From NCBI RefSeq assembly GCF_001421515.1, contig NZ_LMKM01000009.1:86-64085 (forward strand): a stretch of DNA of 64,000 nt. Direction: 5' to 3'. This document shows, in pieces, positions 1 through 64,000 of this stretch (its first letter is position 1; each line of letters opens with the position of its first letter). Under the pieces are notes generated by a model, which made no database searches, was not told the origin of the DNA, and was given only the letters and a program-made list of their open reading frames with translations. Origin of the DNA: Pedobacter sp. Leaf216 (GTDB taxonomy: Bacteria; Bacteroidota; Bacteroidia; Sphingobacteriales; Sphingobacteriaceae). Made by a program: the position numbers and the translations under genes.

Positions 1-27
1 ATACCTGGGTTTACTTGATAAAAACAA

Positions 28-2577
28 ATGAACAATAAAAATCAATTTAAGGTCAGGTATTTTTACCTGGCCTTAGCCATCGGCTTGCTCGGGGCAACTG
101 TACAATCATGCAGTATTTTAAGAAAAAAGAAGACACCCGTTCCGGTTGTTATTGCAACAAAGCCAAAGGCAGATTCACTTAAAAATCCTATAAAACCATA
201 TAGCGAGGTTATAACCGCAAAGGCCGTAAGCCAGAAAGGTTTATTTACCGTTCATAAAATTGCTGATAAATATTTTTTTGAAATTCCGAACAAACTGCTT
301 AAAAAAGAGATTTTAGCCGTAAACCGATTAAGTAAATCAACGCCGGGAGCAGGAAACTATGCTGGCGAGCAGGTAGGGGCACGTATTGTTTATTGGGAAT
401 TAGGCCCTGGTAATAAACTGTTTTTAAAAGTTTCTGCCACAGTGAGTATTGCCGATTCTACCGATATGATTTCTAAAGCTGTAGCGAGTTCTAACCTCAA
501 TCCCATTATGGCCGCTTTTCCTATTAAAGCAAAAGGTAAAGATTCATCATCTGTCGTAATTGATGTAACCGATTTTCTGATCAGCGAAACCCCTTTGCTC
601 TCTTTTGATGGCGAAAACAAAAAAGCTTATAACCTGGGTGCCCAAATGGCCGATCGCTCTTATATAGAAAGCGTTAAGAGTTTTCCGATCAATACCGAGG
701 TTAAAAGTATCCGCACTTATATGGCTGTTGGCGGAAGATTGCCTGCTGCCAGTGAGGCTGGTGCGGTAACACTCGGAATGAATACCTCTTTCGTGATGCT
801 TCCTGAAAATCCGATGAGAAAAAGAATGTATGATGCCCGTGTTGGTTTCTTTGCCAGCGTAAACATGCGGTATAAAGATGATCAGCAAAAAGTAGAGCAG
901 GAAGCCTTTATTCACCGCTGGAGATTAGAGCCGAAAGATGAAGACTTGGAGCGATTTAAAAGGGGCGAATTGGTTGAGCCTAAAAAACAAATTGTTTATT
1001 ATATCGATCCGGCAACGCCAAAAAAATGGAGACCTTTTTTGATTGCAGGTGTTAACGACTGGCAGAAAGCTTTTGAGCAGGCAGGCTTTAAAAATGCGAT
1101 TGTAGGTAAGGAATGGCCGGAAGCCGATACAACCATGAGTTTGGATGATGCCCGTTTCTCAGTAATCCGCTACTTCGCTTCTCCACAGCAAAATGCTTAC
1201 GGGCCAAATATCGCCGACCCACGCACGGGTGAAATCCTTGAAAGCCATATTGGTTGGTACCACAACGTAATGAATTTAGTACACCGTTGGTATATGATCC
1301 AGGCAGGTGCGGTTGATCCCAGGGCACGCAAAAATAAATTTGATGATGAACTTATGGGGCAGCTTATACGTTTCGTTTCCTCTCATGAGATAGGCCACAC
1401 ACTCGGATTACGCCATAACATGGGTGCCAGCAGTACGGTTCCGGTTGAAAAACTCAGGGATAAAAAATGGGTAGAGGCTCATGGTCATACCCCTTCAATT
1501 ATGGATTACGCCCGCTTTAACTACGTTGCTCAACCTGAAGATCATGTAAGTGAATCAGGAATTTTTCCACGGATTAACGAATACGATAAATGGGCAATTC
1601 AATGGGGTTATAAACCAATTTTTGGAACTGCAAATGCCGATGAGGATAAGAAAATTTTAAATAAAATAACCATTGACAGCCTTGCCTCGAACAAAAGACT
1701 TTGGTTTGGCGGGGAAGGCAGAGATTTTGATCCCCGGTCGCAGGCAGAAGATCTGGGAGATGATGCTATAAAAGCAAGTCAATACGGTATTAAAAATTTA
1801 AAACGCATTGTACCCCAGCTCATTTATTGGACCAGGGAAGATGGTCAGGATTATTCTGCACTCAAAGAAATGTACAAAGAATCAGTAGAGCAACTTTCAC
1901 GTTATACTTACCACGTAGTTAAAAGCCTTGGAGGAGTAACCGTAACTGAAAAAACCTATGATCAGCCGGGTTCTGTGTTTGCGCCAGTAAGCCTGGCCAA
2001 GCAAAAAGAGGCGATAAAATTCATCAATGATGAAATTTTTACCACACCGAAATGGTTGCTCAATGAACAGATTTTAAACAAAATAGATCCAAAATATGCT
2101 TTTGGTGAAGTAGAATCTCTGCAGCAGGGAGTTATAGCATCGGTTACTTCACAAAGCCGTCTTTACAGGTTAATGATTGCGCAGCGTGATTATGGCAATG
2201 GTAGCTACTCTCCTCAGCAATGGTTAAACGACCTAAAAAATGGGATTTTTGCTGAGCTTAAAACAGGCAAACCGATTGATTCTTACAGAAGAACTTTACA
2301 AAAAATGTATGTTGGCAGTATCATTACCATGTTTAACAAAAGGTTTGCGTTACAGGGTTCTGTAGATAACATCCTTGCCGGAGTTACGCCTACCGAAATT
2401 CTGCTTTATTCGAATGTTAAGCCCCTGGCACTTGCCCACTTGAAAGATCTTAAAAAAGATATTGTAGCCGCAATTGGCAAAACCGGAGATGCTGACAGCA
2501 AAATCCACCTGCTTTATTTAAAGCATATGATTGATAAAATTCTTACCGAATCTCCGATTCCCGGTTTAAATTATTAA
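28..2577 (+). CDS. Zinc-dependent metalloprotease lipoprotein
   Basis: Predicted secreted zinc endopeptidase anchored as a lipoprotein. A hydrophobic N-terminal segment ends in a lipobox-like VQSC (Cys 28). The extended zinc motif HExxHxxGxxH is intact at about residues 453-463 (HEIGHTLGLRH), and a Met-turn-like SIMDY follows at 490-494, as expected for metzincins. The 849-residue length and the long region before the catalytic site match the large Bacteroidota metalloproteases carrying DUF5117/DUF5118-type domains; that family assignment is from memory. The thioredoxin-like gene 5 bases downstream is probably cotranscribed, and a terminator follows it. The substrate is unknown. The first Met gives a sensible signal sequence, so the start at 28 is accepted. 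Confidence 0.88.
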   Translation: MNNKNQFKVRYFYLALAIGLLGATVQSCSILRKKKTPVPVVIATKPKADSLKNPIKPYSEVITAKAVSQKGLFTVHKIADKYFFEIPNKLLKKEILAVNRLSKSTPGAGNYAGEQVGARIVYWELGPGNKLFLKVSATVSIADSTDMISKAVASSNLNPIMAAFPIKAKGKDSSSVVIDVTDFLISETPLLSFDGENKKAYNLGAQMADRSYIESVKSFPINTEVKSIRTYMAVGGRLPAASEAGAVTLGMNTSFVMLPENPMRKRMYDARVGFFASVNMRYKDDQQKVEQEAFIHRWRLEPKDEDLERFKRGELVEPKKQIVYYIDPATPKKWRPFLIAGVNDWQKAFEQAGFKNAIVGKEWPEADTTMSLDDARFSVIRYFASPQQNAYGPNIADPRTGEILESHIGWYHNVMNLVHRWYMIQAGAVDPRARKNKFDDELMGQLIRFVSSHEIGHTLGLRHNMGASSTVPVEKLRDKKWVEAHGHTPSIMDYARFNYVAQPEDHVSESGIFPRINEYDKWAIQWGYKPIFGTANADEDKKILNKITIDSLASNKRLWFGGEGRDFDPRSQAEDLGDDAIKASQYGIKNLKRIVPQLIYWTREDGQDYSALKEMYKESVEQLSRYTYHVVKSLGGVTVTEKTYDQPGSVFAPVSLAKQKEAIKFINDEIFTTPKWLLNEQILNKIDPKYAFGEVESLQQGVIASVTSQSRLYRLMIAQRDYGNGSYSPQQWLNDLKNGIFAELKTGKPIDSYRRTLQKMYVGSIITMFNKRFALQGSVDNILAGVTPTEILLYSNVKPLALAHLKDLKKDIVAAIGKTGDADSKIHLLYLKHMIDKILTESPIPGLNY

Positions 2578-2582
2578 AGCTA

Positions 2583-3665
2583 ATGTTAAAAAAAACCAAT
2601 AAAATATTACTCCTGCTGACATTGATGTTAGGATGTTCCGGTGTTTATGCGCAAGAATTTGCGCATATCACAGGGAATGTTTCAGGCCTTGGCAATGGCA
2701 AAGTGCATCTATCTTATGAAATGGATGATGTGGTTTATAAAGATTCCGTTCAGGGGAAAGCTGGTGTATTCGAAATTAAAATGCCTTTAAAAGAGACGGC
2801 CATATGTACACTATCCACCTCAGTTAATCAGCAGATTAAAATAGTTATACTCGAAAAAAAGCCGGTTTCTGTTTCAGGAGATATTAATAAGTTTTACGAC
2901 CTCAACATCTTTGGTGCGAGTGAAAACGATATTTTTAATCAATATAAAAACAGTCTTTCAGCAGCTGCTTTCAAAAGGCCTGAAAAAACCGGCAATCATG
3001 ACGAAGATGTAGCAGAACTTAAAAAGTATGCAGCCAAGTATCAGCTGGTAAAAGATACTGTGCTCAATCATTTCATAGCGGCTCATCCTGAACGTGTAAG
3101 TGCGGCAATCGCTATTTTAGATATGTATGTTACTTATCCCAACCGTACTAAGGCTGCTGCGGCTTATCAGAAATTAGCTGATAAAACGCAGCAAGGCTTT
3201 TATGGGAGAAAGATAAAAGAATTTATGGATGCTGTAGAGATCACCAGCGTTGGCAAAATGGCTCCTGAATTTGCTTTAAAAAGCAATGAAGGAAAATTAT
3301 TTTCAATTTCGGATTTTAAAGGGAAATATGTGCTCATCGATTTCTGGGCTAGCTGGTGCGGGCCTTGCAGATTGGAAAATCCAAACCTCGTAAAAGCATT
3401 CGAAAAATTTGGTCCACATGGATTTACAATAGTTGGCCTATCAATGGATAGTTCAAAGGAAAGTTGGTTAACTGCGGTAAAAACAGATAATCTCAGCTGG
3501 ATACAGTTAAACGATCCAAAATCAACCTCGGGTAAAACTGCGGGAATTTATGGTGTGAAAAGCTTACCAGCAAATTTCCTGCTAAACCCTGCCGGAAAAA
3601 TTATTGCCAGAAATTTAAGAGGTGAGGCACTGGAAAAAAAGCTCAGCAGCATATTTAAACTATAG
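2583..3665 (+). CDS. TlpA-like thioredoxin-fold protein (DUF4369 type)
   Basis: Periplasmic thiol-disulfide protein of the TlpA/ResA type common in Bacteroidota. A signal peptide ends near VYAQ (about residue 24). A DUF4369-like beta-rich N-terminal region precedes a C-terminal thioredoxin domain with the redox motif WCGPC, cysteines at 259 and 262. The cis-Pro region (SLPANFLLNPAG) is present. It starts 5 bases after the metalloprotease stop, so the two are likely one transcript ended by the hairpin at 3739-3771. It may keep secreted proteins reduced or help their folding; the partner is not identifiable. Confidence 0.85.
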   Translation: MLKKTNKILLLLTLMLGCSGVYAQEFAHITGNVSGLGNGKVHLSYEMDDVVYKDSVQGKAGVFEIKMPLKETAICTLSTSVNQQIKIVILEKKPVSVSGDINKFYDLNIFGASENDIFNQYKNSLSAAAFKRPEKTGNHDEDVAELKKYAAKYQLVKDTVLNHFIAAHPERVSAAIAILDMYVTYPNRTKAAAAYQKLADKTQQGFYGRKIKEFMDAVEITSVGKMAPEFALKSNEGKLFSISDFKGKYVLIDFWASWCGPCRLENPNLVKAFEKFGPHGFTIVGLSMDSSKESWLTAVKTDNLSWIQLNDPKSTSGKTAGIYGVKSLPANFLLNPAGKIIARNLRGEALEKKLSSIFKL

Positions 3666-3738
3666 ATGCTGATTAGTAGCAAATAAAAGAAAAACAACTG
3701 AGTAGAAGCAGTTGATTAGTTTGTGATAATAGATGACG

Positions 3739-3771
3739 ATGCAGGATGATGGATGTCTCCTGCATTTTTTT
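3739..3771 (+). terminator. Rho-independent terminator after the metalloprotease/TlpA pair
   Basis: An 8-bp perfect stem (ATGCAGGA / TCCTGCAT) with an 11-base loop is followed by seven T. It ends the 28-3665 transcript and covers an upstream alternative Met (3746) of the next gene, which argues for that gene starting at 3803. Confidence 0.75.
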
Positions 3772-3802
3772 ATCCAATCGTATACCTAATTTAATTAAAC
3801 AA

Positions 3803-5056
3803 ATGATTACCAAAAAAACACTGATCTGTTCCATTCGGATATTTCTCATCTGGATGGTTGGATTATTAAATGCTTCAGCTCAATCTAACCCTATAGCTGT
3901 TTACTTAACATTGAAAAATGTAAATGTAGTAGATGTAGAAAAGGGAAGAGTGGATACAGGAATGACAGTTATCATAAAAAATGACCGCATTGAATCTATT
4001 TTTCCTGCAAAACGGAACCACTTAAAAGGTAAAGTGATTGATCTAGGGCACAAATTCCTGGTTCCGGGATTGATAGATTCACATGCGCACTTAACCAACG
4101 TTAGTGGCTCTCCAGTAGAGCGGGCATACGCGTATTCGAATTATCTGCTAAAACACGGCATCACCACAATTAGAGATCCGGCAGCAAACGGTGCTGTTTT
4201 AAAAGAGGTGCAACTACAGGTAAACAGTGATTTACGTGTTGGAGCTGATGTTTATTATGCCGCTTTTATGGCCGGAGACTGGTATTACAACAGGGGTATT
4301 GGTTTGAGAAAAGAGCCATATCATCCTTGGGAACAATTGGTAATGCCCGGAACCAATCTAGACAGTGCAATGAAAGTAGCCAAAAGTTTTGGTGCTACAG
4401 GGGTAAAACTTTATCATTCTTTTGATGCTGTATTTTTAAAGAAAGTAGTTTTTGCCGCAAAGCGAAACAAGCTGCTGGTTTGGGGGCATGCCATGTTGTA
4501 CCCTGCAAAACCGCTTGAAGTGGTTCGTTCAGGAGTTGAGGTAATTTCTCATGCCAGCATGCTCGCTTACTTAATAGATGACCCTAAACTGGGTTACAGA
4601 AAAGTACCCCAAGCCTATAAAGACAGTGTTGGTGCAGCAATTGATGTGCATGAATTGGCCAAAGCAATGAAAAAAGGAAACGTAATTTTAGATGCCACAC
4701 TTTCTGTTTCAGAAGTTAAAGAGCAGTGGATTTTCGACCTTGTTAAAAAACTTCATTTATTGGGTGTTAAAATCTCAGCCGGAACCGATAAAATTACCGT
4801 TTTGGAAAACCCATATCCGCACCTGATTGATGAGTTAAATTATTTTGTAAATGATTGTGATTTTACGCCAGCAGAAGCACTGGCCGCAGCCACAATGATT
4901 TCAGCTGAAACTATCGGTCAACAGAAAAACATTGGAAGTATTAAAAAAGGTAAAAAGGCAGATTTGTTAGTGTTGACTGAAAATCCTTTAAAAAATATTA
5001 ATGCATTAAAAAAGCAAGAGATGATAATTAAGCACGGTAAAATAATTTTAATGTAA
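3803..5056 (+). CDS. Secreted amidohydrolase family protein
   Basis: Metal-dependent hydrolase of the amidohydrolase superfamily (imidazolonepropionase/prolidase-like branch). From the start at 3803 it has a signal peptide (MITKKTLICSIRIF..., cleavage near ASAQ), then the beta-sandwich segment and the metal motif H94-A-H96 in the DSHAHL context. Further expected ligand regions are GVKLYH (the Lys position), WGHAM, VISHAS and AGTDK. The C-terminus KKGKKADLLVLTENPL is the typical return of the chain to the sandwich domain. An in-frame Met at 3746 lies inside the preceding terminator and would put 19 residues before the signal peptide, so 3803 is preferred. No operon partner downstream; substrate unknown, with a peptide or cyclic amide possible. 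Confidence 0.82.
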   Translation: MITKKTLICSIRIFLIWMVGLLNASAQSNPIAVYLTLKNVNVVDVEKGRVDTGMTVIIKNDRIESIFPAKRNHLKGKVIDLGHKFLVPGLIDSHAHLTNVSGSPVERAYAYSNYLLKHGITTIRDPAANGAVLKEVQLQVNSDLRVGADVYYAAFMAGDWYYNRGIGLRKEPYHPWEQLVMPGTNLDSAMKVAKSFGATGVKLYHSFDAVFLKKVVFAAKRNKLLVWGHAMLYPAKPLEVVRSGVEVISHASMLAYLIDDPKLGYRKVPQAYKDSVGAAIDVHELAKAMKKGNVILDATLSVSEVKEQWIFDLVKKLHLLGVKISAGTDKITVLENPYPHLIDELNYFVNDCDFTPAEALAAATMISAETIGQQKNIGSIKKGKKADLLVLTENPLKNINALKKQEMIIKHGKIILM

Positions 5057-5345
5057 AGGACTTACGGAATTTAAAGTTGCATAAGCTTACGTGTTGGTAT
5101 GGAGAATATTACCGGTGGAAAATAAAGATCTTTACTTCAAGAAAGAAAATTGATGAGCATTCCCCGGTAATTATACTTTGAGATAATATTGCCAGTAATA
5201 AAGCAGGCACTTTGGTATTTTTTACTGTAGATGGAGAGAATCTTATGATTTGGTTATATTGATGATTTCTGCAACAACTGATTGATAAAATCAATTTAGC
5301 TAAATGGGTAAAGTTTAAACTCAAACTCACCTCATAATGGCTCAA

Positions 5346-5594
5346 TTAATTATTCCTGATGAAGGGTTGCGTAGGTATTACACTTTGATTGATAATTCTG
5401 ATTACGTGCCAATGCAACTTTCCCATTAAATCAGCTTTGCCGAAAACCCTCACCTGAACCTGTATGCCTTTAAAGGTGGTGGAAATTTCGAGAAAATCAT
5501 TTTCTATTTCAAGATTGGCCAAAGCGGTTTTAAATCGCTTCAGTATGGCTTTGTTAAAAAGCTCGGTGTCATTTGGCAAGTAGAGAGTTTTCAT
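5346..5594 (-). CDS. Small hypothetical protein
   Basis: An 82-residue protein reading MKTLYLPNDTELF from the ATG at 5594; an in-frame Met at 5651 would add 19 residues of atypical composition. No signal peptide or membrane segment. The sequence (KAILKRFKTALANLEIENDFLEISTT, then a beta-like stretch GIQVQVRVFG) suggests a small alpha/beta fold. It is flanked by long AT-rich gaps and has no evident operon. Function unknown; the coding call rests on codon-like composition and a plausible start. Confidence 0.5.
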   Translation of the reverse strand: MKTLYLPNDTELFNKAILKRFKTALANLEIENDFLEISTTFKGIQVQVRVFGKADLMGKLHWHVIRIINQSVIPTQPFIRNN

Positions 5595-5799
5595 ATCCAA
5601 ATATAAGTTAAATTGTAGTTTTACGAATACAATGTGCCGTATATTTGACATTAGTCAAATAAAATTTTTCCAACTGTTTATTTTATGTCATAAATACAGG
5701 TTAAATCAGAATATTTTAAATTTATAAATCCTCAAATGCCTGATTACCCGATAATTGCACAGCCGTATGTTTTTTACCTTTTTAAAAATCGTTGTAAAT

Positions 5800-5834
5800 G
5801 AAAAGGTTGCCTCTGCTATACGTTAGGCAACCCA
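5800..5834 (-). terminator. Probable terminator of the 5927-6415 gene
   Basis: An 8-bp inverted repeat (GGTTGCCT / AGGCAACC, 5805-5832) with a 12-base loop. Read on the minus strand, the stem is followed by TTTT and lies about 95 bases after the stop of the minus-strand membrane protein gene. Confidence 0.45.
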
Positions 5835-5926
5835 TTTTGTTATCTGTTTAGCATACTGTTTATTGCCCTAAGAAATGCTCTGGTTTTTTGAATTTTTGTT
5901 ATGATCAGCTTTGCCCGGTATAATTA

Positions 5927-6415
5927 TTACAACATTCGATTCGTATTCCGTTGCTGTCTAAATTGTAAAAAGGAACCAACTAAAAAGAAAATAAAGAGCA
6001 CCAAAAGTGTTTGACCGATAATTGCATCTGATGCAGCTTTTGCTAAAGGATGACCAACAGGTACACGCGTAAAAGTTTCGTTAACAGTTGGAACGAGCGA
6101 CAAGAAAAAACTAAACGAAAACAGAAAGTTTTCAAAAAAACGTGCCCTGATATTTCCCTTCTTCTTATAATAAAGATAATAGGCGATTAAGATTAACACC
6201 ACAATAAACAGCGAAAAAATATGACCTGGATTAAAACCACCATGTTTTGATAGGCCCAGGGCGGTTAAAGATGTGATAAGTGTTAAATAAAAATAAATTT
6301 TGCCGCTAAGCTTGTCCAGGTCAATTTTACCATTTTTAATAAAGCCTGTAACTGCAGATCCAATCGCGATAACACCGATTACTGTGTGAAAAATTCCTAA
6401 ATTTGATAGTGCCAT
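5927..6415 (-). CDS. Hypothetical four-helix membrane protein
   Basis: A 162-residue integral membrane protein with four to five hydrophobic segments (about residues 8-24, 41-55, 66-83, 94-108, 133-148) and short polar loops, including a GGFNPGH turn. The C-terminus is basic (RQQRNTNRML). The shape resembles small DUF2306-like or DoxX-like membrane proteins, but I cannot assign a family. It lies 103 bases from, and on the same strand as, the upstream AraC regulator gene, so co-regulation is possible. Start at 6415 is the first Met with good membrane topology. Confidence 0.65.
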   Translation of the reverse strand: MALSNLGIFHTVIGVIAIGSAVTGFIKNGKIDLDKLSGKIYFYLTLITSLTALGLSKHGGFNPGHIFSLFIVVLILIAYYLYYKKKGNIRARFFENFLFSFSFFLSLVPTVNETFTRVPVGHPLAKAASDAIIGQTLLVLFIFFLVGSFLQFRQQRNTNRML

Positions 6416-6518
6416 TTTTTTAATGTTAAATTAATTGATGGCACAAAGTTGCTGTACTTAACAGGAATGTGTTTTGTTGGTTAGCCCAATTTTTTGGTAT
6501 TTTGGTTCAGAGCCGCAA

Positions 6519-7376
6519 TTATAGAAGCTTAACAGTTGTATTTTTCAACCGAAAGCCTGTTGGCGAAATTCCATATTTATCATGAAAACTTTTGGTGAAG
6601 TTAGACAGCTCATTAAAACCGCAATTAAAAGCGATATCAGTAATTCGTTCTTCAGAAACCAGAAGCAGTTCGGCCGCCTTTTCCAATCGCTTGTTCTTTA
6701 TATAATTAGCGGGAGAGTCATTATATAGTTTTTTAAATTCCCTTTTAAAGGAAGAAACACTCAAATTGGTTTGCTCTGCCAGTTCCACAACACCAACCTG
6801 CGAAAATAAGTTAGCTTCTATAATTTGCTTAAATGTATAAGTTATAGGCGAAAAAAGTTGAGATAAAATGACCTGTATGGTTTCGGCTTCACGAGTTTGC
6901 GCCAACAATAAAATAATTTCCTTCAGCTTTAAGATTAAAATTTCCTCATTCGCTAAAGCAGGGTTATCAAAATAAAACAAAAGACCCTCAATATATTTCT
7001 GAATCAAAAAATCATTATTGATTATTCTGCTGGTTTGATTGGTGATTTTTTGACTCTGCTGAAATATTAAAGGAAGTTCCCTTTGGTAAATTTTTTTTAA
7101 TATCTCCGGATGGAAAGTTACAATTACAATTTCGCCGTCACTTTTATTGGCCTCGCTTATCTGTTTACCAGAATTTATACAGTTAAGCAGCAGCGCATGG
7201 TTTGTAGGAATATTGAGATGGCTTTCATCAAACTGAAATCTTGTAGTACCTTTTAGTATATATAAGAAGCAGGCCCGGTCTGCAACGGGAAAAGAAAATT
7301 CAAAAGGCGGTTTCAGGTCAACTTTTTGAATGAATGTCTGGCCAAATAAATCAATTTTTCTATAGTCTGTAACCAT
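6519..7376 (-). CDS. AraC family transcriptional regulator
   Basis: A 285-residue DNA-binding regulator. The C-terminal third carries the two helix-turn-helix units of the AraC/XylS family: VVELAEQTNLSVSSFKREFKKLY, then ITDIAFNCGFNELSNFTKSFHDKYGISPTGFR, the family signature. The N-terminal ~160 residues form a cupin-like sensing domain (FPVADRACFLYILKG). Its likely target is the membrane protein gene just downstream, or an unlinked gene; no operator was identified. It is followed upstream by the 7483-7973 tandem repeat block. Confidence 0.85.
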   Translation of the reverse strand: MVTDYRKIDLFGQTFIQKVDLKPPFEFSFPVADRACFLYILKGTTRFQFDESHLNIPTNHALLLNCINSGKQISEANKSDGEIVIVTFHPEILKKIYQRELPLIFQQSQKITNQTSRIINNDFLIQKYIEGLLFYFDNPALANEEILILKLKEIILLLAQTREAETIQVILSQLFSPITYTFKQIIEANLFSQVGVVELAEQTNLSVSSFKREFKKLYNDSPANYIKNKRLEKAAELLLVSEERITDIAFNCGFNELSNFTKSFHDKYGISPTGFRLKNTTVKLL

Positions 7377-7482
7377 TAAATATTTTCGAAGTAAATAGCT
7401 TTTAAGTGTATAGTAATTGTTGCTTACCGTATAGTCAAATGTAGCAAATTTTTGAGCGTGTTAAAGTTGTTCTCTTTATTAG

Positions 7483-7973
7483 TTAAGTCCTGGTAACGGG
7501 CAAATTTAATTTAACCACAGATAAAAAGGATGCACACAGATATAAAAATCCGTGTTTATCTGTGTACATCTGTGATAAAACTGTTTATCTGGTCTTCGAA
7601 TTTCCTATGTAATTGATTTAAGTCCTGTTAACGGGGAAATATAATTTAACCACAGATAAAAAGGATGGACACCGATATAAAGATCCGTGTTTATTTGTGT
7701 CCATCTGTGGTAAAACTGTTTATCTGGTCTTCTGATTGTCTATGTAATAGTTAAGTCCTGTTAACGGGGAAATATAATTTAACCATAGATGAAAAGGATG
7801 CACACCGATATAAAAATCCGTGTTTATCTGTGGTAAAACTCCTTATCTGGTCTTCGGATTGTCTATGTAATATTTAAGTCCTGGTAACGGGCAAATATAA
7901 TTTAACCACAGATAAAAAGGATGCACACAGATATAAAAATCCGTGTTTATCTGTGTCCATCTGTGGTAAAAAA
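7483..7973. repeat. Tandem array of a ~130-bp palindrome-bearing repeat
   Basis: Four consecutive units begin with TTAAGTCCTG(G/T)TAACGGG at 7483, 7618, 7751 and 7874, so the periods are 135, 133 and 123 bases. The third unit lacks about 10 bases in its right arm; the fourth stops after the palindrome, near 7973. Each unit holds an imperfect palindrome with outer arms ACCACAGAT / ATCTGTGGT and inner arms around ACACAGATA / TATCTGTGT. No open reading frame runs through it. It fills most of the 7377-8115 gap between divergent genes. Confidence 0.9.
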
Positions 7974-8115
7974 CGCTAAACTTAATAACCTTGTTCGCAT
8001 CTTGATAATACGCTGCATTCTCCAGAAAAAAATAAGCGTTGATTAGCTATATTTACATAAAACCAAACATTAACTAAATTAATCCACCCACGCCTTAAGT
8101 TATGTGGTATAATAT

Positions 8116-10413
8116 ATGTCAAAGCCACTACGCCCAGCCTTAATCTGCGACCAAAAAATCTTCAATATGGTTAAAATGTTATGCTTTGGTTTTCTATTAA
8201 TCTGCTGTCATTTTAGCGGCTTTGCACAATCATCGGGTCAAAATAGGGTTGCCATAAATACAATAAATACCGCCTTACAGAATGTGCAAAGCGATACTGC
8301 AAGGCTCCGTCTTCTGCATGCCAAGGGAAATTTTTATATGATTGCCTTTGGCCAAAACCGCATGGCAGTTAAAAACCTCGATAGTGCCTACATGGCTTAT
8401 AATAAGGCGAAAAATTTAGGTGCAAAATTACGCATTGATTCCACCTTCGGTAGATACCCCAGTGTTTTAAAACTTGGAGAGGTGATGATGCGAAAAGGCG
8501 ATACCACGCAAGGCATGCGCATGATCCATGAAGTAATTTCTTTTTACCACCACAATGGCAATCAAAACAGGGAAGCAGAGGCACTTCATTTATTGTATAA
8601 GTGTTTGGCACAAATCGACCGGGCAAGGGCTATTAAAGGATTTGAACAGGTATTAAATTTACGTAGAAAGCTTGGACAAAATGATTTGGCCATAAATGCA
8701 GGTTACAACATTGTGGTGCTGGTTTTTGGTACGGGCGACATTGTTAAGGCCGATAATATCTGTTCTGCATTAATTACCGAATTTAAATCAAAAAAGAACA
8801 CCAAACTGGATATGCTCTATATCCATTCCGCAATGATATGCCGCTACAGAGGTAACCTCGATAAAGCATTGGAGCGCACACTGGATGGAATGCACTGGAT
8901 TAATAAAACACAGGGAAAAATTGCTCCGGCGAAAGCTTCTGAGCTGTATGGCGAATTGGGTCAGATTTATCAGGAATTGGGACAGGTAGAACCCAGCGTA
9001 GCATGGTACCGTAAAACGATTGAAGTTAGGGAAAAGCTTTCCCTTGATCGCCGTTTAATTTTGAGAACAGCAGGTTTTATGATCCAGGGGCTTATCAAAC
9101 TTGGCCGAACCAAGGAAGGTTTGCATTATTTTCATGGATTGATTAAAAGAAATCCTCCTGCAAATTCAGAACAAGAGGCAATTATTGCACAAATTAAAGC
9201 TTATTGTTATGATGCCCTTAAGCGTTACGACCTTGCAGAATATTATTTCAAAGAGATGTTAAGGCTCGCCCCGGCCGATATGGACGAAGAATTGTTAACC
9301 CTTTCAAAGCTTGATGTAGCCCAGTTTTACATCCGTCAAAAGAAATTCGCCCAGGCCCGCCTTTTAATCGCCGGTGAGGTTAATGCGCAAAAGACTTTAT
9401 CCATAAATAAGGATGTTTATCTGGCAATATTCAAAATAGATTCTGCCCAGGGGCATATGAAAGAGGCTATAACAAATTATCAAAGGTATAAATCCATAAA
9501 TGATTCAATTTTTAATGAAACAAAAAGCAGGCAGATAGAAGAGCTACAAATAAAGTATGCAACCGAACAACGTGAGAGCGACATCAGTTCGCTGAAAAAA
9601 GATAGTTTGTTGCAGAATGAGAAAATTAAACAGGCCAACAGTACACGTAACCTCACCCTTATAGCCATTGGTTTACTGTTAATTATCATTGTACTTTTAT
9701 ACAATTCCTACCGGATTAACCAGAAAAAGACCAAGGAAATTGACCTTAAAAATGCCTCTTTAAATACGCTTTTGGAAGAGAAAGACACACTTTTAGCAGA
9801 GAAAGAATGGCTGATTAAAGAGGTGCACCACCGCGTTAAAAATAACCTGCAGATTGTGATGGGTTTACTCCAGCGTCAATCATCCTTTATCAATAACAAA
9901 GAAGCATTGGATGCAATTCAGAATAGTGAACAACGCATGCATTCCATTGCACTGATCCACCAGAAGCTCTATCAGAGCGAAGATTTTAAATCGGTAAACA
10001 TGGTTGATTATATTGCCGAGATGATAGGTTACTTACAGGAAAGTTTCGGTTTGGATAGCCAGATTTCTTTTGATAAACAGGTTGATGATATCGATTTCGA
10101 CATTGCAACCGCAGTTCCATTAGGTTTAATTCTTAACGAAGCCATTACTAATGCCATTAAATATGCTTTTAAGGCAAAGCCAGGTGGCCGTATTGATATC
10201 CAACTCAAACAAACCGGAGAAGAAACATTTTGCCTGCAAATTTCGGATGATGGCAGGGGTTTGCCCGATGATCTTGAACCGGCTAAAATACATTCGATGG
10301 GTTTTAACCTGATAAGGGGTTTGAGCAAACAGTTAAATGGCAAACTTGAGGTAGAAAATCAGGATGGATTAACCCTGATCATAAATTTTAAGTGCCAGGC
10401 CCGTTTACATTGA
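8116..10413 (+). CDS. TPR sensor histidine kinase (HisKA_2 type)
   Basis: Membrane sensor kinase. A secretion signal (VKMLCFGFLLICCHFSGFAQ) is followed by about 450 residues of tetratricopeptide-like helical repeats, a membrane segment near residues 514-531 (LTLIAIGLLLIIIVLLYN), a short coiled coil, and a HisKA_2 phosphoacceptor box EVHHRVKNNLQIVMGLL near 568. A HATPase_c domain follows, with N-box LNEAITNAIKYAF (about 672) and G-box DDGRGLPDD. A second Met at 8167 would place the signal peptide directly at the N-terminus and may be the true start. The NtrC-type response regulator begins 180 bases downstream and is the likely partner. Confidence 0.87.
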   Translation: MSKPLRPALICDQKIFNMVKMLCFGFLLICCHFSGFAQSSGQNRVAINTINTALQNVQSDTARLRLLHAKGNFYMIAFGQNRMAVKNLDSAYMAYNKAKNLGAKLRIDSTFGRYPSVLKLGEVMMRKGDTTQGMRMIHEVISFYHHNGNQNREAEALHLLYKCLAQIDRARAIKGFEQVLNLRRKLGQNDLAINAGYNIVVLVFGTGDIVKADNICSALITEFKSKKNTKLDMLYIHSAMICRYRGNLDKALERTLDGMHWINKTQGKIAPAKASELYGELGQIYQELGQVEPSVAWYRKTIEVREKLSLDRRLILRTAGFMIQGLIKLGRTKEGLHYFHGLIKRNPPANSEQEAIIAQIKAYCYDALKRYDLAEYYFKEMLRLAPADMDEELLTLSKLDVAQFYIRQKKFAQARLLIAGEVNAQKTLSINKDVYLAIFKIDSAQGHMKEAITNYQRYKSINDSIFNETKSRQIEELQIKYATEQRESDISSLKKDSLLQNEKIKQANSTRNLTLIAIGLLLIIIVLLYNSYRINQKKTKEIDLKNASLNTLLEEKDTLLAEKEWLIKEVHHRVKNNLQIVMGLLQRQSSFINNKEALDAIQNSEQRMHSIALIHQKLYQSEDFKSVNMVDYIAEMIGYLQESFGLDSQISFDKQVDDIDFDIATAVPLGLILNEAITNAIKYAFKAKPGGRIDIQLKQTGEETFCLQISDDGRGLPDDLEPAKIHSMGFNLIRGLSKQLNGKLEVENQDGLTLIINFKCQARLH

Positions 10414-10415
10414 GC

Positions 10416-10453
10416 CAACGATATTTCGTTGCGGCACAACGTTAATTCGTTGT
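10416..10453. promoter_or_regulatory. Paired dyad operator candidate upstream of the NtrC-type regulator
   Basis: Two palindromes: CAACGATATTTCGTTG at 10416-10431 and ACAACGTTAATTCGTTGT at 10436-10453. Their centres are 21 bases apart, about two helical turns. Closely related sequences occur upstream of the 14338 operon. This suggests binding sites for the 10594 regulator, for example autoregulation; binding is inferred. Confidence 0.5.
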
Positions 10454-10593
10454 TTTAAAACTAAGAGATTGTTGCCATACCAACCACTAATTCAGAAATC
10501 AAATTAATGAAGCTTTAATTTTAACGGAATAATTCTTGTCATTGCCCTTACAACCATAATGTGTATCTTCATATCATCAATAACGTTTAGCTC

Positions 10594-12540
10594 ATGAGTA
10601 AAAAAATACTTATCGTAGAGGATGAATTTGTAATTGCCGATGTTTTAAGCAATTTCCTGCAATCTGCAGGCTACCAGGTTTGCGGATTGGCAGATAGTGT
10701 TCCGGAAGCCCTTGATATGATTGAGCAGCACCAGCCGGATTTAATTTTACTCGATATTTATTTAAAAGGCAAATTAACAGGAATCGACCTCGCCCATCGT
10801 TTAAGTGAAGATAGCTTACCATTCGTTTACATCTCTGCAAATTCAAACCAAAAAGTATTACAAGATGCAAAAATTACCAATCCATATGGGTTTGTAGTTA
10901 AGCCCTTTCGCGAAAAAGACGTATTGATTGCTATTGATATTGCTTTTTATCGCCATCAGCAGCAGCTCCAACAATCTGCAACACAACATGCATCGCTACA
11001 GAAAAAAGCAGCACAGATTTTGGTTTCTGAAGAAAGCTGCGTAAATAAACTGCTTGCAATTGCGAAGTATTTGCAGCCCTATATCCCTTTCGAATTTTTA
11101 TCGATAGGCCTTCGGCAGGAAGATGCAGATGATTTTTACGAACTGAGTTTTTCCAGGATCGGTTTTGATGATTATCAGGTCATCACTGTACACGAACTGA
11201 TGGTAATTACCAATTGCAAGCTACACGAACTTGCACAATTAAAAGCAAAAGACAGGGCCGACGTACTTGCCACCTGGTATGATGAAGATGAATTGCAACA
11301 GCAACTTTCAGTGCCATCATTAAAAAAGGTTTTGGTAAAAAAATATCATTTAAAATCCCATCTGTCACTGCCGATCATCCTGGCGAACAAAAAAACATGT
11401 TATTTTAATTTTTACAGCAGGCGGGCAGATGCCTACCAGGGCGAACATTTATTGGTCTGTAATCAGATTATGCATATTCTGTCGGGTTTTTTAAATGGCA
11501 TGTTTTACCAGTCTGGTAGCCCGATAGTAGATCATACAGCGGGGTTTACACCTTACCAACCTGTCGAAATTAAAGATAAGGATAATTTATTCCAGGGAAT
11601 TATAGGGCGCAGCCATTTGCTTCTGAGCGTATTCGATCAGGTAACTCAAGTAGCAGGTGCAGATTCTGCTGTTCTTATCCTTGGAGAAAGTGGAACAGGA
11701 AAGGAAAAAATTGCTGAACGGATCCACGCATTATCGAGCCGGAAAGACAAGCCTTTTATTCGCATTAATTGTGCGGTGCTGCCTGCAACCCTTATAGATT
11801 CAGAACTTTTTGGTCATGAAAAAGGTGCTTTTACCGGAGCGCATGAGCGTAAAATCGGAAAGTTTGAGCAAGCCCATACCGGAACCATATTTTTGGATGA
11901 AATTGGCGAATTACCGCTTGAGTCGCAGTCGAAGCTTTTGCGTGTGCTACAGGAAAAAGAAATTGAGCGCATTGGTGGGCGTGGCCCGATTAAAATAAAT
12001 GTTAGGGTAATAGCCGCCACTAACCGTAAATTAGATATTGAAGTTGCCGAAGGCCGTTTCAGGCTGGATCTTTATTACAGGATTAATGTATTTCCTATCC
12101 TTATGCCAGCACTTCGTGAGCGTAAAGAAGATATTGCAGCCCTTGCTACCCACTTTCTTAAAATATATGCCAGAAAAACCGGTAAAACAGTTACAGCAAT
12201 TGCTCCGGCTGTGATTAGCCAAATGGAGCAATACCAATGGCCCGGAAACATTCGCGAACTGGAGAATTTAATCGAAAGAAATGTGCTCTTAACCAGGGAA
12301 GAAATTATCAGTACAATGGTATTGCCCACCTCAACAGGATCGGGGGAACGTTTTGTACCCGCTAGCCCAGGCATCGGCACCATGCAGGATGGAGAACGTA
12401 CGCATATTCTTTCTGCGCTAAAAAAATGCAATGGAAAAATATGGGGAGAAGATGGTGCTGCCCGGTTGCTTGACCTTCCGCCCACCACGCTGAATTCGAA
12501 AATGAAAAAACTTGGTATCCGAAAAGATTATGGATTTTAA
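10594..12540 (+). CDS. Sigma-54-dependent response regulator (NtrC type)
   Basis: Phosphorylation-controlled activator of sigma-54 promoters. A receiver domain spans about residues 4-120, with acidic pair E9-D10, phospho-Asp 54 (LLDIY) and a conserved Lys in VVKPF. Residues ~140-330 are an uncharacterised middle region, possibly GAF-like. The AAA+ domain has Walker A GESGTGKE (364-371), the sigma-54 contact loop GAFTGA (411-416), Walker B IFLDEIGEL (~432-440) and arginine-containing RVIAATNR. The C-terminal ~40 residues form a Fis-type helix-turn-helix (GAARLLDLPPTTLNSKMKKLGI). The kinase at 8116 is the probable partner, and similar dyads lie at 10416 and 14010-14234. Confidence 0.92.
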   Translation: MSKKILIVEDEFVIADVLSNFLQSAGYQVCGLADSVPEALDMIEQHQPDLILLDIYLKGKLTGIDLAHRLSEDSLPFVYISANSNQKVLQDAKITNPYGFVVKPFREKDVLIAIDIAFYRHQQQLQQSATQHASLQKKAAQILVSEESCVNKLLAIAKYLQPYIPFEFLSIGLRQEDADDFYELSFSRIGFDDYQVITVHELMVITNCKLHELAQLKAKDRADVLATWYDEDELQQQLSVPSLKKVLVKKYHLKSHLSLPIILANKKTCYFNFYSRRADAYQGEHLLVCNQIMHILSGFLNGMFYQSGSPIVDHTAGFTPYQPVEIKDKDNLFQGIIGRSHLLLSVFDQVTQVAGADSAVLILGESGTGKEKIAERIHALSSRKDKPFIRINCAVLPATLIDSELFGHEKGAFTGAHERKIGKFEQAHTGTIFLDEIGELPLESQSKLLRVLQEKEIERIGGRGPIKINVRVIAATNRKLDIEVAEGRFRLDLYYRINVFPILMPALRERKEDIAALATHFLKIYARKTGKTVTAIAPAVISQMEQYQWPGNIRELENLIERNVLLTREEIISTMVLPTSTGSGERFVPASPGIGTMQDGERTHILSALKKCNGKIWGEDGAARLLDLPPTTLNSKMKKLGIRKDYGF

Positions 12541-12547
12541 ACACTTG

Positions 12548-13915
12548 CTAAAATTTTAACGTTGCCGTACTGCCCGTCATCAGGATATTTTTTCCAGGCC
12601 CGGCTTCTTTAAGAAAATCACCTGCCATAAACCAGGTCAGTTCTTGCCGTAAAGAAAAGTATTTACTAACCGTAAAACTAAATTCGGCTCCCAGCTGACC
12701 ACCAATTTTTTTAGAAGTTCCGGCAGAAGATGGATAAATAAGCCGCCCGTTTACCGCATAAAGCCCGTCTTCTCTACTCATGCGGTAAAAAAGATCGTAA
12801 TCGATTGCGAAGGCCATTTTTTTATTTAACGATAACTCTAAATAGGGGTGTGCATCAATAAGATTATAAGGACCAATTAATGCCGCCAGCCCAAAGTACG
12901 CACCTTTTGGAAACAAAGGGTTAAAAGTATTGAGTTTTCCGTCACCTTTTTTCCTGTCTCCGCTTATCATTTCAGTTTTCAATCCCAGCTTTGGCTTTGC
13001 ATAGGTGTTGTTAAATGAATAGGAGAGGTTGGCCGATAATGTCCATGCAGCAATTTTATTGCCATTAAATTTTCCAAATTGATATAAGCTTTCAATATCA
13101 TACTGAAAGGGGGAGGAACTGCGCCAAAGCCTGCCACCTAGCGAATGACGCTGCTCTTTTCCTTTGCCCTCATTAAAGGTTGCCGCATTTTTATCGATGC
13201 CAAGATAATATACATCCAGATTTCCAAGGAGAGGAAGTTTGTTTATAACGGCGTAAGCTCCCCAAAGTTTGGTGCCCCTGTTAAAAACATCATCAAAAAT
13301 CTCTGGTTTGGCGTTTACATAATAACCGTAAAATACATCAAGTTTAACATTTTTGGCAGAAAACATTCCCTTTACTGCATCAAAAGATTGCCTGTTATTA
13401 GGAGCTTCACGAACGGCAATCAATCTTTGAGAACCGTAAGATAATTCCTGGCGGCCAAATCTAAAAACCAATGCATCCTTATTTATGGTAGATGAGAAAT
13501 CGATAAAACCCTGGTGCATTTCCAACGGATTTTGGTCAATAGGTGAAGGTGTTTCAACCTCGCCGCTGGCCAAACTGCTTTGTAATTGCACAAATGCCCG
13601 CCAGTGTTTGCCTGCATGGAAATGCAAATGACCTAACAGCCTGCTTAAAATAAATCCGTCTTTATCTATCGGTGCTTCGCCCCAATCCTGGTTTTTGAAC
13701 CTAAAATATTGGTACCTCACCTCACCACCAAAACTTATGTAGATGGATTTATCTTTATTTAACGGACTAAACTTTAGCTTATCGTACCAGTTTTTAGCAG
13801 AATCCGAAACTCCGGTTGCATAGTTCTCATCAAACCTTGATGATTTGAAAGCATTTTCTTGTGCTTTTGCTGAGCAGCAAACACAAATAATAAACAGGGA
13901 GAGTATATATTTCAC
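12548..13915 (-). CDS. Alginate-export-like outer membrane porin
   Basis: A 455-residue outer membrane beta-barrel protein resembling the alginate_exp family (AlgE-like). A signal peptide (KYILSLFIICVCCSAKA) is followed by alternating amphipathic strands with the family-like stretches FGGEVRYQYFRFKNQDWG, FRFGRQELSYGSQRLIAVREAPNNRQSFD, and a C-terminal aromatic-ended strand (TATLKF). In Bacteroidota such proteins often sit next to catabolic genes and probably pass small organic substrates, not alginate itself; that role is inferred. It converges on the regulator (stops 8 bases apart) and diverges from the hydrolase operon, so the 13916-14337 gap may serve both. Confidence 0.78.
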   Translation of the reverse strand: MKYILSLFIICVCCSAKAQENAFKSSRFDENYATGVSDSAKNWYDKLKFSPLNKDKSIYISFGGEVRYQYFRFKNQDWGEAPIDKDGFILSRLLGHLHFHAGKHWRAFVQLQSSLASGEVETPSPIDQNPLEMHQGFIDFSSTINKDALVFRFGRQELSYGSQRLIAVREAPNNRQSFDAVKGMFSAKNVKLDVFYGYYVNAKPEIFDDVFNRGTKLWGAYAVINKLPLLGNLDVYYLGIDKNAATFNEGKGKEQRHSLGGRLWRSSSPFQYDIESLYQFGKFNGNKIAAWTLSANLSYSFNNTYAKPKLGLKTEMISGDRKKGDGKLNTFNPLFPKGAYFGLAALIGPYNLIDAHPYLELSLNKKMAFAIDYDLFYRMSREDGLYAVNGRLIYPSSAGTSKKIGGQLGAEFSFTVSKYFSLRQELTWFMAGDFLKEAGPGKNILMTGSTATLKF

Positions 13916-14009
13916 GATCTTATTTTATTTTCCTACCCAATAACCAAACTCATGCCCGATAAGCATAATCGCCCTGGAACCATTATTTTCAATTTCCAAG
14001 GTTAATTGA

Positions 14010-14056
14010 ACCGCTACATTTCGATGTTCAGGAAAATATTTTACGAAATAGCGCTG
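14010..14056. promoter_or_regulatory. Distal inverted-repeat activator site candidate
   Basis: CGCTACATTTCGATG (14012-14026) faces ACGAAATAGCGCTG (14043-14056) as an imperfect inverted repeat with half-site centres about 30 bases apart. The 13-mer ACGAAATAGCGCT is identical to that at 14222-14234. Placed about 240 bases upstream of the sigma-54-like promoter, where bacterial enhancer-binding proteins act. Confidence 0.5.
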
Positions 14057-14188
14057 TTTTGTACGTGCTGTATTCTATCAGGAGCTTATGGCCCTGTAGC
14101 TCAATAAAATTTAATTGAGATGAGCTTTTTGTGTCATTTTATCAGGCATTCCTTCCCAATGTTTTTAACTACGCTAAATCATTCAGGT

Positions 14189-14234
14189 AACGCTATATCG
14201 TTGCAGCAAGCTTAAAGTACAACGAAATAGCGCT
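14189..14234. promoter_or_regulatory. Proximal inverted-repeat activator site candidate
   Basis: AACGCTATATCGTTG (14189-14203) and CAACGAAATAGCGCT (14220-14234) form an inverted repeat matching at 13 of 15 positions, centres 31 bases apart (three helical turns). Each half resembles the dyads upstream of the NtrC-type regulator. The site is about 60 bases upstream of the -24 element at 14290. Confidence 0.55.
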
Positions 14235-14287
14235 AATAAATAGATTCATTTATTTTTTAAATAACTGTTAATCAATGTTTTAATAAT

Positions 14288-14303
14288 TAGGCCAGGCTTT
14301 TGC
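14288..14303 (+). promoter_or_regulatory. Sigma-54-like -24/-12 promoter of the hydrolase operon
   Basis: TAGGCCAGGCTTTTGC carries the invariant GG (14290-14291) and GC (14302-14303) separated by exactly 10 bases, with TTGC at the -12 box. Four of the eight -24 box positions beyond GG deviate or are weak, so it is a moderate match to TTGGCACG-N4-TTGC. Transcription would begin near 14315, about 23 bases before the ATG at 14338. The activator gene and dyad sites nearby support it. Confidence 0.5.
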
Positions 14304-14337
14304 CTTTCATCGGGCTGTAACCAAAAACCGTAACAAG

Positions 14338-15126
14338 ATGAAGAATGCTCCCTCGAACACAATTGTATTTATCACAGGTGCTTTTGTAACCAATGATTGC
14401 TGGAAAGAATGGACGGAATATTTTCAGCAAATGGAATTTAAGGTGTTTGCCCCTGCATGGCCCCATAAAGATGCACCTGCATGCACATTGCGCCAGCGAC
14501 AGCCTGACGCTCAAATAGCTAGTCAGCGTTTGGCAAGCCTTATCGAATACTTTTCGCAAATAATTGCTCAATTGGATGAAATCCCAATCCTTATCGGCCA
14601 TTCAATGGGTGGCCTGATTGCCCAGCTATTACTTCAAAAGGGGCAGGCCAGTGCCGCAATTGCCATCCATTCGCTGCAACCCCAGGGTGTTTTTACATTT
14701 AAATATAGTTTTTATAAGGCCGGGTGGAAAGCACTTGGCTTTTTTACCAATCCCAATAAAAGTTACCTGATGTCATTTTCAGCCTGGCAATATGCCTTCA
14801 CCAATGGTATGGATTATGACGCCCAAAAAGAGGCCTATTACAGCTATCTCGCTCCAGAATCCAAGCTGCTGATCAGGGATGCAACCACCACAGCTGCCAA
14901 AATTGATTTCGCCAACCCGCACCAGCCTTTGCTTTTTATTTCGGGCAGTGAAGATCGGTTTATTCCAGCCTCGCTCAATTATACCAACTACCAAAAGTAC
15001 ACGCACCAAAGTTCTATCACAGCATACAAAGAATTTCCAGGCAGAAACCATTTTGTACTCGGCCAGCCAGGGTGGAAAGAAATTGCAGATTATATTTCCA
15101 GTTGGCTACTAAATCTTAAATCTTAA
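14338..15126 (+). CDS. Alpha/beta hydrolase
   Basis: A 262-residue cytoplasmic alpha/beta-hydrolase with nucleophile elbow GHSMGG (Ser near residue 95). The acid region is ISGSEDRFIP, and the catalytic His lies in GRNHFVLGQ. The N-terminal FITGAF supplies the oxyanion-hole strand. First gene of a tight operon: 4 bases separate it from the amidohydrolase. Likely an esterase, lipase or amide hydrolase in a catabolic pathway; the substrate is not apparent. No signal peptide. Confidence 0.85.
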   Translation: MKNAPSNTIVFITGAFVTNDCWKEWTEYFQQMEFKVFAPAWPHKDAPACTLRQRQPDAQIASQRLASLIEYFSQIIAQLDEIPILIGHSMGGLIAQLLLQKGQASAAIAIHSLQPQGVFTFKYSFYKAGWKALGFFTNPNKSYLMSFSAWQYAFTNGMDYDAQKEAYYSYLAPESKLLIRDATTTAAKIDFANPHQPLLFISGSEDRFIPASLNYTNYQKYTHQSSITAYKEFPGRNHFVLGQPGWKEIADYISSWLLNLKS

Positions 15127-15130
15127 AACG

Positions 15131-16915
15131 ATGAAAACAATTAGTAAAATAAACCGCATATTTTTCTTCCTGCTCCTGTTATCTTATAGCTTAAAGAGCT
15201 ATGGCCAGGAAAAAGCAGATCTGATTATTTACAATGCAAAAATTGCCACCATGGCCAAAACTGGTGAATTTAAGCAGGCAATAGCGGTAAAAAAAGGAAT
15301 TATCCTGGCTACAGGCACTAATGCCAATATCCTTAAAGCTTATAAAACCAGTGGTTCTAAACTTTACAATGCTGCGGGTAAAACAATCATTCCGGGAATA
15401 AACGATTCACATATCCATGCCATCAGGGAAGGACTAAATTTTAACATGGAACTTCGCTGGGATGGGGTAAAAACACTTAAAAGAGCAATGGAAATGCTTA
15501 AAGAGCAGGCCGCAAGAGCCCCTGAAGGCGCGTGGATTAAAGTTGTAGGCGGCTGGAATGAGTTTCAGTTTGAAGAAAAGCGTCAGCCCAGCATCGACGA
15601 AATTAATACTGCTGTGCCTGATAAGCCTGTATTGATTACTTACCTGTATGGGAAGGCTTTTGTGAACAAGAAAGGGATAGAAGTACTCGATTATGACAAG
15701 AAAACCAGCTACCCCGGAAGCCTGGTTGAACTAGACCAAAGCGGAATACCTACAGGCATGCTCTATGCCAAAGAAACCCCAATGGCAATTTACAAAACAC
15801 TCGCCCTTACCGGGAAACTAAATGACCAGGAGCGGATTAATAGCTCGGCACACTTTTACAGAGAATTAAACCGGTTCGGAATTACCAGTGTAATAGATGC
15901 GGCTGGTGGTGCCCAAAACTATGATGCCGATTACCAGGCCTCTCTCGCGCTTGCAAAGGCTGGACAACTCACGGTACGCACCGCATATTATTTATTTGCC
16001 CAACAAAAAGGGCAGGAATTTTCTGACTATGAAAAATGGATAGGCCAGACACATCCAAACAAAAACGACCACCTATTAATGGCCAATGGTTATGCAATGG
16101 AAGGTGCCGGGGAGAACCTGATTGCTTCCGGAGCAGATTTCGAAAATTTTTTGGAACCCCGAATCGAGCTATCCCCTGAAATGGAAAAAGACCTGGAACC
16201 GATTATCAGATTGCTTGTTAAAAACCGATGGCCCTTTCGCCTCCATGCAACCTATGGCGAATCTATTGCACGCATGTTAACGGTTTTTGAAAAAGTTAAC
16301 CGCGATACGCCTTTTAATGGTTTGCGGTGGTTTTTTGATCATGCAGAAACCATAAGTGACGATGAACTTCTAAGGGTTAAAGCATTGGGAGGAGGTGTAG
16401 CAGTTCAGTTTAGAATGTATTACCAGGGAGAGTTGTATCAAAAAATGTATGGGCAGCCCAAAACGCAGCTGCCACCAATTAAAAAGATGCTGGCACTGGG
16501 TATCCCGGTAGGGATGGGTACCGATGCACCAAGAATTTCTACCTACAATCCATGGATGGCACTGCATTGGTTAATTACCGGTAAAACTATCGGCGGTATG
16601 CAGTTTTGGCCTAAAAATCAGGTACTGGATAAATTTACCGCACTAAAATTATATACCTCAGGAAGTGCCTGGTTTTCGGGCGAACAACACTTAAAAGGTA
16701 CACTTGTTAAAGGCATGTATGCTGATATGGTAATGCTCTCAGATGATTATTTCTCTGCAAATCCAGATCAAATTAAAAATATCACCGCTTTGTTAACTGT
16801 GGTTAATGGCAAGGTTGTATATGCTTCAGGGCCATTTAAAAAAGACTGCCCACCTATTGATCCGGTTATTCCTGCCTGGTCGCCTGTAAAATATTTCGGT
16901 GGTTATCAAAAATAA
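15131..16915 (+). CDS. Secreted amidohydrolase (YtcJ-like)
   Basis: A 594-residue metal-dependent hydrolase of the YtcJ/amidohydrolase_3 type. A signal peptide (about residues 1-25, ending SYGQ) precedes the family opening ADLIIYNAKIATM and the metal motif HIH in INDSHIHAIREG. Further conserved pieces are RLHATYGES, WFFDHAE and GMGTDAP. The C-terminal GMYADMVMLSDD closes the sandwich domain. Start at 15131 is the only Met giving a signal peptide. It sits second in the operon, 4 bases after the alpha/beta hydrolase and 30 before the metallo-beta-lactamase-fold gene, suggesting stepwise hydrolysis of an amide- or ester-containing substrate. Confidence 0.87.
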   Translation: MKTISKINRIFFFLLLLSYSLKSYGQEKADLIIYNAKIATMAKTGEFKQAIAVKKGIILATGTNANILKAYKTSGSKLYNAAGKTIIPGINDSHIHAIREGLNFNMELRWDGVKTLKRAMEMLKEQAARAPEGAWIKVVGGWNEFQFEEKRQPSIDEINTAVPDKPVLITYLYGKAFVNKKGIEVLDYDKKTSYPGSLVELDQSGIPTGMLYAKETPMAIYKTLALTGKLNDQERINSSAHFYRELNRFGITSVIDAAGGAQNYDADYQASLALAKAGQLTVRTAYYLFAQQKGQEFSDYEKWIGQTHPNKNDHLLMANGYAMEGAGENLIASGADFENFLEPRIELSPEMEKDLEPIIRLLVKNRWPFRLHATYGESIARMLTVFEKVNRDTPFNGLRWFFDHAETISDDELLRVKALGGGVAVQFRMYYQGELYQKMYGQPKTQLPPIKKMLALGIPVGMGTDAPRISTYNPWMALHWLITGKTIGGMQFWPKNQVLDKFTALKLYTSGSAWFSGEQHLKGTLVKGMYADMVMLSDDYFSANPDQIKNITALLTVVNGKVVYASGPFKKDCPPIDPVIPAWSPVKYFGGYQK

Positions 16916-16945
16916 ATTAATTAAAAAATTGTAAATCAATTCAAA

Positions 16946-17947
16946 ATGAAAAATATTTTTTTAGTATCTGCATGTACCTTTCTGTGGTTACTTGCATTAA
17001 GCTTTAGCGTATTTGCACAAATGCCTCAGCCCCCAACAGTACCTATATGGGATGCCAACAAGGTAACCCTTGGCCTCGAAAAATTGGGTAATGATATTTA
17101 TGCCATAATCCCCACAACAGCAAAAACTGAAACCAGTAGAGGGATTCCCCATGCAACCACCGGTGGTTTTGTAATAGGCGATAAGGGCGTATTGTTAATT
17201 GAAGTGATGATGACCAGGGGGCTTTTTGAGCAGCAACTCAAACTTATACGCTCGGTAACCGATAAACCCATCATTTATGCGGTGAATACGAGTGATCATG
17301 GCGACCATTGTTTTAGCAATTACCTGCTTGATAAAAAAACAGTTATCATCCAAAACGATTTTGCCAAAGAAAACTTATCTAAAAACTATCCGGGGATCAA
17401 ATCTTTTATGGTTGGCTTGTTTGGCGCTGGCAGGGGCATTGAAGACAGCGAATACCGTCCGGCAGACATTACCATTCCGAAAGGAGGGAAGCTTGAGGTG
17501 GATATGGGTGAAGGAAAAATTGTGCAATTGCTTAATATTTCGCCTGCCCAATCGATGGCTGATCTATTTGTCTGGATGCCCAATCAAAAAATTTTCTGGG
17601 CTGGTAATCCATTTATTGCAGAAAGCCCGGCAATTCCCTGGTTGTTTGATGGCGTTTTTCTTGAGCCCAGCGTCAATTTAAATAAGGTTTACGATTTTTT
17701 ACCTGATGATGCCATCATTATTCCCGGGCATGGCCGCATCACCAATAAGGCTGGCATTAAATTCACCATTGATTATGTAAACGAGCTTCAAAAGGAAGTA
17801 ACAGCCGCCGTAAAAAAAGGGCTCACACTTGAGCAAACCAAAAAAGAAGTAACAATGAAAGCGTACGATAAAGGCTATGTACTTTTTAACTGGCTGCATT
17901 ACAATTTTAATTTGCCCAATGCCTATAAAGACATCAGTAAAAAATAA
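16946..17947 (+). CDS. Secreted metallo-beta-lactamase-fold protein with altered metal site
   Basis: A 333-residue exported MBL-fold protein (signal peptide ending VFAQ). The fold is recognisable: VIGDKGVLLIEVMM, then KPIIYAVNTSDHGDHCFSNY, then a C-terminal IIPGHGRIT. The usual HxHxDH ligand motif reads SDHGDH here, so its first His is Ser. The second His region (GxxHxxxD) reads SPAQSMAD, with Gln or Ser at the His position, and the usual GD before the last strand is GN. Asp and His of DH and the His of GHG remain. It may bind one metal or be degenerate. Third gene of the hydrolase operon. Confidence 0.83.
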   Translation: MKNIFLVSACTFLWLLALSFSVFAQMPQPPTVPIWDANKVTLGLEKLGNDIYAIIPTTAKTETSRGIPHATTGGFVIGDKGVLLIEVMMTRGLFEQQLKLIRSVTDKPIIYAVNTSDHGDHCFSNYLLDKKTVIIQNDFAKENLSKNYPGIKSFMVGLFGAGRGIEDSEYRPADITIPKGGKLEVDMGEGKIVQLLNISPAQSMADLFVWMPNQKIFWAGNPFIAESPAIPWLFDGVFLEPSVNLNKVYDFLPDDAIIIPGHGRITNKAGIKFTIDYVNELQKEVTAAVKKGLTLEQTKKEVTMKAYDKGYVLFNWLHYNFNLPNAYKDISKK

Positions 17948-17970
17948 TCAACCATAAATTCTAAACAAAC

Positions 17971-18900
17971 ATGAAAACTATTTTTAATTTAAACAGCGCA
18001 GTGCTCATGCTGCTTTTTACAGCACTTTCACTAAACTTGTATGCCGCAGTTGTGCCGGCAAATCCTCCTGCTAATTTCAAGCATCAATATGCCAGCGTAA
18101 ATGGCGTAAAACTCCATTATGTTATTGGTGGAAAAGGTGAACCATTGCTGCTTATCCATGGTTTCGGTCAAAACTGGTTTATGTGGAACAGACTCTTGCC
18201 CGAACTTTCCAAACACTTTACCGTAATTGCTCCAGATATGCGCGGTGTGGGCGAATCAGGAAAAACGGCTGCAGGTTACGATAAAAAGAATATGGCTAAA
18301 GATATGCATGAGCTAATGAATAAACTTGGCTATAAAAACGTAAATGTTGTTGGGCATGATATTGGCCTGATGGTTGGATATGCTTATGCTGCCCAGTTTC
18401 CGAAAGAAGTAAAAAAACTGGCTCTCCTTGATGCATTGTTGCCGGGTATAGAGCCTGTTTGGTCGCAAGTGAAATCGCAGGCATGGTGGTTCGGTTTTTT
18501 TGCACAACCAAATTCTGGTAAACTCGTTTCTGGTAAAGTAAGTTTGTTTTTTACAGATTTTTGGCCAACAGTTGGTTTTAAAAAGAATGCATTTAGTGCA
18601 GCTGAAACTGCCGAGTTTATTCGGGCCTATTCAGTTAATGGCGCAACAACAGGTGCTTTCCATTGGTTTGGAGCCTTTACTCAGGATGCAAAAGACAATT
18701 TGGAATTAGCTAAAACCAAACTCTCCATGCCGGTACTGGCCATGGGGTCCGATCATTTTGCTGCACCTTTCTTAGCTACCCATGTTCGGCTTGTGGCAAA
18801 CCAGGTTACCGAATCCATCATTAAAGATTCAGGGCATTGGATAGTACAGGAAAATACACCTCAGGTAAAAAAGGATTTGCTTTCATTTTTGCTGCATTAA
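17971..18900 (+). CDS. Secreted alpha/beta hydrolase (epoxide hydrolase/dehalogenase-like)
   Basis: A 309-residue alpha/beta-hydrolase with a signal peptide (ends near LYAA). The oxyanion motif HGFGQNW is followed by nucleophile elbow GHDIG, so the nucleophile is Asp, as in epoxide hydrolases and haloalkane or fluoroacetate dehalogenases rather than serine esterases. The catalytic His is in DSGHWIVQENTP. A cap region with aromatic residues (AWWFGFFAQP, AFHWFGAF) lies between. Last gene of the four-gene operon, closed by the terminator at 18916-18945. The exact reaction is not determinable from sequence alone. Confidence 0.87.
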   Translation: MKTIFNLNSAVLMLLFTALSLNLYAAVVPANPPANFKHQYASVNGVKLHYVIGGKGEPLLLIHGFGQNWFMWNRLLPELSKHFTVIAPDMRGVGESGKTAAGYDKKNMAKDMHELMNKLGYKNVNVVGHDIGLMVGYAYAAQFPKEVKKLALLDALLPGIEPVWSQVKSQAWWFGFFAQPNSGKLVSGKVSLFFTDFWPTVGFKKNAFSAAETAEFIRAYSVNGATTGAFHWFGAFTQDAKDNLELAKTKLSMPVLAMGSDHFAAPFLATHVRLVANQVTESIIKDSGHWIVQENTPQVKKDLLSFLLH

Positions 18901-18915
18901 TTAGTTTATAAAAAA

Positions 18916-18945
18916 AAGTGTCCCAAATCAATTTTTGGGGCACTT
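18916..18945 (+). terminator. Terminator of the hydrolase operon
   Basis: A 12-bp stem with one U-G pair (AAGTGTCCCAAA / TTTGGGGCACTT), 16 bases after the last stop codon of the operon. The flanks are A-rich upstream and AT-rich downstream. Confidence 0.7.
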
Positions 18946-19016
18946 ATTATTAAATTATAAAACCTTTAAACCCTTTAAATTAAGGTTTTACAACCAAATC
19001 ATTACTTACATTGTTT

Positions 19017-19811
19017 ATGGAATTACAATTAAAAAATAAAAAAGCGTTAATTACCGGGTCTACAGCCGGAATTGGTTTTGCAACGGCACTTCAGTTGGCA
19101 AAAGAAGGCGCTGAAGTAATTGTTAACGGACGCACCGAAGAGCGGGTTGCCCAGGCTGTAGCCAAAATTAAAAACGAAAGCGGAAATGAGCTTGTGAGTG
19201 GTATCGCTACTGATTTCGGCGACATTAACGCTGTTAATAGTTTAATTGCGCGGTTACAGCATATCGACATCCTCATCAATAATGTAGCTATTTTTGAACC
19301 CAAAGCTTTTGCAGATATTACCGATGAAGATTGGCTGCGTTTTTATGAAATTAACGTAATGACCGGAATTCGTTTATCACGCGCATACTTTGATAAAATG
19401 CTAAAAAAAGGCTGGGGGAGGATCATTTTTATTTCCAGCGAGTCTGCAATACAGATTCCTGAAGAAATGATTCATTATGGAATGACAAAAACCGCACAAC
19501 TTGCAATTAGCAGAGGCCTCGCAGAATTAACCAAAGGCACGGCGGTTACCGTAAATGCGGTGTTGCCTGGTCCAACCCTTTCAGAAGGTGTTGGTGGTTT
19601 CATTGAAAACCTGGCCAAAGCGCAAAATAAAACAACAAAACAAGTAGAAGCAGATTTTTTTATAACCACCAGGCCAACCTCCATTATCCAGCGTTTTCTA
19701 AGTGTTGAGGAAATTGCAAACATGGTTACCTATCTGGCAAGCCCATTATCATCGGCCACAAATGGCGCAACCATCCGTGCAGAGGGAGGATTATTAAAAG
19801 GAATAATTTAG
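19017..19811 (+). CDS. SDR family oxidoreductase
   Basis: A 264-residue classical short-chain dehydrogenase/reductase. Cofactor motif TGSTAGIG (TGxxxGxG) near the N-terminus; NNVA for NAG; the catalytic Ser in IFISSESA; the Tyr-x-x-x-Lys as YGMTK; C-terminal EGG. Arg in the NGRTEERV strand end suggests NADP(H). An ATG at 19017 follows an in-frame TTG at 19011; 19017 gives MELQLKNKKALITG, the usual SDR beginning. It follows the hydrolase operon's terminator and so is a separate transcription unit. Substrate unknown. Confidence 0.9.
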   Translation: MELQLKNKKALITGSTAGIGFATALQLAKEGAEVIVNGRTEERVAQAVAKIKNESGNELVSGIATDFGDINAVNSLIARLQHIDILINNVAIFEPKAFADITDEDWLRFYEINVMTGIRLSRAYFDKMLKKGWGRIIFISSESAIQIPEEMIHYGMTKTAQLAISRGLAELTKGTAVTVNAVLPGPTLSEGVGGFIENLAKAQNKTTKQVEADFFITTRPTSIIQRFLSVEEIANMVTYLASPLSSATNGATIRAEGGLLKGII

Positions 19812-19905
19812 CTAATTAATGTTTATTTTAAGGTATTTGATAATTACCGTTTAATCACTTGATTTTGAAGTGATTTAATTTAGTGTCTTTAATGTTTTAA
19901 TAAAA

Positions 19906-19935
19906 AAAAGGAATGGTTTTCTATCCATTCCTTTT
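19906..19935. terminator. Terminator after the SDR gene
   Basis: An 11-bp perfect stem (AAAAGGAATGG / CCATTCCTTTT) with an 8-base loop and a T tract. It lies between the plus-strand SDR gene and the convergent minus-strand DUF421 gene. It could work in both directions. The remainder of the 19812-20142 gap shows no gene. Confidence 0.7.
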
Positions 19936-20142
19936 TATGTAGATTCGAAAAGAGTAAAGTCTGTCGGTTTATGTCATTGTAAAACAGTTTTTTATGTTGT
20001 TTCCCTGTTTTCTAGTACCAAATACTCAATTTTATTTTTTTGAGAACAATTCTTATTTAAAAATAGAGAAAATGATTAAACATCATATGTGAGTTTGATA
20101 CCAAATAAACATAGGTTAACTCCATCAAACTGTTTTAAAAAT

Positions 20143-20835
20143 TTATTGTATCCGTGGCTGGTGGTCTGCCATCACCCATTCGTTGTGATTACAGTTTTTG
20201 CAATCGGTTTCTTGGCCTTTACTAATCGTTTCTACTTTTCCACAAAAGCTACAGGCATATTTCCCATCCTGAGTTATTATAGTTGATGCCGTGTCGAATG
20301 CCTTAGGCAAAATAGGTAACCCCGGCTTAACCTCATTGTCGGGAAAAAAGAATATGCTTACACAGCCCGAAGTTTCTAATATTGCGGTTTTCACCTGCCC
20401 CAAATGGGATACGCCCTGCTGTCGGAGCTCTGAGAAAAATTCGTCCTGAGCGAGGGTTTCTTTACGAAATTCGTTGACTGAAAACATACCTTCTTCTATA
20501 AAATATGTAGCTTTTCCTTCAACCAGATCATCAAAGCCCTTGCTTTTTGCCATTAAATAAGTGGTTAGCCTATAGGCGCTAACAATAATTGCAAAAATAG
20601 CTACAGGTACCATCAGCCCGATTTCTTTGTAAAACATTGGATCACCTGCTGCGGAGCCAAGGCTAATGATCACCACCATTTCAAATACCGACAATTGTCT
20701 AACCCCTCGCTTACCCAGAAGCCTTAGCCCGATAAGGATGATAAAATACATCAGTATGGTTCGGATGGCTATCTCAACAAGAAATCCCCATTTTTCCTCG
20801 CCAACCATAATCTTGGTCCAATCTATATCCTGCAT
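20143..20835 (-). CDS. DUF421 (YetF-type) membrane protein
   Basis: A 230-residue protein with three N-terminal membrane helices (about residues 16-34, 46-60, 70-88) followed by a cytoplasmic domain, the YetF/DUF421 plan. The family-typical RLLGKRGVRQLSVFEMVVIISLGSAAGDP and the linker GKATYFIEEGMFSVNEFRKETL are present. The C-terminus adds two CxxC-like pairs (CSFCG and CKNC), suggesting a small zinc ribbon not seen in all members. Role unknown; in other bacteria the family is linked to spore or stress phenotypes. Confidence 0.82.
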   Translation of the reverse strand: MQDIDWTKIMVGEEKWGFLVEIAIRTILMYFIILIGLRLLGKRGVRQLSVFEMVVIISLGSAAGDPMFYKEIGLMVPVAIFAIIVSAYRLTTYLMAKSKGFDDLVEGKATYFIEEGMFSVNEFRKETLAQDEFFSELRQQGVSHLGQVKTAILETSGCVSIFFFPDNEVKPGLPILPKAFDTASTIITQDGKYACSFCGKVETISKGQETDCKNCNHNEWVMADHQPRIQ

Positions 20836-20999
20836 GATTTGAGTTTTGACTATAAATGTGGCTAAAGTAAACTAAAATATTTAATATGATTATGCCTCTA
20901 ATGTTGTAAGATAAAAGATATGTAGAAAAGTTTTACTCGCAGCATAAATACTATGGTAAAAAATATCCTGCATACAGTTTTCTTTAATCCGTTGTTCAT

Positions 21000-21515
21000 T
21001 TAGGCTTCTTCAAGTTCAAAAATGAATGTTGATCCCTTTCCGGGTTCGCTTTCAAGGGTAATTGAAGAACCGTGGAGTTCAATAATAGTAGATACCAGGT
21101 ATAAGCCTATGCCAAATCCAGGAATGAGCCTGGTGTGTTCGCTTTCAATCCGATGGAATTTTTTGAACAAATTCTTTTGATCAGCTGGCGAAATTCCTAT
21201 CCCCTGATCGCAAACACTTACACGGATTTTCTTATTTGCCGTTAGGCATGATATGGTGATGTCTCCTCCACTTGGGCTATACTTCTGTGCATTGCTAACC
21301 AAATTGGTCAATATCATCGAAATCTTCTCACGGTCAGCAAATGCCGTAAGCGTTGTTTCACCATGGTAGAAAAAATGATGTTTAGGGCTTGCTATGGCTG
21401 CGTCTTCAATTATATCGGAGATTAGCGCCGGTAGGTCGAACGGTGATTTTTCAATATGGATATGCCCGCCCTCTAACCTCGAAATGTGAAGGAAACTACT
21501 AATCATGCTTTCCAT
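21000..21515 (-). CDS. Histidine kinase ATPase domain, 3' part of a frameshifted gene
   Basis: 171 residues holding the end of the dimerisation helix (MESMISSFLHISRLEGG) and a full HATPase_c domain: N-box MILTNLVSNAQKYSP, G1 CDQGIGIS, F-box KKFHR, G2 GFGIGLYLV and terminal GSTFIFELEE. It continues exactly where the 21503-22516 frame stops; a -1 shift at the A7 run (21515-21521, read on the minus strand) would join them. Its own ATG at 21515 would give only an isolated ATPase domain. Best read as the 3' half of one kinase of about 505 residues. Confidence 0.7.
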   Translation of the reverse strand: MESMISSFLHISRLEGGHIHIEKSPFDLPALISDIIEDAAIASPKHHFFYHGETTLTAFADREKISMILTNLVSNAQKYSPSGGDITISCLTANKKIRVSVCDQGIGISPADQKNLFKKFHRIESEHTRLIPGFGIGLYLVSTIIELHGSSITLESEPGKGSTFIFELEEA

Positions 21516-22516
21516 TTTTTTGCTTGCTCTGCTGCTTTATTCAGGGCTTTTCTAAGGAAATCAGGATTTTCTATTTTTGCCTGTGCAATCTGTATGTAAG
21601 ATTTTAATGAGGTCAAAGGTGTTTTAAGCTCATGACTAACAAAACCCACGAACTCTTCTTTTTTCTTTTCTGCCAGTTTTTTGTCTGTGATATCTCTTGC
21701 AATTTTAGATACCCCTATCACTTCCCCAGCACTGTTTTTGATTGGTGATATTGTAAGCGACACACTAACAAGGGCGCCGTCTTTTTTCAACCGTTGGGTT
21801 TCAAAATGATCTACACGGATCCCTTTACGCAACTGCGCCAATATTTTAGGCTCTTCTTCCAGGCGTTCTGGAGGAATGATCTTTAGAATAGATTCGCCGA
21901 TCATCTCGCCGGCATTGTATCCGAAAATACGTTCTGCAGAAGCGTTCCAGCTTGTAACCACACCATTTAGGTCCTTGCTTACAATTGCATCATCTGAGGA
22001 TTCAATGATTGCGATAAGCCTGCGGGCGTCTACTTCGGCTTTCCTGTTAAAGGTTAAATCCCGCGCAATTTTCGATATCCCGATAACGATACCAGAAGCA
22101 TCATATATAGGAGAAATCGTAAGCGAAACATCAATCAGGGATCCATCTTTGCCGAGCCTTTGGGTCTCAAAATGGTCAATCCGGATTCCATTTTTTAACT
22201 GTGTAAGGATCATCTGTTCCTCGTCCTGCCTTTCAGGTGGGATCAGCCTTAAAATCGGTGTTCCGATTATTTCTTTTGGACTATAGCCGAAAATCCGCTG
22301 TGCAGAATTGTTCCAGCTGGTAACAATTCCGTTAAGGTCCTTACTGATAATCGCATCATCCGATGATGCCACAATTGAACTCAGGACTGCACTTTTTTCA
22401 TCTGCACGCTGAAGTAAGCTGATCAGTTTGCGGAGTTCTGCATGATCTAGTTTTAGCTCAGTTTCATGTTCTTGGTAGGCCCTGAATTTATCTATTACCT
22501 GTTTAGTTTCGTTCAT
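21503..22516 (-). CDS. PAS-PAS histidine kinase, 5' part of a frameshifted gene
   Basis: 337 residues: an N-terminal helix, then two PAS domains with near-duplicate sequence (SSDDAIISKDLNGIVTSWN and SSDDAIVSKDLNGVVTSWN), each with a PAC segment. A HisKA box FVGFVSHELKTPLTSLKSYI follows, with His near residue 295. The frame ends with QAKKWKA and a stop just after the A7 run, before any ATPase domain. The next frame supplies that domain, so this is probably one gene broken by a one-base deletion, a sequencing error or programmed slippage. No adjacent response regulator is seen. Confidence 0.75.
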   Translation of the reverse strand: MNETKQVIDKFRAYQEHETELKLDHAELRKLISLLQRADEKSAVLSSIVASSDDAIISKDLNGIVTSWNNSAQRIFGYSPKEIIGTPILRLIPPERQDEEQMILTQLKNGIRIDHFETQRLGKDGSLIDVSLTISPIYDASGIVIGISKIARDLTFNRKAEVDARRLIAIIESSDDAIVSKDLNGVVTSWNASAERIFGYNAGEMIGESILKIIPPERLEEEPKILAQLRKGIRVDHFETQRLKKDGALVSVSLTISPIKNSAGEVIGVSKIARDITDKKLAEKKKEEFVGFVSHELKTPLTSLKSYIQIAQAKIENPDFLRKALNKAAEQAKKWKA

Positions 22517-23179
22517 CTACAGATCAATTTTACACAAGATAGGAATATAATTACCATTGTGGAAAAGGGTACGCGGCAATGGATTTTAAACAAAGTAAAA
22601 TATAACTGAGCTGAACACTAACGCAGGGAAATATGTTAACTACTGAATAAGAAATAAAAGGCAAACCACTTATTTGGCAGATCAAAACAAAATGGAGATA
22701 ACAGTGGGTGTTTCCTAGCTTAAATAACAGATAATCATTTGTTTGTATGTTGTGGGATAATTGAGCACAAAAAAATACCGTCTCAAAAAGTGGCCGAAGC
22801 ATTCCAAATGGGGAAGTTATGGCTGAACCATTCTTGCTGCCTTAACCATGTATTGTGTGTTTTTTCGGGTAAAAACACGGTAAATTCTAATTTTTCAATT
22901 TGCCATACATTTTAGAATTAGCAATCTGAAGCTGTTCAAGATTTTAGATGTTGATTTCCGTTTTCCTTTTGGACGATTCAACCAATAATAGAAACCACGG
23001 TTGCTTAGCCGAAACACCCAAGATCATTCAACTAAAAATATTTTAAGATGCTTTTTTAGCAATTCGAATAACTCCCATCTCCGTTGGAAAAACGACGAAA
23101 GCAATTTTTAATTTTGATGATTCTATATTTTCGGTAAAAATCCATAAAACTTTCCTAACCTTGGTATGGTTATAGGATT
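22517..23179. other. Gene-poor intergenic stretch
   Basis: 663 bases between the divergent histidine kinase and helicase genes. A minus-strand reading frame of 83 codons (22551-22802) has poor composition and no recognisable motif. A weak inverted repeat (TTCTAA...TTAGAA, about 22885-22920) is visible. Nothing else supportable. Confidence 0.5.
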
Positions 23180-24706
23180 ATGCAAATTTCATCCCTATCC
23201 ACCACAGTACGGCCAGTCAAAAAACTATACCATTATCAGGAAAATGATATTGAAACCCTCTTCGAAAAACTAAGCGGTAGTAATAAAAGTCGTTTGCTAT
23301 ATCAATTGGCCACTGGCGGTGGTAAAACGGTTATTTTCTCGCAGATAGCAGACAGGTATATTCAAAAGTACGGCAGAAAAGTTATTGTACTTACCCATAG
23401 ACGTGAATTGTGCTGGCAGACATCGCAGGCGTTAAAAACTTCTGGAGTGCAAAACAAGGTGGTAAATAGTGCTGTTAAGAGGGTGGCTAAAAAAGACAGT
23501 TATGCCTGCTATGTAGGTATGGTTGAAACGCTAAAGAACCGTATACACGATGGATTAATTGATACGGAAAATGTGGGCCTTGTTATTGTGGATGAAGCAC
23601 ATCATAATTCATTTCATAAACTGCTTGGAAAATTCCCCAACGCATCCATTATCGGGGTAACAGCTACGCCTTTTTCGGCGGATGCGAATCTCCCTATGCA
23701 TAGGTATTATGATGAACTCATTGTAGGTGAACCTATTGGTGCGCTTATTGAACAGGGCTTTTTGGCAAAACCAAAAACCTATGGTTATGATGTAGAGCTC
23801 AATACGTTAACAAGGGGCTTGCACGGAGATTTTACAGTGGCCAGTTCTGATGAACTTTATGCTTCTCCAGCTATGCTAGAGCTTTTGCTCCATGCTTACA
23901 GGGAACATGCTATAGGTAAAAAAACATTGATTTTTAACAACGGAATCTTTACCTCCCGTAAAGTGTTAGAAGTTTTTACTAACGCAGGTTATGCCATTAG
24001 GCACCTCGACAATAAAACTGATGTTTCTGAACGTGAAAAAATTTTAAAGTGGTTTAAAAAAACGAAAGGAGCCATTCTCACCTCAGTATCGATTTTAACA
24101 ACTGGTTTTGATGAGCCAACGGTTCAGTCGGTGATTTTAAACCGGGCAACAACCTCCATTACGCTTTACCACCAGATGATAGGCAGAGGGGCGAGGCGCT
24201 TGCCGGGAAAAAAAACATTCAATATTATCGATCTGGGTAACAATACCGAGCGGTTCGGAGATTGGGATGCTCCTTTAGACTGGAAACATATTTTTGAAAA
24301 TCCAGAAATTTATCACCAGGTTTTGAACAAAGCGGCAGAAGACATTCATCAGATGCCCGCGGAAATGAGGAGCAAATTTCCTAATAGTGCCGGTATCGCA
24401 TTTGATGTGCTCGCCGCCTACCAGGCTGCTCTTGAAAAGGGTGAAAAAGCAAAAACTGTTCTTAGGGATTCAATACGCCAACATGCGATGATGTGTGCAG
24501 ATAATTCAGATACGGTGAGCCAGGCACTTGAACTATCTTTGGAGCTGGATAAAGAGATTAGTTGGAGAATAAAACAATATGCCAAATGCCTGGGCACAGT
24601 AACAAAAAATTATGTGAAATGGCTGGGTGAGGATTATAGGAACCGGCTTACGGTATTGATCGAAAAAATCATGTCCAGACGGGCAATGATGCTTACTGCA
24701 GTATGA
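23180..24706 (+). CDS. DEAD/DEAH box helicase (SSL2/type III Res-like)
   Basis: A 508-residue superfamily 2 helicase. The Walker A motif LATGGGKTV is near residues 45-52, DEAH at 138-141 (VIVDEAHHN), motif III GVTATPFS, and a C-terminal RecA-like domain with LTSVSILTTGFDEP and the motif VI MIGRGARRLPGK. The architecture matches stand-alone SSL2/ResIII-type helicases. The C-terminal ~150 residues after the helicase core are helical and uncharacterised. A DUF3253 gene starts 46 bases downstream and may be cotranscribed. Likely acts on DNA or RNA in repair or stress; nothing nearby links it to a restriction system. Confidence 0.85.
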   Translation: MQISSLSTTVRPVKKLYHYQENDIETLFEKLSGSNKSRLLYQLATGGGKTVIFSQIADRYIQKYGRKVIVLTHRRELCWQTSQALKTSGVQNKVVNSAVKRVAKKDSYACYVGMVETLKNRIHDGLIDTENVGLVIVDEAHHNSFHKLLGKFPNASIIGVTATPFSADANLPMHRYYDELIVGEPIGALIEQGFLAKPKTYGYDVELNTLTRGLHGDFTVASSDELYASPAMLELLLHAYREHAIGKKTLIFNNGIFTSRKVLEVFTNAGYAIRHLDNKTDVSEREKILKWFKKTKGAILTSVSILTTGFDEPTVQSVILNRATTSITLYHQMIGRGARRLPGKKTFNIIDLGNNTERFGDWDAPLDWKHIFENPEIYHQVLNKAAEDIHQMPAEMRSKFPNSAGIAFDVLAAYQAALEKGEKAKTVLRDSIRQHAMMCADNSDTVSQALELSLELDKEISWRIKQYAKCLGTVTKNYVKWLGEDYRNRLTVLIEKIMSRRAMMLTAV

Positions 24707-24751
24707 CCTTTCTGATGAAAGAAAAACCTGTTAAATTTTCATTACAGTTAT

Positions 24752-25003
24752 ATGCAGCAGCTCAAAGTCATATCAGAAACAATCTTATCAGTCGCTACCC
24801 AACGTGGCGTTGAAAAAAGTACCTGTCCATCCGAAATCGCACGGATGCTTTTTCCTGATGACTGGCGTAAACATATGAAAGAAGTACTCAATATCGCTAT
24901 CAATCTCCAAAACCAGGGAAAAATAATAATTACACAAAAGGGCATCCCTATTGATGTGGGGCATATTAAAGGTCCTGTTCGCATTAAGATCGATAGCACT
25001 TAG
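24752..25003 (+). CDS. DUF3253 domain-containing protein
   Basis: An 83-residue cytoplasmic protein with winged-helix character: ISETILSVATQRG, then CPSEIARMLFPDDWRKHMKEV, then GKIIITQKGIPIDVGHIKGPVRIKI. The C-terminal GPVRIKI and the CPSEIAR element match what I recall of DUF3253, often found beside AlkB or DNA-repair genes. A same-sized reading frame on the opposite strand is its shadow. It follows the helicase closely. Molecular function unknown; DNA binding is possible. Confidence 0.72.
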   Translation: MQQLKVISETILSVATQRGVEKSTCPSEIARMLFPDDWRKHMKEVLNIAINLQNQGKIIITQKGIPIDVGHIKGPVRIKIDST

Positions 25004-25215
25004 TTAAGTTCTGCTATCAACTAAAAGGCGCATCGGTTGTACCATTTTTCTAATTTATGGAGTTTATATTGATTGCATCACTTGGGCCAGGCCGTTTTTC
25101 ATTGATGGAATGCTTATCTTCACACATGATTTTGCTTACTTTAGTTTTTTGGAGATAATTTAGTAATTCTGCCCCCATTTTGCCAAACCCTAGTTACCAA
25201 TAATAAATGATTTGC

Positions 25216-26250
25216 CTACAATTGCTTTTCTAATTTCAAAATCTTTTCTTTAATTTCATTTCCCGTTAATTCTGTTTTTATGTTGGATTTTAACAGATTT
25301 TCAAGTGCTACAATTTGCGCTTTTATTAATGCTTTTTCAGAATTTACTTTTTCATCAACATTAATACCTGTATGCTCCCAATTCGTTTTTGTGACCTCAT
25401 TTTTTTCAACTGATATTGGGATGAACAACTGATATTTTTTGCCAATGAAAAATACTTTTGCAGGATTTGCTGCTCCATAGGTTTTATCTCCAATTACCTT
25501 TGCAATTTTATTTTGCTGTAAATTATAAGCTAATGCTTCAGCGGCAGAAATTGTATTACTGTTTACAATGAGGTATACAGGTTTATCTAAATACTTTTTG
25601 CCATTTACTTTTTTAAATGTGTACTTCTCTTCGGTTTTATTATTATATCTGGTGTAAATCTCACTCAATTTAATTCTTTCATTAAAAAAATAACTTAAAA
25701 ATAGCCTTACCATTTTGCCATCACCGCCTCGATTGTTCCTTAAATCTATAATCAAAGCATTTGTATTTGAAACAAAATTCATTGTAGCATCTAAAATTTG
25801 TTGAGCAGATTTATTTCCTTCGGGAAATCCGGTATATTCAATATAACCGATGTTTCCATCTAATCTCATCACTTTATCAAAACCATAATTCCATTGTTTG
25901 TTAATAGCATCGTATTTTTTTAGCAATTCCTTTTCATTTACTGCTTTTTCTTCTTCTTTACCCGGACGGTATAATAGATTGAAATGCAAATCATTACCGT
26001 TTTTTGTTAAATATTTTGAAAGAGATTTTGCAAATTCTGCATCAGAAAGATTGTCAAAAGTTTTAAGATCTATCTCTGATTTTAATTTTTTAGAAAGTTG
26101 ATTTGCAACATCTTCAAAAATGTAATATTCATTAATTTTATCTGCTATTTCCAATATTTGTTTATTACGTTCTGTAAAATCCTGGGCGTTCGCTTTTAAG
26201 TTGAAGCAGATTGCAACGTAGATTAACAATAGATTAAATACTTTTTTCAT
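25216..26250 (-). CDS. S41 family peptidase
   Basis: A 344-residue exported serine peptidase of the C-terminal processing (S41) family. A signal peptide (ends ANAQ) precedes a helical N-terminal bundle and the catalytic core with IDLRNNRGGDGKMVR, the nucleophile Ser in VNSNTISAAEALAYNL and the Lys region GDKTYGAANP. No clear PDZ domain is present, as in the tricorn/IRBP-like branch. The start lies 3 bases after the MarR stop, so the two form an operon. The coding sequence is AT-rich compared with neighbours. Confidence 0.85.
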   Translation of the reverse strand: MKKVFNLLLIYVAICFNLKANAQDFTERNKQILEIADKINEYYIFEDVANQLSKKLKSEIDLKTFDNLSDAEFAKSLSKYLTKNGNDLHFNLLYRPGKEEEKAVNEKELLKKYDAINKQWNYGFDKVMRLDGNIGYIEYTGFPEGNKSAQQILDATMNFVSNTNALIIDLRNNRGGDGKMVRLFLSYFFNERIKLSEIYTRYNNKTEEKYTFKKVNGKKYLDKPVYLIVNSNTISAAEALAYNLQQNKIAKVIGDKTYGAANPAKVFFIGKKYQLFIPISVEKNEVTKTNWEHTGINVDEKVNSEKALIKAQIVALENLLKSNIKTELTGNEIKEKILKLEKQL

Positions 26251-26253
26251 TTC

Positions 26254-26691
26254 TTAGACTTTACAATTAGTAATTATTTTATTTAATGTGTTTTCGAGTG
26301 AATTAATCTCTTCCAACGACAAACCATTTAGTGCCGTTGCTCTATTTAGTTTCGCAATTGGGTTTATTAATTCGAGCGTTTTTTTTCCTTTTTCGGTTAT
26401 TTCAAGATTAAATTTCCTTCTATCTTCTTGATGAATGGTTCTATTTAGATAATCTTTTTTGACCATTAATTCTATCATTCTAGTGATGGATGCATTATCC
26501 TTAAATACAAGATTTGCCAATTCATTTTGAGAAATTTTGTCATCCTTGTTAAGTATTATTAAGACTAGACATTGATCTATTGTAATATCTTTTACAATTT
26601 TTGAGATATTCCTTTGTGATATTTTTCGATACTCCTTAATTGCTTGTTCAATCAAATAAAGTACGGTTGCTGTTGGGTTTTTGTTTATCAT
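26254..26691 (-). CDS. MarR family transcriptional regulator
   Basis: A 145-residue winged-helix regulator: N-terminal dimer helix, recognition region ISQNELANLVFKDNASITRMIELMVKKDYLNR, then the wing with the MarR-typical DRRKFNLEITEKGKKTLE. It is the upstream gene of the S41 peptidase, 3 bases apart, so it probably autoregulates the pair. Strongly AT-rich like its partner. The upstream gap (26692-26998) contains ATTGATATATCAAT-like palindromic sequence near 26700-26730, a plausible operator. Confidence 0.85.
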   Translation of the reverse strand: MINKNPTATVLYLIEQAIKEYRKISQRNISKIVKDITIDQCLVLIILNKDDKISQNELANLVFKDNASITRMIELMVKKDYLNRTIHQEDRRKFNLEITEKGKKTLELINPIAKLNRATALNGLSLEEINSLENTLNKIITNCKV

Positions 26692-26730
26692 ATCAATTAT
26701 GTTGATACAAATATAATTGATATATCAATA
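26692..26730. promoter_or_regulatory. Possible MarR operator
   Basis: Immediately upstream of the marR-like ATG the sequence holds ATTGATATATCAATA (about 26717-26731) and a nearby related half, ATCAATTATGTTGAT. These short palindromes are in the position of a MarR-family operator. Binding is inferred from position only. Confidence 0.35.
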
Positions 26731-26998
26731 AAAACAAATAAACTGATTTTTTTTAAGAGTTTTTTGATTATGCACTGATGCTCATCTCGTCTTAGCGTCT
26801 TACTAATACGAAGGCTAACAAATTATAAATGGATCTAACAAAAAAAAGCCCATCTTTCGATAAGCTTTTAATGAGTAAAGTCAATCCGCATAAATTCGAA
26901 CCTTTTTGAGCATTGTGAAGCGATATTAATTTTTGTAAAAGTGGTAAAGAATAAGATTGTGGGATAGTAGGAGAAAGAAACTATCATAAGTATCAATT

Positions 26999-27349
26999 TT
27001 ATTGTTTCTTAAAAATCTTCTCTCTATGGTTCAGTCCCCAATCTTTCATAGCGTAAATAATAGGTGTTAAGGTATCGGCATAAGGTTCGAGATGATAAGA
27101 AATTTTAACGGGGTAATCTTCAACAATTACCCTTTTAATTAGCTTGTGCTGTTCAAGATCTTTGAGCTCCTTAGCCAATACCTTTGGGGTTAATCCAGGA
27201 ATACTTTCCTGGATGTCGGTAAATCGGTTGTTACCAACGCCCACCGAAATGATGATTGGTAATTTCCATTTTCCATTAATAACTTCAAGCGTATCCCTTA
27301 CCGGTTTCACCGTATTGAGACATTCGCAGTAAACTTTTTTCTTTGCCAT
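26999..27349 (-). CDS. HxlR family transcriptional regulator
   Basis: A 116-residue winged-helix protein starting MAKKKVYCECLN at 27349. An upstream in-frame Met at 27409 would add 20 residues lacking family similarity and run into the divergent promoter. Family features: a conserved Cys near the N-terminus, VINGKWKLPIIISV, FTDIQESIPGLTPKVLAKELKDLEQHKLIKR and the C-terminal YADTLTPIIYAMKDWG. Divergent from the reductase gene at 27444, separated by about 94 bases, the standard arrangement for HxlR-type control of an adjacent oxidoreductase. Confidence 0.88.
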   Translation of the reverse strand: MAKKKVYCECLNTVKPVRDTLEVINGKWKLPIIISVGVGNNRFTDIQESIPGLTPKVLAKELKDLEQHKLIKRVIVEDYPVKISYHLEPYADTLTPIIYAMKDWGLNHREKIFKKQ

Positions 27350-27409
27350 AAACAATTTAAAATTGCTTTCCTTAGGGAAAGTACTATACAAAGGAAAGTA
27401 ATATTTCAT

Positions 27410-27417
27410 TAATTTTG
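27410..27417 (+). promoter_or_regulatory. Bacteroidota -7 promoter element candidate
   Basis: TAATTTTG matches TAnnTTTG exactly and lies 26 bases before the ATG of the 27444 gene. No convincing -33 TTG is visible. Confidence 0.35.
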
Positions 27418-27443
27418 TTGCACAATTCTAAAAAAATGTAATT

Positions 27444-28199
27444 ATGAACATAGGAATTATCGGTACCGGTGCAATAGGCGGTACAATTGCAAAAAAAATG
27501 GCAGCAGCTGGCCACCGTGTGAAGGTAAATAATTCGGGTGATGCGGATAAATTAAATGCCCGTGCAGAAGAATTAGGTGTCGCAAGTGCAGCTTTAAATG
27601 ATGTAGTAAAAGACGTAGATGTGATTATCCTATCAGTGCCAACGGTTGCAATTCCAACTTTGCCCAAAGATTTATTAAAAAATATTCCAGAGCATGTAAT
27701 TGTGGTTGACACATCAAATTACTATCCTTTCCGTGATTCAGATATTGAAGAGATTAAAAATGGAAAAGTGGAAAGTGTTTGGGTATCTGAACAGTTGGGG
27801 AAGCCCGTAATCAAGGCTTTCAATAATTTACTGGCAGAAACATTGGCAAACGGAGGAAAAAGACCCGGTGCAAAAGATAGAATAGCAATGGCTATTGCGG
27901 GTGATGATACAGCGGACAAAAAAATAATTTCAGGCTTAATTAATGATGCAGGTTATGATACAGTTGACTCAGGGGTGCTTTCTGAATCCTGGAGACATCA
28001 GCCAGGAACACCAGCTTACTGTACCGAACTCAATGCAGAAGAATTAAAACAGGCGCTTTCTGATGGTGAAAAAGAAAAAGCACCTTCCTTAAGGGATAAG
28101 GCTATCGCTGATCTTTCTTCTTTACCATCATACCCAAATCATCCAGATGTAGTAAAATATAACAGGGAATTGTTTCAAAAAAATCCTAAGTCTGTTTAA
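27444..28199 (+). CDS. NADPH-dependent F420 reductase-like oxidoreductase
   Basis: A 251-residue Rossmann-fold protein with MNIGIIGTGAIGGTIAKK (GxGxxG at residues 7-12) and NNSGDADKL after the second strand, suggesting NADPH. It resembles the NADPH:F420 oxidoreductase/6-phosphogluconate-type NAD-binding family. Bacteroidota do not generally make F420, so the real substrate is probably another. The partner gene is the divergent HxlR regulator. A TAATTTTG -7-like element at 27410-27417 fits a promoter 27 bases before the ATG. Confidence 0.82.
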   Translation: MNIGIIGTGAIGGTIAKKMAAAGHRVKVNNSGDADKLNARAEELGVASAALNDVVKDVDVIILSVPTVAIPTLPKDLLKNIPEHVIVVDTSNYYPFRDSDIEEIKNGKVESVWVSEQLGKPVIKAFNNLLAETLANGGKRPGAKDRIAMAIAGDDTADKKIISGLINDAGYDTVDSGVLSESWRHQPGTPAYCTELNAEELKQALSDGEKEKAPSLRDKAIADLSSLPSYPNHPDVVKYNRELFQKNPKSV

Positions 28200-28400
28200 G
28201 GCAAATCCATTATAGAAAAGATCTTCCAATTACGACCGGGGAAAGATTTGTTTTAGAAAACCTTTGGCAACTCAATTTAAAAGCGGTCAAAAACGAAATA
28301 TCTAGGAACGATTTTAATATGTGTTCAGGTATTGGATATAAGGAGAGGGTAAATCGTAAAATGTTTCATTACTGCCTACTTTTGTATCAATAGCTGCTTT

Positions 28401-29024
28401 CTATCCAATATTGAATTTTTCCCGCAGAATTTCCGCCACTTTGCCATCAGGATTTATAGGGTGCACCAGTTTGGGTTTTACCTTTCGGTAGGTGATGGAT
28501 ACCCTTCTTTCCCTATGTTTGATCGCGCCGTTTACCTGGTCTTTTTTTCGGGGTGGTATGCCATGGCTCCACTTTTTGCGCGCATCGTCCTGCATAAGGT
28601 AAAGGGAGCGTCTGGGTATCTCCACATCGATAACCTCAAGGTTGTTCCCTCTGATAAACCGCATAATACATCCGCTTCCAAGGTTTACCCCGCAGATCTG
28701 GTTTTCGTAATAAGCCCTGTCTTTGTGATCTTTTATGCCCTCTCCCGGAACATATTCGTTTATGATAACCTGGTCTGGCTCTTCGATCAGTATCTTTTGC
28801 TGCACAATTTCTTTCGATAACTGATAAATCTGTGGTGGGATTTCGATTGGGAAAGGGATCAGGTTGTAAGGTTTCTCCAGTTCGTTGCGGTAGCCGTAAT
28901 ATTGCAACCTTCTTGTATAATCGATAGTCCAGGTCTGGCTGTCAATTTCTGCCATTAATTGATTTTCTCTTGCTTCGTCAATAAAGTCGTGGTATAAAAA
29001 TAGGCCAGGTACATTCGTTTCCAT
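28401..29024 (-). CDS. AlkB-like 2-oxoglutarate/Fe(II) dioxygenase
   Basis: A 207-residue AlkB-family protein that would remove alkyl lesions from nucleic acids. The iron ligands are seen as HKD in GEGIKDHKDRAY and a distal His in WSHGIP. The 2-oxoglutarate-binding RxxxxxR appears as RRVSITYR. N-terminal PGLFLYHDFIDE and the nucleotide-recognition region YTRRLQYYGY fit the eukaryote-like ALKBH8/AlkB branch. Start at 29024 gives METNVPGLFLYHDF. No close partner. An alternative role in RNA or protein demethylation cannot be excluded. Confidence 0.87.
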   Translation of the reverse strand: METNVPGLFLYHDFIDEARENQLMAEIDSQTWTIDYTRRLQYYGYRNELEKPYNLIPFPIEIPPQIYQLSKEIVQQKILIEEPDQVIINEYVPGEGIKDHKDRAYYENQICGVNLGSGCIMRFIRGNNLEVIDVEIPRRSLYLMQDDARKKWSHGIPPRKKDQVNGAIKHRERRVSITYRKVKPKLVHPINPDGKVAEILREKFNIG

Positions 29025-29098
29025 CTTAGAACAACAACATTAATCATGTTTGTGTTCTAAGCATTTGTAATTCCCTTTATTAGCATTACTGATGCAGT

Positions 29099-29551
29099 TT
29101 AGTCTGGTTCGCAATGCTGACGAAGCTGTTTTGGCCCTTGTGGCCAAATATAGGCTGTTGTTTGTTTTTTCCATCCAAGTGATTTATAGAACCGATCGGC
29201 CCCTGGGGCAGCACTGAGATTTACAAAATGATAGTTTTTTAGTTGATCATTCAACGCATTTACTAAGTATTTTCCCAATCCCTGGCCCTGATAGTCTGGA
29301 TCTACAATGATATCTGCCAGCATTGCATAATATCTCCCATCTCCAACAACACGTCCAAAAGCGATGAGCCGCTCCCGGTCATAAATGAAAATAGTGGTTG
29401 TGCTGATTATAAATGCATTTCTAATTTCCTCTGCGATCCGGTGCTTCCAGTTTACCTTTTGGAACAAACCAAGTACTTCTTGCCAGTTAACAGTATCCAG
29501 ATTGGGATCCAGGAGGTAGGTATATGCTATTTTCTGTGTTGTTTCACCCAT
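29099..29551 (-). CDS. GNAT family N-acetyltransferase
   Basis: A 150-residue GNAT acetyltransferase. The acetyl-CoA pyrophosphate loop is DYQGQGLGKYLV (Q/RxxGxG/A), preceded by the strand MLADIIVDP, and the C-terminal motif is FYKSLGWKKQ. Upstream and downstream genes are not obviously related. Acceptor unknown. The start at 29551 is the first Met after a short untranslated stretch; the 68-codon frame upstream (29551-29757) has no clear coding character. Confidence 0.87.
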   Translation of the reverse strand: MGETTQKIAYTYLLDPNLDTVNWQEVLGLFQKVNWKHRIAEEIRNAFIISTTTIFIYDRERLIAFGRVVGDGRYYAMLADIIVDPDYQGQGLGKYLVNALNDQLKNYHFVNLSAAPGADRFYKSLGWKKQTTAYIWPQGPKQLRQHCEPD

Positions 29552-29765
29552 TATAAATCTGTATTGATGTGATATGAAATAATGGAAACCAGAGTGAGTT
29601 CAAAAAGGTTTTGGCAGGTGGAAAATATTGGGTACCTAAAAATTCCTTGGGCAATGCAGACATCTGTTTTTTGAACTACCATTGGATCATACTTGCCGGA
29701 GATCTTTTCAATGTCCCACAGATAATAGTGATTGCAAAAATGCCGCTGCATCGACAACCGGGATC

Positions 29766-29799
29766 AAAAGAATAGGCCCTGGTAACAGCGCCTATTCTT
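29766..29799 (-). terminator. Terminator of the SusC/SusD operon
   Basis: On the minus strand AAGAATAGGC pairs with GCCTATTCTT (10 bp perfect), followed by TT. It lies about 40 bases after the SusD stop codon. Confidence 0.65.
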
Positions 29800-29837
29800 A
29801 AGGTAAAAATGGAAATATATTGTTCTTCTATTTTGAT

Positions 29838-31469
29838 TTATTTGGTTAACCAAGTGTCTTTTAAAGGATCATCAGACCCGCCAAGCTGAGTATCAATCGC
29901 CTTTTTAAAGTTCTGTGTATTATAGGCTGATTCTGTGGCCATGTACATCCATCTGCGTGGCAGTACACCATTGGCTGTTCCAATTCCGGCACCTCCGCTT
30001 AGCAACGCCGGTATTCCTGTACGGCGATAGTTATAAAAAGCTTCCCAACCAGAGTTGTTAAACATGGCCATGTATTTTTGAGTTAAAATCTGATTTAAAC
30101 CTATGTTATTATCTCCTGCATAATTTATTTTAGCTAAAAATTCAGAAATATTTACAGTGGCGGTTCCCCAGGCGGAACCTTGCTTTAAACCAGTTGGATT
30201 AATTTTTACATCTGTAGATCCAATTGGGAAATTGATGGTGATAACCTGTCCTTCTGTTAAACCGTAGTTGGCCAGTGATGCATTGATTCCCTTTAAATAC
30301 CAGCTGCTTGCAGTTTGTCCTGTTACCCATCCTCTATTAACGGCTTCAGCAATGTTGAAACACATTTCTGGATAGCCGATGAAGATAAATGGTTCGGCAT
30401 TTGCTCCAGTTTGAGAAACATAATAACGGTTGTAATTTGCAAATGAATACATCCCGTTGTTAGAGTTGTTCAGCAGTACAGATTGGGCAAGGTTAATATC
30501 AGAACCTACGTAGGCAGAAAAATCACTCACGGCCTTACCGCCTGTTACCTGTGCAGGGGCAGGGGTGGAAGTAACCAGGATACGCGGATCCTTCGTTTGG
30601 GATCCTATTGATAGATAAGTGCTACCAATATTGGAAAAGTTATTGTAAGAATTATATAGCAAAGTATAAATTGGATATCTGTTTACCGCATTGTACACAT
30701 AAACCATGTTGTCGCCATTACCCGTCATGATCGGATACTGCGTTGGGTTATTTACGATAGCCGCAAACTTCTGTAGCACTTGTAGATCTCCATTATCCTG
30801 CGCCCTTTTGCTTAAGCTGATCAGGGTGCGCAAAGTATAAGTATTGATCAGTTTTTGCCACTGTAAGTAGGTGAGATTAAAAATATCCCCACCCGCATCA
30901 ACCTTTTGCGCAGCCAGAGTGGGTGTTGCTGCAATCAGGTTTTTCATTACCGTTGAGGCGTTATCCAGCATAGCCAGCGCACTTTTGTAAACATCGTGCT
31001 GACTGTCGTAACCTGGCGTTAAATTGTTCAGGTTTCCTGCCTGTGAAAAAGGAATGTCGCCAACTCTTTGTGTTAACCAAATGCCGGAATATGCTTTGAA
31101 AAACTGTGAAAGAGCAAAATAAACATTATTGCTACTGCCGCCAGCTTGTTTAACAGATTGTTGCTCTAAAGTTATAGCATATTTTAGGATATCGTAACTA
31201 TCACTGGTGTTACCGTAATTGTAGTTGTTGTTAAACCGATAGTATTGATAGTTGGAAACACTGTACTGTGCCCCTACAGACGATAATGCCCAGGGCTGTT
31301 CATCGGTACGGATCAAAGTAGAGGTTAAGTTGTTAAGCAAAAGCGATCTTGGAATAATGCCGTCAACACCCGCCACATTAGGATTTGTATCTAATTCTCC
31401 TTTTTGACAACCTATTGCCATTAAGCAACTAATGCTTAATAAGACGTGTGCTATATTTTTGAATTTCAT
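29838..31469 (-). CDS. SusD/RagB-like outer membrane lipoprotein
   Basis: A 543-residue surface lipoprotein that would capture substrate for the adjacent TonB-dependent transporter. Lipobox AIGC (Cys near residue 21). The sequence begins GCQKGELDTNPNVAG and has the helical TPR-like plan with motifs such as LTYLQWQKLINTYTLRTLISLSKRAQDN and FIGYPEMCFNIAEAVNRGW, typical of the SusD-like_2 (RagB) group. It starts 11 bases after the SusC stop. No glycoside hydrolase or other polysaccharide-locus enzyme is adjacent, so the cargo could be a peptide or another oligomer. Confidence 0.9.
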   Translation of the reverse strand: MKFKNIAHVLLSISCLMAIGCQKGELDTNPNVAGVDGIIPRSLLLNNLTSTLIRTDEQPWALSSVGAQYSVSNYQYYRFNNNYNYGNTSDSYDILKYAITLEQQSVKQAGGSSNNVYFALSQFFKAYSGIWLTQRVGDIPFSQAGNLNNLTPGYDSQHDVYKSALAMLDNASTVMKNLIAATPTLAAQKVDAGGDIFNLTYLQWQKLINTYTLRTLISLSKRAQDNGDLQVLQKFAAIVNNPTQYPIMTGNGDNMVYVYNAVNRYPIYTLLYNSYNNFSNIGSTYLSIGSQTKDPRILVTSTPAPAQVTGGKAVSDFSAYVGSDINLAQSVLLNNSNNGMYSFANYNRYYVSQTGANAEPFIFIGYPEMCFNIAEAVNRGWVTGQTASSWYLKGINASLANYGLTEGQVITINFPIGSTDVKINPTGLKQGSAWGTATVNISEFLAKINYAGDNNIGLNQILTQKYMAMFNNSGWEAFYNYRRTGIPALLSGGAGIGTANGVLPRRWMYMATESAYNTQNFKKAIDTQLGGSDDPLKDTWLTK

Positions 31470-31480
31470 AAATGGAAAGA

Positions 31481-34400
31481 TTAAAAAGTTAAATTAATAT
31501 TGAAGCCATAACGGCGAACTGTTGGGCTTGAAAGGTCACTGCCTGCTTTAGTTCCAACAAGGGTTCTGTCAGAAGCATTGTAACCTGAAGCAAACTGATC
31601 CAGATCAATGTCTTTACGCCCCGCAAAGTAAAGCAGGTTGCGGCCTACCAATGAGAAAGTTGCTTTTTTGATAAACGTACGGGCTAAAACTTTTGCGGGT
31701 AAACTATATCCCAAAGAGGCTTCACGTAGTTTGGCATAAGAGCGGCTGATGGTATAATTCTCATCGAAATTACCGCCAATACCACTGGAAATATAACTTT
31801 GGACAGATACAGGGAAATCGTTTGGCGCAAAAGTCAGATCTTTTAAATTGTCGATCTGCCCATTGGTGAAATGCGGTGTTCCAGATACGATTTTAACTCC
31901 TGGGCCTACATAAGATGGCGTTAATGCTTTTGTCCCGTTTGCGGTACTGGTCCATTCTGCCAAACGGGCAGCACCTAAATCACCGGTTGCGGTTTCTATT
32001 CCAGTACCACCGTTTAAAATGTTATAGTATACAAAATCGTAAATTTTACCTCCGATACGGCCATCAAACTGCACGCTTAGCGAGAAATTCTTATACCTGA
32101 AACTGTTTGTGATGCCGAAAGAGAAATCCGGATTTGCATAACCTAAAAACCCATTGTTGGCTATGCCTCCAGGCGATTGCAACGGTAAACCACCAGCAGA
32201 ATTTACAATGTTCCCCTTGTCGTCTCTTACAAATTTAGTCCCATAGATAGCATCCAGTCTATCGCCTACCACATAATTGTGGCCATTCTGCTGCAAAAAC
32301 TGTTCGTTGCCATAGATTTCTTTTAAGGTTTCCTTATAAGTAGAATAGTTTAGGTTGATATCCCAGTTTAAACCGTCGACACTTTTTAGCGCTGTGCCCA
32401 TCAATTCTATTTCGAACCCCTTTTTCAGTGTAGTTACCCCATTAATAATACGGTTGGTAGATGTTGTAGCTGTAGAAACTGGTAACTGAAAAATATTCGG
32501 TCCGTTGGTGGTCGTGAAATAAGTAGCATTTAAACCTAATCTATTTGCCAAAAATTTTACATCAATACCTGCCTCTATAGATTCTACGTTGAAAGGCTTT
32601 AAATTGGGATTTGCAATTGTATTTGATAGGGTAATAGAAGGCGTACCATTATAGAAAGTGCCTGATGCAACCGGCGAATCATTGACGTAAGTGGGTCCAT
32701 TGTACGGGGTGTAATTTTCTGTACCATAACCTAACAAGCCACCTGCAGCCGGCAATCCGGTAACAGGCCTGCTGTTCCATCCTGTTCCCAATGCGGTTGA
32801 TGTTAACGCATTATATGATGAGCCGATTGTAGTAGAAGTTAATCCCCCCTTAACATCGGCATAAGATCCTCTCACCTTCAGAAACGAGATGAATTTCGGA
32901 AGTTTAGTGTAGTCCGAAATCACCGAACTCAAGGCTACAGAAGGATAGAAATAGGTATTGCTACCTTTGGGTAAAGTAGACAGGTTATCTACCCGGTTGG
33001 TAGTATTGATGTTAAAATAGTTTTTGTAACCAATATCGAACGAGTAAAAGCCGCTATACACCTGCATTTTTGAAGAAAAACTGTAGATATATGGTTTGGC
33101 AGATGAATTGTTCAGATTATAAACCCCAGGCAAAGAAAGCCCTTGTGTAGTTCCCCAAGACGAATCATAAGTGAAAGAACGTTGGTTTGCACCCACCAGG
33201 GCATTGATATCCCAATCACCAAACTTGTGGCTATAATTTAAAATCAGATCAGTATTGTTTTCCAATAACTTACGGCGGTCTTCTCTGTAATCTCCATACC
33301 AGCCAAAGCTATACCACGGCAAATAAAGGTTTAAGTTTGCAGAGGCAGGTACATCTTCGGTATTTATTTGATCGTAGGTGTTTAGCGACTGTCTTAAAGA
33401 TAAATCTATATCGCTATTAAATTTGTAGGTTGCTTTTAACGACCCATAGATATCAGTTTTTTGTCTGCCCTTTAACCATTCGTTGGCCATAAACCAGGCA
33501 TTGTTTAAGCGGCCATATTCTGGCGCATACTGGGTTAATCCAGGTACACCCTGCGGGCCTTTATAGTAATCTTTTAAATCATCGATATCATAATCTGAAG
33601 ATCCGTATACTTTAAACATATATACATAACTATTTGGGCTATATTGTACATCCGGTACATTTGGCGAATATTGCTGGCTTAAGTTAACATCAGCATCCAC
33701 TCTTAATTTTTTGGTTACCTGATAACCGGCATTGATTTTAAAATTATCGATATTCAACTTAGTATTTGGAAAAATACCTTGTTGAAAAGTATGTCCATAA
33801 GAAACGCGGATGTCATATTTATCGCCGCTGGCAGCCAATCCAACACTGTTTGTGCTGACATAGCCATTTTGAACGAACTTATCAAAGTTATCGGCACCCC
33901 GGGAAAGCCAGGGTGTTTTTCCCCTTACTCCAGTTACGGGATCGTACGGGCTATCGTATTGTTGTGTCAAAAATCCTGAATCAAATCTTGGTCCCCATTC
34001 TGGTAAACGCTGGCCGTTATCGTATAGTTGATTGCCGTATGAGTATTGATAATTACTGCCGCGGCCATATTCTGTTTGGCTTTCTGGCAATACCACAAAT
34101 CCTTTGTCCAATTCGGTAGTGCTATTAAAATCTATCTGCCAGCCTTCTTTTGCTTTTGTTCCTTTTTTTGTGGTGATAACAAGGGCTCCGTTTATTCCCC
34201 TAAATCCGTATAAAGCAGCTGCATTTGGTCCTTTTAGTACGGTGTAGCTTTCAACATCATCGGCATTGAAGTTATAGGTGTCCGAATTTACCGGCTGTCC
34301 ATCCACTACGTATAACACATCTTTACTGCCACGCAGAACGACAGTTGGAGCGCCAAAAAACTCAGAGCTTGCACCTATCTGCAAACCTGCTACCTTGCCC

Positions 34401-34831
34401 GATAGTGAATTTAAAGGATTTGCATCCCGGGCAATCGTTAATTCTTCGCCCTTGATCTGCGTTTGCGAGTAGCCAAGTTTTTTAACCTCTTTCTTTATGC
34501 CAAACGCAGTTACTACAACTTCAGACAATAATGCTCCATCAGGGTTTAAAGTGATCAATAGCGGCGCTTGGTTATTGATCAATACCTGTTGAGTACTGTA
34601 TCCAATATACCTGAAAAGAAGTGATTTGCCGATACTTGCATTGATAGTGAATCTACCATCCTTGTCGGTGGAAACACCGGTTTTGCTATCCGCAATCATA
34701 ACGCTTACACCTTGCATGGGTTGTTTAGTCTCATCTAAAACCTGCCCCTTTAATATCACTTGTGCAAACACACTATTACATCCTAATAGGAAGAATAACA
34801 GCAACAATTTTCCTGATTTTTTTAAACTCAT
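31481..34831 (-). CDS. SusC/RagA-type TonB-dependent transporter
   Basis: A 1116-residue outer membrane transporter. Signal peptide ends VFAQ; then a carboxypeptidase-regulatory-like domain (GQVLDETKQPMQGVSVMIAD), the TonB-box/plug region (SEVVVTAFGIKKEVKKLGYS, then VLRGSKDVLYVVDGQPVNSD), and a 22-strand-type barrel ending in YGFNINLTF, the C-terminal aromatic signature. Length is normal for the family. It is followed by its SusD partner and ended by the hairpin at 29766. A -7-like TATTTTTG lies just upstream (34847-34854, minus strand). Confidence 0.93.
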   Translation of the reverse strand: MSLKKSGKLLLLFFLLGCNSVFAQVILKGQVLDETKQPMQGVSVMIADSKTGVSTDKDGRFTINASIGKSLLFRYIGYSTQQVLINNQAPLLITLNPDGALLSEVVVTAFGIKKEVKKLGYSQTQIKGEELTIARDANPLNSLSGKVAGLQIGASSEFFGAPTVVLRGSKDVLYVVDGQPVNSDTYNFNADDVESYTVLKGPNAAALYGFRGINGALVITTKKGTKAKEGWQIDFNSTTELDKGFVVLPESQTEYGRGSNYQYSYGNQLYDNGQRLPEWGPRFDSGFLTQQYDSPYDPVTGVRGKTPWLSRGADNFDKFVQNGYVSTNSVGLAASGDKYDIRVSYGHTFQQGIFPNTKLNIDNFKINAGYQVTKKLRVDADVNLSQQYSPNVPDVQYSPNSYVYMFKVYGSSDYDIDDLKDYYKGPQGVPGLTQYAPEYGRLNNAWFMANEWLKGRQKTDIYGSLKATYKFNSDIDLSLRQSLNTYDQINTEDVPASANLNLYLPWYSFGWYGDYREDRRKLLENNTDLILNYSHKFGDWDINALVGANQRSFTYDSSWGTTQGLSLPGVYNLNNSSAKPYIYSFSSKMQVYSGFYSFDIGYKNYFNINTTNRVDNLSTLPKGSNTYFYPSVALSSVISDYTKLPKFISFLKVRGSYADVKGGLTSTTIGSSYNALTSTALGTGWNSRPVTGLPAAGGLLGYGTENYTPYNGPTYVNDSPVASGTFYNGTPSITLSNTIANPNLKPFNVESIEAGIDVKFLANRLGLNATYFTTTNGPNIFQLPVSTATTSTNRIINGVTTLKKGFEIELMGTALKSVDGLNWDINLNYSTYKETLKEIYGNEQFLQQNGHNYVVGDRLDAIYGTKFVRDDKGNIVNSAGGLPLQSPGGIANNGFLGYANPDFSFGITNSFRYKNFSLSVQFDGRIGGKIYDFVYYNILNGGTGIETATGDLGAARLAEWTSTANGTKALTPSYVGPGVKIVSGTPHFTNGQIDNLKDLTFAPNDFPVSVQSYISSGIGGNFDENYTISRSYAKLREASLGYSLPAKVLARTFIKKATFSLVGRNLLYFAGRKDIDLDQFASGYNASDRTLVGTKAGSDLSSPTVRRYGFNINLTF

Positions 34832-35342
34832 TTCTCATTTTTTTTTCAAAAATAGAATGCGCATGTTAAGTTATTTGTTTAACTATATTAAACTTTGTTT
34901 AATAATTTTGTCAAAAATGAAACTGGCAGTTATTATTTTAGATTGATTTTGAGATTGAAATTTCTGTGAGCAAAAGAGGTCCGTACTGTTTAAGGAGGTG
35001 AAAGTCCTTATCTACAATTCGGGTTGGACTATCGTTACTTTGCTGTTTTGAAGGGGTTATGGTGTTTTTTTTTAGCATTCCAGTACCCTGCGAATGGATT
35101 TTGCTCGTTAGGAAGTCTGAATTGAGGATAAATCCGGCAGTAAGATGGAATAAACCAAAAGTCCTGAGGAAAATGGATTTGGATCCGAAGTGTATATTTG
35201 TTCAGGGGAAAAGGAACTTAGATGTGCATTATCCGGTAATCAAATTGATGGCCAGTTTGGCCCGAAACAGAGGGGTCACTTCACTGAAATACACATTATG
35301 AACCAAGTTATGAATTAAAAGTACTTTTAAGACTATTCACCT
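34832..35342. other. Intergenic region upstream of susC
   Basis: 511 bases. Contains the candidate susC -7 element CAAAAATA (TATTTTTG on the minus strand, 34847-34854), about 16 bases before the ATG. An 80-codon plus-strand frame at 35059-35301 shows no family features and no plausible start context and is not called. Confidence 0.45.
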
Positions 35343-36218
35343 TTATGTCAATTTACTGTATATAGTTCGCAAAAAATCTACCAAAGTCATTGGACTCCTG
35401 CCCAATAGCTTCCTAATATCACTTTTATTGGTATCGAATTCTCCCTTCGCAATTGCCCCACAAAACCTTGAAATATAGGCCGCATCATCTTCAGAAGCAC
35501 CTGACTGTATTAGCCATGCTATATATAAACTTATTTCTGGTTGGATATAAGTTATTGTTTTTCCAGTAATGTCTGACAACAATTCAGCAATCTCTGAAAA
35601 TGAGAATGCAGTTTCTGCAGCGATGACATATTCTTTGTTCTCATGACCAGGAGTGGTCAGTACAACAGCTGTTGCTTCAGCCATTTCAGCTATTGGCAAG
35701 AAAGGAGTTTTGCCATCTCCAGCAGGAATAGAAACACCATTATTTAGTATATCTTTTCCTGATAACAACGGAATCATATCCGCATACATAGTGTTGTCCA
35801 TCAAAGTATATGGGATGTCTATTTGTTTCAGGTAATCAGCTGTAGATGCGTGATATTGAACATCAGCACCCATTATACTTTGCTTTAAATTTTTCATATC
35901 AAAGCTCGTATAAACAATATGGCCAATCCCCGTTTCCCTAGCTGCATTGATCACATTTTTGTGCTGCTCAAACCTGTAAACTATATCAGATGAAGAAGAC
36001 ACAAGCAGCAACTTGTCTACACCATGGAATGCACTCTTTAAAGAGTCGTAATTTTGATAGTCTCCAACCTTTATTTTAATGCCTTTTGATCTCAATTCTG
36101 CTGCCTTGGTTTCATCTCTTACCAATGCTGTAATATCACTTGGAGTTATCCCCCTTTTTAATAATGAATCTATGCTGGCTTTACCTAAATTCCCTGTTGC
36201 ACCGGTTACTAAAATCAT
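35343..36218 (-). CDS. NmrA/QorB-like NAD(P)-binding protein
   Basis: A 291-residue atypical short-chain dehydrogenase (NmrA-like, close to quinone oxidoreductase 2/QorB). It starts MILVTGATGNLGKASIDSLL from the ATG at 36218; the Met at 36266 would add 16 residues before the Rossmann strand. Dinucleotide motif TGATGNLG, then RDETKAAEL after strand two, consistent with NADPH. Further typical pieces are KLLLVSSS and GHIVYTSF. Divergently arranged with an HxlR regulator (36331), the same plan as other qor-type loci. Confidence 0.88.
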   Translation of the reverse strand: MILVTGATGNLGKASIDSLLKRGITPSDITALVRDETKAAELRSKGIKIKVGDYQNYDSLKSAFHGVDKLLLVSSSSDIVYRFEQHKNVINAARETGIGHIVYTSFDMKNLKQSIMGADVQYHASTADYLKQIDIPYTLMDNTMYADMIPLLSGKDILNNGVSIPAGDGKTPFLPIAEMAEATAVVLTTPGHENKEYVIAAETAFSFSEIAELLSDITGKTITYIQPEISLYIAWLIQSGASEDDAAYISRFCGAIAKGEFDTNKSDIRKLLGRSPMTLVDFLRTIYSKLT

Positions 36219-36330
36219 ATATTTTGTTTTAAGTTTAATTACTTTTGTTACGCAAAGAAACAACAATTGATTTTAGAAAGTTAACATTGCTGTTGAAACA
36301 AGACGAAAAGTGGTAACCTAAAAGTGACTA

Positions 36331-36648
36331 ATGGAAAATAAACTATACCATGCTGAATGTGGTGTTAATACAGCGATAGCACTGTTTTCAGGGCGATGGA
36401 AGGTGATGATTTTACACATGCTTTCCAAAAATACCAGACGTTTTGGTGAGATTCAGGCCAGGATACCTGCTGTTTCAAAAAAGGTGCTTACCGAACAATT
36501 GAAAGAACTTGAAGCTGATGGATTAATAAGCAGGAAGGAGTATAAGGAGCTTCCGCCCCGGGTTGAGTATGCACTTACTGATTTTGGAAAAAGTCTCTGC
36601 CCCTTGTTAGCTGATATAGCAGCTTGGAAAAGAAAAAGCATTTTATAA
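36331..36648 (+). CDS. HxlR family transcriptional regulator
   Basis: A 105-residue HxlR regulator: HAECGVNTAIALFSGRWKVMILHML, the recognition region RFGEIQARIPAVSKKVLTEQLKELEADGLISR and the wing PRVEYALTDFGKSL. The conserved Cys (CGVN) can act as a redox sensor in relatives such as QorR/YodB. The gene lies 112 bases from the start of the divergent QorB-like gene and probably represses it. Confidence 0.9.
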   Translation: MENKLYHAECGVNTAIALFSGRWKVMILHMLSKNTRRFGEIQARIPAVSKKVLTEQLKELEADGLISRKEYKELPPRVEYALTDFGKSLCPLLADIAAWKRKSIL

Positions 36649-36808
36649 GCTAATTAGGGTATGACAGTACTCTAATATTGATCCTTAACAATAAGTTAAT
36701 GATGTTGTAACCTGATTTATGGTTTAGTAGAATAAGTATTTAATATTTTTGTGGCGAATTTTTTCACCTTAAACGTAGTGGAACCTATCAATAACCTAAG
36801 TCAAAACA

Positions 36809-38008
36809 ATGCGAAGAATTAATGTTTTTATTGCCATTCTAACTATCAGTTTCTTATTAAATGCAGATAAATCATTTTCACAAATTAAGGATAAACCATA
36901 CGTTATTTTTATCAGTGCAGATGGCTTCCGTTATGATTATGCTACAAAATTCAATACAAGTAATTTACTTCGTTTATCTTCTGGAGGTGTAAAGGCAAAG
37001 CGTATGATTCCATCCTATCCTTCAGTAACCCGCCCGAACCACTATTCTCTCGTTACAGGCTTATATCCCGGCCATACAGGGATTGCAGGTAATACTTTCT
37101 ACGACCCTAAAAGTAAAACGATGTTCAATAAAGCAGAAGGCAAATGGTTCACCAGTCAATCAATCTGGCAAACTGCCAGTAAAAGTGGTGTAATTACAGC
37201 AAATATCAATTACCCGGATGCCCGTACCATTACAAAAGGTATGAAAAACGTTTATCAAATACAAAAATCGAAAGAGATATCAATTGATGATCAACTCGAT
37301 GCAATTCAGGAATGGTTAAAAATGCCAGAGGGGAAAAGGCCGCATTTAATTACCCTATATTTTAATGACACCGACCATCAAGGACATATTTACGGTCCTG
37401 AAGCAGTCGAGGTAGCGGAGGCAGCAAAAAAAATTGATGACAACATTGGCCGTATTGATGCTTTAGTAAAGTCAATAGGATTACCGGTTGATATCATTTT
37501 TGTATCAGATCATGGTATGATCGGCATTGATAAAAGTAATATAATACCAATTCCGGCTGCTGTTGATACAATGAAATTTGTAGTCAATAACCAAAATTCT
37601 CTTGTAAATATATTCGCTAAAGACCCATCTTCTGTCATGAACACGTATAGGGATTTATTAAGTAAAGAAAGAAACGAGTATAAAGTATATTTGAATTCCA
37701 ACATTCCTCAAAATTGGTTTTATGGCGGTAATGATGATAAACATAGACGTGCGGGAGACATAATTTTAGTTGCGCAGTATCCTAAAACTTTTAATAATAA
37801 AGCCGGTAAAGGAATGCATGGCTTTGACCCTGAAAAAGTTGCAGAAATGGGCGCAACTTTTATGGCTTGGGGACCATCAATTAAAAAAGGGATTATAATT
37901 GAGCAATTTAAGAATGTGGAAGTATACCACTTGTTATCTACAATGTTAAGGCTTCAAATTAATATGAATGACGCAAAAGGTACGCTATCAAGAGAAATTT
38001 TAAACTAG
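36809..38008 (+). CDS. Alkaline phosphatase superfamily nucleotide pyrophosphatase/phosphodiesterase
   Basis: A 399-residue exported NPP-type phosphodiesterase. Signal peptide ends SFSQ. The metal/nucleophile signature is ISADGFRYDY (Asp ligand) and SYPSVTRPNHYSLVTG, with the Thr in SVTRPNH as nucleophile. Other ligands are NDTDHQGH (Asp, His) and VSDHGM (Asp-His), and a late His in KGMHGFDP. It would hydrolyse phosphodiester or pyrophosphate bonds of nucleotides or lipids outside the cytoplasm. It has no obvious operon partner. Confidence 0.88.
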   Translation: MRRINVFIAILTISFLLNADKSFSQIKDKPYVIFISADGFRYDYATKFNTSNLLRLSSGGVKAKRMIPSYPSVTRPNHYSLVTGLYPGHTGIAGNTFYDPKSKTMFNKAEGKWFTSQSIWQTASKSGVITANINYPDARTITKGMKNVYQIQKSKEISIDDQLDAIQEWLKMPEGKRPHLITLYFNDTDHQGHIYGPEAVEVAEAAKKIDDNIGRIDALVKSIGLPVDIIFVSDHGMIGIDKSNIIPIPAAVDTMKFVVNNQNSLVNIFAKDPSSVMNTYRDLLSKERNEYKVYLNSNIPQNWFYGGNDDKHRRAGDIILVAQYPKTFNNKAGKGMHGFDPEKVAEMGATFMAWGPSIKKGIIIEQFKNVEVYHLLSTMLRLQINMNDAKGTLSREILN

Positions 38009-38553
38009 TCTTTAGTGCTTTCCTCTCCGCTAATATTCAGGTTGTTTAAGATTTTAAGATTTTGACCTAGCAACAATGGCGTTATATACTTTGATTTTAA
38101 ATTTTTGTTCTTCAATGAGATTAATTGTCTCAAGAAACGAAGCTAAAAATAAGAACACACTTTTTGCTCGACATTTTTTGTTATCGACTATTGAAAAAAG
38201 ATAGTAAGATTGAAACAATGTTTTTAGAAGGCCGAGTCAGTTTGCCTTTTTTTAGTTTAGCTGGTCAATATAGATAGGCCAATGAGATCAGGTAATTAAT
38301 TTTGGACCAGTGAGCTTTATCTTGTTTATTAGCATTTAATATTTTATGCGAACGGGAGAAACCGATAAATGTTGTTAAAAAATAAACAACCTTAAAGTTT
38401 AATTTATTCTTACTTGTTGTTACTAATCAGGCATTTATTAAAACCGTTCGCAGATAACATTCGTTTCTTAATTAACCTCGCACTTAAAGGCGATAAATTA
38501 AAGGAGTAGCCGAAAACCTCAAACAGAGTAGGCAAAATTAAAATTAAAACGTT
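38009..38553. other. Long upstream region of the peptide-export locus
   Basis: 545 bases with no supportable gene. It holds a perfect 9-bp inverted repeat, TGCGAACGG (38347-38355) and CCGTTCGCA (38444-38452), 88 bases apart. I found no strong TAnnTTTG promoter near the first peptide gene; the region may carry a long leader RNA or regulator sites. Confidence 0.5.
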
Positions 38554-38787
38554 ATGAAACTTCAAGAGTTAAATTTAAACGAAATGAAAGAAATCAACGG
38601 TGGTGGTTTATTTGGTGGTAATGATTCATCGAATTCAGGTGGATTATTAGGATCAATTGGAATTGGTAATTTATTATCATTTTCGAATGAAACACAAGAC
38701 GGAGATGAATCGAGTAAAACCTCGTTCTCTTTAGGGAATAACATTGGTGGAAGCTTACAAGGGTTATTCCAAAGCTTAACTAGCTAA
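38554..38787 (+). CDS. Double-glycine leader peptide precursor 1
   Basis: A 77-residue secreted-peptide precursor. The leader LQELNLNEMKEINGG fits the GG-type pattern, with hydrophobic residues at the usual spacing and cleavage expected after G17 (NGG|G). The core (~60 residues) is rich in Gly, Ser and Asn, has no Cys, and ends SFSLGNNIGGSLQGLFQSLTS-like. A GxxxG (GNNIG) is present. It shares a post-GG (L/I)FGxN element and S(L/I)GNNI with the next gene. Just downstream are an HlyD adaptor and a C39-peptidase exporter, which would cleave and secrete it. Could be a bacteriocin, a signal or a structural peptide. Confidence 0.8.
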   Translation: MKLQELNLNEMKEINGGGLFGGNDSSNSGGLLGSIGIGNLLSFSNETQDGDESSKTSFSLGNNIGGSLQGLFQSLTS

Positions 38788-38808
38788 TTTTATTAAGCTC
38801 AATTAATT

Positions 38809-38838
38809 AAAAGGGATTCTTACCAGAATCCCTTTTTT
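38809..38838 (+). terminator. Terminator between the two peptide genes
   Basis: A 10-bp perfect stem (AAAGGGATTC / GAATCCCTTT) with a 6-base loop followed by T. It lies 22 bases after the first precursor's stop, so a short, abundant transcript of the first gene alone is expected, with the rest made by read-through or a second promoter. Confidence 0.8.
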
Positions 38839-38861
38839 ACATTATTAAAAAATGGAACGTC

Positions 38862-39077
38862 ATGGAAAATTTATCTAAAGAACAAATGATGGATATTAAC
38901 GGGGGTGGAATTTTTGGGAATAATTACAATGCTACCGGAATTTCTATCAATGCATCATCAGACAGTTTATTAAGCATCACATTTGTTAGTAATTATGGGG
39001 ATAGCCGTAATGAAACCAAAATCTCAATAGGAAACAATATCGATCTAGGCTTAGGGCTCGTCAATCTAAATCAATAA
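38862..39077 (+). CDS. Double-glycine leader peptide precursor 2
   Basis: A 71-residue paralogue of the preceding precursor. The leader ENLSKEQMMDINGG ends in the same INGGG; expected core of about 55 residues starts GIFGNNYNATG. It has no Cys and is rich in Ser, Asn and Gly; the stretch ETKISIGNNIDLGLGL matches KTSFSLGNNIGGSLQGL of the first precursor. The GxxxG is not conserved (GNNID). A hairpin follows at 39092-39116. Function unknown; export by the adjacent C39 transporter is inferred from the leader. Confidence 0.78.
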   Translation: MENLSKEQMMDINGGGIFGNNYNATGISINASSDSLLSITFVSNYGDSRNETKISIGNNIDLGLGLVNLNQ

Positions 39078-39091
39078 AAATATTAAGAAAG

Positions 39092-39116
39092 AGACCATGA
39101 ATATTGGTCTTTTTTT
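39092..39116 (+). terminator. Terminator after the second peptide gene
   Basis: A 6-bp stem (AGACCA / TGGTCT) with a 7-base loop and six T, 15 bases after the stop. It separates the peptide genes from the exporter genes. Confidence 0.6.
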
Positions 39117-39164
39117 ATGTTCGCGAAAACCAAATTAATTAAAATGCGTATATAAAATTTAGAT

Positions 39165-40370
39165 ATGGACAGTGATAAATACATATTTCCTAAAGAGATT
39201 ATTGAAAATACAGCAGAGTACCATTTTCATTCTCATAATTCTTACACCAAGGTAATTTATCAGGTTATTCTGGTTGTACTTGTTATTTCCTTCTTTGCTA
39301 TCTTTTTAATTAAAGTTGATGTAAATGTTAAAAGCACGGGCCTGTTTCGGCCTACTGCAGAGCGAAATGAAATAAAGCCACTAATTGCTGGGAGGATTGA
39401 TTCTCTATTTGTAAAAGAGAATATGCATGTTAAAGCTGGCCAGGTTTTGCTTACCATTAAAAAGGAAAACATAGAAAGTCAGGATGCTTTAAATCAGTTC
39501 CAGCAAACCGACGTAAAAGACCAACTACATGATTTGGGTTTGCTGATTAGCGCTTACAAACGAAGTGATTGGTCGAAAAAGTTACCCCTCAAATCTGGCG
39601 TTTATGGTCAGCAATATAGTTTTTTTATGCAGCGGGTTACCGAAGCTAAAGCCCGTTATCAACTGGCACTGAAAAATTTTGAGCGTTATGCTTATCTGTA
39701 TAACCGCAAAGCTGTTTCAGGAGTTGAATATGACGAAATGAAACTCAAAAAAGAAAACGTTTTTAATGAGTTGGGTCTGATCGGTGAAGAACAGGGCAGC
39801 AAGTGGCAGATGGAACTAAATCAACTTTCTATCCAAAACCAACAGCTTGGCACAAGAGATAAACAATACGAAGAAGAGAAAGAATTTTATACCATCAAAG
39901 CTCCCTTAACAGGCACTGTACAACAGCTAAAAGGAATACAGCCTGGAAGTTCTGTTTCTGCAAATGAGATTCTAGGAGAAATTTCTCCCGATTCAGGGTT
40001 AATTGCGGAGACTTATGTGCAACCCAAAGATATTGGTTTATTAAAAGTGGGTACTAAGGCCAGGTTCCAGATTGACGCTTACAATTATAACGAATGGGGA
40101 ATGGCGACCGGGGAAGTAATTTCTGTTTCCAGCGATGTTTTTATGCAAAATGGATCTCAGCCTTTTTTCAAAGTACGTTGCCTGCTCGATGAAAACAGCC
40201 TAAAACTTAAAAACGGCTATACGGGTAAAATAAAAAAGGGGATGACACTGCAGGCAAGGTTTTTTGTAACCAGAAGAACGCTGTTTCAATTGTTATATGA
40301 TAAAGCTGACGACTGGTTGAACCCAAATGTAATTCCAGAAAGTAAAGAAAATCAAGTGTCTAGCCTATGA
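39165..40370 (+). CDS. HlyD family adaptor protein of the peptide exporter
   Basis: A 401-residue membrane fusion protein: a short cytoplasmic N-terminus, one membrane helix (about residues 27-48, VIYQVILVVLVISFFAIFLI), then a periplasmic biotinyl-lipoyl-like half (RPTAERNEIKPLIAGRIDSLFVKENMHVKAGQVLL), a long coiled-coil hairpin and the second lipoyl half (IKAPLTGTVQQLKGIQPGSSVSANEILGEISPD) before a beta-barrel. It bridges the inner-membrane ABC transporter to an outer-membrane channel encoded elsewhere. It overlaps the ABC gene start by 4 bases (ATGA), implying coupled translation. Confidence 0.9.
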   Translation: MDSDKYIFPKEIIENTAEYHFHSHNSYTKVIYQVILVVLVISFFAIFLIKVDVNVKSTGLFRPTAERNEIKPLIAGRIDSLFVKENMHVKAGQVLLTIKKENIESQDALNQFQQTDVKDQLHDLGLLISAYKRSDWSKKLPLKSGVYGQQYSFFMQRVTEAKARYQLALKNFERYAYLYNRKAVSGVEYDEMKLKKENVFNELGLIGEEQGSKWQMELNQLSIQNQQLGTRDKQYEEEKEFYTIKAPLTGTVQQLKGIQPGSSVSANEILGEISPDSGLIAETYVQPKDIGLLKVGTKARFQIDAYNYNEWGMATGEVISVSSDVFMQNGSQPFFKVRCLLDENSLKLKNGYTGKIKKGMTLQARFFVTRRTLFQLLYDKADDWLNPNVIPESKENQVSSL

Positions 40371-42625
40371 AATCATTAAGTCAAATTTTTAAGGCTTTTA
40401 GCTCAAAACTTGCTTCGAATAAGAAGGCTAAACGCACATTAATTAAACAGCATGATGTAACAGATTGTGGTGCCGCTTGCTTAGCATCAATTTCCATTCA
40501 CTATGGGTTGGATTTGCCAATTGCCAGAATAAGGCAATATGCCGGCACTGATAAAAAAGGAACCAATGTTTTAGGGTTGATTGAGGCTTCATCCAGGCTA
40601 GGTTTTTCGGCAAAAGGTGTAAAGGCTAGTTATGACAACCTTTTTACTATTCCTACACCCGTTATTGCCCACGTTAACCACAATAATTTAGCCCATTACG
40701 TTGTACTTTATAAGGTAACTGAAAATTATGTGGAGGTAATGGACCCGGCTTATGGAGAAATGCAGCGATTAACGCCAAATGAATTTAAGCAGAAATGGAC
40801 CGGCGTTTTAATTATGTTGCTTCCTGGTGATGATTTTACTGCTGGAACAGAAAGAATTTCACTCGAAAAACGGTTTTTATACCTTTTAATGCCACATAAA
40901 TCAATATTGGTTCAGGTGTTAATCGGCGCCATTTTTTACACCATTTTAGGATTATCTACCTCCATATTTTTGCAGAAAATAGTTGATAATGTGCTGCCGG
41001 AAGGAAATACTAACCTGCTTAATTTGATGGGCACTGTGATGATCATCATTATTCTCCTGCAAATTTTTATCAACTACGCAAAAACACTCTTAACAATTAA
41101 AACTGGTCAGCAAATAGATGCAAGGTTGATTTTAGGTTATTACAAGCATCTGCTAAAATTACCACAGGCATTTTTTGATACGATGAGGGTTGGAGAAATC
41201 ATTTCCCGGATGAATGATGCAGTAAAAATCAGGGCTTTTATTAATGATGTGCTGGTGGGTTTTGCAGTCAATATTTTTATCCTCATTTTTTCTTTTGCGC
41301 TAATGTTTACCTATTACTGGAAACTTGCGCTAATTATGCTTACCGTTGTTCCGTTGTATGCATTAGTTTATTACATTTCAAACCGTTTGAATAAGACTAC
41401 ACAACGGCAGCTGATGGAAAAGAGTGCCGAACTGGAAAATCAACTGGTGGAATCGGTTAATTCGGTAAGCACGATTAAACGTTTCGGGTTGGAAAATTTT
41501 TCTAATTTAAAAACAGAAATCAGATTTATAAACTTGCTGAAAACGGTTTACACTTCAGGTACTAACTCTCTTTTGGTGGGTAATGCGAGTGGTTTTATTT
41601 CGAGTACATTTTCAGTTATTTTGCTTTGGGCTGGAGCAAGTTTTGTACTTCAAAATCTAATTACACCAGGCGAACTGCTTTCTTTTTACGCTATTATTGG
41701 CTACTTCACAGGTCCGGTTATTAGTTTAATTGGAATGAACAAAGTGTTTCAGGATGCCCGGATTGCAGCAGACAGGCTTTTTGAAATTATGGATTTGGAA
41801 CGGGAGAAGACCGAAAACCGGATGGATATCACCACTGATATGATTGGTGATATTGAATTTAAAAAAGTAAATTTTAGGTATGGTACAAGGGTTACTGTTT
41901 TTGAAGGGTTCGACCTCTACATCCCGAAAGGAAAAATAACAGCCGTAGTAGGCGAGAGTGGCTCAGGCAAAACCACTTTACTTTCTTTACTCCAAAATAT
42001 TTATCCATTGCAATCTGGTAGTATTATGATTGGTGAGTTCGACCTCAATTACATCACCAACGAAAGTTTAAGAAAACTTGTTGCGGTAGTACCTCAAGAT
42101 GTGCATCTTTTTGCTGGAAATGTGATTGAAAACATAGCCGTTGGTGAAATGGAGCCAGATATGAAAAAAATTATCCGCATTTGCGCGCAACTAAATATTA
42201 TGGATTTTATTGAACGTTTGCCAAATGGATTTGATACTTACCTCGGTGAGAATGCTACAAATTTATCTGGTGGACAACGCCAGCGTCTGGCTATTGCCCG
42301 GGCCTTATATCGCGATCCCGAAATCCTTATTTTGGATGAAGCCACCTCATCATTGGATTCTTCATCAGAAGAGCATATTCACAATGCGATATCTTTACTT
42401 CGTGAGCAGGGTAAAACCATTATTTTAATTGCTCACCGCCTAAGCACCGTAGTTAATGCCGATAAAATTGTAGTGCTTAAAGAAGGGAAATTGATAGAAG
42501 AAGGAACGCATCAAGAATTGGTGAAATTGGATGGAATGTATACCAGCATGTGGCATAAACAATTTCCATCAATTAATGATGCCATAAAGAGAACGAAGAC
42601 AAGAAAAGTGGAGCCTAAAAATTAA
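40367..42625 (+). CDS. Peptidase C39 domain-containing ABC transporter
   Basis: A 752-residue PCAT-type exporter that removes GG leaders while exporting the peptide. The N-terminal C39 peptidase has catalytic Cys 34 (HDVTDCGAACLA), His 110 (NLAHYVVLY) and Asp 126 (VMDPAYG), all intact. A six-helix ABC membrane domain spans about residues 165-450. The nucleotide-binding domain has Walker A GESGSGKTT (529-537), signature LSGGQRQRLAIARAL and Walker B ILILDEATSSLD, with an H-loop IAHRLSTV. Complete, so cleavage and export of the two upstream precursors is likely. Confidence 0.95.
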   Translation: MKSLSQIFKAFSSKLASNKKAKRTLIKQHDVTDCGAACLASISIHYGLDLPIARIRQYAGTDKKGTNVLGLIEASSRLGFSAKGVKASYDNLFTIPTPVIAHVNHNNLAHYVVLYKVTENYVEVMDPAYGEMQRLTPNEFKQKWTGVLIMLLPGDDFTAGTERISLEKRFLYLLMPHKSILVQVLIGAIFYTILGLSTSIFLQKIVDNVLPEGNTNLLNLMGTVMIIIILLQIFINYAKTLLTIKTGQQIDARLILGYYKHLLKLPQAFFDTMRVGEIISRMNDAVKIRAFINDVLVGFAVNIFILIFSFALMFTYYWKLALIMLTVVPLYALVYYISNRLNKTTQRQLMEKSAELENQLVESVNSVSTIKRFGLENFSNLKTEIRFINLLKTVYTSGTNSLLVGNASGFISSTFSVILLWAGASFVLQNLITPGELLSFYAIIGYFTGPVISLIGMNKVFQDARIAADRLFEIMDLEREKTENRMDITTDMIGDIEFKKVNFRYGTRVTVFEGFDLYIPKGKITAVVGESGSGKTTLLSLLQNIYPLQSGSIMIGEFDLNYITNESLRKLVAVVPQDVHLFAGNVIENIAVGEMEPDMKKIIRICAQLNIMDFIERLPNGFDTYLGENATNLSGGQRQRLAIARALYRDPEILILDEATSSLDSSSEEHIHNAISLLREQGKTIILIAHRLSTVVNADKIVVLKEGKLIEEGTHQELVKLDGMYTSMWHKQFPSINDAIKRTKTRKVEPKN

Positions 42626-42642
42626 AATTTAATTCAGGCTCC
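42610..42642 (+). terminator. Possible terminator overlapping the exporter stop
   Basis: A 7-bp inverted repeat GGAGCCT / AGGCTCC (42610-42616, 42636-42642) enclosing AT-rich sequence spans the TAA at 42623. The following TATATTCTTTTT is T-rich. Confidence 0.4.
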
Positions 42643-42690
42643 TATATTCTTTTTCAGAATCTTGAATAACCTTCGTTTTATGATACGTCA

Positions 42691-42960
42691 TTGGCAGTGT
42701 TGATTTTTGGATTATTTACCCTTTTTACTTCATGGGATAGAATTATGGATGAACGTCTACTTAGTCTAAAGATGACGTCGATCTATCTTGCGATCATAGT
42801 GAGCTACCTCTTCAAAATGATCAGTTCGGAATTGGTTAAACAGCAGATTTTTTCATACGGGTTGACCAATATAAATCACTTCATTATAATGGTCTTTGCA
42901 GTTGCTAATGTTACTTATCATTCAAGACTTTATTCTAGCACAAATAAAGGCGATGACTAA
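42691..42960 (+). CDS. Small membrane protein
   Basis: An 89-residue hydrophobic protein with three apparent membrane helices (about residues 2-13, 29-44, 62-75). The only in-frame start ahead of the first helix is TTG at 42691, since the upstream frame meets TAA, so it may be 5'-truncated or start at an internal Met. It overlaps the following XRE gene start (ATGACTAA), so the two are coupled. Gene order next to a peptide exporter would suit an immunity protein, but the pair also resembles widespread membrane-protein/XRE modules. Function unknown. Confidence 0.6.
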   Translation: MAVLIFGLFTLFTSWDRIMDERLLSLKMTSIYLAIIVSYLFKMISSELVKQQIFSYGLTNINHFIIMVFAVANVTYHSRLYSSTNKGDD

Positions 42961-43159
42961 CAACTTAAAAGTAGAACGAGCGAAAAGGAACTATACTCAG
43001 GCGAATTTGGCAGAAAGGGTAAGTGTCTCTCGACAAACTATGAACTCCATCGAAATCGGAAAATATGTGCCCTCAACTTTACTTGCACTAAAAATAGCAA
43101 AAGTCTTCAATACCTCTGTAGATGAAATTTTTTGCTTAGAAGACTCCGATTATTTATAA
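42953..43159 (+). CDS. XRE family helix-turn-helix regulator
   Basis: A 68-residue single-domain Cro/CI-type DNA-binding protein. It starts MTNNLKVERAKRNYTQANLAERVSVSRQTMNSIEIGKYVPS; the helix-turn-helix is TQANLAERVSVSRQTMNSIE, and the C-terminus VDEIFCLEDSDYL is typical of these short regulators. An upstream in-frame Met at 42896 lies inside the membrane-protein gene and is rejected. The ATG overlaps the upstream stop (ATGACTAA), implying translational coupling. It may control the membrane gene or the peptide locus. Confidence 0.85.
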   Translation: MTNNLKVERAKRNYTQANLAERVSVSRQTMNSIEIGKYVPSTLLALKIAKVFNTSVDEIFCLEDSDYL

Positions 43160-43254
43160 CGATTTCTAATTCATAGCTGCCCCTCCTAAATAACAAAAAA
43201 AATCAAGATGTGTATAAGGTAAACTATTTGAAAATCAATTTGTTAACCTCTAAA

Positions 43255-43302
43255 AGGTGCCTTAGGTTTTATATTGTCACAAGGCACCTCTTGAGGCACC
43301 TC
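43255..43302. repeat. Inverted and direct repeat cluster
   Basis: AGGTGCCTT (43255-43263) faces AAGGCACCT (43281-43289), a perfect 9-bp inverted repeat. AGGCACCTC recurs at 43282-43290 and 43294-43302 as a direct repeat. It lies between the XRE gene and the ssrA terminator and could form alternative hairpins. Confidence 0.6.
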
Positions 43303-43347
43303 GCATCTGCGTTTTTTGGTCAAAAAAGCCACTAAATCCCAAAAAAC

Positions 43348-43380
43348 AAAATCCTGCAAATCGTTGATTTGCAGGATTTT
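43348..43380. terminator. Terminator near ssrA
   Basis: A 15-bp perfect stem (AAAATCCTGCAAATC / GATTTGCAGGATTTT) with a 3-base loop, flanked by A/T on both sides. It lies 35 bases beyond the mature tmRNA 3' end and would terminate ssrA on the minus strand, and perhaps the plus-strand XRE transcript. Confidence 0.8.
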
Positions 43381-43414
43381 AGTGTTTTTTGGTGTGTTTT
43401 TTTACTGATTCCAG

Positions 43415-43777
43415 TGGAGCCGAAGGGAGTCGAACCCTTGTCCAGTTGTGAGATAAATTATACCTTCTACATGCTTATTTTTCAATTGATTTTCGGGAAA
43501 TAAACGGGCTGAAAACCGACCTTATTTAAATCCTTAGATACTTTATCTCACTTTAAGTCGTATCTCCTTAAAGCCAGCTTTGTTGTTTCGATGCCCCGGA
43601 TTCTAACCCAACAATGCAGCAGTTAGAGGGACAAAAGCTAGTTAGTTCTAAACTAAGCAGCTAAGGCGTAAGTATTTTCGCCAACTAAAATGTGATCGTT
43701 CACTTTAAGTGCTCTCCGAACAACGCACTGCATGCTAACATAACCTTCGCCACCCCGTCAAATCCAAGAACGGCCCC
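43415..43777 (-). ncRNA. ssrA: Transfer-messenger RNA (tmRNA)
   Basis: Rescues stalled ribosomes and tags their proteins. On the minus strand the 5' end reads GGGGCCGTTCTTGGATTTGA, and the 3' end reads GGGTTCGACTCCCTTCGGCTCC-A; GGGGCCG pairs with CGGCTCC as the acceptor stem, and GGTTCGACTCC is the T arm. The tag reading frame (43653-43682) starts at GGC and encodes GENTYALAA followed by TAG. CCA is not encoded; the genome continues CTGG after the discriminator A at 43415. About 363 nucleotides, normal length. Confidence 0.95.
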
Positions 43778-43820
43778 TTTTCAGTTTGCAGTTTGAGTAA
43801 CCAGTTTACAAACCGAACTG

Positions 43821-43828
43821 CAAATATA
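43821..43828 (-). promoter_or_regulatory. ssrA -7 promoter element candidate
   Basis: TATATTTG on the minus strand matches TAnnTTTG and lies 44-51 bases upstream of the mature tmRNA 5' end, leaving a short 5' precursor for processing. A -33 element at the standard spacing is not clear. Confidence 0.4.
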
Positions 43829-43905
43829 CAAATTAAATGCCAAATAATAGCTGTAAACTAATATTTGGCATCTGAAATTAAAAATTGAAAATTGAAAATT
43901 GCAAA

Positions 43906-45105
43906 CTATACTTGTCTACCCGGATATTGCTGCAAAGCTACTTCCAAACAATCCATCGCAGCATTTAAATCATTAATATTTAATACGTATGCCATACGTA
44001 CCTCGTTTTTGCCCGAGCCTGGTGTAGAGTAAAACCCTGTAGCAGGTGCCATCATTACCGTTTGGTTATCATGACTAAAATCTTCTAAAATCCACTGACA
44101 GAACTTATCCGCATCGTCAATCGGAAATTTAGCCACAACATAAAATGCACCACCCGGATTCGGACAAAATACTCCATCAATATTGTTTAATCTGCCAACC
44201 AAAGTATCGCGGCGTAAAGTATATTCAGTGTTTACCTTTTCAAAATAACTATCTGGTGTATCTACAGCAGCAGCTCCTGCAATCTGTTCTACCATACCCG
44301 GACTCAACCTCGCCTGTGCAAATTTTAAACCTGAGGCAATAACTTCTTTGTTTTTAGTAATTAAACAGCCTAAACGAGCACCACATGCACTATAACGTTT
44401 AGAAACCGTATCCATAATAACAACATTTTCATCCAAGCCATCCAAATGCATTGGAGAAATAAATGCTCTGCCATCGTAACAGAATTCACGATAAGCTTCA
44501 TCTGAGAATAAAAACAGGTCGTATTTTATACAAAGCGTTTTTAAAGCCTCTAATTCTTCTCTTGAGTATAAATAACCAGTAGGGTTATTGGGGTTACAGA
44601 TAATTATAGCTTTCGTTTTTTCAGTAATCAGTTTTTCAAACTCAGCAATAGGAGGCAAGGCAAAACCATTTTCGATATAAGATAGGATCGGTTTCACCAC
44701 CACATTGCTCATACATGCAAAACCATTATAGTTGGCGTAAAAAGGTTCTGGAATAATAATTTCATCTCCCTCGTTTACACAGGTTTGCATGGCAATGGTT
44801 ATCGCTTCAGAACCACCCACGGTTACCAATATATTTTCTGGCGTAATATTATAGCCTAATTTATTGTAGTATTCGGTAAGTTTTAAACGGTAAGCAAGAG
44901 TACCCTCTGATGGTGTATAGGCCCAAACATTAAAATCAATGTTTTTTATGGCATTTAACATTCCTTCAGGGGTTTCTATATCTGGTTGACCAATGTTTAA
45001 ATGATAAACCTTTTTACCATCTTTTTTAGCTTGATCTGCAAAGGGAGTTAATTTTCTGATCGGCGATGCAGGCATCTGCACCCCTTTTTGTGAAATTTTT
45101 GGCAT
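43906..45105 (-). CDS. PLP-dependent aminotransferase (aspartate aminotransferase fold)
   Basis: A 399-residue class I/II aminotransferase. Pyridoxal phosphate Lys 236 in DTVSKRYSACGARLG; Asp 202-Tyr 205 in SDEAYRE; NPNNPTG at 171-177; a GGSEAIT loop binding phosphate; and Arg in VRMAYV for substrate carboxylate. Length is standard. It could act on aspartate, aromatic or branched-chain amino acids. The aromatic operon in this window lacks an aminotransferase, so a role with phenylpyruvate is possible but not shown. A terminator separates it from the upstream DUF1573 gene. Confidence 0.9.
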   Translation of the reverse strand: MPKISQKGVQMPASPIRKLTPFADQAKKDGKKVYHLNIGQPDIETPEGMLNAIKNIDFNVWAYTPSEGTLAYRLKLTEYYNKLGYNITPENILVTVGGSEAITIAMQTCVNEGDEIIIPEPFYANYNGFACMSNVVVKPILSYIENGFALPPIAEFEKLITEKTKAIIICNPNNPTGYLYSREELEALKTLCIKYDLFLFSDEAYREFCYDGRAFISPMHLDGLDENVVIMDTVSKRYSACGARLGCLITKNKEVIASGLKFAQARLSPGMVEQIAGAAAVDTPDSYFEKVNTEYTLRRDTLVGRLNNIDGVFCPNPGGAFYVVAKFPIDDADKFCQWILEDFSHDNQTVMMAPATGFYSTPGSGKNEVRMAYVLNINDLNAAMDCLEVALQQYPGRQV

Positions 45106-45117
45106 GGCACAAAAATA

Positions 45118-45147
45118 AAAAAGTCCCGATGAAAATCGGGACTTTTT
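45118..45147 (-). terminator. Terminator of the DUF1573 gene
   Basis: A 13-bp perfect stem (AAAAAGTCCCGAT / ATCGGGACTTTTT) with a GAAA loop, 20 bases after the DUF1573 stop and 12 bases before the aminotransferase ATG on the same strand. It may also act as an attenuator for the aminotransferase. Confidence 0.85.
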
Positions 45148-45167
45148 AAATATTATCGATTAAAAAA

Positions 45168-45560
45168 TTACTTTGATGCTGCGGCAACAGTTTCACCTTT
45201 AATGTAAAGCACTTTTATAGGTGTTTTAGCATTTGAAGTGATGGTTACAGCTTTTGAAAATGTAGATGGACCAGCAGCAGCATTAAATGTTACTGAAATT
45301 ACACCTGTTTCACCTTTTTTTAGTGGTGTAGAAGTATATTTAGGTACAGTACATCCACAGCTTGCTTCAGCTTTGGTAATAATTAATGGCTCTTCGCCAA
45401 CATTGGTGTATTTAAAATCGTAAGTAACTGGTTTGTTTAAAACAATTTTACCGAAATCGTGCGTTTCAGCTTCAAATTTAAATTCAGCAGGTTTAGCTTG
45501 TGCATTTGCAGCAATACCAAAACCTAAAACAAAAGCGAATAATACTAAGATCTTTTTCAT
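45168..45560 (-). CDS. DUF1573 domain-containing secreted protein
   Basis: A 130-residue exported protein starting MKKILVLFAFVLGFGIAANAQ at 45560; a longer frame to 45719 would put 53 atypical residues before the signal peptide. The mature part is the DUF1573 Ig-like fold: EFKFEAETHDFGKIVLNKPVTYDFKYTNVGEEPLIITKAEASCGCTVPKYT, with the characteristic SCGCT. Such proteins are common, abundant periplasmic or surface proteins in Bacteroidota of unknown role. A promoter match lies at 45597-45625. Confidence 0.88.
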   Translation of the reverse strand: MKKILVLFAFVLGFGIAANAQAKPAEFKFEAETHDFGKIVLNKPVTYDFKYTNVGEEPLIITKAEASCGCTVPKYTSTPLKKGETGVISVTFNAAAGPSTFSKAVTITSNAKTPIKVLYIKGETVAAASK

Positions 45561-45596
45561 GTTATGTGGTTGTAATTTATTTTTAAATTCCTTAAA

Positions 45597-45625
45597 CAAA
45601 TTTAATGTTTTCAGATTAAAACAAA
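45597..45625 (-). promoter_or_regulatory. Promoter of the DUF1573 gene
   Basis: On the minus strand TTTG (45622-45625) and TAAATTTG (45597-45604) match the Bacteroidota -33/-7 consensus with a 17-base spacer. The predicted leader is about 30 bases. Confidence 0.45.
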
Positions 45626-45701
45626 AACTATTCCAATTATTATTTTGCAAATCGATATATAATTTTACAATCGAGGTTAAAGGCAAACTTTTAATTTTGT
45701 A

Positions 45702-45709
45702 TATATTTG
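45702..45709 (+). promoter_or_regulatory. -7 element of the E1 dehydrogenase gene
   Basis: TATATTTG is an exact TAnnTTTG match, 22 bases before the ATG at 45732. The -33 part is not clear. Confidence 0.4.
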
Positions 45710-45731
45710 CCGCAACCAATCTTTGATTACT

Positions 45732-48152
45732 ATGCCGAATGAAAAATTGATGACCAACCCTATTGATGCTTCTGAATTAAGTTTTGATGATTTTAAATCA
45801 ATTGTTATAAACGACTATAAAACAGCTTATGAGAGTAGGCAGGCAAGTGTTTTAGGTCGTAGAGAAGTATTGACAGGCAAGGCTAAGTTTGGCATTTTTG
45901 GGGATGGTAAAGAGGTTCCGCAGGTTGCCATGGCCAAAGCTTTTAAAAACGGCGATTGGCGTTCGGGTTATTACCGAGATCAAACTTTTGCTTTCGCAAC
46001 AGGCATTTCCACTATAAAAGAATTTTTTGCACAACTTTATGCAAATCCCACCAATGGGGCCGATCCTTTTTCTGGTGGCAGGCAGATGAACTGTCACTTT
46101 GCAACCAAATCAATTAATGAAGATGGGAGTTGGAACGATTTAACACAGATAAAAAACTGTTCATCAGATATTTCGCCAACCGGAGGGCAAATGGCGCGCC
46201 TGGTGGGTTTAGCTTATGCATCTAAACTGTTCAGGCAAAATCGAGAACTCGACTATCTAAAACATTTTTCTGTTAATGGTAATGAAGTTGCTTTTGGTAC
46301 CATCGGCAATGCATCTACATCAGAAGGAGTATTTTTTGAAGCCATTAATGCAGCAGGGGTTTTGCAGATTCCGATGGCTATCTCCATTTGGGACGATGCT
46401 TATGGAATCTCCGTTCCGGCAAAATACCAAACCACTAAAGAAGATATTTCTGAGGTTTTAAAAGGTTTCCAACGGGAGCCAGAACAACCTGGATACGAAA
46501 TCTATAAAGTAAAAGGCTGGGATTATCCCGCGTTATGCGAAGTGTATGAAAAAGCAATAAATGTTTGCAGAACCGAACACGTACCGGTTTTAATCCACGT
46601 AACCGAACTCACTCAACCTCAAGGGCATTCTACTTCCGGTTCTCATGAGCGTTATAAATCAAAAGATCGTTTAACCTGGGAAACTGAGCATGATTGTATT
46701 CTAAAAATGCGTGAATGGATGCTCGATTCTGCAATTGCTACAGAAGAAGAAATAGCAGAAATAGAAAAAGAAGCTAAAATATTTGTTCGTAATGCCCAAA
46801 AAGAAGCCTGGAATGAGTTTTTAGATAGCATTAAGCCAGAGCATAAGCAAGTTGTCGACCTGATCAGTGGGGTGGCTAAACATCAGCCCGAGCTGGCGAA
46901 AATCGCCGCCAATTTAGCTTCAATTGCTGATGCACAACGCAGAGAGGTTTTTGTTGCTGCACGTAAGGCGATCCGGTTATCAGTAAATAACAGCTCAGCA
47001 GAGCGCGATGAATTGTTAAACTGGTACAAAAACCAGGAAAAATTTAATTACGACAGGTACAACTCAAAACTACATACCGATGGTAAGGAAAGTCCTGCAA
47101 AAATTGCGGTTGTAGATCCAATTTATGATGACCTGTCTAAAATGGTTGATGGCAGGGAAGTACTTAACGCCTGTTTTAACGAAAATTTTGCCCGCGATCA
47201 GCGTTTGGTTGCTTTTGGTGAAGATTTAGGTAATATTGGTGATGTGAATCAAGGTTTTGCGGGTTTACAGGCCAAATATGGCGAATTAAGAATTACCGAT
47301 ACCGGAATTAGAGAAATGACCATTATGGGTCAGGGAATAGGCCTTGGAATGCGTGGTTTGAAACCCATTGCCGAAATACAGTACCTTGATTATTTAATAT
47401 TTGCATTAAACGTGCTGAGTGATGATTTAGCCTCACTTTCATACCGTACAAAAGGCATTCAAAAAGCACCCGTTATTGTGCGTACTCGTGGCCACCGGTT
47501 AGAAGGTATCTGGCATTCTGGCTCGCCAATCAGTATGTTATTGGGTTCATTAAGAGGTTTACACCTTTGTGTACCCAGAAATATGACACAAGCTGCTGGA
47601 ATTTACAATACCCTTTTTAGGGCTGATGAACCTGCTATAGTAATCGAATGTTTAAATGGTTACCGTTTAAAAGAAAAATTACCTACAAACGTGGGCGAAT
47701 TTACTGTTCCTTTAGGTAAAGCCGAAGTTTTGGAAGAAGGAAGCGATATTACCGTAGTTTCTTATGGTTCTTCGTTAAGGATAGTTCAGGAGGCAGCAGA
47801 AGAATTAAGTCTTTTAGGTATTTCTGTAGAAATTATAGATCCGCAAACCCTTTTACCTTTCGATATAAACCATGTTTGTGTAAATTCACTTTCAAAAACC
47901 AATAAATTACTGATTGTAGATGAAGATGTTCCTGGAGGCGCATCGGCATATATCTTACAAAAGATTTTAGAGGAACAAAAAGGATATTTCCACCTGGATG
48001 GGCAGCCAAAAACATTATCGGCAAAAGCACACCGTCCACCGTTCGGTTCTGATGGTGATTATTTTAGTAAACCATCTGTAGATGACGTGATTGAAACCAT
48101 TTATCAAATGATGCATGATGCGAATCCGGCAAAATACCCTGCAATATTTTAA
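45732..48152 (+). CDS. 2-oxoacid dehydrogenase E1 component, fused alpha/beta subunits
   Basis: An 806-residue thiamine diphosphate enzyme, the E1 decarboxylase of a branched-chain or related 2-oxoacid dehydrogenase complex. The N-terminal ~430 residues are the alpha part, with the ThDP region GNASTSEGVFFEAINAAGVLQIPMAISIWDDAYGIS. The C-terminal ~330 residues are the beta part (RLVAFGEDLGNIGDVNQGFAGLQAKYG, then RTRGHRLEGIWHSGSP and SLSKTNKLLIVDEDVPGG). Alpha/beta fusion is the known form in Bacteroidota. The ATG at 45732 follows an in-frame TTG at 45723. E2 and E3 genes are not nearby. Possible terminator at 48262-48292. Confidence 0.9.
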   Translation: MPNEKLMTNPIDASELSFDDFKSIVINDYKTAYESRQASVLGRREVLTGKAKFGIFGDGKEVPQVAMAKAFKNGDWRSGYYRDQTFAFATGISTIKEFFAQLYANPTNGADPFSGGRQMNCHFATKSINEDGSWNDLTQIKNCSSDISPTGGQMARLVGLAYASKLFRQNRELDYLKHFSVNGNEVAFGTIGNASTSEGVFFEAINAAGVLQIPMAISIWDDAYGISVPAKYQTTKEDISEVLKGFQREPEQPGYEIYKVKGWDYPALCEVYEKAINVCRTEHVPVLIHVTELTQPQGHSTSGSHERYKSKDRLTWETEHDCILKMREWMLDSAIATEEEIAEIEKEAKIFVRNAQKEAWNEFLDSIKPEHKQVVDLISGVAKHQPELAKIAANLASIADAQRREVFVAARKAIRLSVNNSSAERDELLNWYKNQEKFNYDRYNSKLHTDGKESPAKIAVVDPIYDDLSKMVDGREVLNACFNENFARDQRLVAFGEDLGNIGDVNQGFAGLQAKYGELRITDTGIREMTIMGQGIGLGMRGLKPIAEIQYLDYLIFALNVLSDDLASLSYRTKGIQKAPVIVRTRGHRLEGIWHSGSPISMLLGSLRGLHLCVPRNMTQAAGIYNTLFRADEPAIVIECLNGYRLKEKLPTNVGEFTVPLGKAEVLEEGSDITVVSYGSSLRIVQEAAEELSLLGISVEIIDPQTLLPFDINHVCVNSLSKTNKLLIVDEDVPGGASAYILQKILEEQKGYFHLDGQPKTLSAKAHRPPFGSDGDYFSKPSVDDVIETIYQMMHDANPAKYPAIF

Positions 48153-48261
48153 CTTTTGAACTAAATAGCGGTCAATATGATTCCCTCTGATTGCTATCTT
48201 CGGTTTATTAAAATCTTGTAGTCACATTAAGACGAAAATAATTGTTTTTTATAAATAAGGT

Positions 48262-48292
48262 AAAAATCCGGTTACTTAGTAATCGAATTTTT
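48262..48292 (+). terminator. Possible terminator of the E1 gene
   Basis: An imperfect 14-bp stem (AAAAATCCGGTTAC / GTAATCGAATTTTT, one mismatch and one G-U) with a 3-base loop, ending in TTTTT. About 110 bases after the stop. Confidence 0.4.
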
Positions 48293-48383
48293 ATATACTT
48301 TTATAAATCATAACATTTTTTTTATCTCAGTATGTTTTATATCATCCCAATTGTGAAACACTGTAATTATTTAGGCTTTTTAC

Positions 48384-50741
48384 ATGCATTTTCCAAGAGT
48401 AAAAATGATTAGTTTTTACTGGGAAATGAAGCAGTATTGTGTTAATAAACAGATTAATTACACACTCCGTATTTTTAAAACTGGTATTGTAATTTCGTCG
48501 TTTTTATTGCTTTGCAACGCTGGTTTTGCACAAATGAGCGCACCGCAGAAAAAACTAGACAGCCTTTTAAGTTTAAATCAAAAAAATACAAAATCTGATT
48601 CGACCAAGATCAAAATATTGACTGAGGTTTACCGTCAGTACATGAGGATGCGGAATATTGATAAATCTGAAGAATATTTAGATAAGACGATCCAGCTTGC
48701 CCATGAAAAGAACCTAAAGAAATTTTCTGCAATAGCCTTTTACCGTAGGGCACTGATGTACCATGGCCGTTCTGATTACCAGAAGGCAGAAGAAAACTAC
48801 CTTAATGCAGTTGCTGAATTTGCTTCAATAGGTAATCAGGATATGGAAGCCGGAACCTATCTTAACCTTGGTGCGCTTTACGGTAGTATTCCGGATTATG
48901 TTAAATCGCTGGATGTAAATCAAAAAGCAATTGCGATTTATGAGAAAATGGGCAATGAAACCGACATGGCCAGTTGTTATACCAATATTTCTACCATATA
49001 TCAAAATTTGGGCAATCAGAGTCAGGCTTTAGTGTATATGAAAATGGCATTAAAGGTTTTCCTCAAAGATGGTGAAAACACCAGGGGAGTGGCTGTGGTG
49101 TATGAATTAATAGGTTCCAACTATTTCGAAGCCTCAGATAAAGAGCTGATGGAAATGAATGTGTTGCCTAAACAGAAGGTTAAATTGGCTTTGGAGCATT
49201 ATAATAAATCGCTTAAGGTAGCAGAGGCCATTAATGATATCGGGCTTGTGGCTACAGTGAAACGCGATCTTGCTGATATTTACAGTGCTATTGGCGATAA
49301 TGATGCCGCATTACTTTCTTACCAAAAATCGGTTGAATTAAATAAAACCAGGGATGATAAGGAATCTTATGCTTCCAGTTTATATGCACTGGGTAATTTT
49401 TATCAAAAACAAAATGACCTCGATAACGCCTTGATCCTGCTTAAAAACAGTTTGAAAATAGCCGAAGACAATAGGTTTCTGGAAATTGAAAAGCAATCCA
49501 GTTTATGCTTAAGTGCCGTTTACGAAAAACAGAAAGATTACAATAAATCGTTGGCTTATTACAAACAGTATATTGTATTAAGGGATAAAATTTTTGACCA
49601 GGAAAAGGAAAAAGAAATCACCAGAAGGCAAATGCAGATTGATTTTGGCGTAAAAGAACGCGATTATTTAATGAAGCAAAAACTTACGGAAGGAGAGTTA
49701 AAAAGACAACAGCAAGAACTTATTCTGCGTAGGCAACAGTTGGCCTTAAGTGATAAAGAAAACGCCTTAGATTTATTAACGTTCCAAAAAGCAAAGGCCG
49801 ATCTTGATATTCAGCGTTTGGCACAGGAAGGTAGATTTGCCAATGCTAAATTTCAGGCACAAATTGCGGCAAGTGTAAAAGATAAACAGATTAGCAAACA
49901 GGAGCAACAAATTAAATTTGATTGGCGCGTAAAAATATTTCTAACCATTGCCGCTACACTAATTTTAATAATAGCCGTGGTTATATTTTTTAACCAGAGA
50001 AAAACAACCAGGTTAAATAAAATTATCAATAACCAAAAACGCGAACTGGAGCAGTTAAGTAAGGTTAAAGACCGTATTTTTAGTGTGGTAAGTCATGATA
50101 TGCGTACGCCGGTAAATTCACTGATCTCCTTTATGCAATTGTTGGAAGGTGGTAATATTGAGCAGGAAAAGTTAAACCGTTACGCCGCTTCCCTTAAAAA
50201 TAACCTTACCTATACCTCTACAATGATGGAGAATCTGCTCAATTGGGCGGCAAGTCAGATGCAGGGTTTCAATCCATATTTAGAGTCGCTTGATATACAT
50301 TATTTGGTAGCTGAGGTGATTAATTCCTTACAGGATGTGGCCGGTCAGAAGCATTTAAACATCAATAACCTGGTACCCGAGAAAAGCATTTGTAAAGCAG
50401 ATGAAAATATGCTTAGCCTGGTGCTGCGCAATTTAATAAGCAATGCAATTAAATTTACGCCCAATGGTGGTTTGATTGAAATTACTGCAGCCGGATTGGA
50501 AAATTATATGGAGCTAAAAATCTCTGATAATGGCATTGGTTTAACACAGGTGCAGGTAAACCATTTTAATAAACCCGGTTACCTTGGTGCTGGAGTGAGT
50601 ACTTTGGGTACCAATAAAGAAAAAGGCACAGGTTTAGGTTTACTGCTCTGCCGAACTTTTATCGGTTTAATGGATGGCAAAATCAGTGCTGATGTTAATC
50701 CTTCAGGTGGTAGCTACTTTAAAATTATATTGAAGAAATAA
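48384..50741 (+). CDS. TPR sensor histidine kinase (HisKA type)
   Basis: A 785-residue kinase. A hydrophobic secretion segment (TGIVISSFLLLCNAGFAQ) is followed by about six tetratricopeptide repeats, a coiled-coil (~residues 410-510), one membrane helix (IFLTIAATLILIIAVVIFF), then the HisKA box VVSHDMRTPVNSL and a HATPase domain (MLSLVLRNLISNAIKFTP, ISDNGIGL, GTGLGLLLC). A second Met at 48426 would shorten the N-terminus by 14 residues and is a credible start. The convergent LytTR regulator ends one base after its stop and may be its partner, though they are not cotranscribed. Confidence 0.87.
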   Translation: MHFPRVKMISFYWEMKQYCVNKQINYTLRIFKTGIVISSFLLLCNAGFAQMSAPQKKLDSLLSLNQKNTKSDSTKIKILTEVYRQYMRMRNIDKSEEYLDKTIQLAHEKNLKKFSAIAFYRRALMYHGRSDYQKAEENYLNAVAEFASIGNQDMEAGTYLNLGALYGSIPDYVKSLDVNQKAIAIYEKMGNETDMASCYTNISTIYQNLGNQSQALVYMKMALKVFLKDGENTRGVAVVYELIGSNYFEASDKELMEMNVLPKQKVKLALEHYNKSLKVAEAINDIGLVATVKRDLADIYSAIGDNDAALLSYQKSVELNKTRDDKESYASSLYALGNFYQKQNDLDNALILLKNSLKIAEDNRFLEIEKQSSLCLSAVYEKQKDYNKSLAYYKQYIVLRDKIFDQEKEKEITRRQMQIDFGVKERDYLMKQKLTEGELKRQQQELILRRQQLALSDKENALDLLTFQKAKADLDIQRLAQEGRFANAKFQAQIAASVKDKQISKQEQQIKFDWRVKIFLTIAATLILIIAVVIFFNQRKTTRLNKIINNQKRELEQLSKVKDRIFSVVSHDMRTPVNSLISFMQLLEGGNIEQEKLNRYAASLKNNLTYTSTMMENLLNWAASQMQGFNPYLESLDIHYLVAEVINSLQDVAGQKHLNINNLVPEKSICKADENMLSLVLRNLISNAIKFTPNGGLIEITAAGLENYMELKISDNGIGLTQVQVNHFNKPGYLGAGVSTLGTNKEKGTGLGLLLCRTFIGLMDGKISADVNPSGGSYFKIILKK

Positions 50742-51497
50742 TTATTTTAAAAACCTGGATAAGATTTTTTTATCGATAGATTTCTCCAGCAATTCCTGAC
50801 GGTTGGATGCACTGATGGGTACAAGGAAATTGTGCTCTAAATGCACCTCGTGGTTAGTTAACGTAGTAATATGGTTGATGTTGATAATGTACTGCTTGTG
50901 TACCCTTGAAAATATTTTGGATGGCAATTGTTTTTCAAGGTTTTTCAAACTAACCAAAATAATATGCTTGTCGGAACTTGTAAATAGTTTAGAAAAATCG
51001 CCCATACTTTCAATGTAAATCACTTGATCGTACCTTAATTTGGTAATGCCTTTGGTTTCTCTGAAAAAGAAATGGTCGCCACCTTCCTCATTGGTAGAAT
51101 TGTCATCATAGGTTTTTTCTTTTCCTACGAGTTTTTTCAATTCGAGGTATTCAATAGCTTTATTGGTTGCCTTTAATATGCGCTCAAAAGTTGCAGGTTT
51201 AACAATGAAATCTAATGCATCAAGATTGAAACTTTCTGCTGCATATTCGCTAAATGAGGTGATAAATATAAATAAAGGCTGTTGCTTAAGGCTTTTTAAT
51301 AAATCCATACCAGATAGTTCGGGCATATCAATATCAGAGTAAACAATATCAACGGTATTGGTTGATAAAATTTGTGAAGCCTCGATACCATTATTACATA
51401 CTGCTATAATGTTTAATGATGGGATTTTTTTAAGATGCATTTCAATTGCATCTCTTTCTATTTCGTTATCATCAACGATTAAGCAGCTATAGGTCAT
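50742..51497 (-). CDS. LytTR family response regulator
   Basis: A 251-residue regulator. Receiver domain at residues 1-~120: acidic pair D9-D10, phospho-Asp 55 in IVYSDIDMPELSG, Lys in FIVKPAT. A linker precedes the C-terminal LytTR DNA-binding domain (HFFFRETKGITKLRYDQVIYIESMGDFSKLFT, then FSRVHKQYIININHI). Its stop codon abuts that of the convergent histidine kinase gene (TAATTA), so transcription of the two can interfere. Start at 51497 is the only good one. Confidence 0.9.
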   Translation of the reverse strand: MTYSCLIVDDNEIERDAIEMHLKKIPSLNIIAVCNNGIEASQILSTNTVDIVYSDIDMPELSGMDLLKSLKQQPLFIFITSFSEYAAESFNLDALDFIVKPATFERILKATNKAIEYLELKKLVGKEKTYDDNSTNEEGGDHFFFRETKGITKLRYDQVIYIESMGDFSKLFTSSDKHIILVSLKNLEKQLPSKIFSRVHKQYIININHITTLTNHEVHLEHNFLVPISASNRQELLEKSIDKKILSRFLK

Positions 51498-51626
51498 TTA
51501 GGGATAGGTTATTTTAATTTTAGTGAACAACAAAAAACTATACTTAATGTTTCTAATTTACACTAAAATGTAGATTATAATACATGTCAGGTATCAATTT
51601 TTTGATAAAGTTGGTATACACTATTA

Positions 51627-52232
51627 TTAGCGGTGTTTCTTTTCGCCAGTGTATAATTTTTCGCCGGCTTTTATGGCCAATTGGAGGTCGTTCTCTTCTG
51701 GTGGCACGGGGCAGCGGTAGCCATCGCTGTAGGCGCAATAAGGATTATAGGCCTTGTTAAAGTCCAATTCAATCTGGTTATCTTTAATATTTTTGGCATC
51801 CAGATCAATATATCTGCCACCTCCATAAGTTTCTTTATTATTGGTTTCGTCGGTAAATGGAAGAAAAAGATGGTCTTTATAAATCGGATTGGTTGATAGC
51901 GAAACACTTCTATACAATGTCATTTGCATTTTAACACCGTTCAAACTGAAATTTACATGTGCAAACCTGAAATAATCGCTACTTGTTCCGTTAAAAGTTG
52001 GCATTTTAAACACTTTTTCATTTTTAAGTATTTCTACTTCAGCCAATACCTTATAGGCACTGTCTGCATCAAAAAAGTGCAGGTTTTGCAGGTCTTTCTT
52101 TTTAAGCGGAGAATTGTTATCCTTTAAAAAATCTGCCTTGTAAGCCTCACGGTGCTGTGCAATCTGCTCAGTATAGGTTTGGGCAAAAGTATTTATACTC
52201 ACCAGCAGAAATAATATGGTAATGATTCTCAT
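51627..52232 (-). CDS. DUF1684 domain-containing protein
   Basis: A 201-residue exported protein (signal peptide ending TFAQ). The DUF1684 core is seen as HREAYKADFLKDNNSPLKKKDLQNLHFF near the start and RYIDLDAKNIKDNQIELDFNKAYNPYCAYSDGYRCPVPPEENDL, with the conserved NPYCAY...CPxPPxEN near the end. Function unknown. It starts 3 bases after the aroC stop, so it is the last gene of the aromatic operon transcript or read through from it. Confidence 0.85.
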   Translation of the reverse strand: MRIITILFLLVSINTFAQTYTEQIAQHREAYKADFLKDNNSPLKKKDLQNLHFFDADSAYKVLAEVEILKNEKVFKMPTFNGTSSDYFRFAHVNFSLNGVKMQMTLYRSVSLSTNPIYKDHLFLPFTDETNNKETYGGGRYIDLDAKNIKDNQIELDFNKAYNPYCAYSDGYRCPVPPEENDLQLAIKAGEKLYTGEKKHR

Positions 52233-52234
52233 GC

Positions 52235-53332
52235 TTAAATTACACTTGCTTTATTTCTTAAAAACTGATCAGCTAAAACCAGGGCGGCCATCGCTTCTAC
52301 AATTACCACAGCTCTGGGAACCACACATGGATCGTGCCTGCCTTTTCCTTTAATTTCTGAAGCTTCACCAGCGGCATTAATGGTTTGCTGGTTGTGCATT
52401 ATGGTTGCAACAGGTTTAAAAGCTACTTTAAAAGTAATATCCATTCCGTTAGAAATGCCACCCAAAATACCACCGGCATAATTGGTAGTGGTTTTAAATA
52501 CTTTAGCATCTGCATTCTTTGGTTGTGGAATATCATTGTGTTGCGATCCTCTTAATTCGCTTCCTGCAAAACCAGAGCCATATTCAAAGCCATGTACGGC
52601 ATTAATACTCAGCATTGCCTTGCCCAAATCGGCATGTAATTTATCAAAAACAGGCTCTCCTAAACCAGCCGGACAACCCTTTATAACACAACCAATTTTT
52701 CCGCCAACGGTATCTCCGTCTTTACGAACTGAATCAATAAACTCAATCATTTCGTGTGCCGTTGCAGGATCAGCGCAGCGCACAATATTTTCTTCCCTGA
52801 TTTGAAGTAGCGCAGCTAAATCATTGCTTTCTAAATTTGGTGCTTCGATAGTACCTACCGAAGTAACGTGAGCAAAAATTTCGATACCCTGCTGTTTTAA
52901 AAACAATTTGGCAATTGCACCTGCAGCTACACGGGCAGCTGTTTCACGGGCAGAAGAACGGCCTCCGCCACGGTGATCACGAATACCATATTTTGCATCA
53001 TAAACATAATCGGCATGGCTCGGACGGTAAATATCAACATTGTGGCCATAATCTTTTGAGCGTTGATCTTCGTTCGGAATTAAAAGTGCAATCGGTGTAC
53101 CTGTACTTTTTCCTTCAAAAATGCCCGACAAAATCTGAACGGTATCGCTTTCTTTCCTTTGTGTGGTTATTTTGGATTGACCCGGTTTACGTTTATCCAG
53201 TTCTGACTGGATAAAATCCATATCAATATCCAACTGCGCCGGACAGCCGTCAATAATTACCCCAATTGCTACGCCATGAGATTCGCCAAAGGTAGTGATG
53301 CGAAATAGTTGCCCGAATGAATTGCCTGCCAT
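52235..53332 (-). CDS. aroC: Chorismate synthase
   Basis: Converts 5-enolpyruvylshikimate 3-phosphate to chorismate, the last common step of the shikimate pathway; needs reduced FMN. A 365-residue protein with all three signature regions: [19 protein letters not shown], the basic [39 protein letters not shown] and [11 protein letters not shown], ending with [19 protein letters not shown]. Standard length. It is followed 2 bases later by the DUF1684 gene and preceded by aroA with a 147-base gap containing short repeats. Confidence 0.96.
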
Positions 53333-53340
53333 ATTATTTA

Positions 53341-53490
53341 GATGTTAGATTTGAGATAATAGATTTGAGATTTACACCTCAAGCCCTACTCAAATCTAGT
53401 TAGCTTGTTGTTTATTTGTCTTAATTTAATCTAGTGTTCAACCCTGGTATAGATTCTCTCAAATCTCCTATCTCGTGTCTCAAATCTCTT
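53341..53490. repeat. AGATTTGAGA repeat cluster
   Basis: In the aroA-aroC gap, TTAGATTTGAGATAATAGAT and the following AGATTTGAGATTT (53344-53373) are mirrored by TCTCAAATCTCC and TCTCAAATCTCTTT (53458-53490, reaching the aroA end). The repeated unit is AGATTTGAGA in both orientations. Typical of short intergenic repeats; no function assigned. Confidence 0.6.
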
Positions 53491-54769
53491 TCACATCAAA
53501 TCCTGCTTTTTTCAAATCTTCCCAATAATATGGATAAGATTTTTCTACTACCTGCATTTCTTCAATTTCAACTTCGTTAATTAATAGTGCAAGTGGTGCA
53601 AAAGCCATCGCCATACGGTGGTCTTCGTAGGTGGCAAACGTAACTTTATCAGGAAAATGAAGATTTTCGGTATTTAAAGTATATATCAGATTTTCTTCTG
53701 TAAAAGTAACCCCAATTTTAGCCAATTCGTTCTGAAGGGCAGCAACACGGTCTGTTTCTTTAATTTTTAAGGTTTCTAAGCCTGTAAAAGCCATATTTTT
53801 ACCTAAAGCAGCCGCAATAACCACTATAGTTTGTGCTAAATCAGGGCAGGTTTTTAAGTCTAAAACTTCTTTTGTATCTAAAGTAAGGCCTAAATTGCTA
53901 ATGGCTATTCCTTTATCGGTTTTGCTGGTAGCGATGCCAAAAATCTTCATAATATTTTTGATCTGGCTATCGCCCTGCAAACTTTTCTCTTTTAATGCAG
54001 GTAAACTAATTTCTGCCTCATCAGCCAGTGCTGCAATGCTATACCAATAAGATGCTGCACTCCAATCAGGTTCAACAACCAGGGTGCCAGGTTTAAAAGC
54101 CTGTGGTTTAATGGTAATCGAATTTCCGTTCCAGGCATGTTCAATCCCAACTTCGGCAAGCATATCCAAAGTCATATCTACATAAGGCTTTGAAGTAAGT
54201 TCGCCTTCAATCTCTAAAGTTAATCCCTGGGGCAGGATAGGGGCAATCATCAGCAAAGCTGAAATATATTGACTGCTGATATCGCCTTTGATTTTAACTT
54301 CGGCTGTTTTTTGGTTTAAAGGGCCAACAATGTTTAACGGTGGAAAACCATCTGCTTCCGCATAGGATATGTCAGCTCCGATTGTTCTCAATGCTTCAGC
54401 TAAAATCCCTATTGGGCGTTGTTTCATCCGTTCGGTTCCTGTTAAAAGGAAATTGCCATTTTTGGCGGAAAGATAAGCTGATAAGAAGCGCATGGCAGTA
54501 CCGGCAGGGCCAACATCAACAAGTTCAGAGTTTGCAGTTTTCAGTTTAGCTTCTGCTCCTGTATCACTAGTTTCAACACCCAACTTGTTTAAGATACCGT
54601 TTAATGTTACCGTATCGGCAGCATTGGAAAGATTTTCTACTTTAACCAGTTTTTTGCTTAAAGCGCTAATAATCAAAGCCCTGTTGCACTCACTTTTAGA
54701 GCCTGTTAATTGGATTTCCGTATCAATATTCTTGGTTCCTTTAAAAGAAACTAAGGCGTTTTTCGACAT
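53480..54769 (-). CDS. aroA: 3-phosphoshikimate 1-carboxyvinyltransferase
   Basis: EPSP synthase: joins phosphoenolpyruvate to shikimate 3-phosphate. A 429-residue two-domain protein with GSKSECNRALIISAL at the N-terminus (phosphate-binding), AGTAMRFLSAY, the TGTERMKQRPIG segment with its catalytic residues, and the C-terminal IKETDRVAALQNELAKIG and TYEDHRMAMAFA motifs. The LTGTERMKQRPI region replaces the common LTGxxxxRxRP form. Lies between the DAHP synthase and aroC genes of the operon. Confidence 0.95.
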   Translation of the reverse strand: MSKNALVSFKGTKNIDTEIQLTGSKSECNRALIISALSKKLVKVENLSNAADTVTLNGILNKLGVETSDTGAEAKLKTANSELVDVGPAGTAMRFLSAYLSAKNGNFLLTGTERMKQRPIGILAEALRTIGADISYAEADGFPPLNIVGPLNQKTAEVKIKGDISSQYISALLMIAPILPQGLTLEIEGELTSKPYVDMTLDMLAEVGIEHAWNGNSITIKPQAFKPGTLVVEPDWSAASYWYSIAALADEAEISLPALKEKSLQGDSQIKNIMKIFGIATSKTDKGIAISNLGLTLDTKEVLDLKTCPDLAQTIVVIAAALGKNMAFTGLETLKIKETDRVAALQNELAKIGVTFTEENLIYTLNTENLHFPDKVTFATYEDHRMAMAFAPLALLINEVEIEEMQVVEKSYPYYWEDLKKAGFDVKEI

Positions 54770-54790
54770 TTTTATTCTGTTTTATTCTTA

Positions 54791-54826
54791 AATGTAGTGT
54801 CAGAGATATTCATCTGACACTACATT
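54791..54826. repeat. Perfect 14-bp hairpin between DAHP synthase and aroA genes
   Basis: AATGTAGTGTCAGA (54791-54804) and TCTGACACTACATT (54813-54826) form a perfect inverted repeat with an 8-base loop, 22 bases before the aroA ATG. No T run follows on either strand, so it is more likely a processing, stability or protein-binding element than a terminator. Confidence 0.6.
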
Positions 54827-54944
54827 ATATTGTTTAATATCCAATTGAGTTAATCGAAAACTACCGTAAGGTATTCAACATGCTCAAAATGACATCACTG
54901 TAAAACTTAGCTTTAAGCTTTAGTATTTCAGCTTTTAACCTCAT

Positions 54945-56084
54945 CTACGCTTTAACCTCAGTATGTTGCTCAGCTGCAATGCCTTTTTCAGCTTTGCCTG
55001 CATTCATAATTTCAGTTTGTTTACGGATCGATTCACCGTGCATCAATTCTAAGAATTTCTCAGTAAAGTTTAAGTCTAATTTTAAAGCTTTTGCAAAAGC
55101 ATGACCTTTTTTAATGATGGCATCCCAACGGTTAACCTGTAAAATAGTTACCTGGTTATCACGTTTAAATTCGCCGATTTTCTCAACGATAGCCATACGC
55201 TCACCTAATTTCTGTAATAAAATATCATCGATTTTATCGATTGATTTACGTAAGTCAGCTAATTTATCAGCAAAAGCTTCGTTTGGCGCTTCTGGTTCAC
55301 GAACGGTTAAACGATCAACCAATTCAGCTAAAGCAGCAGGAGTAACTTGTTGTTTAGCATCTGTCCAGGCCACTGAAGGATCTACGTGAGATTCGATCAT
55401 TAAACCTTGCATATCTAAATCCAATGCTTTTTGAGAAATGTAAGGGATTAACTCACGGTTACCGCAAATGTGGCTTGGATCGTTAATGATTGGTAACTCA
55501 GGGCAAAGTGTTTTTAATTGGATAGCCAGTTCCCACATTGGTTCGTTACGGAAAGAACTTTTCTCGAATGAAGAGAATCCGCGGTGAATAGCACCAATTT
55601 TAGTAATTCCAGCACCGTTAATACGTTCAATTGCACCAATCCATAATTGTAAATCAGGGTTAACTGGGTTTTTAATCAATACCGGAACATCATGTCCTTT
55701 TAAAGCATCAGCAATTTCCTGAACGGTAAAAGGGTTTACAGTAGAGCGTGCGCCAATCCATAAAATATCTACACCAGCTGCCAAAGCCTCTTCAACATGT
55801 TTTGCATTTGCAACCTCTACAGCTGTTGGTAAACCAGTTTCTGCTTTAGCACGTTTTAACCACTCTAAACCAATACTTCCAATACCTTCAAATTCTCCCG
55901 GACGGGTACGTGGTTTCCAGATGCCAGCTCTCAATACCGATACTTTACCAGTAGCAGCTAATAAATGTGCTGTAGTTAATAATTGTTCTTCAGTTTCTGC
56001 ACTGCAAGGACCAGAAATGATTAATGGTTCGTTGTTTACGTTTAACCAGGTGTTTAATGGTTGGATGTTTAAATTAAGTTTCAT
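54945..56084 (-). CDS. Bifunctional DAHP synthase/chorismate mutase
   Basis: A 379-residue fusion catalysing the first shikimate step (PEP plus erythrose 4-phosphate) and the chorismate-to-prephenate step. The N-terminal ~260 residues are a type I-beta DAHP synthase: IISGPCSAETEEQLL, SVLRAGIWKPRTRPGEFEGIG, VLIKNPVNPD, GAIHRGFSSFE and DPSHICGN. The C-terminal ~90 residues are an AroQ-type chorismate mutase (LRKSIDKIDDILLQKLGERMAIVEKIGEFKRDNQ, with the catalytic Arg/Lys). This fusion is the common Bacteroidota form and may be feedback-controlled through the mutase domain. It lies 111 bases after pheA. Confidence 0.93.
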   Translation of the reverse strand: MKLNLNIQPLNTWLNVNNEPLIISGPCSAETEEQLLTTAHLLAATGKVSVLRAGIWKPRTRPGEFEGIGSIGLEWLKRAKAETGLPTAVEVANAKHVEEALAAGVDILWIGARSTVNPFTVQEIADALKGHDVPVLIKNPVNPDLQLWIGAIERINGAGITKIGAIHRGFSSFEKSSFRNEPMWELAIQLKTLCPELPIINDPSHICGNRELIPYISQKALDLDMQGLMIESHVDPSVAWTDAKQQVTPAALAELVDRLTVREPEAPNEAFADKLADLRKSIDKIDDILLQKLGERMAIVEKIGEFKRDNQVTILQVNRWDAIIKKGHAFAKALKLDLNFTEKFLELMHGESIRKQTEIMNAGKAEKGIAAEQHTEVKA

Positions 56085-56195
56085 GATGATGGGTTTGTTT
56101 AAATCCGTATTCCTTAAGCGGATGTCTGGAATTATATTTTAATTATTTTATATTATGAATTGGATGTTCTGCTATTTTATTCGGGCTCCCGAGTA

Positions 56196-57029
56196 TTATA
56201 CTTTATCATTCTTTTGGTATTCGCCAAGTATATTAAAGTTTGAAGTATATTTTAATGCTTTTCTAATTGCTTTATCATACTTCTCTGTGCTTGGCCACTC
56301 TAAATCAACATAAAAGTAATATTCGTTTCTTTTACCCAATACCGGCATAGATTGTATTTTTGTTAAGCTTACATCCTGTTCGGCAAAGATGTTTAAAACG
56401 GTAGCCAAGGAGCCTGCTTTGTGGCCAACCTGAAAACAGATTGATGCTTTGTTTATTCTCTTTCCTTCGTCTGTTTTATCTTTTTTAAGGATCAGAAAGC
56501 GCGTATAGTTTTTCTTATTGGATTCTACCCGGCGTTCCAGAATGTTTAATCCGTATAATTCTGATGCTAAGCTGTTAGCAATGGCCATTGTATCCGTTAA
56601 TTTTTCATCCTGGATACGTTTTGCGCAGGCAGCAGTATCATTGCTCTCTACAATTTTAATATGCGGGTAATCGTAAAAGAAATCGATACATTGGCGGATG
56701 GCGATCGGGTGGGAGGTAACCACTTTAATGTCTTCAAATTTTACACCCGGTAGTGCCATTAAGTGCAATTGAATAGGAAGGTAAACTTCGCCTACAACTG
56801 AAAATCCATAATCGCGGATTAAAGTGTAATTGGGTAATAAACTGCCTGCTATGGAGTTTTCTATAGCCATTACCACAAAGTCGGCTTCATTTTTCTCAAG
56901 CTTGTCGCAGGTTTCTTTAAAAGAATTACACTCAACAGTTTCGATGTTTTTACCAAAGAATTTGTAAGCGGCTTCTTCGTGGAAAGATGCTTTAATACCC
57001 TGAATTGCTACTCGTTTTGTCGTTTCCAT
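56196..57029 (-). CDS. pheA: Prephenate dehydratase
   Basis: Converts prephenate to phenylpyruvate, the committed phenylalanine step. A 277-residue protein: a dehydratase domain (VAIQGIKASFHEEAA, FVVMAIENSIAGSL, then the TRFLIL motif containing the catalytic Thr-Arg-Phe) and a C-terminal ACT domain (ICFQVGHKAGSLATVLNIFAEQDVSLTKIQSMP, which keeps the ESRP-like region as IQSMP) for phenylalanine feedback. It is the first gene of the aromatic operon and is preceded by a Phe/Tyr leader peptide, an antiterminator segment and a terminator. Confidence 0.94.
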   Translation of the reverse strand: METTKRVAIQGIKASFHEEAAYKFFGKNIETVECNSFKETCDKLEKNEADFVVMAIENSIAGSLLPNYTLIRDYGFSVVGEVYLPIQLHLMALPGVKFEDIKVVTSHPIAIRQCIDFFYDYPHIKIVESNDTAACAKRIQDEKLTDTMAIANSLASELYGLNILERRVESNKKNYTRFLILKKDKTDEGKRINKASICFQVGHKAGSLATVLNIFAEQDVSLTKIQSMPVLGKRNEYYFYVDLEWPSTEKYDKAIRKALKYTSNFNILGEYQKNDKV

Positions 57030-57043
57030 TTTTGCGTTAAAAC

Positions 57044-57076
57044 AAAAAAGTCCCGGCTGTTTGCCGGGACTTTTTT
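57044..57076 (-). terminator. Attenuator terminator of the aromatic operon
   Basis: On the minus strand AAAAAAGTCCCGGC pairs with GCCGGGACTTTTTT (14 bp perfect, 5-base loop) and ends in six U, 15 bases before the pheA ATG. Its 5' arm can instead pair with the leader segment GCCGGGGCU at 57122-57114. Confidence 0.9.
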
Positions 57077-57111
57077 ATACATTTTAATATTTTTATATAT
57101 CTTTTTGCATA

Positions 57112-57174
57112 TTAGCCCCGGCTCTCACTAAAATAGTAAAAGTAACCAAAGTAATATGTGTTAAAATTTTTCAT
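57112..57174 (-). CDS. Phe/Tyr-rich attenuation leader peptide
   Basis: A 20-codon frame from ATG at 57174 to TAA at 57112 reads MKNFNTYYFGYFYYFSESRG: four Phe and five Tyr. It lies upstream of pheA, 36 bases before the attenuator hairpin. The last codons and the stop (GCC GGG GCT region) overlap the antiterminator segment, the classic arrangement in which a ribosome stalled at Phe/Tyr codons lets the antiterminator form. Functional assignment is inferred from this architecture. Confidence 0.88.
   Translation of the reverse strand: MKNFNTYYFGYFYYFSESRG
57114..57122 (-). promoter_or_regulatory. Antiterminator segment
   Basis: GCCGGGGCU (57122 to 57114, minus strand) can form 9 bp, one of them G-U, with AGUCCCGGC (57071 to 57063), the 5' arm of the terminator. 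The two structures are mutually exclusive. The segment spans the last codons of the leader peptide and the first base of its stop. Confidence 0.75.
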
Positions 57175-57191
57175 TCTTTTTTTTGTTGAGC

Positions 57192-57222
57192 CAAATGTAG
57201 GGAACAAAATTTAATTTGTCAA
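57192..57222 (-). promoter_or_regulatory. Promoter of the aromatic operon
   Basis: On the minus strand TTG (57220-57222) and TACATTTG (57192-57199) fit TTG-N20-TAnnTTTG. Transcription would start near 57186, about 12 bases before the leader-peptide ATG. Confidence 0.6.
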
Positions 57223-57345
57223 TAGTAAAACGAAAATATTTTTAATAAAATTTAATTTTGTTAAAAATGATCTTAATGGGTTTTAGGTATAAATCGTGCT
57301 TTTTGATGTAATCAGGCAAAATTTAAAATGGTTTGAGGGGTGAAT

Positions 57346-57966
57346 TTATTCTGTCATTTTTTTGGTAACAGCTAAGATGGCACTGGTCATATATTCGCCT
57401 AAATAGCTCACGTAATTGCCGTTTCTGTCAATCACCACAAAACTGCCGGAGGGATAATGATATTTGAAAAAATGTTTCTTGATGCTTTGTTCCGGATCTT
57501 TGATCCAGTTGATTGAAGAACCATATTGCCCGGTACCAGTTATTTCAGCGTAAATGTATATTGGCTTTATTTTATACTGCTTTAATAATGCTGTTTTCAA
57601 TTCTTTGTGTTTGGCCTTAATGTAATCAGTATTTCCAGTGGAATTGGAACTGTCCTGTCCAGGATGATAAATTATTACAATTGGCTTTAGCGAATCAATT
57701 TCTTTATTTGATGCTGTTTCTAACAATAAAAGGAGTTTGGTTTTATCCTTTATTTTGCCTTGCTCTTCTCTGTTAATCAGTTTGCGATGATTGGATGAAT
57801 CGCCTGGAATATCTAAAAAAACATTAGTAGATCTTTTCTCATCGAATACAGATTTATTGATTTCTTTATTATCTATATCAAAATACCTAATATTTTTAAC
57901 TTCTTGGGCTTTGGTATTGAGTATTAGAATAAACAATGTTAAGGTGGAGAGCATTAAGTTTTTCAT
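57346..57966 (-). CDS. Hypothetical exported protein
   Basis: A 206-residue protein with a signal peptide (ends TKAQ). The mature part has a pattern of strands and helices (LKPIVIIYHPGQDSSN, IKPIYIYAEITGTG, PSGSFVVIDRNGNYVSYLGEYM) suggesting a thioredoxin-like fold with the active-site cysteines absent. I do not recognise a named family. It stands alone in AT-rich surroundings, upstream of the aromatic operon but with a 171-base gap from the leader. Function unknown. Confidence 0.65.
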   Translation of the reverse strand: MKNLMLSTLTLFILILNTKAQEVKNIRYFDIDNKEINKSVFDEKRSTNVFLDIPGDSSNHRKLINREEQGKIKDKTKLLLLLETASNKEIDSLKPIVIIYHPGQDSSNSTGNTDYIKAKHKELKTALLKQYKIKPIYIYAEITGTGQYGSSINWIKDPEQSIKKHFFKYHYPSGSFVVIDRNGNYVSYLGEYMTSAILAVTKKMTE

Positions 57967-58749
57967 GGCAATATAATTTAACGCAATATGCTAAATACTG
58001 TGCTAAAAAGAATATGATAATGAAACTAATTCGTTAAATGATTTTTTGCTTCACGCAATTGCTTAAATAATTAGTTAAGGCTTTAAGATTGCTGCATGCG
58101 TGAGAATGAAGTTAATGTTGCGGACAAGTGTTATAAATTTAATATCGGTGTTTTCCGTGTATCCGTGGCTAAAAAATAGAAGAAATCGTTAACAAAAATT
58201 GAGTTAAAAATTCATATTGTAATCAATACTTACTGGATTCTTCAATTAGATAATGGCACTTAATAGCAAACCGCTATACCCAAACCTTTGCTTAATTTCA
58301 ATTCTTCAGTTGATCAAAATTTGTTTATCTGGAATAGAACACAATTTATTTGATATTTAATACATTTATATTACATATTAGTTAGGAAAATTCTTATAAT
58401 TGTGTATAATTTTTCATTACTCAATGTATAAATTATTCGTGTAATGTTTATAATTATAGTTATAAATTCGAGTGTCATTATTTTACTTTAAACAACCTTG
58501 GAAATTGAATATTCGAAAGCATGTAAATTATTTGCAAATATTCAATCGTCGCGTCGCTTTGGGTGAGTAAGTCGAAATATTAATTATTTAGAAAAATAAA
58601 TAAACTCAAATACGTGATAATAAAATGTTTAAGTTTATTTATGTCGTCTTTCGTGATAAATTTTATAGCTACTATTTCAGTATTTGGACTAAAAAGCACA
58701 GCCTATAAACAACTGCCAAACCATTATAAATTTAAAACCTAATTTTCCT
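57967..58749. other. Long AT-rich intergenic region
   Basis: 783 bases between divergent genes with no supportable reading frame. Near 58146-58175, TCCGTGTATCCGTGGCTAA weakly resembles the right arm of the 7483 repeat family. AT content is very high (58320-58680). It may hold promoters of the flanking genes, but none is clear. Confidence 0.5.
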
Positions 58750-60057
58750 ATGAAATCATTAATCAAAGCATGTGTATTGCTTCTTTTAGTTGCAACGCTC
58801 AACTCCTGTAAAAAAGAGATCAAAACAGACGACCTGGGCAACAAGGATACCATGTCATCTGTAAAACAAGGTGATTCTACCATTCACAAACTGTCTATCA
58901 ATGGAAAACCGACTTATGTAGTTGAAGTAGACGGTATTTACAAATATGCTGGTGACATTACCATCAGCCAAGAACAGTTTAATATATTAAAAAAGCTTGC
59001 AAATAATATCTCTGCAAAAGAAAGAGCTACAATTATACAAGCTTTTTCAGCAACATGGCCGGGTTCAGTTGCTTATTACAACTATCCGGATCCTGCAAAA
59101 ATGACGACAGCACAATACAATAGTTATGTGTCTACCATCGACGCAGGCTTAACAAATATTACCAATGCTACAGGCATTAAGTTTGTAAAAAGGACCAACC
59201 AGGCCGAATACATACAATTCGTATTGTCAGGTGGCAACAACTCTCCGTTAGGCTGGCGGAAAAACAGGGTTAATACCGTAAACCTGTACAACTATAATTA
59301 CGTTGGGATTTTGATGCACGAAGTGATGCACTCTCTAGGTGTAATGCATGAACAATGCAGGCCAGATAGAGATCAATATGTTATTATAAATTATGGTAAC
59401 ATACAATCTGGATTGGAGTACAATTTTAATACCGACCCGAATTTTGGAGGCCATGGCCCGTTTGACTTTCAGTCAGTGATGTTATATGGGGCATACTCTT
59501 TTTCTTCAAACGGAAATCCAACAATAACCAGACTGGATGGTTCCACTTTTAATGGACAAAGAGATGCGTTATCAATTGGTGACATTGAAGGCCTAAAAGC
59601 ATTATATTTTCCAACAGATTATAGTGGTGTGTATAAAATTACACCGTCTTATTTAGGAACAAAATCTTTTGATATTTTTGGAGGCAGTATCACTGATGGT
59701 ACAAATATTATTATCTGGCCTTCCCATGGCAATGCAAACCAAAGATTCATATTTAGGAAAGTTGAACACGGATATTACCAGATTAAATCTAGTGCAGATA
59801 CCAACAAGGTTTTAACAGTGCGCAACGCTGGTACTACAAATGGTACTCAGGTAGAGTTGAGAACGAATGCTAATTTAAATAACCAGCAATTTAGCCTGAA
59901 AAATGGTGGTAATGCTGGTTTTATTCTATCGCCTAAGCACGCTCTTGGGCTAAATGTTGAAGTAAGTGGTCAAAGTACTAACGATGCTGCCAACATTGTG
60001 GTAAATGCAGCTAACCAAACTTCTGCAGCCCAAAGATTCAACTTTACAAAATTGTAG
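58750..60057 (+). CDS. Astacin-like (M12A) metalloprotease lipoprotein with ricin-B domain
   Basis: A 435-residue surface or periplasmic zinc protease. Lipobox LNSC (Cys 20). The catalytic domain has the full astacin signature HEVMHSLGVMHEQCRPDRD, with zinc histidines 190, 194 and 200 and the Glu/Arg of family M12A, and a Met-turn SVMLYG. The C-terminal ~135 residues are a ricin-type beta-trefoil with repeated Q-F/W-type endings (QRFIFRKV, QQFSLKN, QRFNFTKL), likely binding glycans. No propeptide Cys switch is evident. Terminated by the hairpin at 60063-60104. Confidence 0.92.
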   Translation: MKSLIKACVLLLLVATLNSCKKEIKTDDLGNKDTMSSVKQGDSTIHKLSINGKPTYVVEVDGIYKYAGDITISQEQFNILKKLANNISAKERATIIQAFSATWPGSVAYYNYPDPAKMTTAQYNSYVSTIDAGLTNITNATGIKFVKRTNQAEYIQFVLSGGNNSPLGWRKNRVNTVNLYNYNYVGILMHEVMHSLGVMHEQCRPDRDQYVIINYGNIQSGLEYNFNTDPNFGGHGPFDFQSVMLYGAYSFSSNGNPTITRLDGSTFNGQRDALSIGDIEGLKALYFPTDYSGVYKITPSYLGTKSFDIFGGSITDGTNIIIWPSHGNANQRFIFRKVEHGYYQIKSSADTNKVLTVRNAGTTNGTQVELRTNANLNNQQFSLKNGGNAGFILSPKHALGLNVEVSGQSTNDAANIVVNAANQTSAAQRFNFTKL

Positions 60058-60062
60058 ATCAC

Positions 60063-60104
60063 AAAAAATCCTACGCATTTGGCAATTGTTGCGTAGGATT
60101 TTTT
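60063..60104 (+). terminator. Terminator of the astacin gene
   Basis: A 15-bp perfect stem (AAAAAATCCTACGCA / TGCGTAGGATTTTTT) with a 12-base loop and a T tract, five bases after the stop codon. Confidence 0.85.
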
Positions 60105-60263
60105 AAAACCTGATTCATTTTGAACTCACAATATTTGTTTGATCAAAGTATTCAATTTAATGCCCCATCAGAATAGACAGTAAGGTAAAAAGTATAAAGA
60201 GATATTTAAAAACATGCTGTAATAAAGTAAAAACTCTGTAAGCCAGTTTTGGTTAAAAGGCTT

Positions 60264-61226
60264 TTATCCTGTAGAACTTAATTCTCCCCGATCGTTAAGT
60301 CCTTTTACTTTTTGTTGCTGCAGTTCTTCATAATTTTGCTTTTCTGTTTCCCGCAATTCCTGCTGCATTATTTTAGCAATTTTAGTACTTCCATCATGGC
60401 TCCATCCCGGTGGATTAACAATATACTTTATCTTATCAATAAAAGTGGGTGCCTTTTTAACATCAGCCTTTAAGGCAATAAATTCATGGAAAATAATATT
60501 TACAGCGCCAGTATCCTGAGGTTGTGTAGTTAAGCCATATTTAACCACATCTTCTGGCAATTCTTCCTGAAAAGTTCCGAACCACCTATCCCAAAGGATT
60601 AAAACCATACCCATATTTTTATCAAGGTAACGTACGTTGCTGGCATGGTGTACACGGTGATGAGATGGCGTTACAAAAATGTATTCGTACCATTTTGGAA
60701 GTTTGATATTGTATTGCGTGTGCACCAAATTACCATAAATTTGGGTAATGAGATAGGCAAAAAGTATATCAACAGCCGTAAAACCCATAAATGCCAATGG
60801 CAGGTAAAAGAAAACGCGGTACAAAGGTTCGAACACGGTTGAACGGAAGCCAGTGGTTAGGTTGAAATGTTCTGATGAGTGATGGGTAACATGCATTGCC
60901 CAGAAAAAACGCACATAATGCCCAACGGTATGCAAAAACCAATACAAAAAATCCTGTGCTAAAATTAAAACTATCCAGTAAACCCAAACATTAGAAATTT
61001 GGAATAAACGGAATTGATAACAATAAGCCAGCAAGAAAAACGTAAATGTTTTTGTGCCCAAATTAATTACAACCGCCGCTGTCATCAGGTAAATATTTGT
61101 CCAGGTATCGCGCTTGGTGTATAGTTTTTTATCGTGCTGGTAACTGAAATACATTTCAACTAGGGTTAAAACGATTACGAAACCAAAAAGCCCGACAACA
61201 GAAATATCACTTCCGGTAAAATTCAT
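60264..61226 (-). CDS. Sterol desaturase/fatty acid hydroxylase family protein
   Basis: A 320-residue membrane-bound di-iron enzyme. Four hydrophobic helices are visible, and the histidine clusters FLHTVGHYVRFFWAMHVTHHSSEHFN and THHRVHHASN supply the eight-His iron site (HxxxH, HxxHH, HxxHH). The family oxidises lipids or carotenoid-like molecules; the substrate is unknown. It starts 2 bases after the aroB stop, so it is cotranscribed with aroB and the S4 gene, although the pathways differ. Confidence 0.88.
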   Translation of the reverse strand: MNFTGSDISVVGLFGFVIVLTLVEMYFSYQHDKKLYTKRDTWTNIYLMTAAVVINLGTKTFTFFLLAYCYQFRLFQISNVWVYWIVLILAQDFLYWFLHTVGHYVRFFWAMHVTHHSSEHFNLTTGFRSTVFEPLYRVFFYLPLAFMGFTAVDILFAYLITQIYGNLVHTQYNIKLPKWYEYIFVTPSHHRVHHASNVRYLDKNMGMVLILWDRWFGTFQEELPEDVVKYGLTTQPQDTGAVNIIFHEFIALKADVKKAPTFIDKIKYIVNPPGWSHDGSTKIAKIMQQELRETEKQNYEELQQQKVKGLNDRGELSSTG

Positions 61227-61227
61227 T

Positions 61228-62286
61228 TTATAAACTGTTATAATAATCCAAACTGCTTAAAATATCAGCAGTACTTACACGGCAGTTAAACGTGCATTTA
61301 CCGGTGTTTTCCAAGAGCGAAAAAAGTATGTTTCCATCTTCATTTTTTTTATCGCTTTGCATCAATTCTAAAAGTGTATCAAAACTTTCTTTTTTGATGT
61401 GGTATTTTGGATAAAGTGATAAAATATATCCACTAATATCATTCAGTTCTTCTTTTGTTAGTGTACTGTTTTTGATTGATAATGCTGCTTCGCACACAAA
61501 ACCAATGGCAATAGCTTCTCCATGTGTTAATGGATTTTCATCATTGGCCAATGAATAACCTTCTACGGCATGCCCTATGGTATGGCCGAAGTTTAAAATT
61601 TTCCGAAGGTTTTTCTCGTGCGGATCGATGGTTACCACTTCGTTTTTAATTTCTACCGAACGGTAAATATCTTCAGCAGACGGGCTAAGGTAATTGCTGG
61701 CTTTTAATTTTTCGTAATAAGGTTTGTCGTAAATCAAGCCATGTTTGATCATTTCGGCAAAACCTGATAAAAGCTCACGTTGGGGCAAAGTTTTTAGAAA
61801 GGCTGTTTCTATAAAAACCATTTGCGGCAAGGTAAAAGTACCTACCATGTTTTTAACATTATCAATATCAATGCCCGTTTTACCACCTACTGAGGCATCA
61901 ACCTGTGATAAAAGGGTAGTGGGTACATTAATGAAATCGATACCTCTTTTGTAAGTAGATGCAATAAACCCACCCATATCGGTAATTACGCCACCACCTA
62001 AATTGATCATTAAACTTTTGCGGTCGGCTTCAAAATCCAATAAGGTTTTCCAGATTCCGATACAAAAATCAATATTTTTATTTTCTTCACCTGCCGATGT
62101 TTCAATGAGGTCAAATTCAGAAAAATCATCTAAAAGTGATTGAAAAAGTGGCAGGCAGATTTCGCTGGTATGCTCATCAGCCAAAACAAAAACTTTGCTG
62201 TATTTATTACTTTCTAAAAGCGTTTTAAGTGCTTCAAGGTTACTTTCGAAATATAGGGTGTGGCCTGCGCTGGTTAGTGGTTTCAT
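61228..62286 (-). CDS. aroB: 3-dehydroquinate synthase
   Basis: Second shikimate enzyme: cyclises DAHP to 3-dehydroquinate using NAD and a metal. A 352-residue protein with the NAD-binding GGGVITDMGGFIASTYKRGIDFINVPTTLLSQVDASVGGKTGID region and metal ligands Glu (GFAEMIKHGLI) and His (LNFGHTIGHAVEG and THGEAIAIGFVCEA). Standard length. It begins one base inside the S4-domain gene (TAATG) and precedes the sterol-desaturase-like gene. Kept apart from the main aro operon by the astacin region. Confidence 0.95.
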   Translation of the reverse strand: MKPLTSAGHTLYFESNLEALKTLLESNKYSKVFVLADEHTSEICLPLFQSLLDDFSEFDLIETSAGEENKNIDFCIGIWKTLLDFEADRKSLMINLGGGVITDMGGFIASTYKRGIDFINVPTTLLSQVDASVGGKTGIDIDNVKNMVGTFTLPQMVFIETAFLKTLPQRELLSGFAEMIKHGLIYDKPYYEKLKASNYLSPSAEDIYRSVEIKNEVVTIDPHEKNLRKILNFGHTIGHAVEGYSLANDENPLTHGEAIAIGFVCEAALSIKNSTLTKEELNDISGYILSLYPKYHIKKESFDTLLELMQSDKKNEDGNILFSLLENTGKCTFNCRVSTADILSSLDYYNSL

Positions 62287-62492
62287 TAAATAACTTCTAT
62301 TTTATTTTCTCCAAAAGTAATAATATCACCAACCCTAACCTTATAACGTTTGCGGAATTCGACTTCTCCGTTCGTTTTTACTAAACCATCTTCTACAACG
62401 GTTTGGGCATCACCGCCACTGCCAACCAATCCGCTTGCTTTTAACAGTTGGATTAATGGAATAAATTCGCCTTCTAATTTGAATTGTATCAT
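62286..62492 (-). CDS. S4 domain RNA-binding protein
   Basis: A 68-residue stand-alone S4-type RNA-binding protein (YbcJ/RlbA-like). It starts MIQFKLEGEFIPLIQLLKASGLVGSGGDAQTVVEDGLVKTNGEV; an in-frame TTG at 62501 is less likely. Conserved GSGGDAQ and the C-terminal GDIITFGENKIEVI fit the family. Likely binds ribosomal RNA or other structured RNA. Overlaps aroB by one base (TAATG), implying coupled translation. Confidence 0.88.
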   Translation of the reverse strand: MIQFKLEGEFIPLIQLLKASGLVGSGGDAQTVVEDGLVKTNGEVEFRKRYKVRVGDIITFGENKIEVI

Positions 62493-62586
62493 TTTATGCA
62501 AAAATACGATAATTTAAAGGTTTTTAGTTTTAACAACCAATGCTTTTTATAATTTTGCACCAATCTGACTTATTATACTGATAAAA

Positions 62587-63771
62587 ATGGATTTATCCCC
62601 CAACAAACAACCAAATTTCGATAACACGGAGATTGCTTTCCGTCAAAAATCTAACAATGAACTAAAAAAAGCCTATTGGCTTTTTAAAATGATCGGCAGT
62701 AATTTTTTAACCAAAGTTGGACCGGCCATTACCAATTTCTTTTTAAATATTGGTTTGCCAATTCAGGGAGCAATTAAAGCCACCATTTTTCAGCAGTTTT
62801 GCGGTGGCGAAACCATTGCCGAATGTAATAAAGCCATTGAGCAGCTGGATAAAGGCGGTGTAGGAACTATTTTGGATTACTCGGTAGAGGGTGAAGATGA
62901 AGAACAGGTTTTTGATGAAACCTGTGCCGAAATTATCCGCACCATTGTACGTGCAGATGGTGATTCAAAAATTCCGATTACTGTTTTCAAAATTACCGGA
63001 ATTGGCCGTTTTGCCCTATTACAGAAACTGGATGCCAAGCAAACTTTAAATGACGCAGAAAAAGCAGAATTTGAAAAAGTAAAGGTTCGTTGCGAAATGA
63101 TCTGTAAAACTGCCTTTGATAAAGGTGTGCCGGTTATGATTGATGCAGAAGAAACCTGGATTCAAGATACGATTGATGAACTGGCTTTAGACATGATGCG
63201 AAAATTTAACCGTGAGCGTATTATTGTTTACAATACCTACCAAATGTACCGCCATGATAAATTAGCAGATATGAAAGCCGACCATCTGATTGCAAAAGCG
63301 GATGGTTTTATCCTGGGTGTTAAAATGGTACGTGGTGCTTACATGGAAAAAGAACGTAAACGCGCATTGGAAATGGGTTATCCTTCACCAATTCAACCAG
63401 ATAAAGCAGCATCTGACCGCGATTATAACGAATCGTTACGTTATTGTGTAGATCATATTGATGAAATTGCCATTGTTGCCGGTACACACAATGAAGATAG
63501 CAGCCGTTTACTGACTTATCTTTTGGAAGAAAAAAATATCAGCCATAATCACCCTCACGTGTACTTCGCTCAATTGTTAGGTATGAGCGATAACCTAAGT
63601 TTTAACCTTGCTGATGCTAATTACAATGTAGCTAAATATGTTCCTTATGGGCCGATTAAAGCTGTAATGCCTTACTTATTTAGAAGGGCGCAAGAAAATA
63701 CTTCAGTAGCCGGACAAACAGGTCGTGAGTTGGGTTTGATTGAAAGAGAATTAAAAAGAAGGAAACTATAA
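62587..63771 (+). CDS. Proline dehydrogenase
   Basis: A 394-residue FAD-dependent proline dehydrogenase, stand-alone (not fused to the P5C dehydrogenase), oxidising proline to pyrroline-5-carboxylate. The TIM-barrel core shows VEGEDEEQ, VFKITGIGRFALL, MIDAEETWIQ, YNTYQMYRHD, GVKMVRGAYMEKER and the C-terminal FAQLLGMSDNLSF, YVPYGPIKAVMPYLFRRAQENTSV. Normal length for the monofunctional enzyme. A TAATTTTG -7-like element at 62550-62557 is 29 bases upstream of the ATG. No close partner gene. Confidence 0.92.
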   Translation: MDLSPNKQPNFDNTEIAFRQKSNNELKKAYWLFKMIGSNFLTKVGPAITNFFLNIGLPIQGAIKATIFQQFCGGETIAECNKAIEQLDKGGVGTILDYSVEGEDEEQVFDETCAEIIRTIVRADGDSKIPITVFKITGIGRFALLQKLDAKQTLNDAEKAEFEKVKVRCEMICKTAFDKGVPVMIDAEETWIQDTIDELALDMMRKFNRERIIVYNTYQMYRHDKLADMKADHLIAKADGFILGVKMVRGAYMEKERKRALEMGYPSPIQPDKAASDRDYNESLRYCVDHIDEIAIVAGTHNEDSSRLLTYLLEEKNISHNHPHVYFAQLLGMSDNLSFNLADANYNVAKYVPYGPIKAVMPYLFRRAQENTSVAGQTGRELGLIERELKRRKL

Positions 63772-63813
63772 TTCAGTTTCGGTAAACATTTAGTGGTTTG
63801 AAGTTAACCACGG

Positions 63814-63905
63814 AATCGTCATTTTGAGCGGAGTGTAGCGCAGTAGAGAATTCTAAATAGATAGATCTCTCCATTTCGCTGCGCTTCAATTGAAATGACG
63901 ATTTT
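63814..63905. repeat. Dispersed palindromic intergenic repeat
   Basis: AATCGTCATTTTGAGCGGAG... at 63814 is mirrored by ...GAAATGACGATT ending at 63905, with GTAGCGCAGTAGAGA and GATCTCTCCATTTCGCTGCGC in between. The end inverted repeat AATCGTCATTTT / AAATGACGATT is nearly perfect. Similar CGTCATTTTGAGC elements are common between Bacteroidota genes; a degenerate partial copy (GCTCAAAATGACATC) is at about 54883-54898 here. Confidence 0.7.
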
Positions 63906-64000
63906 TTTTCATATCCTCATACTGAATTTATTTCAGTAATTATCTTGCTTTAAAAGACCCTGAAATGAATTCAGGGAGACGAATCTTGGCAATCCTCATG

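Follow-up and report, generated by a model that had tools for sequence, protein, structure and literature searches.

Leader-peptide attenuation is known mostly from Proteobacteria. The trp attenuator of Escherichia coli is a three-way switch, built from the pairings 1:2, 2:3 and 3:4 and coupled to translation, as we propose below for an element upstream of pheA in Pedobacter. One leader may read more than one amino acid, as in enterobacterial thrL (Thr and Ile) and ilvL (Ile, Val and Leu), which concern other amino acids and genes than those treated here. The pheL-pheA system of E. coli (Rfam RF01859, Phe_leader) resembles the Pedobacter element in its leader filled with Phe codons, in a region 2 located just past the last control codon (offset 11 nt), and in a terminator placed before pheA. 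However, pheL has no Tyr or Trp codons and differs from the Pedobacter leader in letters and lengths, and the window analysed here (the whole stretch of 64,000 nucleotides) scores 28.7 bits against the RF01859 model, below its gathering cut-off of 55. The genes differ as well: E. coli pheA encodes a fused chorismate mutase/prephenate dehydratase and is followed by a convergent tyrA, whereas in the window the chorismate mutase is fused to DAHP synthase instead, and aroA and aroC follow. E. coli trpL is comparable in its offset of 17 nt from the last Trp codon, but it contains two Trp codons and its region 2 begins after the leader stop, whereas the main region 2 of the window lies inside the leader ORF.

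The Bacteroidetes/Chlorobi are reportedly named among the attenuator predictions of Vitreschak et al. 2004 (FEMS Microbiol Lett), to whom priority may belong. A 2021 transcriptome of Flavobacterium psychrophilum describes structured 5' elements ahead of a set of genes that includes pheA, without Rfam hits and present also in other Flavobacteriaceae genera, together with strong indications that amino-acid operons are under leader-peptide attenuation (PMC9723704). Like the element described here, the F. psychrophilum one is structured, lies 5' of pheA and belongs to the same phylum; unlike it, it comes with no peptide, codon analysis or anatomy in the accessible text of that report, which covers Flavobacteriaceae only (PMC9723704). 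Leader-like small ORFs are mentioned in general in a Bacteroides thetaiotaomicron map (PMC7366714), and a 2010 survey states that, to its authors' knowledge, there was no attenuation case outside Proteobacteria and Actinobacteria before their own Firmicutes case (PMC2965389). Our literature search, partly of excerpted texts and with PMC2864571 and PMC4833913 also among them, returned no Bacteroidota pheA preceded by an aromatic leader peptide, the element of PMC9723704 aside. The first-pass annotation of the window had called a clear aromatic case in this phylum less familiar, which holds only in part. Since a pheA 5' element and attenuation are already on record for Flavobacterium (PMC9723704), the present case is a well-supported variant of a known mechanism. 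The mechanism is old; what is added here is the mixed aromatic code, the spread over the class and a spacing rule.

In this soil bacterium the leader region is read from the minus strand, between a 206-residue ORF (57966-57346) and pheA (57029-56196; Table 1). The genome search turned up no prephenate dehydratase match besides PheA, whose ACT-domain match is weak, under the Pfam cut-off. The order pheA, DAHP synthase/chorismate mutase, aroA, aroC recurs in 77 of 80 named relatives; the remaining three loci have the first part of this order only, which fits loci that stop short. The downstream genes supply all three aromatic amino acids and are separated by gaps of 111-175 nt, which leave space for internal promoters. 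We dropped the idea that pheA is the sole route to Phe and Tyr (no tyrA, with Tyr made via Phe hydroxylase) because the genome, which has a Biopterin_H protein, also holds an unlinked prephenate-dehydrogenase-like gene. Its product (L246, 619-1875, minus strand) is a divergent protein of 418 residues, far under the NCBIfam cut-offs and presumably akin to fungal TYR1; the stretch read upstream of its gene contains no aromatic leader. Elsewhere in the window, Rfam places a DUF805b cis-regulatory RNA at 38500-38534 (plus strand) and a tmRNA at 43412-43777 (minus strand).

Table 1. Features of the pheA leader locus, in positions of the window.
Feature	Positions	Strand	Basis
Bacteroidota-type promoter: TTG 57222-57220, 20-nt spacer, TACATTTG 57199-57192	57192..57222	-	sequence
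Leader ORF, 20 codons, MKNFNTYYFGYFYYFSESRG; four Phe and five Tyr control codons	57112..57174	-	translation; counterpart in 80/80 named relatives
Region 1, 5' side of the 1:2 protector hairpin, spans most control codons	57134..57158	-	fold, nt 17-41 from leader ATG
Region 2, GCCGGGGC 57122-57115 and UAUGCA 57111-57106; partner is region 1 or 3	57106..57122	-	nt 53-60 and 64-69 from ATG
Region 3, UGUAUA 57081-57076 and GUCCCGGC 57070-57063; antiterminator partner and terminator 5' arm	57063..57081	-	nt 94-99 and 105-112
Region 4, GCCGGGAC 57057-57050 and U tract (U6)	57044..57057	-	GCCGGGAC at nt 118-125 from ATG
pheA, prephenate dehydratase	56196..57029	-	Pfam PF00800, 2.9e-55
DAHP synthase fused to chorismate mutase, gene after pheA	54945..56084	-	PF00793, PF01817
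aroA, EPSP synthase	53480..54769	-	PF00275
aroC, chorismate synthase	52235..53332	-	PF01264

The promoter match of the first-pass annotation, TTG-N20-TACATTTG, is indeed seen on the minus strand (57222-57192) and is called a promoter on the basis of the Bacteroidota consensus. The pattern TTG-N17-21-TAnnTTTG occurs within 270 nt upstream of the leader core in 80/80 Pedobacter-group loci, compared with 3.5% of random 270-nt stretches, and in 45/55 other Sphingobacteriaceae, but in just 25/55 further loci (a set that includes L281, discussed below). A 15-mer that begins at the promoter TTG, TTGACAAATTAAATT (57222-57208), is present in all 80 Pedobacter-group loci, with A or T at one position. 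The exact 15-mer has its sole copy in the window genome at this promoter, and no copy lies within 200 nt of the leader in the 55 other Sphingobacteriaceae and the 55 further loci; the 15-mer is possibly an operator or a promoter extension.

The leader ORF (57174-57112, MKNFNTYYFGYFYYFSESRG and a stop) carries the 20 codons that had been annotated, with four for Phe, five for Tyr and none for Trp, and so is a short ORF that follows the promoter and holds a cluster of codons for products of the pathway. ORFs with at least seven F/Y/W in ten codons occur in 10/3378 random 400-nt Pedobacter stretches, and none of the ten is followed by a terminator, that is, 0/3378 stretches have both. A search for a second aromatic leader in the window genome found the pattern at six places (a control pattern at three); the other five places have no Met before the cluster in a stop-to-stop reading that takes Met starts only, GTG and TTG being set apart.

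Downstream of the promoter, three mutually exclusive hairpins are predicted: a 1:2 protector, a 2:3 antiterminator and a 3:4 terminator. The segment GCCGGGGC, which overlaps the leader end, is complementary, with one G-U pair, to the terminator 5' arm GUCCCGGC; as the annotation had it, this arm is common to 2:3 and 3:4, so that antiterminator and terminator exclude each other. The intrinsic terminator is a 14-pair stem (57076-57044, U tract included) that ends in six U, again as annotated; its end lies 14 nt before pheA. Two elements had been overlooked, namely an inner antiterminator helix, UAUGCA:UGUAUA (57111-57106 with 57081-57076), and the 22-pair 1:2 protector hairpin (57158-57108), which makes the layout three-way. 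An intrinsic terminator thus lies between the leader and pheA, accompanied by a predicted antiterminator that shares its arm and by the predicted protector. The fold of the leader region has z = -7.71, and none of 200 shuffles is equally stable. Our general terminator scan gives the hairpin of the pheA leader on the plus strand only, the minus-strand reading being taken from the sequence itself, and it counts about as many terminator-like sites in the region as in shuffles (6 versus 5.1).

The predicted energies are -17.9 kcal/mol for 1:2, -17.9 for 2:3 and -20.2 for 3:4. Masking was done with an assumed ribosome footprint. With the ribosome on codon 8, 12, 14 or 15 and region 4 still to be transcribed, the best fold is 2:3; a ribosome at the stop codon covers region 2, and 3:4 is then the sole remaining structure; and with no ribosome present the complete RNA adopts 1:2 plus 3:4. 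The lowest-energy fold without a ribosome before region 4 is made is 2:3, so the energies leave the untranslated state unsettled. For the full RNA, all the maskings examined end in 3:4, and at equilibrium 3:4 (-20.2) beats 2:3 (-17.9), from which we infer that the switch depends on the order of folding, the choice being made during transcription.

The reading that we favor, with a probability of roughly 0.93 and on grounds of sequence, is a classical leader-peptide transcription attenuator that would read the supply of charged aromatic tRNA and set pheA and probably the aromatic genes that follow. When Phe-tRNA or Tyr-tRNA is scarce (in many relatives, also Trp-tRNA), the leading ribosome would stall in the codon cluster and occupy region 1, leaving region 2 free to pair with region 3 before region 4 exists, so that no terminator would form and transcription would proceed into pheA. 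With ample charged tRNA, the ribosome would reach the stop codon and cover region 2, and 3:4 would end transcription. If the leader is not translated, 1:2 would form first, and 3:4 would remain to terminate. The first-pass annotation had arrived at a Phe/Tyr leader-peptide attenuator, and this reading is supported by the conserved codon bias and pairing, the masked folds, and the distance from codon to antiterminator.

Conservation was followed in the best 80 of 97 PheA relatives in the named genomes, nearly all titled Pedobacter. By script, a leader and a terminator precede pheA in 80/80 of these loci, and the alignment of relatives that had been suggested as a check bears out codon bias and pairing. 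The peptide core is T-Y-[Y/W]-F-G-Y-F-Y-[Y/F]-F-S-[K/E]-S-[R/Q]-[G/D], with rare departures. Codon counts cover the 76 cores that share one length, an additional Ser codon setting the remaining four apart; in these 76 the control codons vary synonymously and residue changes are from aromatic to aromatic. Five leaders contain GCCAGGAC, with terminator arms GUCCUGGC/GCCAGGAC in three, GUCCUGGC/GUCAGGAC in one and GUCCUAGU/ACUAGGAC in one; all five keep the ability to form 3:4 by compensation. Among 32 sequences, 3:4 is paired in 100% of cells, with changes on both sides in 5/11 pairs, and 0/500 shuffles are as good. The 2:3 helix is 98.0% paired and has one pair with double changes (four sequences); as many double-change pairs arise in 314/500 shuffles, and as many such cells in 1/500. 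The 1:2 helix is paired in 95.2% of cells with zero double changes, and its covariation score is reached by 373/500 shuffles. Covariation inside the genus is thin for 2:3 and 1:2.

Pairing between region 2 and upstream sequence (1:2) was folded for leaders with a 2:3 score of at least 15, i.e., all 80 named, 50/55 other Sphingobacteriaceae and 47/54 from other families. At least half of region 2 pairs upstream in 80/80, 48/50 and 44/47 of them, respectively, as it does in 48, 72 and 75% of the corresponding shuffles. Because shuffles often reach the pairing too, the gap in fold energy is more telling (-18.4, -15.4 and -13.9 versus -8.6, -9.1 and -9.6, in the same order). When terminator arms were swapped between leaders (89 rows kept; rows without a terminator or under the cuts excluded), complementarity was 16.4, compared with 19.7 for a leader's own arm and 10.4 for shuffled ones; the swapped arms keep much of it because GUCCCGG is common to many.

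Outside the named genomes, we sampled 59 of 93 matched other Sphingobacteriaceae, chosen to span the genera, all matches but G302 in the other families of the class (76 of 77), and 22 of 127 matches in other classes, among which top scorers are over-represented. The script, which defines a leader as at least five F/Y/W in ten codons, finds a leader in 59/59, 57/76 and 6/22 of these loci and a leader plus terminator in 55/59, 54/76 and 5/22; in random Pedobacter stretches the background is 293/3000 and 19/3000. L281, from another class, passes the script and looks like chance, and without it the arrangement is present in 4/22. L224 and L226, which repeat the genomes of L184 and L190, were removed before the final counts and are still in the locus counts at the stricter cut (at least seven F/Y/W); for L101 and L105 the leader was chosen by motif, as a chance ORF outscored it. 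In 13 loci the first finder gave no terminator, and by eye all have a hairpin followed by a T-rich run, which in L185 is interrupted by a C; in L217 the hairpin lies nearer the gene than the chosen ORF.

Leader or terminator is missing by script from 22 of the 76 other-family loci. In three leaderless loci, pheA directly follows another coding sequence (aroA by tblastn in L158; L207 and L215 are similar by eye). Eight genomes of one family (f50; L229-L236) keep pheA at 51-53% identity, with no leader found, and have perhaps lost the attenuator. Four loci from other classes of the phylum (L149, L156, L159 and L205) have a PheA unusually near the Bacteroidia type together with an aromatic leader; the two may have been inherited from far back or transferred jointly. 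When 197 genomes of the class were searched with Pfam, 57 were listed with a prephenate dehydratase, every one also matched by the PheA search, so most sampled genomes without a match seem to lack pheA. In the other families, regions 2 and 3 remain complementary in different letters (mean score 18.7 versus 11.6 in shuffles), 44/54 leaders exceeding the 95th percentile of their shuffles; in the other classes this is weak (15.6 versus 11.6; 2/5 above that percentile).

The position of region 2 follows the codons rather than the stop. The offset here means how far past the last aromatic codon, counted from that codon's first base, the stretch that pairs with the terminator 5' arm starts. Across 90 strong cases (2:3 score of at least 17) outside the 80 named loci, the window among them, its median is 13 nt (sd 2.4, range 8-19), whereas the distance from region 2 to the leader stop has an sd of 8.7 in the same cases. 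Unselected, the sd of the offset is 1.8 in 55 other Sphingobacteriaceae, 3.4 in 54 leaders of other families and 11.8 in five of other classes. In the window, region 2 begins 10 nt past the last Phe codon, counted from its first base, which would put it just ahead of a ribosome stalled on that codon, and the offset is 10 in the 80 named loci; the same measure gives the 11 and 17 nt cited above for pheL and trpL. It misfits E. coli hisL (47-50) and the trpE leader of the window genome (23 from codon 10, 1 from codon 19). Counted from the first base of the A-site codon, a stalled ribosome has its front edge some 12-13 nt away, and the spacing fits a ribosome that stops at the last aromatic codon and would just leave region 2 free.

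As to which amino acids are sensed, 135 aligned leaders (80 named and 55 other Sphingobacteriaceae) are 91-100% aromatic at seven of eight core positions and 70% at the eighth, F, Y and W interchange (one position has Y in 56 and W in 55), and the middle position is mostly Gly. A Trp codon is present in 31/80 Pedobacter-group, 27/55 other Sphingobacteriaceae and 21/54 other-family leaders. In the Pedobacter group it goes with GAC as the last leader codon in 31/31, and its absence with another codon in 50/50; on the tree this coupling amounts to just four changes, two of them on supported independent paths, and is suggestive only. Phe and Tyr sensing in one leader, singled out by the first-pass annotation, agrees with the window codons, but since many relatives also use Trp, the pheA leader reads as an aromatic sensor more than as a strictly Phe/Tyr one. 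Given the exchange of Phe, Tyr and Trp and the downstream DAHP synthase, aroA and aroC, general aromatic supply is the most fitting description of the signal, and an aromatic-wide signal would be sensible for those genes. Two further candidate leaders were seen in the same genome. One (L243, G000:C12, reverse complement), MINNIHTWLWQSNSNGLRWLRMNKI, is a candidate Trp leader followed by a strong terminator, AAAGCCCGGCGT/ACGCCGGGCTTT, before trpE; the other (L245, G000:C37), MNLTLNHHLHLHHRR, is a candidate His leader with five His upstream of a hisG match. The script found no terminator at the hisG leader, which may act otherwise.

A narrower specificity, in which the window leader senses Phe and Tyr only and Trp has its own leader at trpE, is a serious contender, if slightly short of an even bet. 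It draws on the lack of Trp codons in the window leader and on the Trp-codon leader and terminator upstream of trpE in the same genome; against it are the Trp-containing leaders of the Pedobacter group and the other Sphingobacteriaceae counted above, in which Trp swaps with Tyr at a control position. The nascent aromatic peptide might itself arrest the ribosome in place of uncharged tRNA, as TnaC exemplifies, and the peptide core is strikingly conserved in Sphingobacteriaceae, its central Gly and SKSR included. We consider such arrest very improbable, given that SKSR is encoded by RNA that is obliged to pair, and that in the other families the peptide differs in length and trades F, Y and W for one another.

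Control of the terminator could instead fall to an RNA that binds a ligand, to a T-box or to an RNA-binding protein, with the leader ORF incidental; terminators in structured 5' regions are typical of riboswitches and T-boxes. At threshold, however, no Rfam model catches the element, and the tmRNA and DUF805b are the only matches in the whole window. The permissive scan gives 41 matches led by leader families under their cut-offs, the best two being Thr_leader (30 bits) and Phe_leader (28.7 bits; cut-offs 55), and a SAM-V match at E = 5 (16.2 bits, cut-off 41). A riboswitch or T-box was ruled out for want of an Rfam match at threshold, and the control positions remain aromatic as the codons vary, with the last aromatic codon setting the spacing; this whole class of explanation is very improbable. 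The hairpin might also be the ordinary 3' terminator of the upstream gene (57346-57966), behind which the short ORF arose by chance: that gene is on the same strand as pheA and ends 316 nt before it, and Phe and Tyr codons are common in so AT-rich a region. But the promoter pattern lies in between and is conserved in 80/80 loci, a leader and terminator pair is rare in random stretches, and the upstream protein is found in the flanks of just 2/80 leader-bearing loci and not in the other 78. An upstream-gene terminator is rejected by this synteny, and its probability is negligible.

In sum, the evidence argues for a leader-peptide attenuator at pheA. Beyond the locus itself, we would wager evenly for and against a more general proposal: that a single aromatic-supply attenuator, old in the class Bacteroidia, governs entry into Phe and Tyr synthesis and the DAHP synthase step; that any of the three aromatic tRNAs triggers it, so that codons drift among Phe, Tyr and Trp while leader length and stop are free; and that selection fixes how far the antiterminator lies from the last aromatic codon, a spacing set by the front edge of the stalled ribosome. 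The predicted attenuator is present in most sampled Bacteroidia loci with pheA, and its nearly 200 natural variants can serve as a mutagenesis experiment done by nature, from which codon choice, spacing and pairing may be read. The element offers a testable candidate for an aromatic-responsive switch in Bacteroidota, in a genome that also holds candidate Trp and His leaders.
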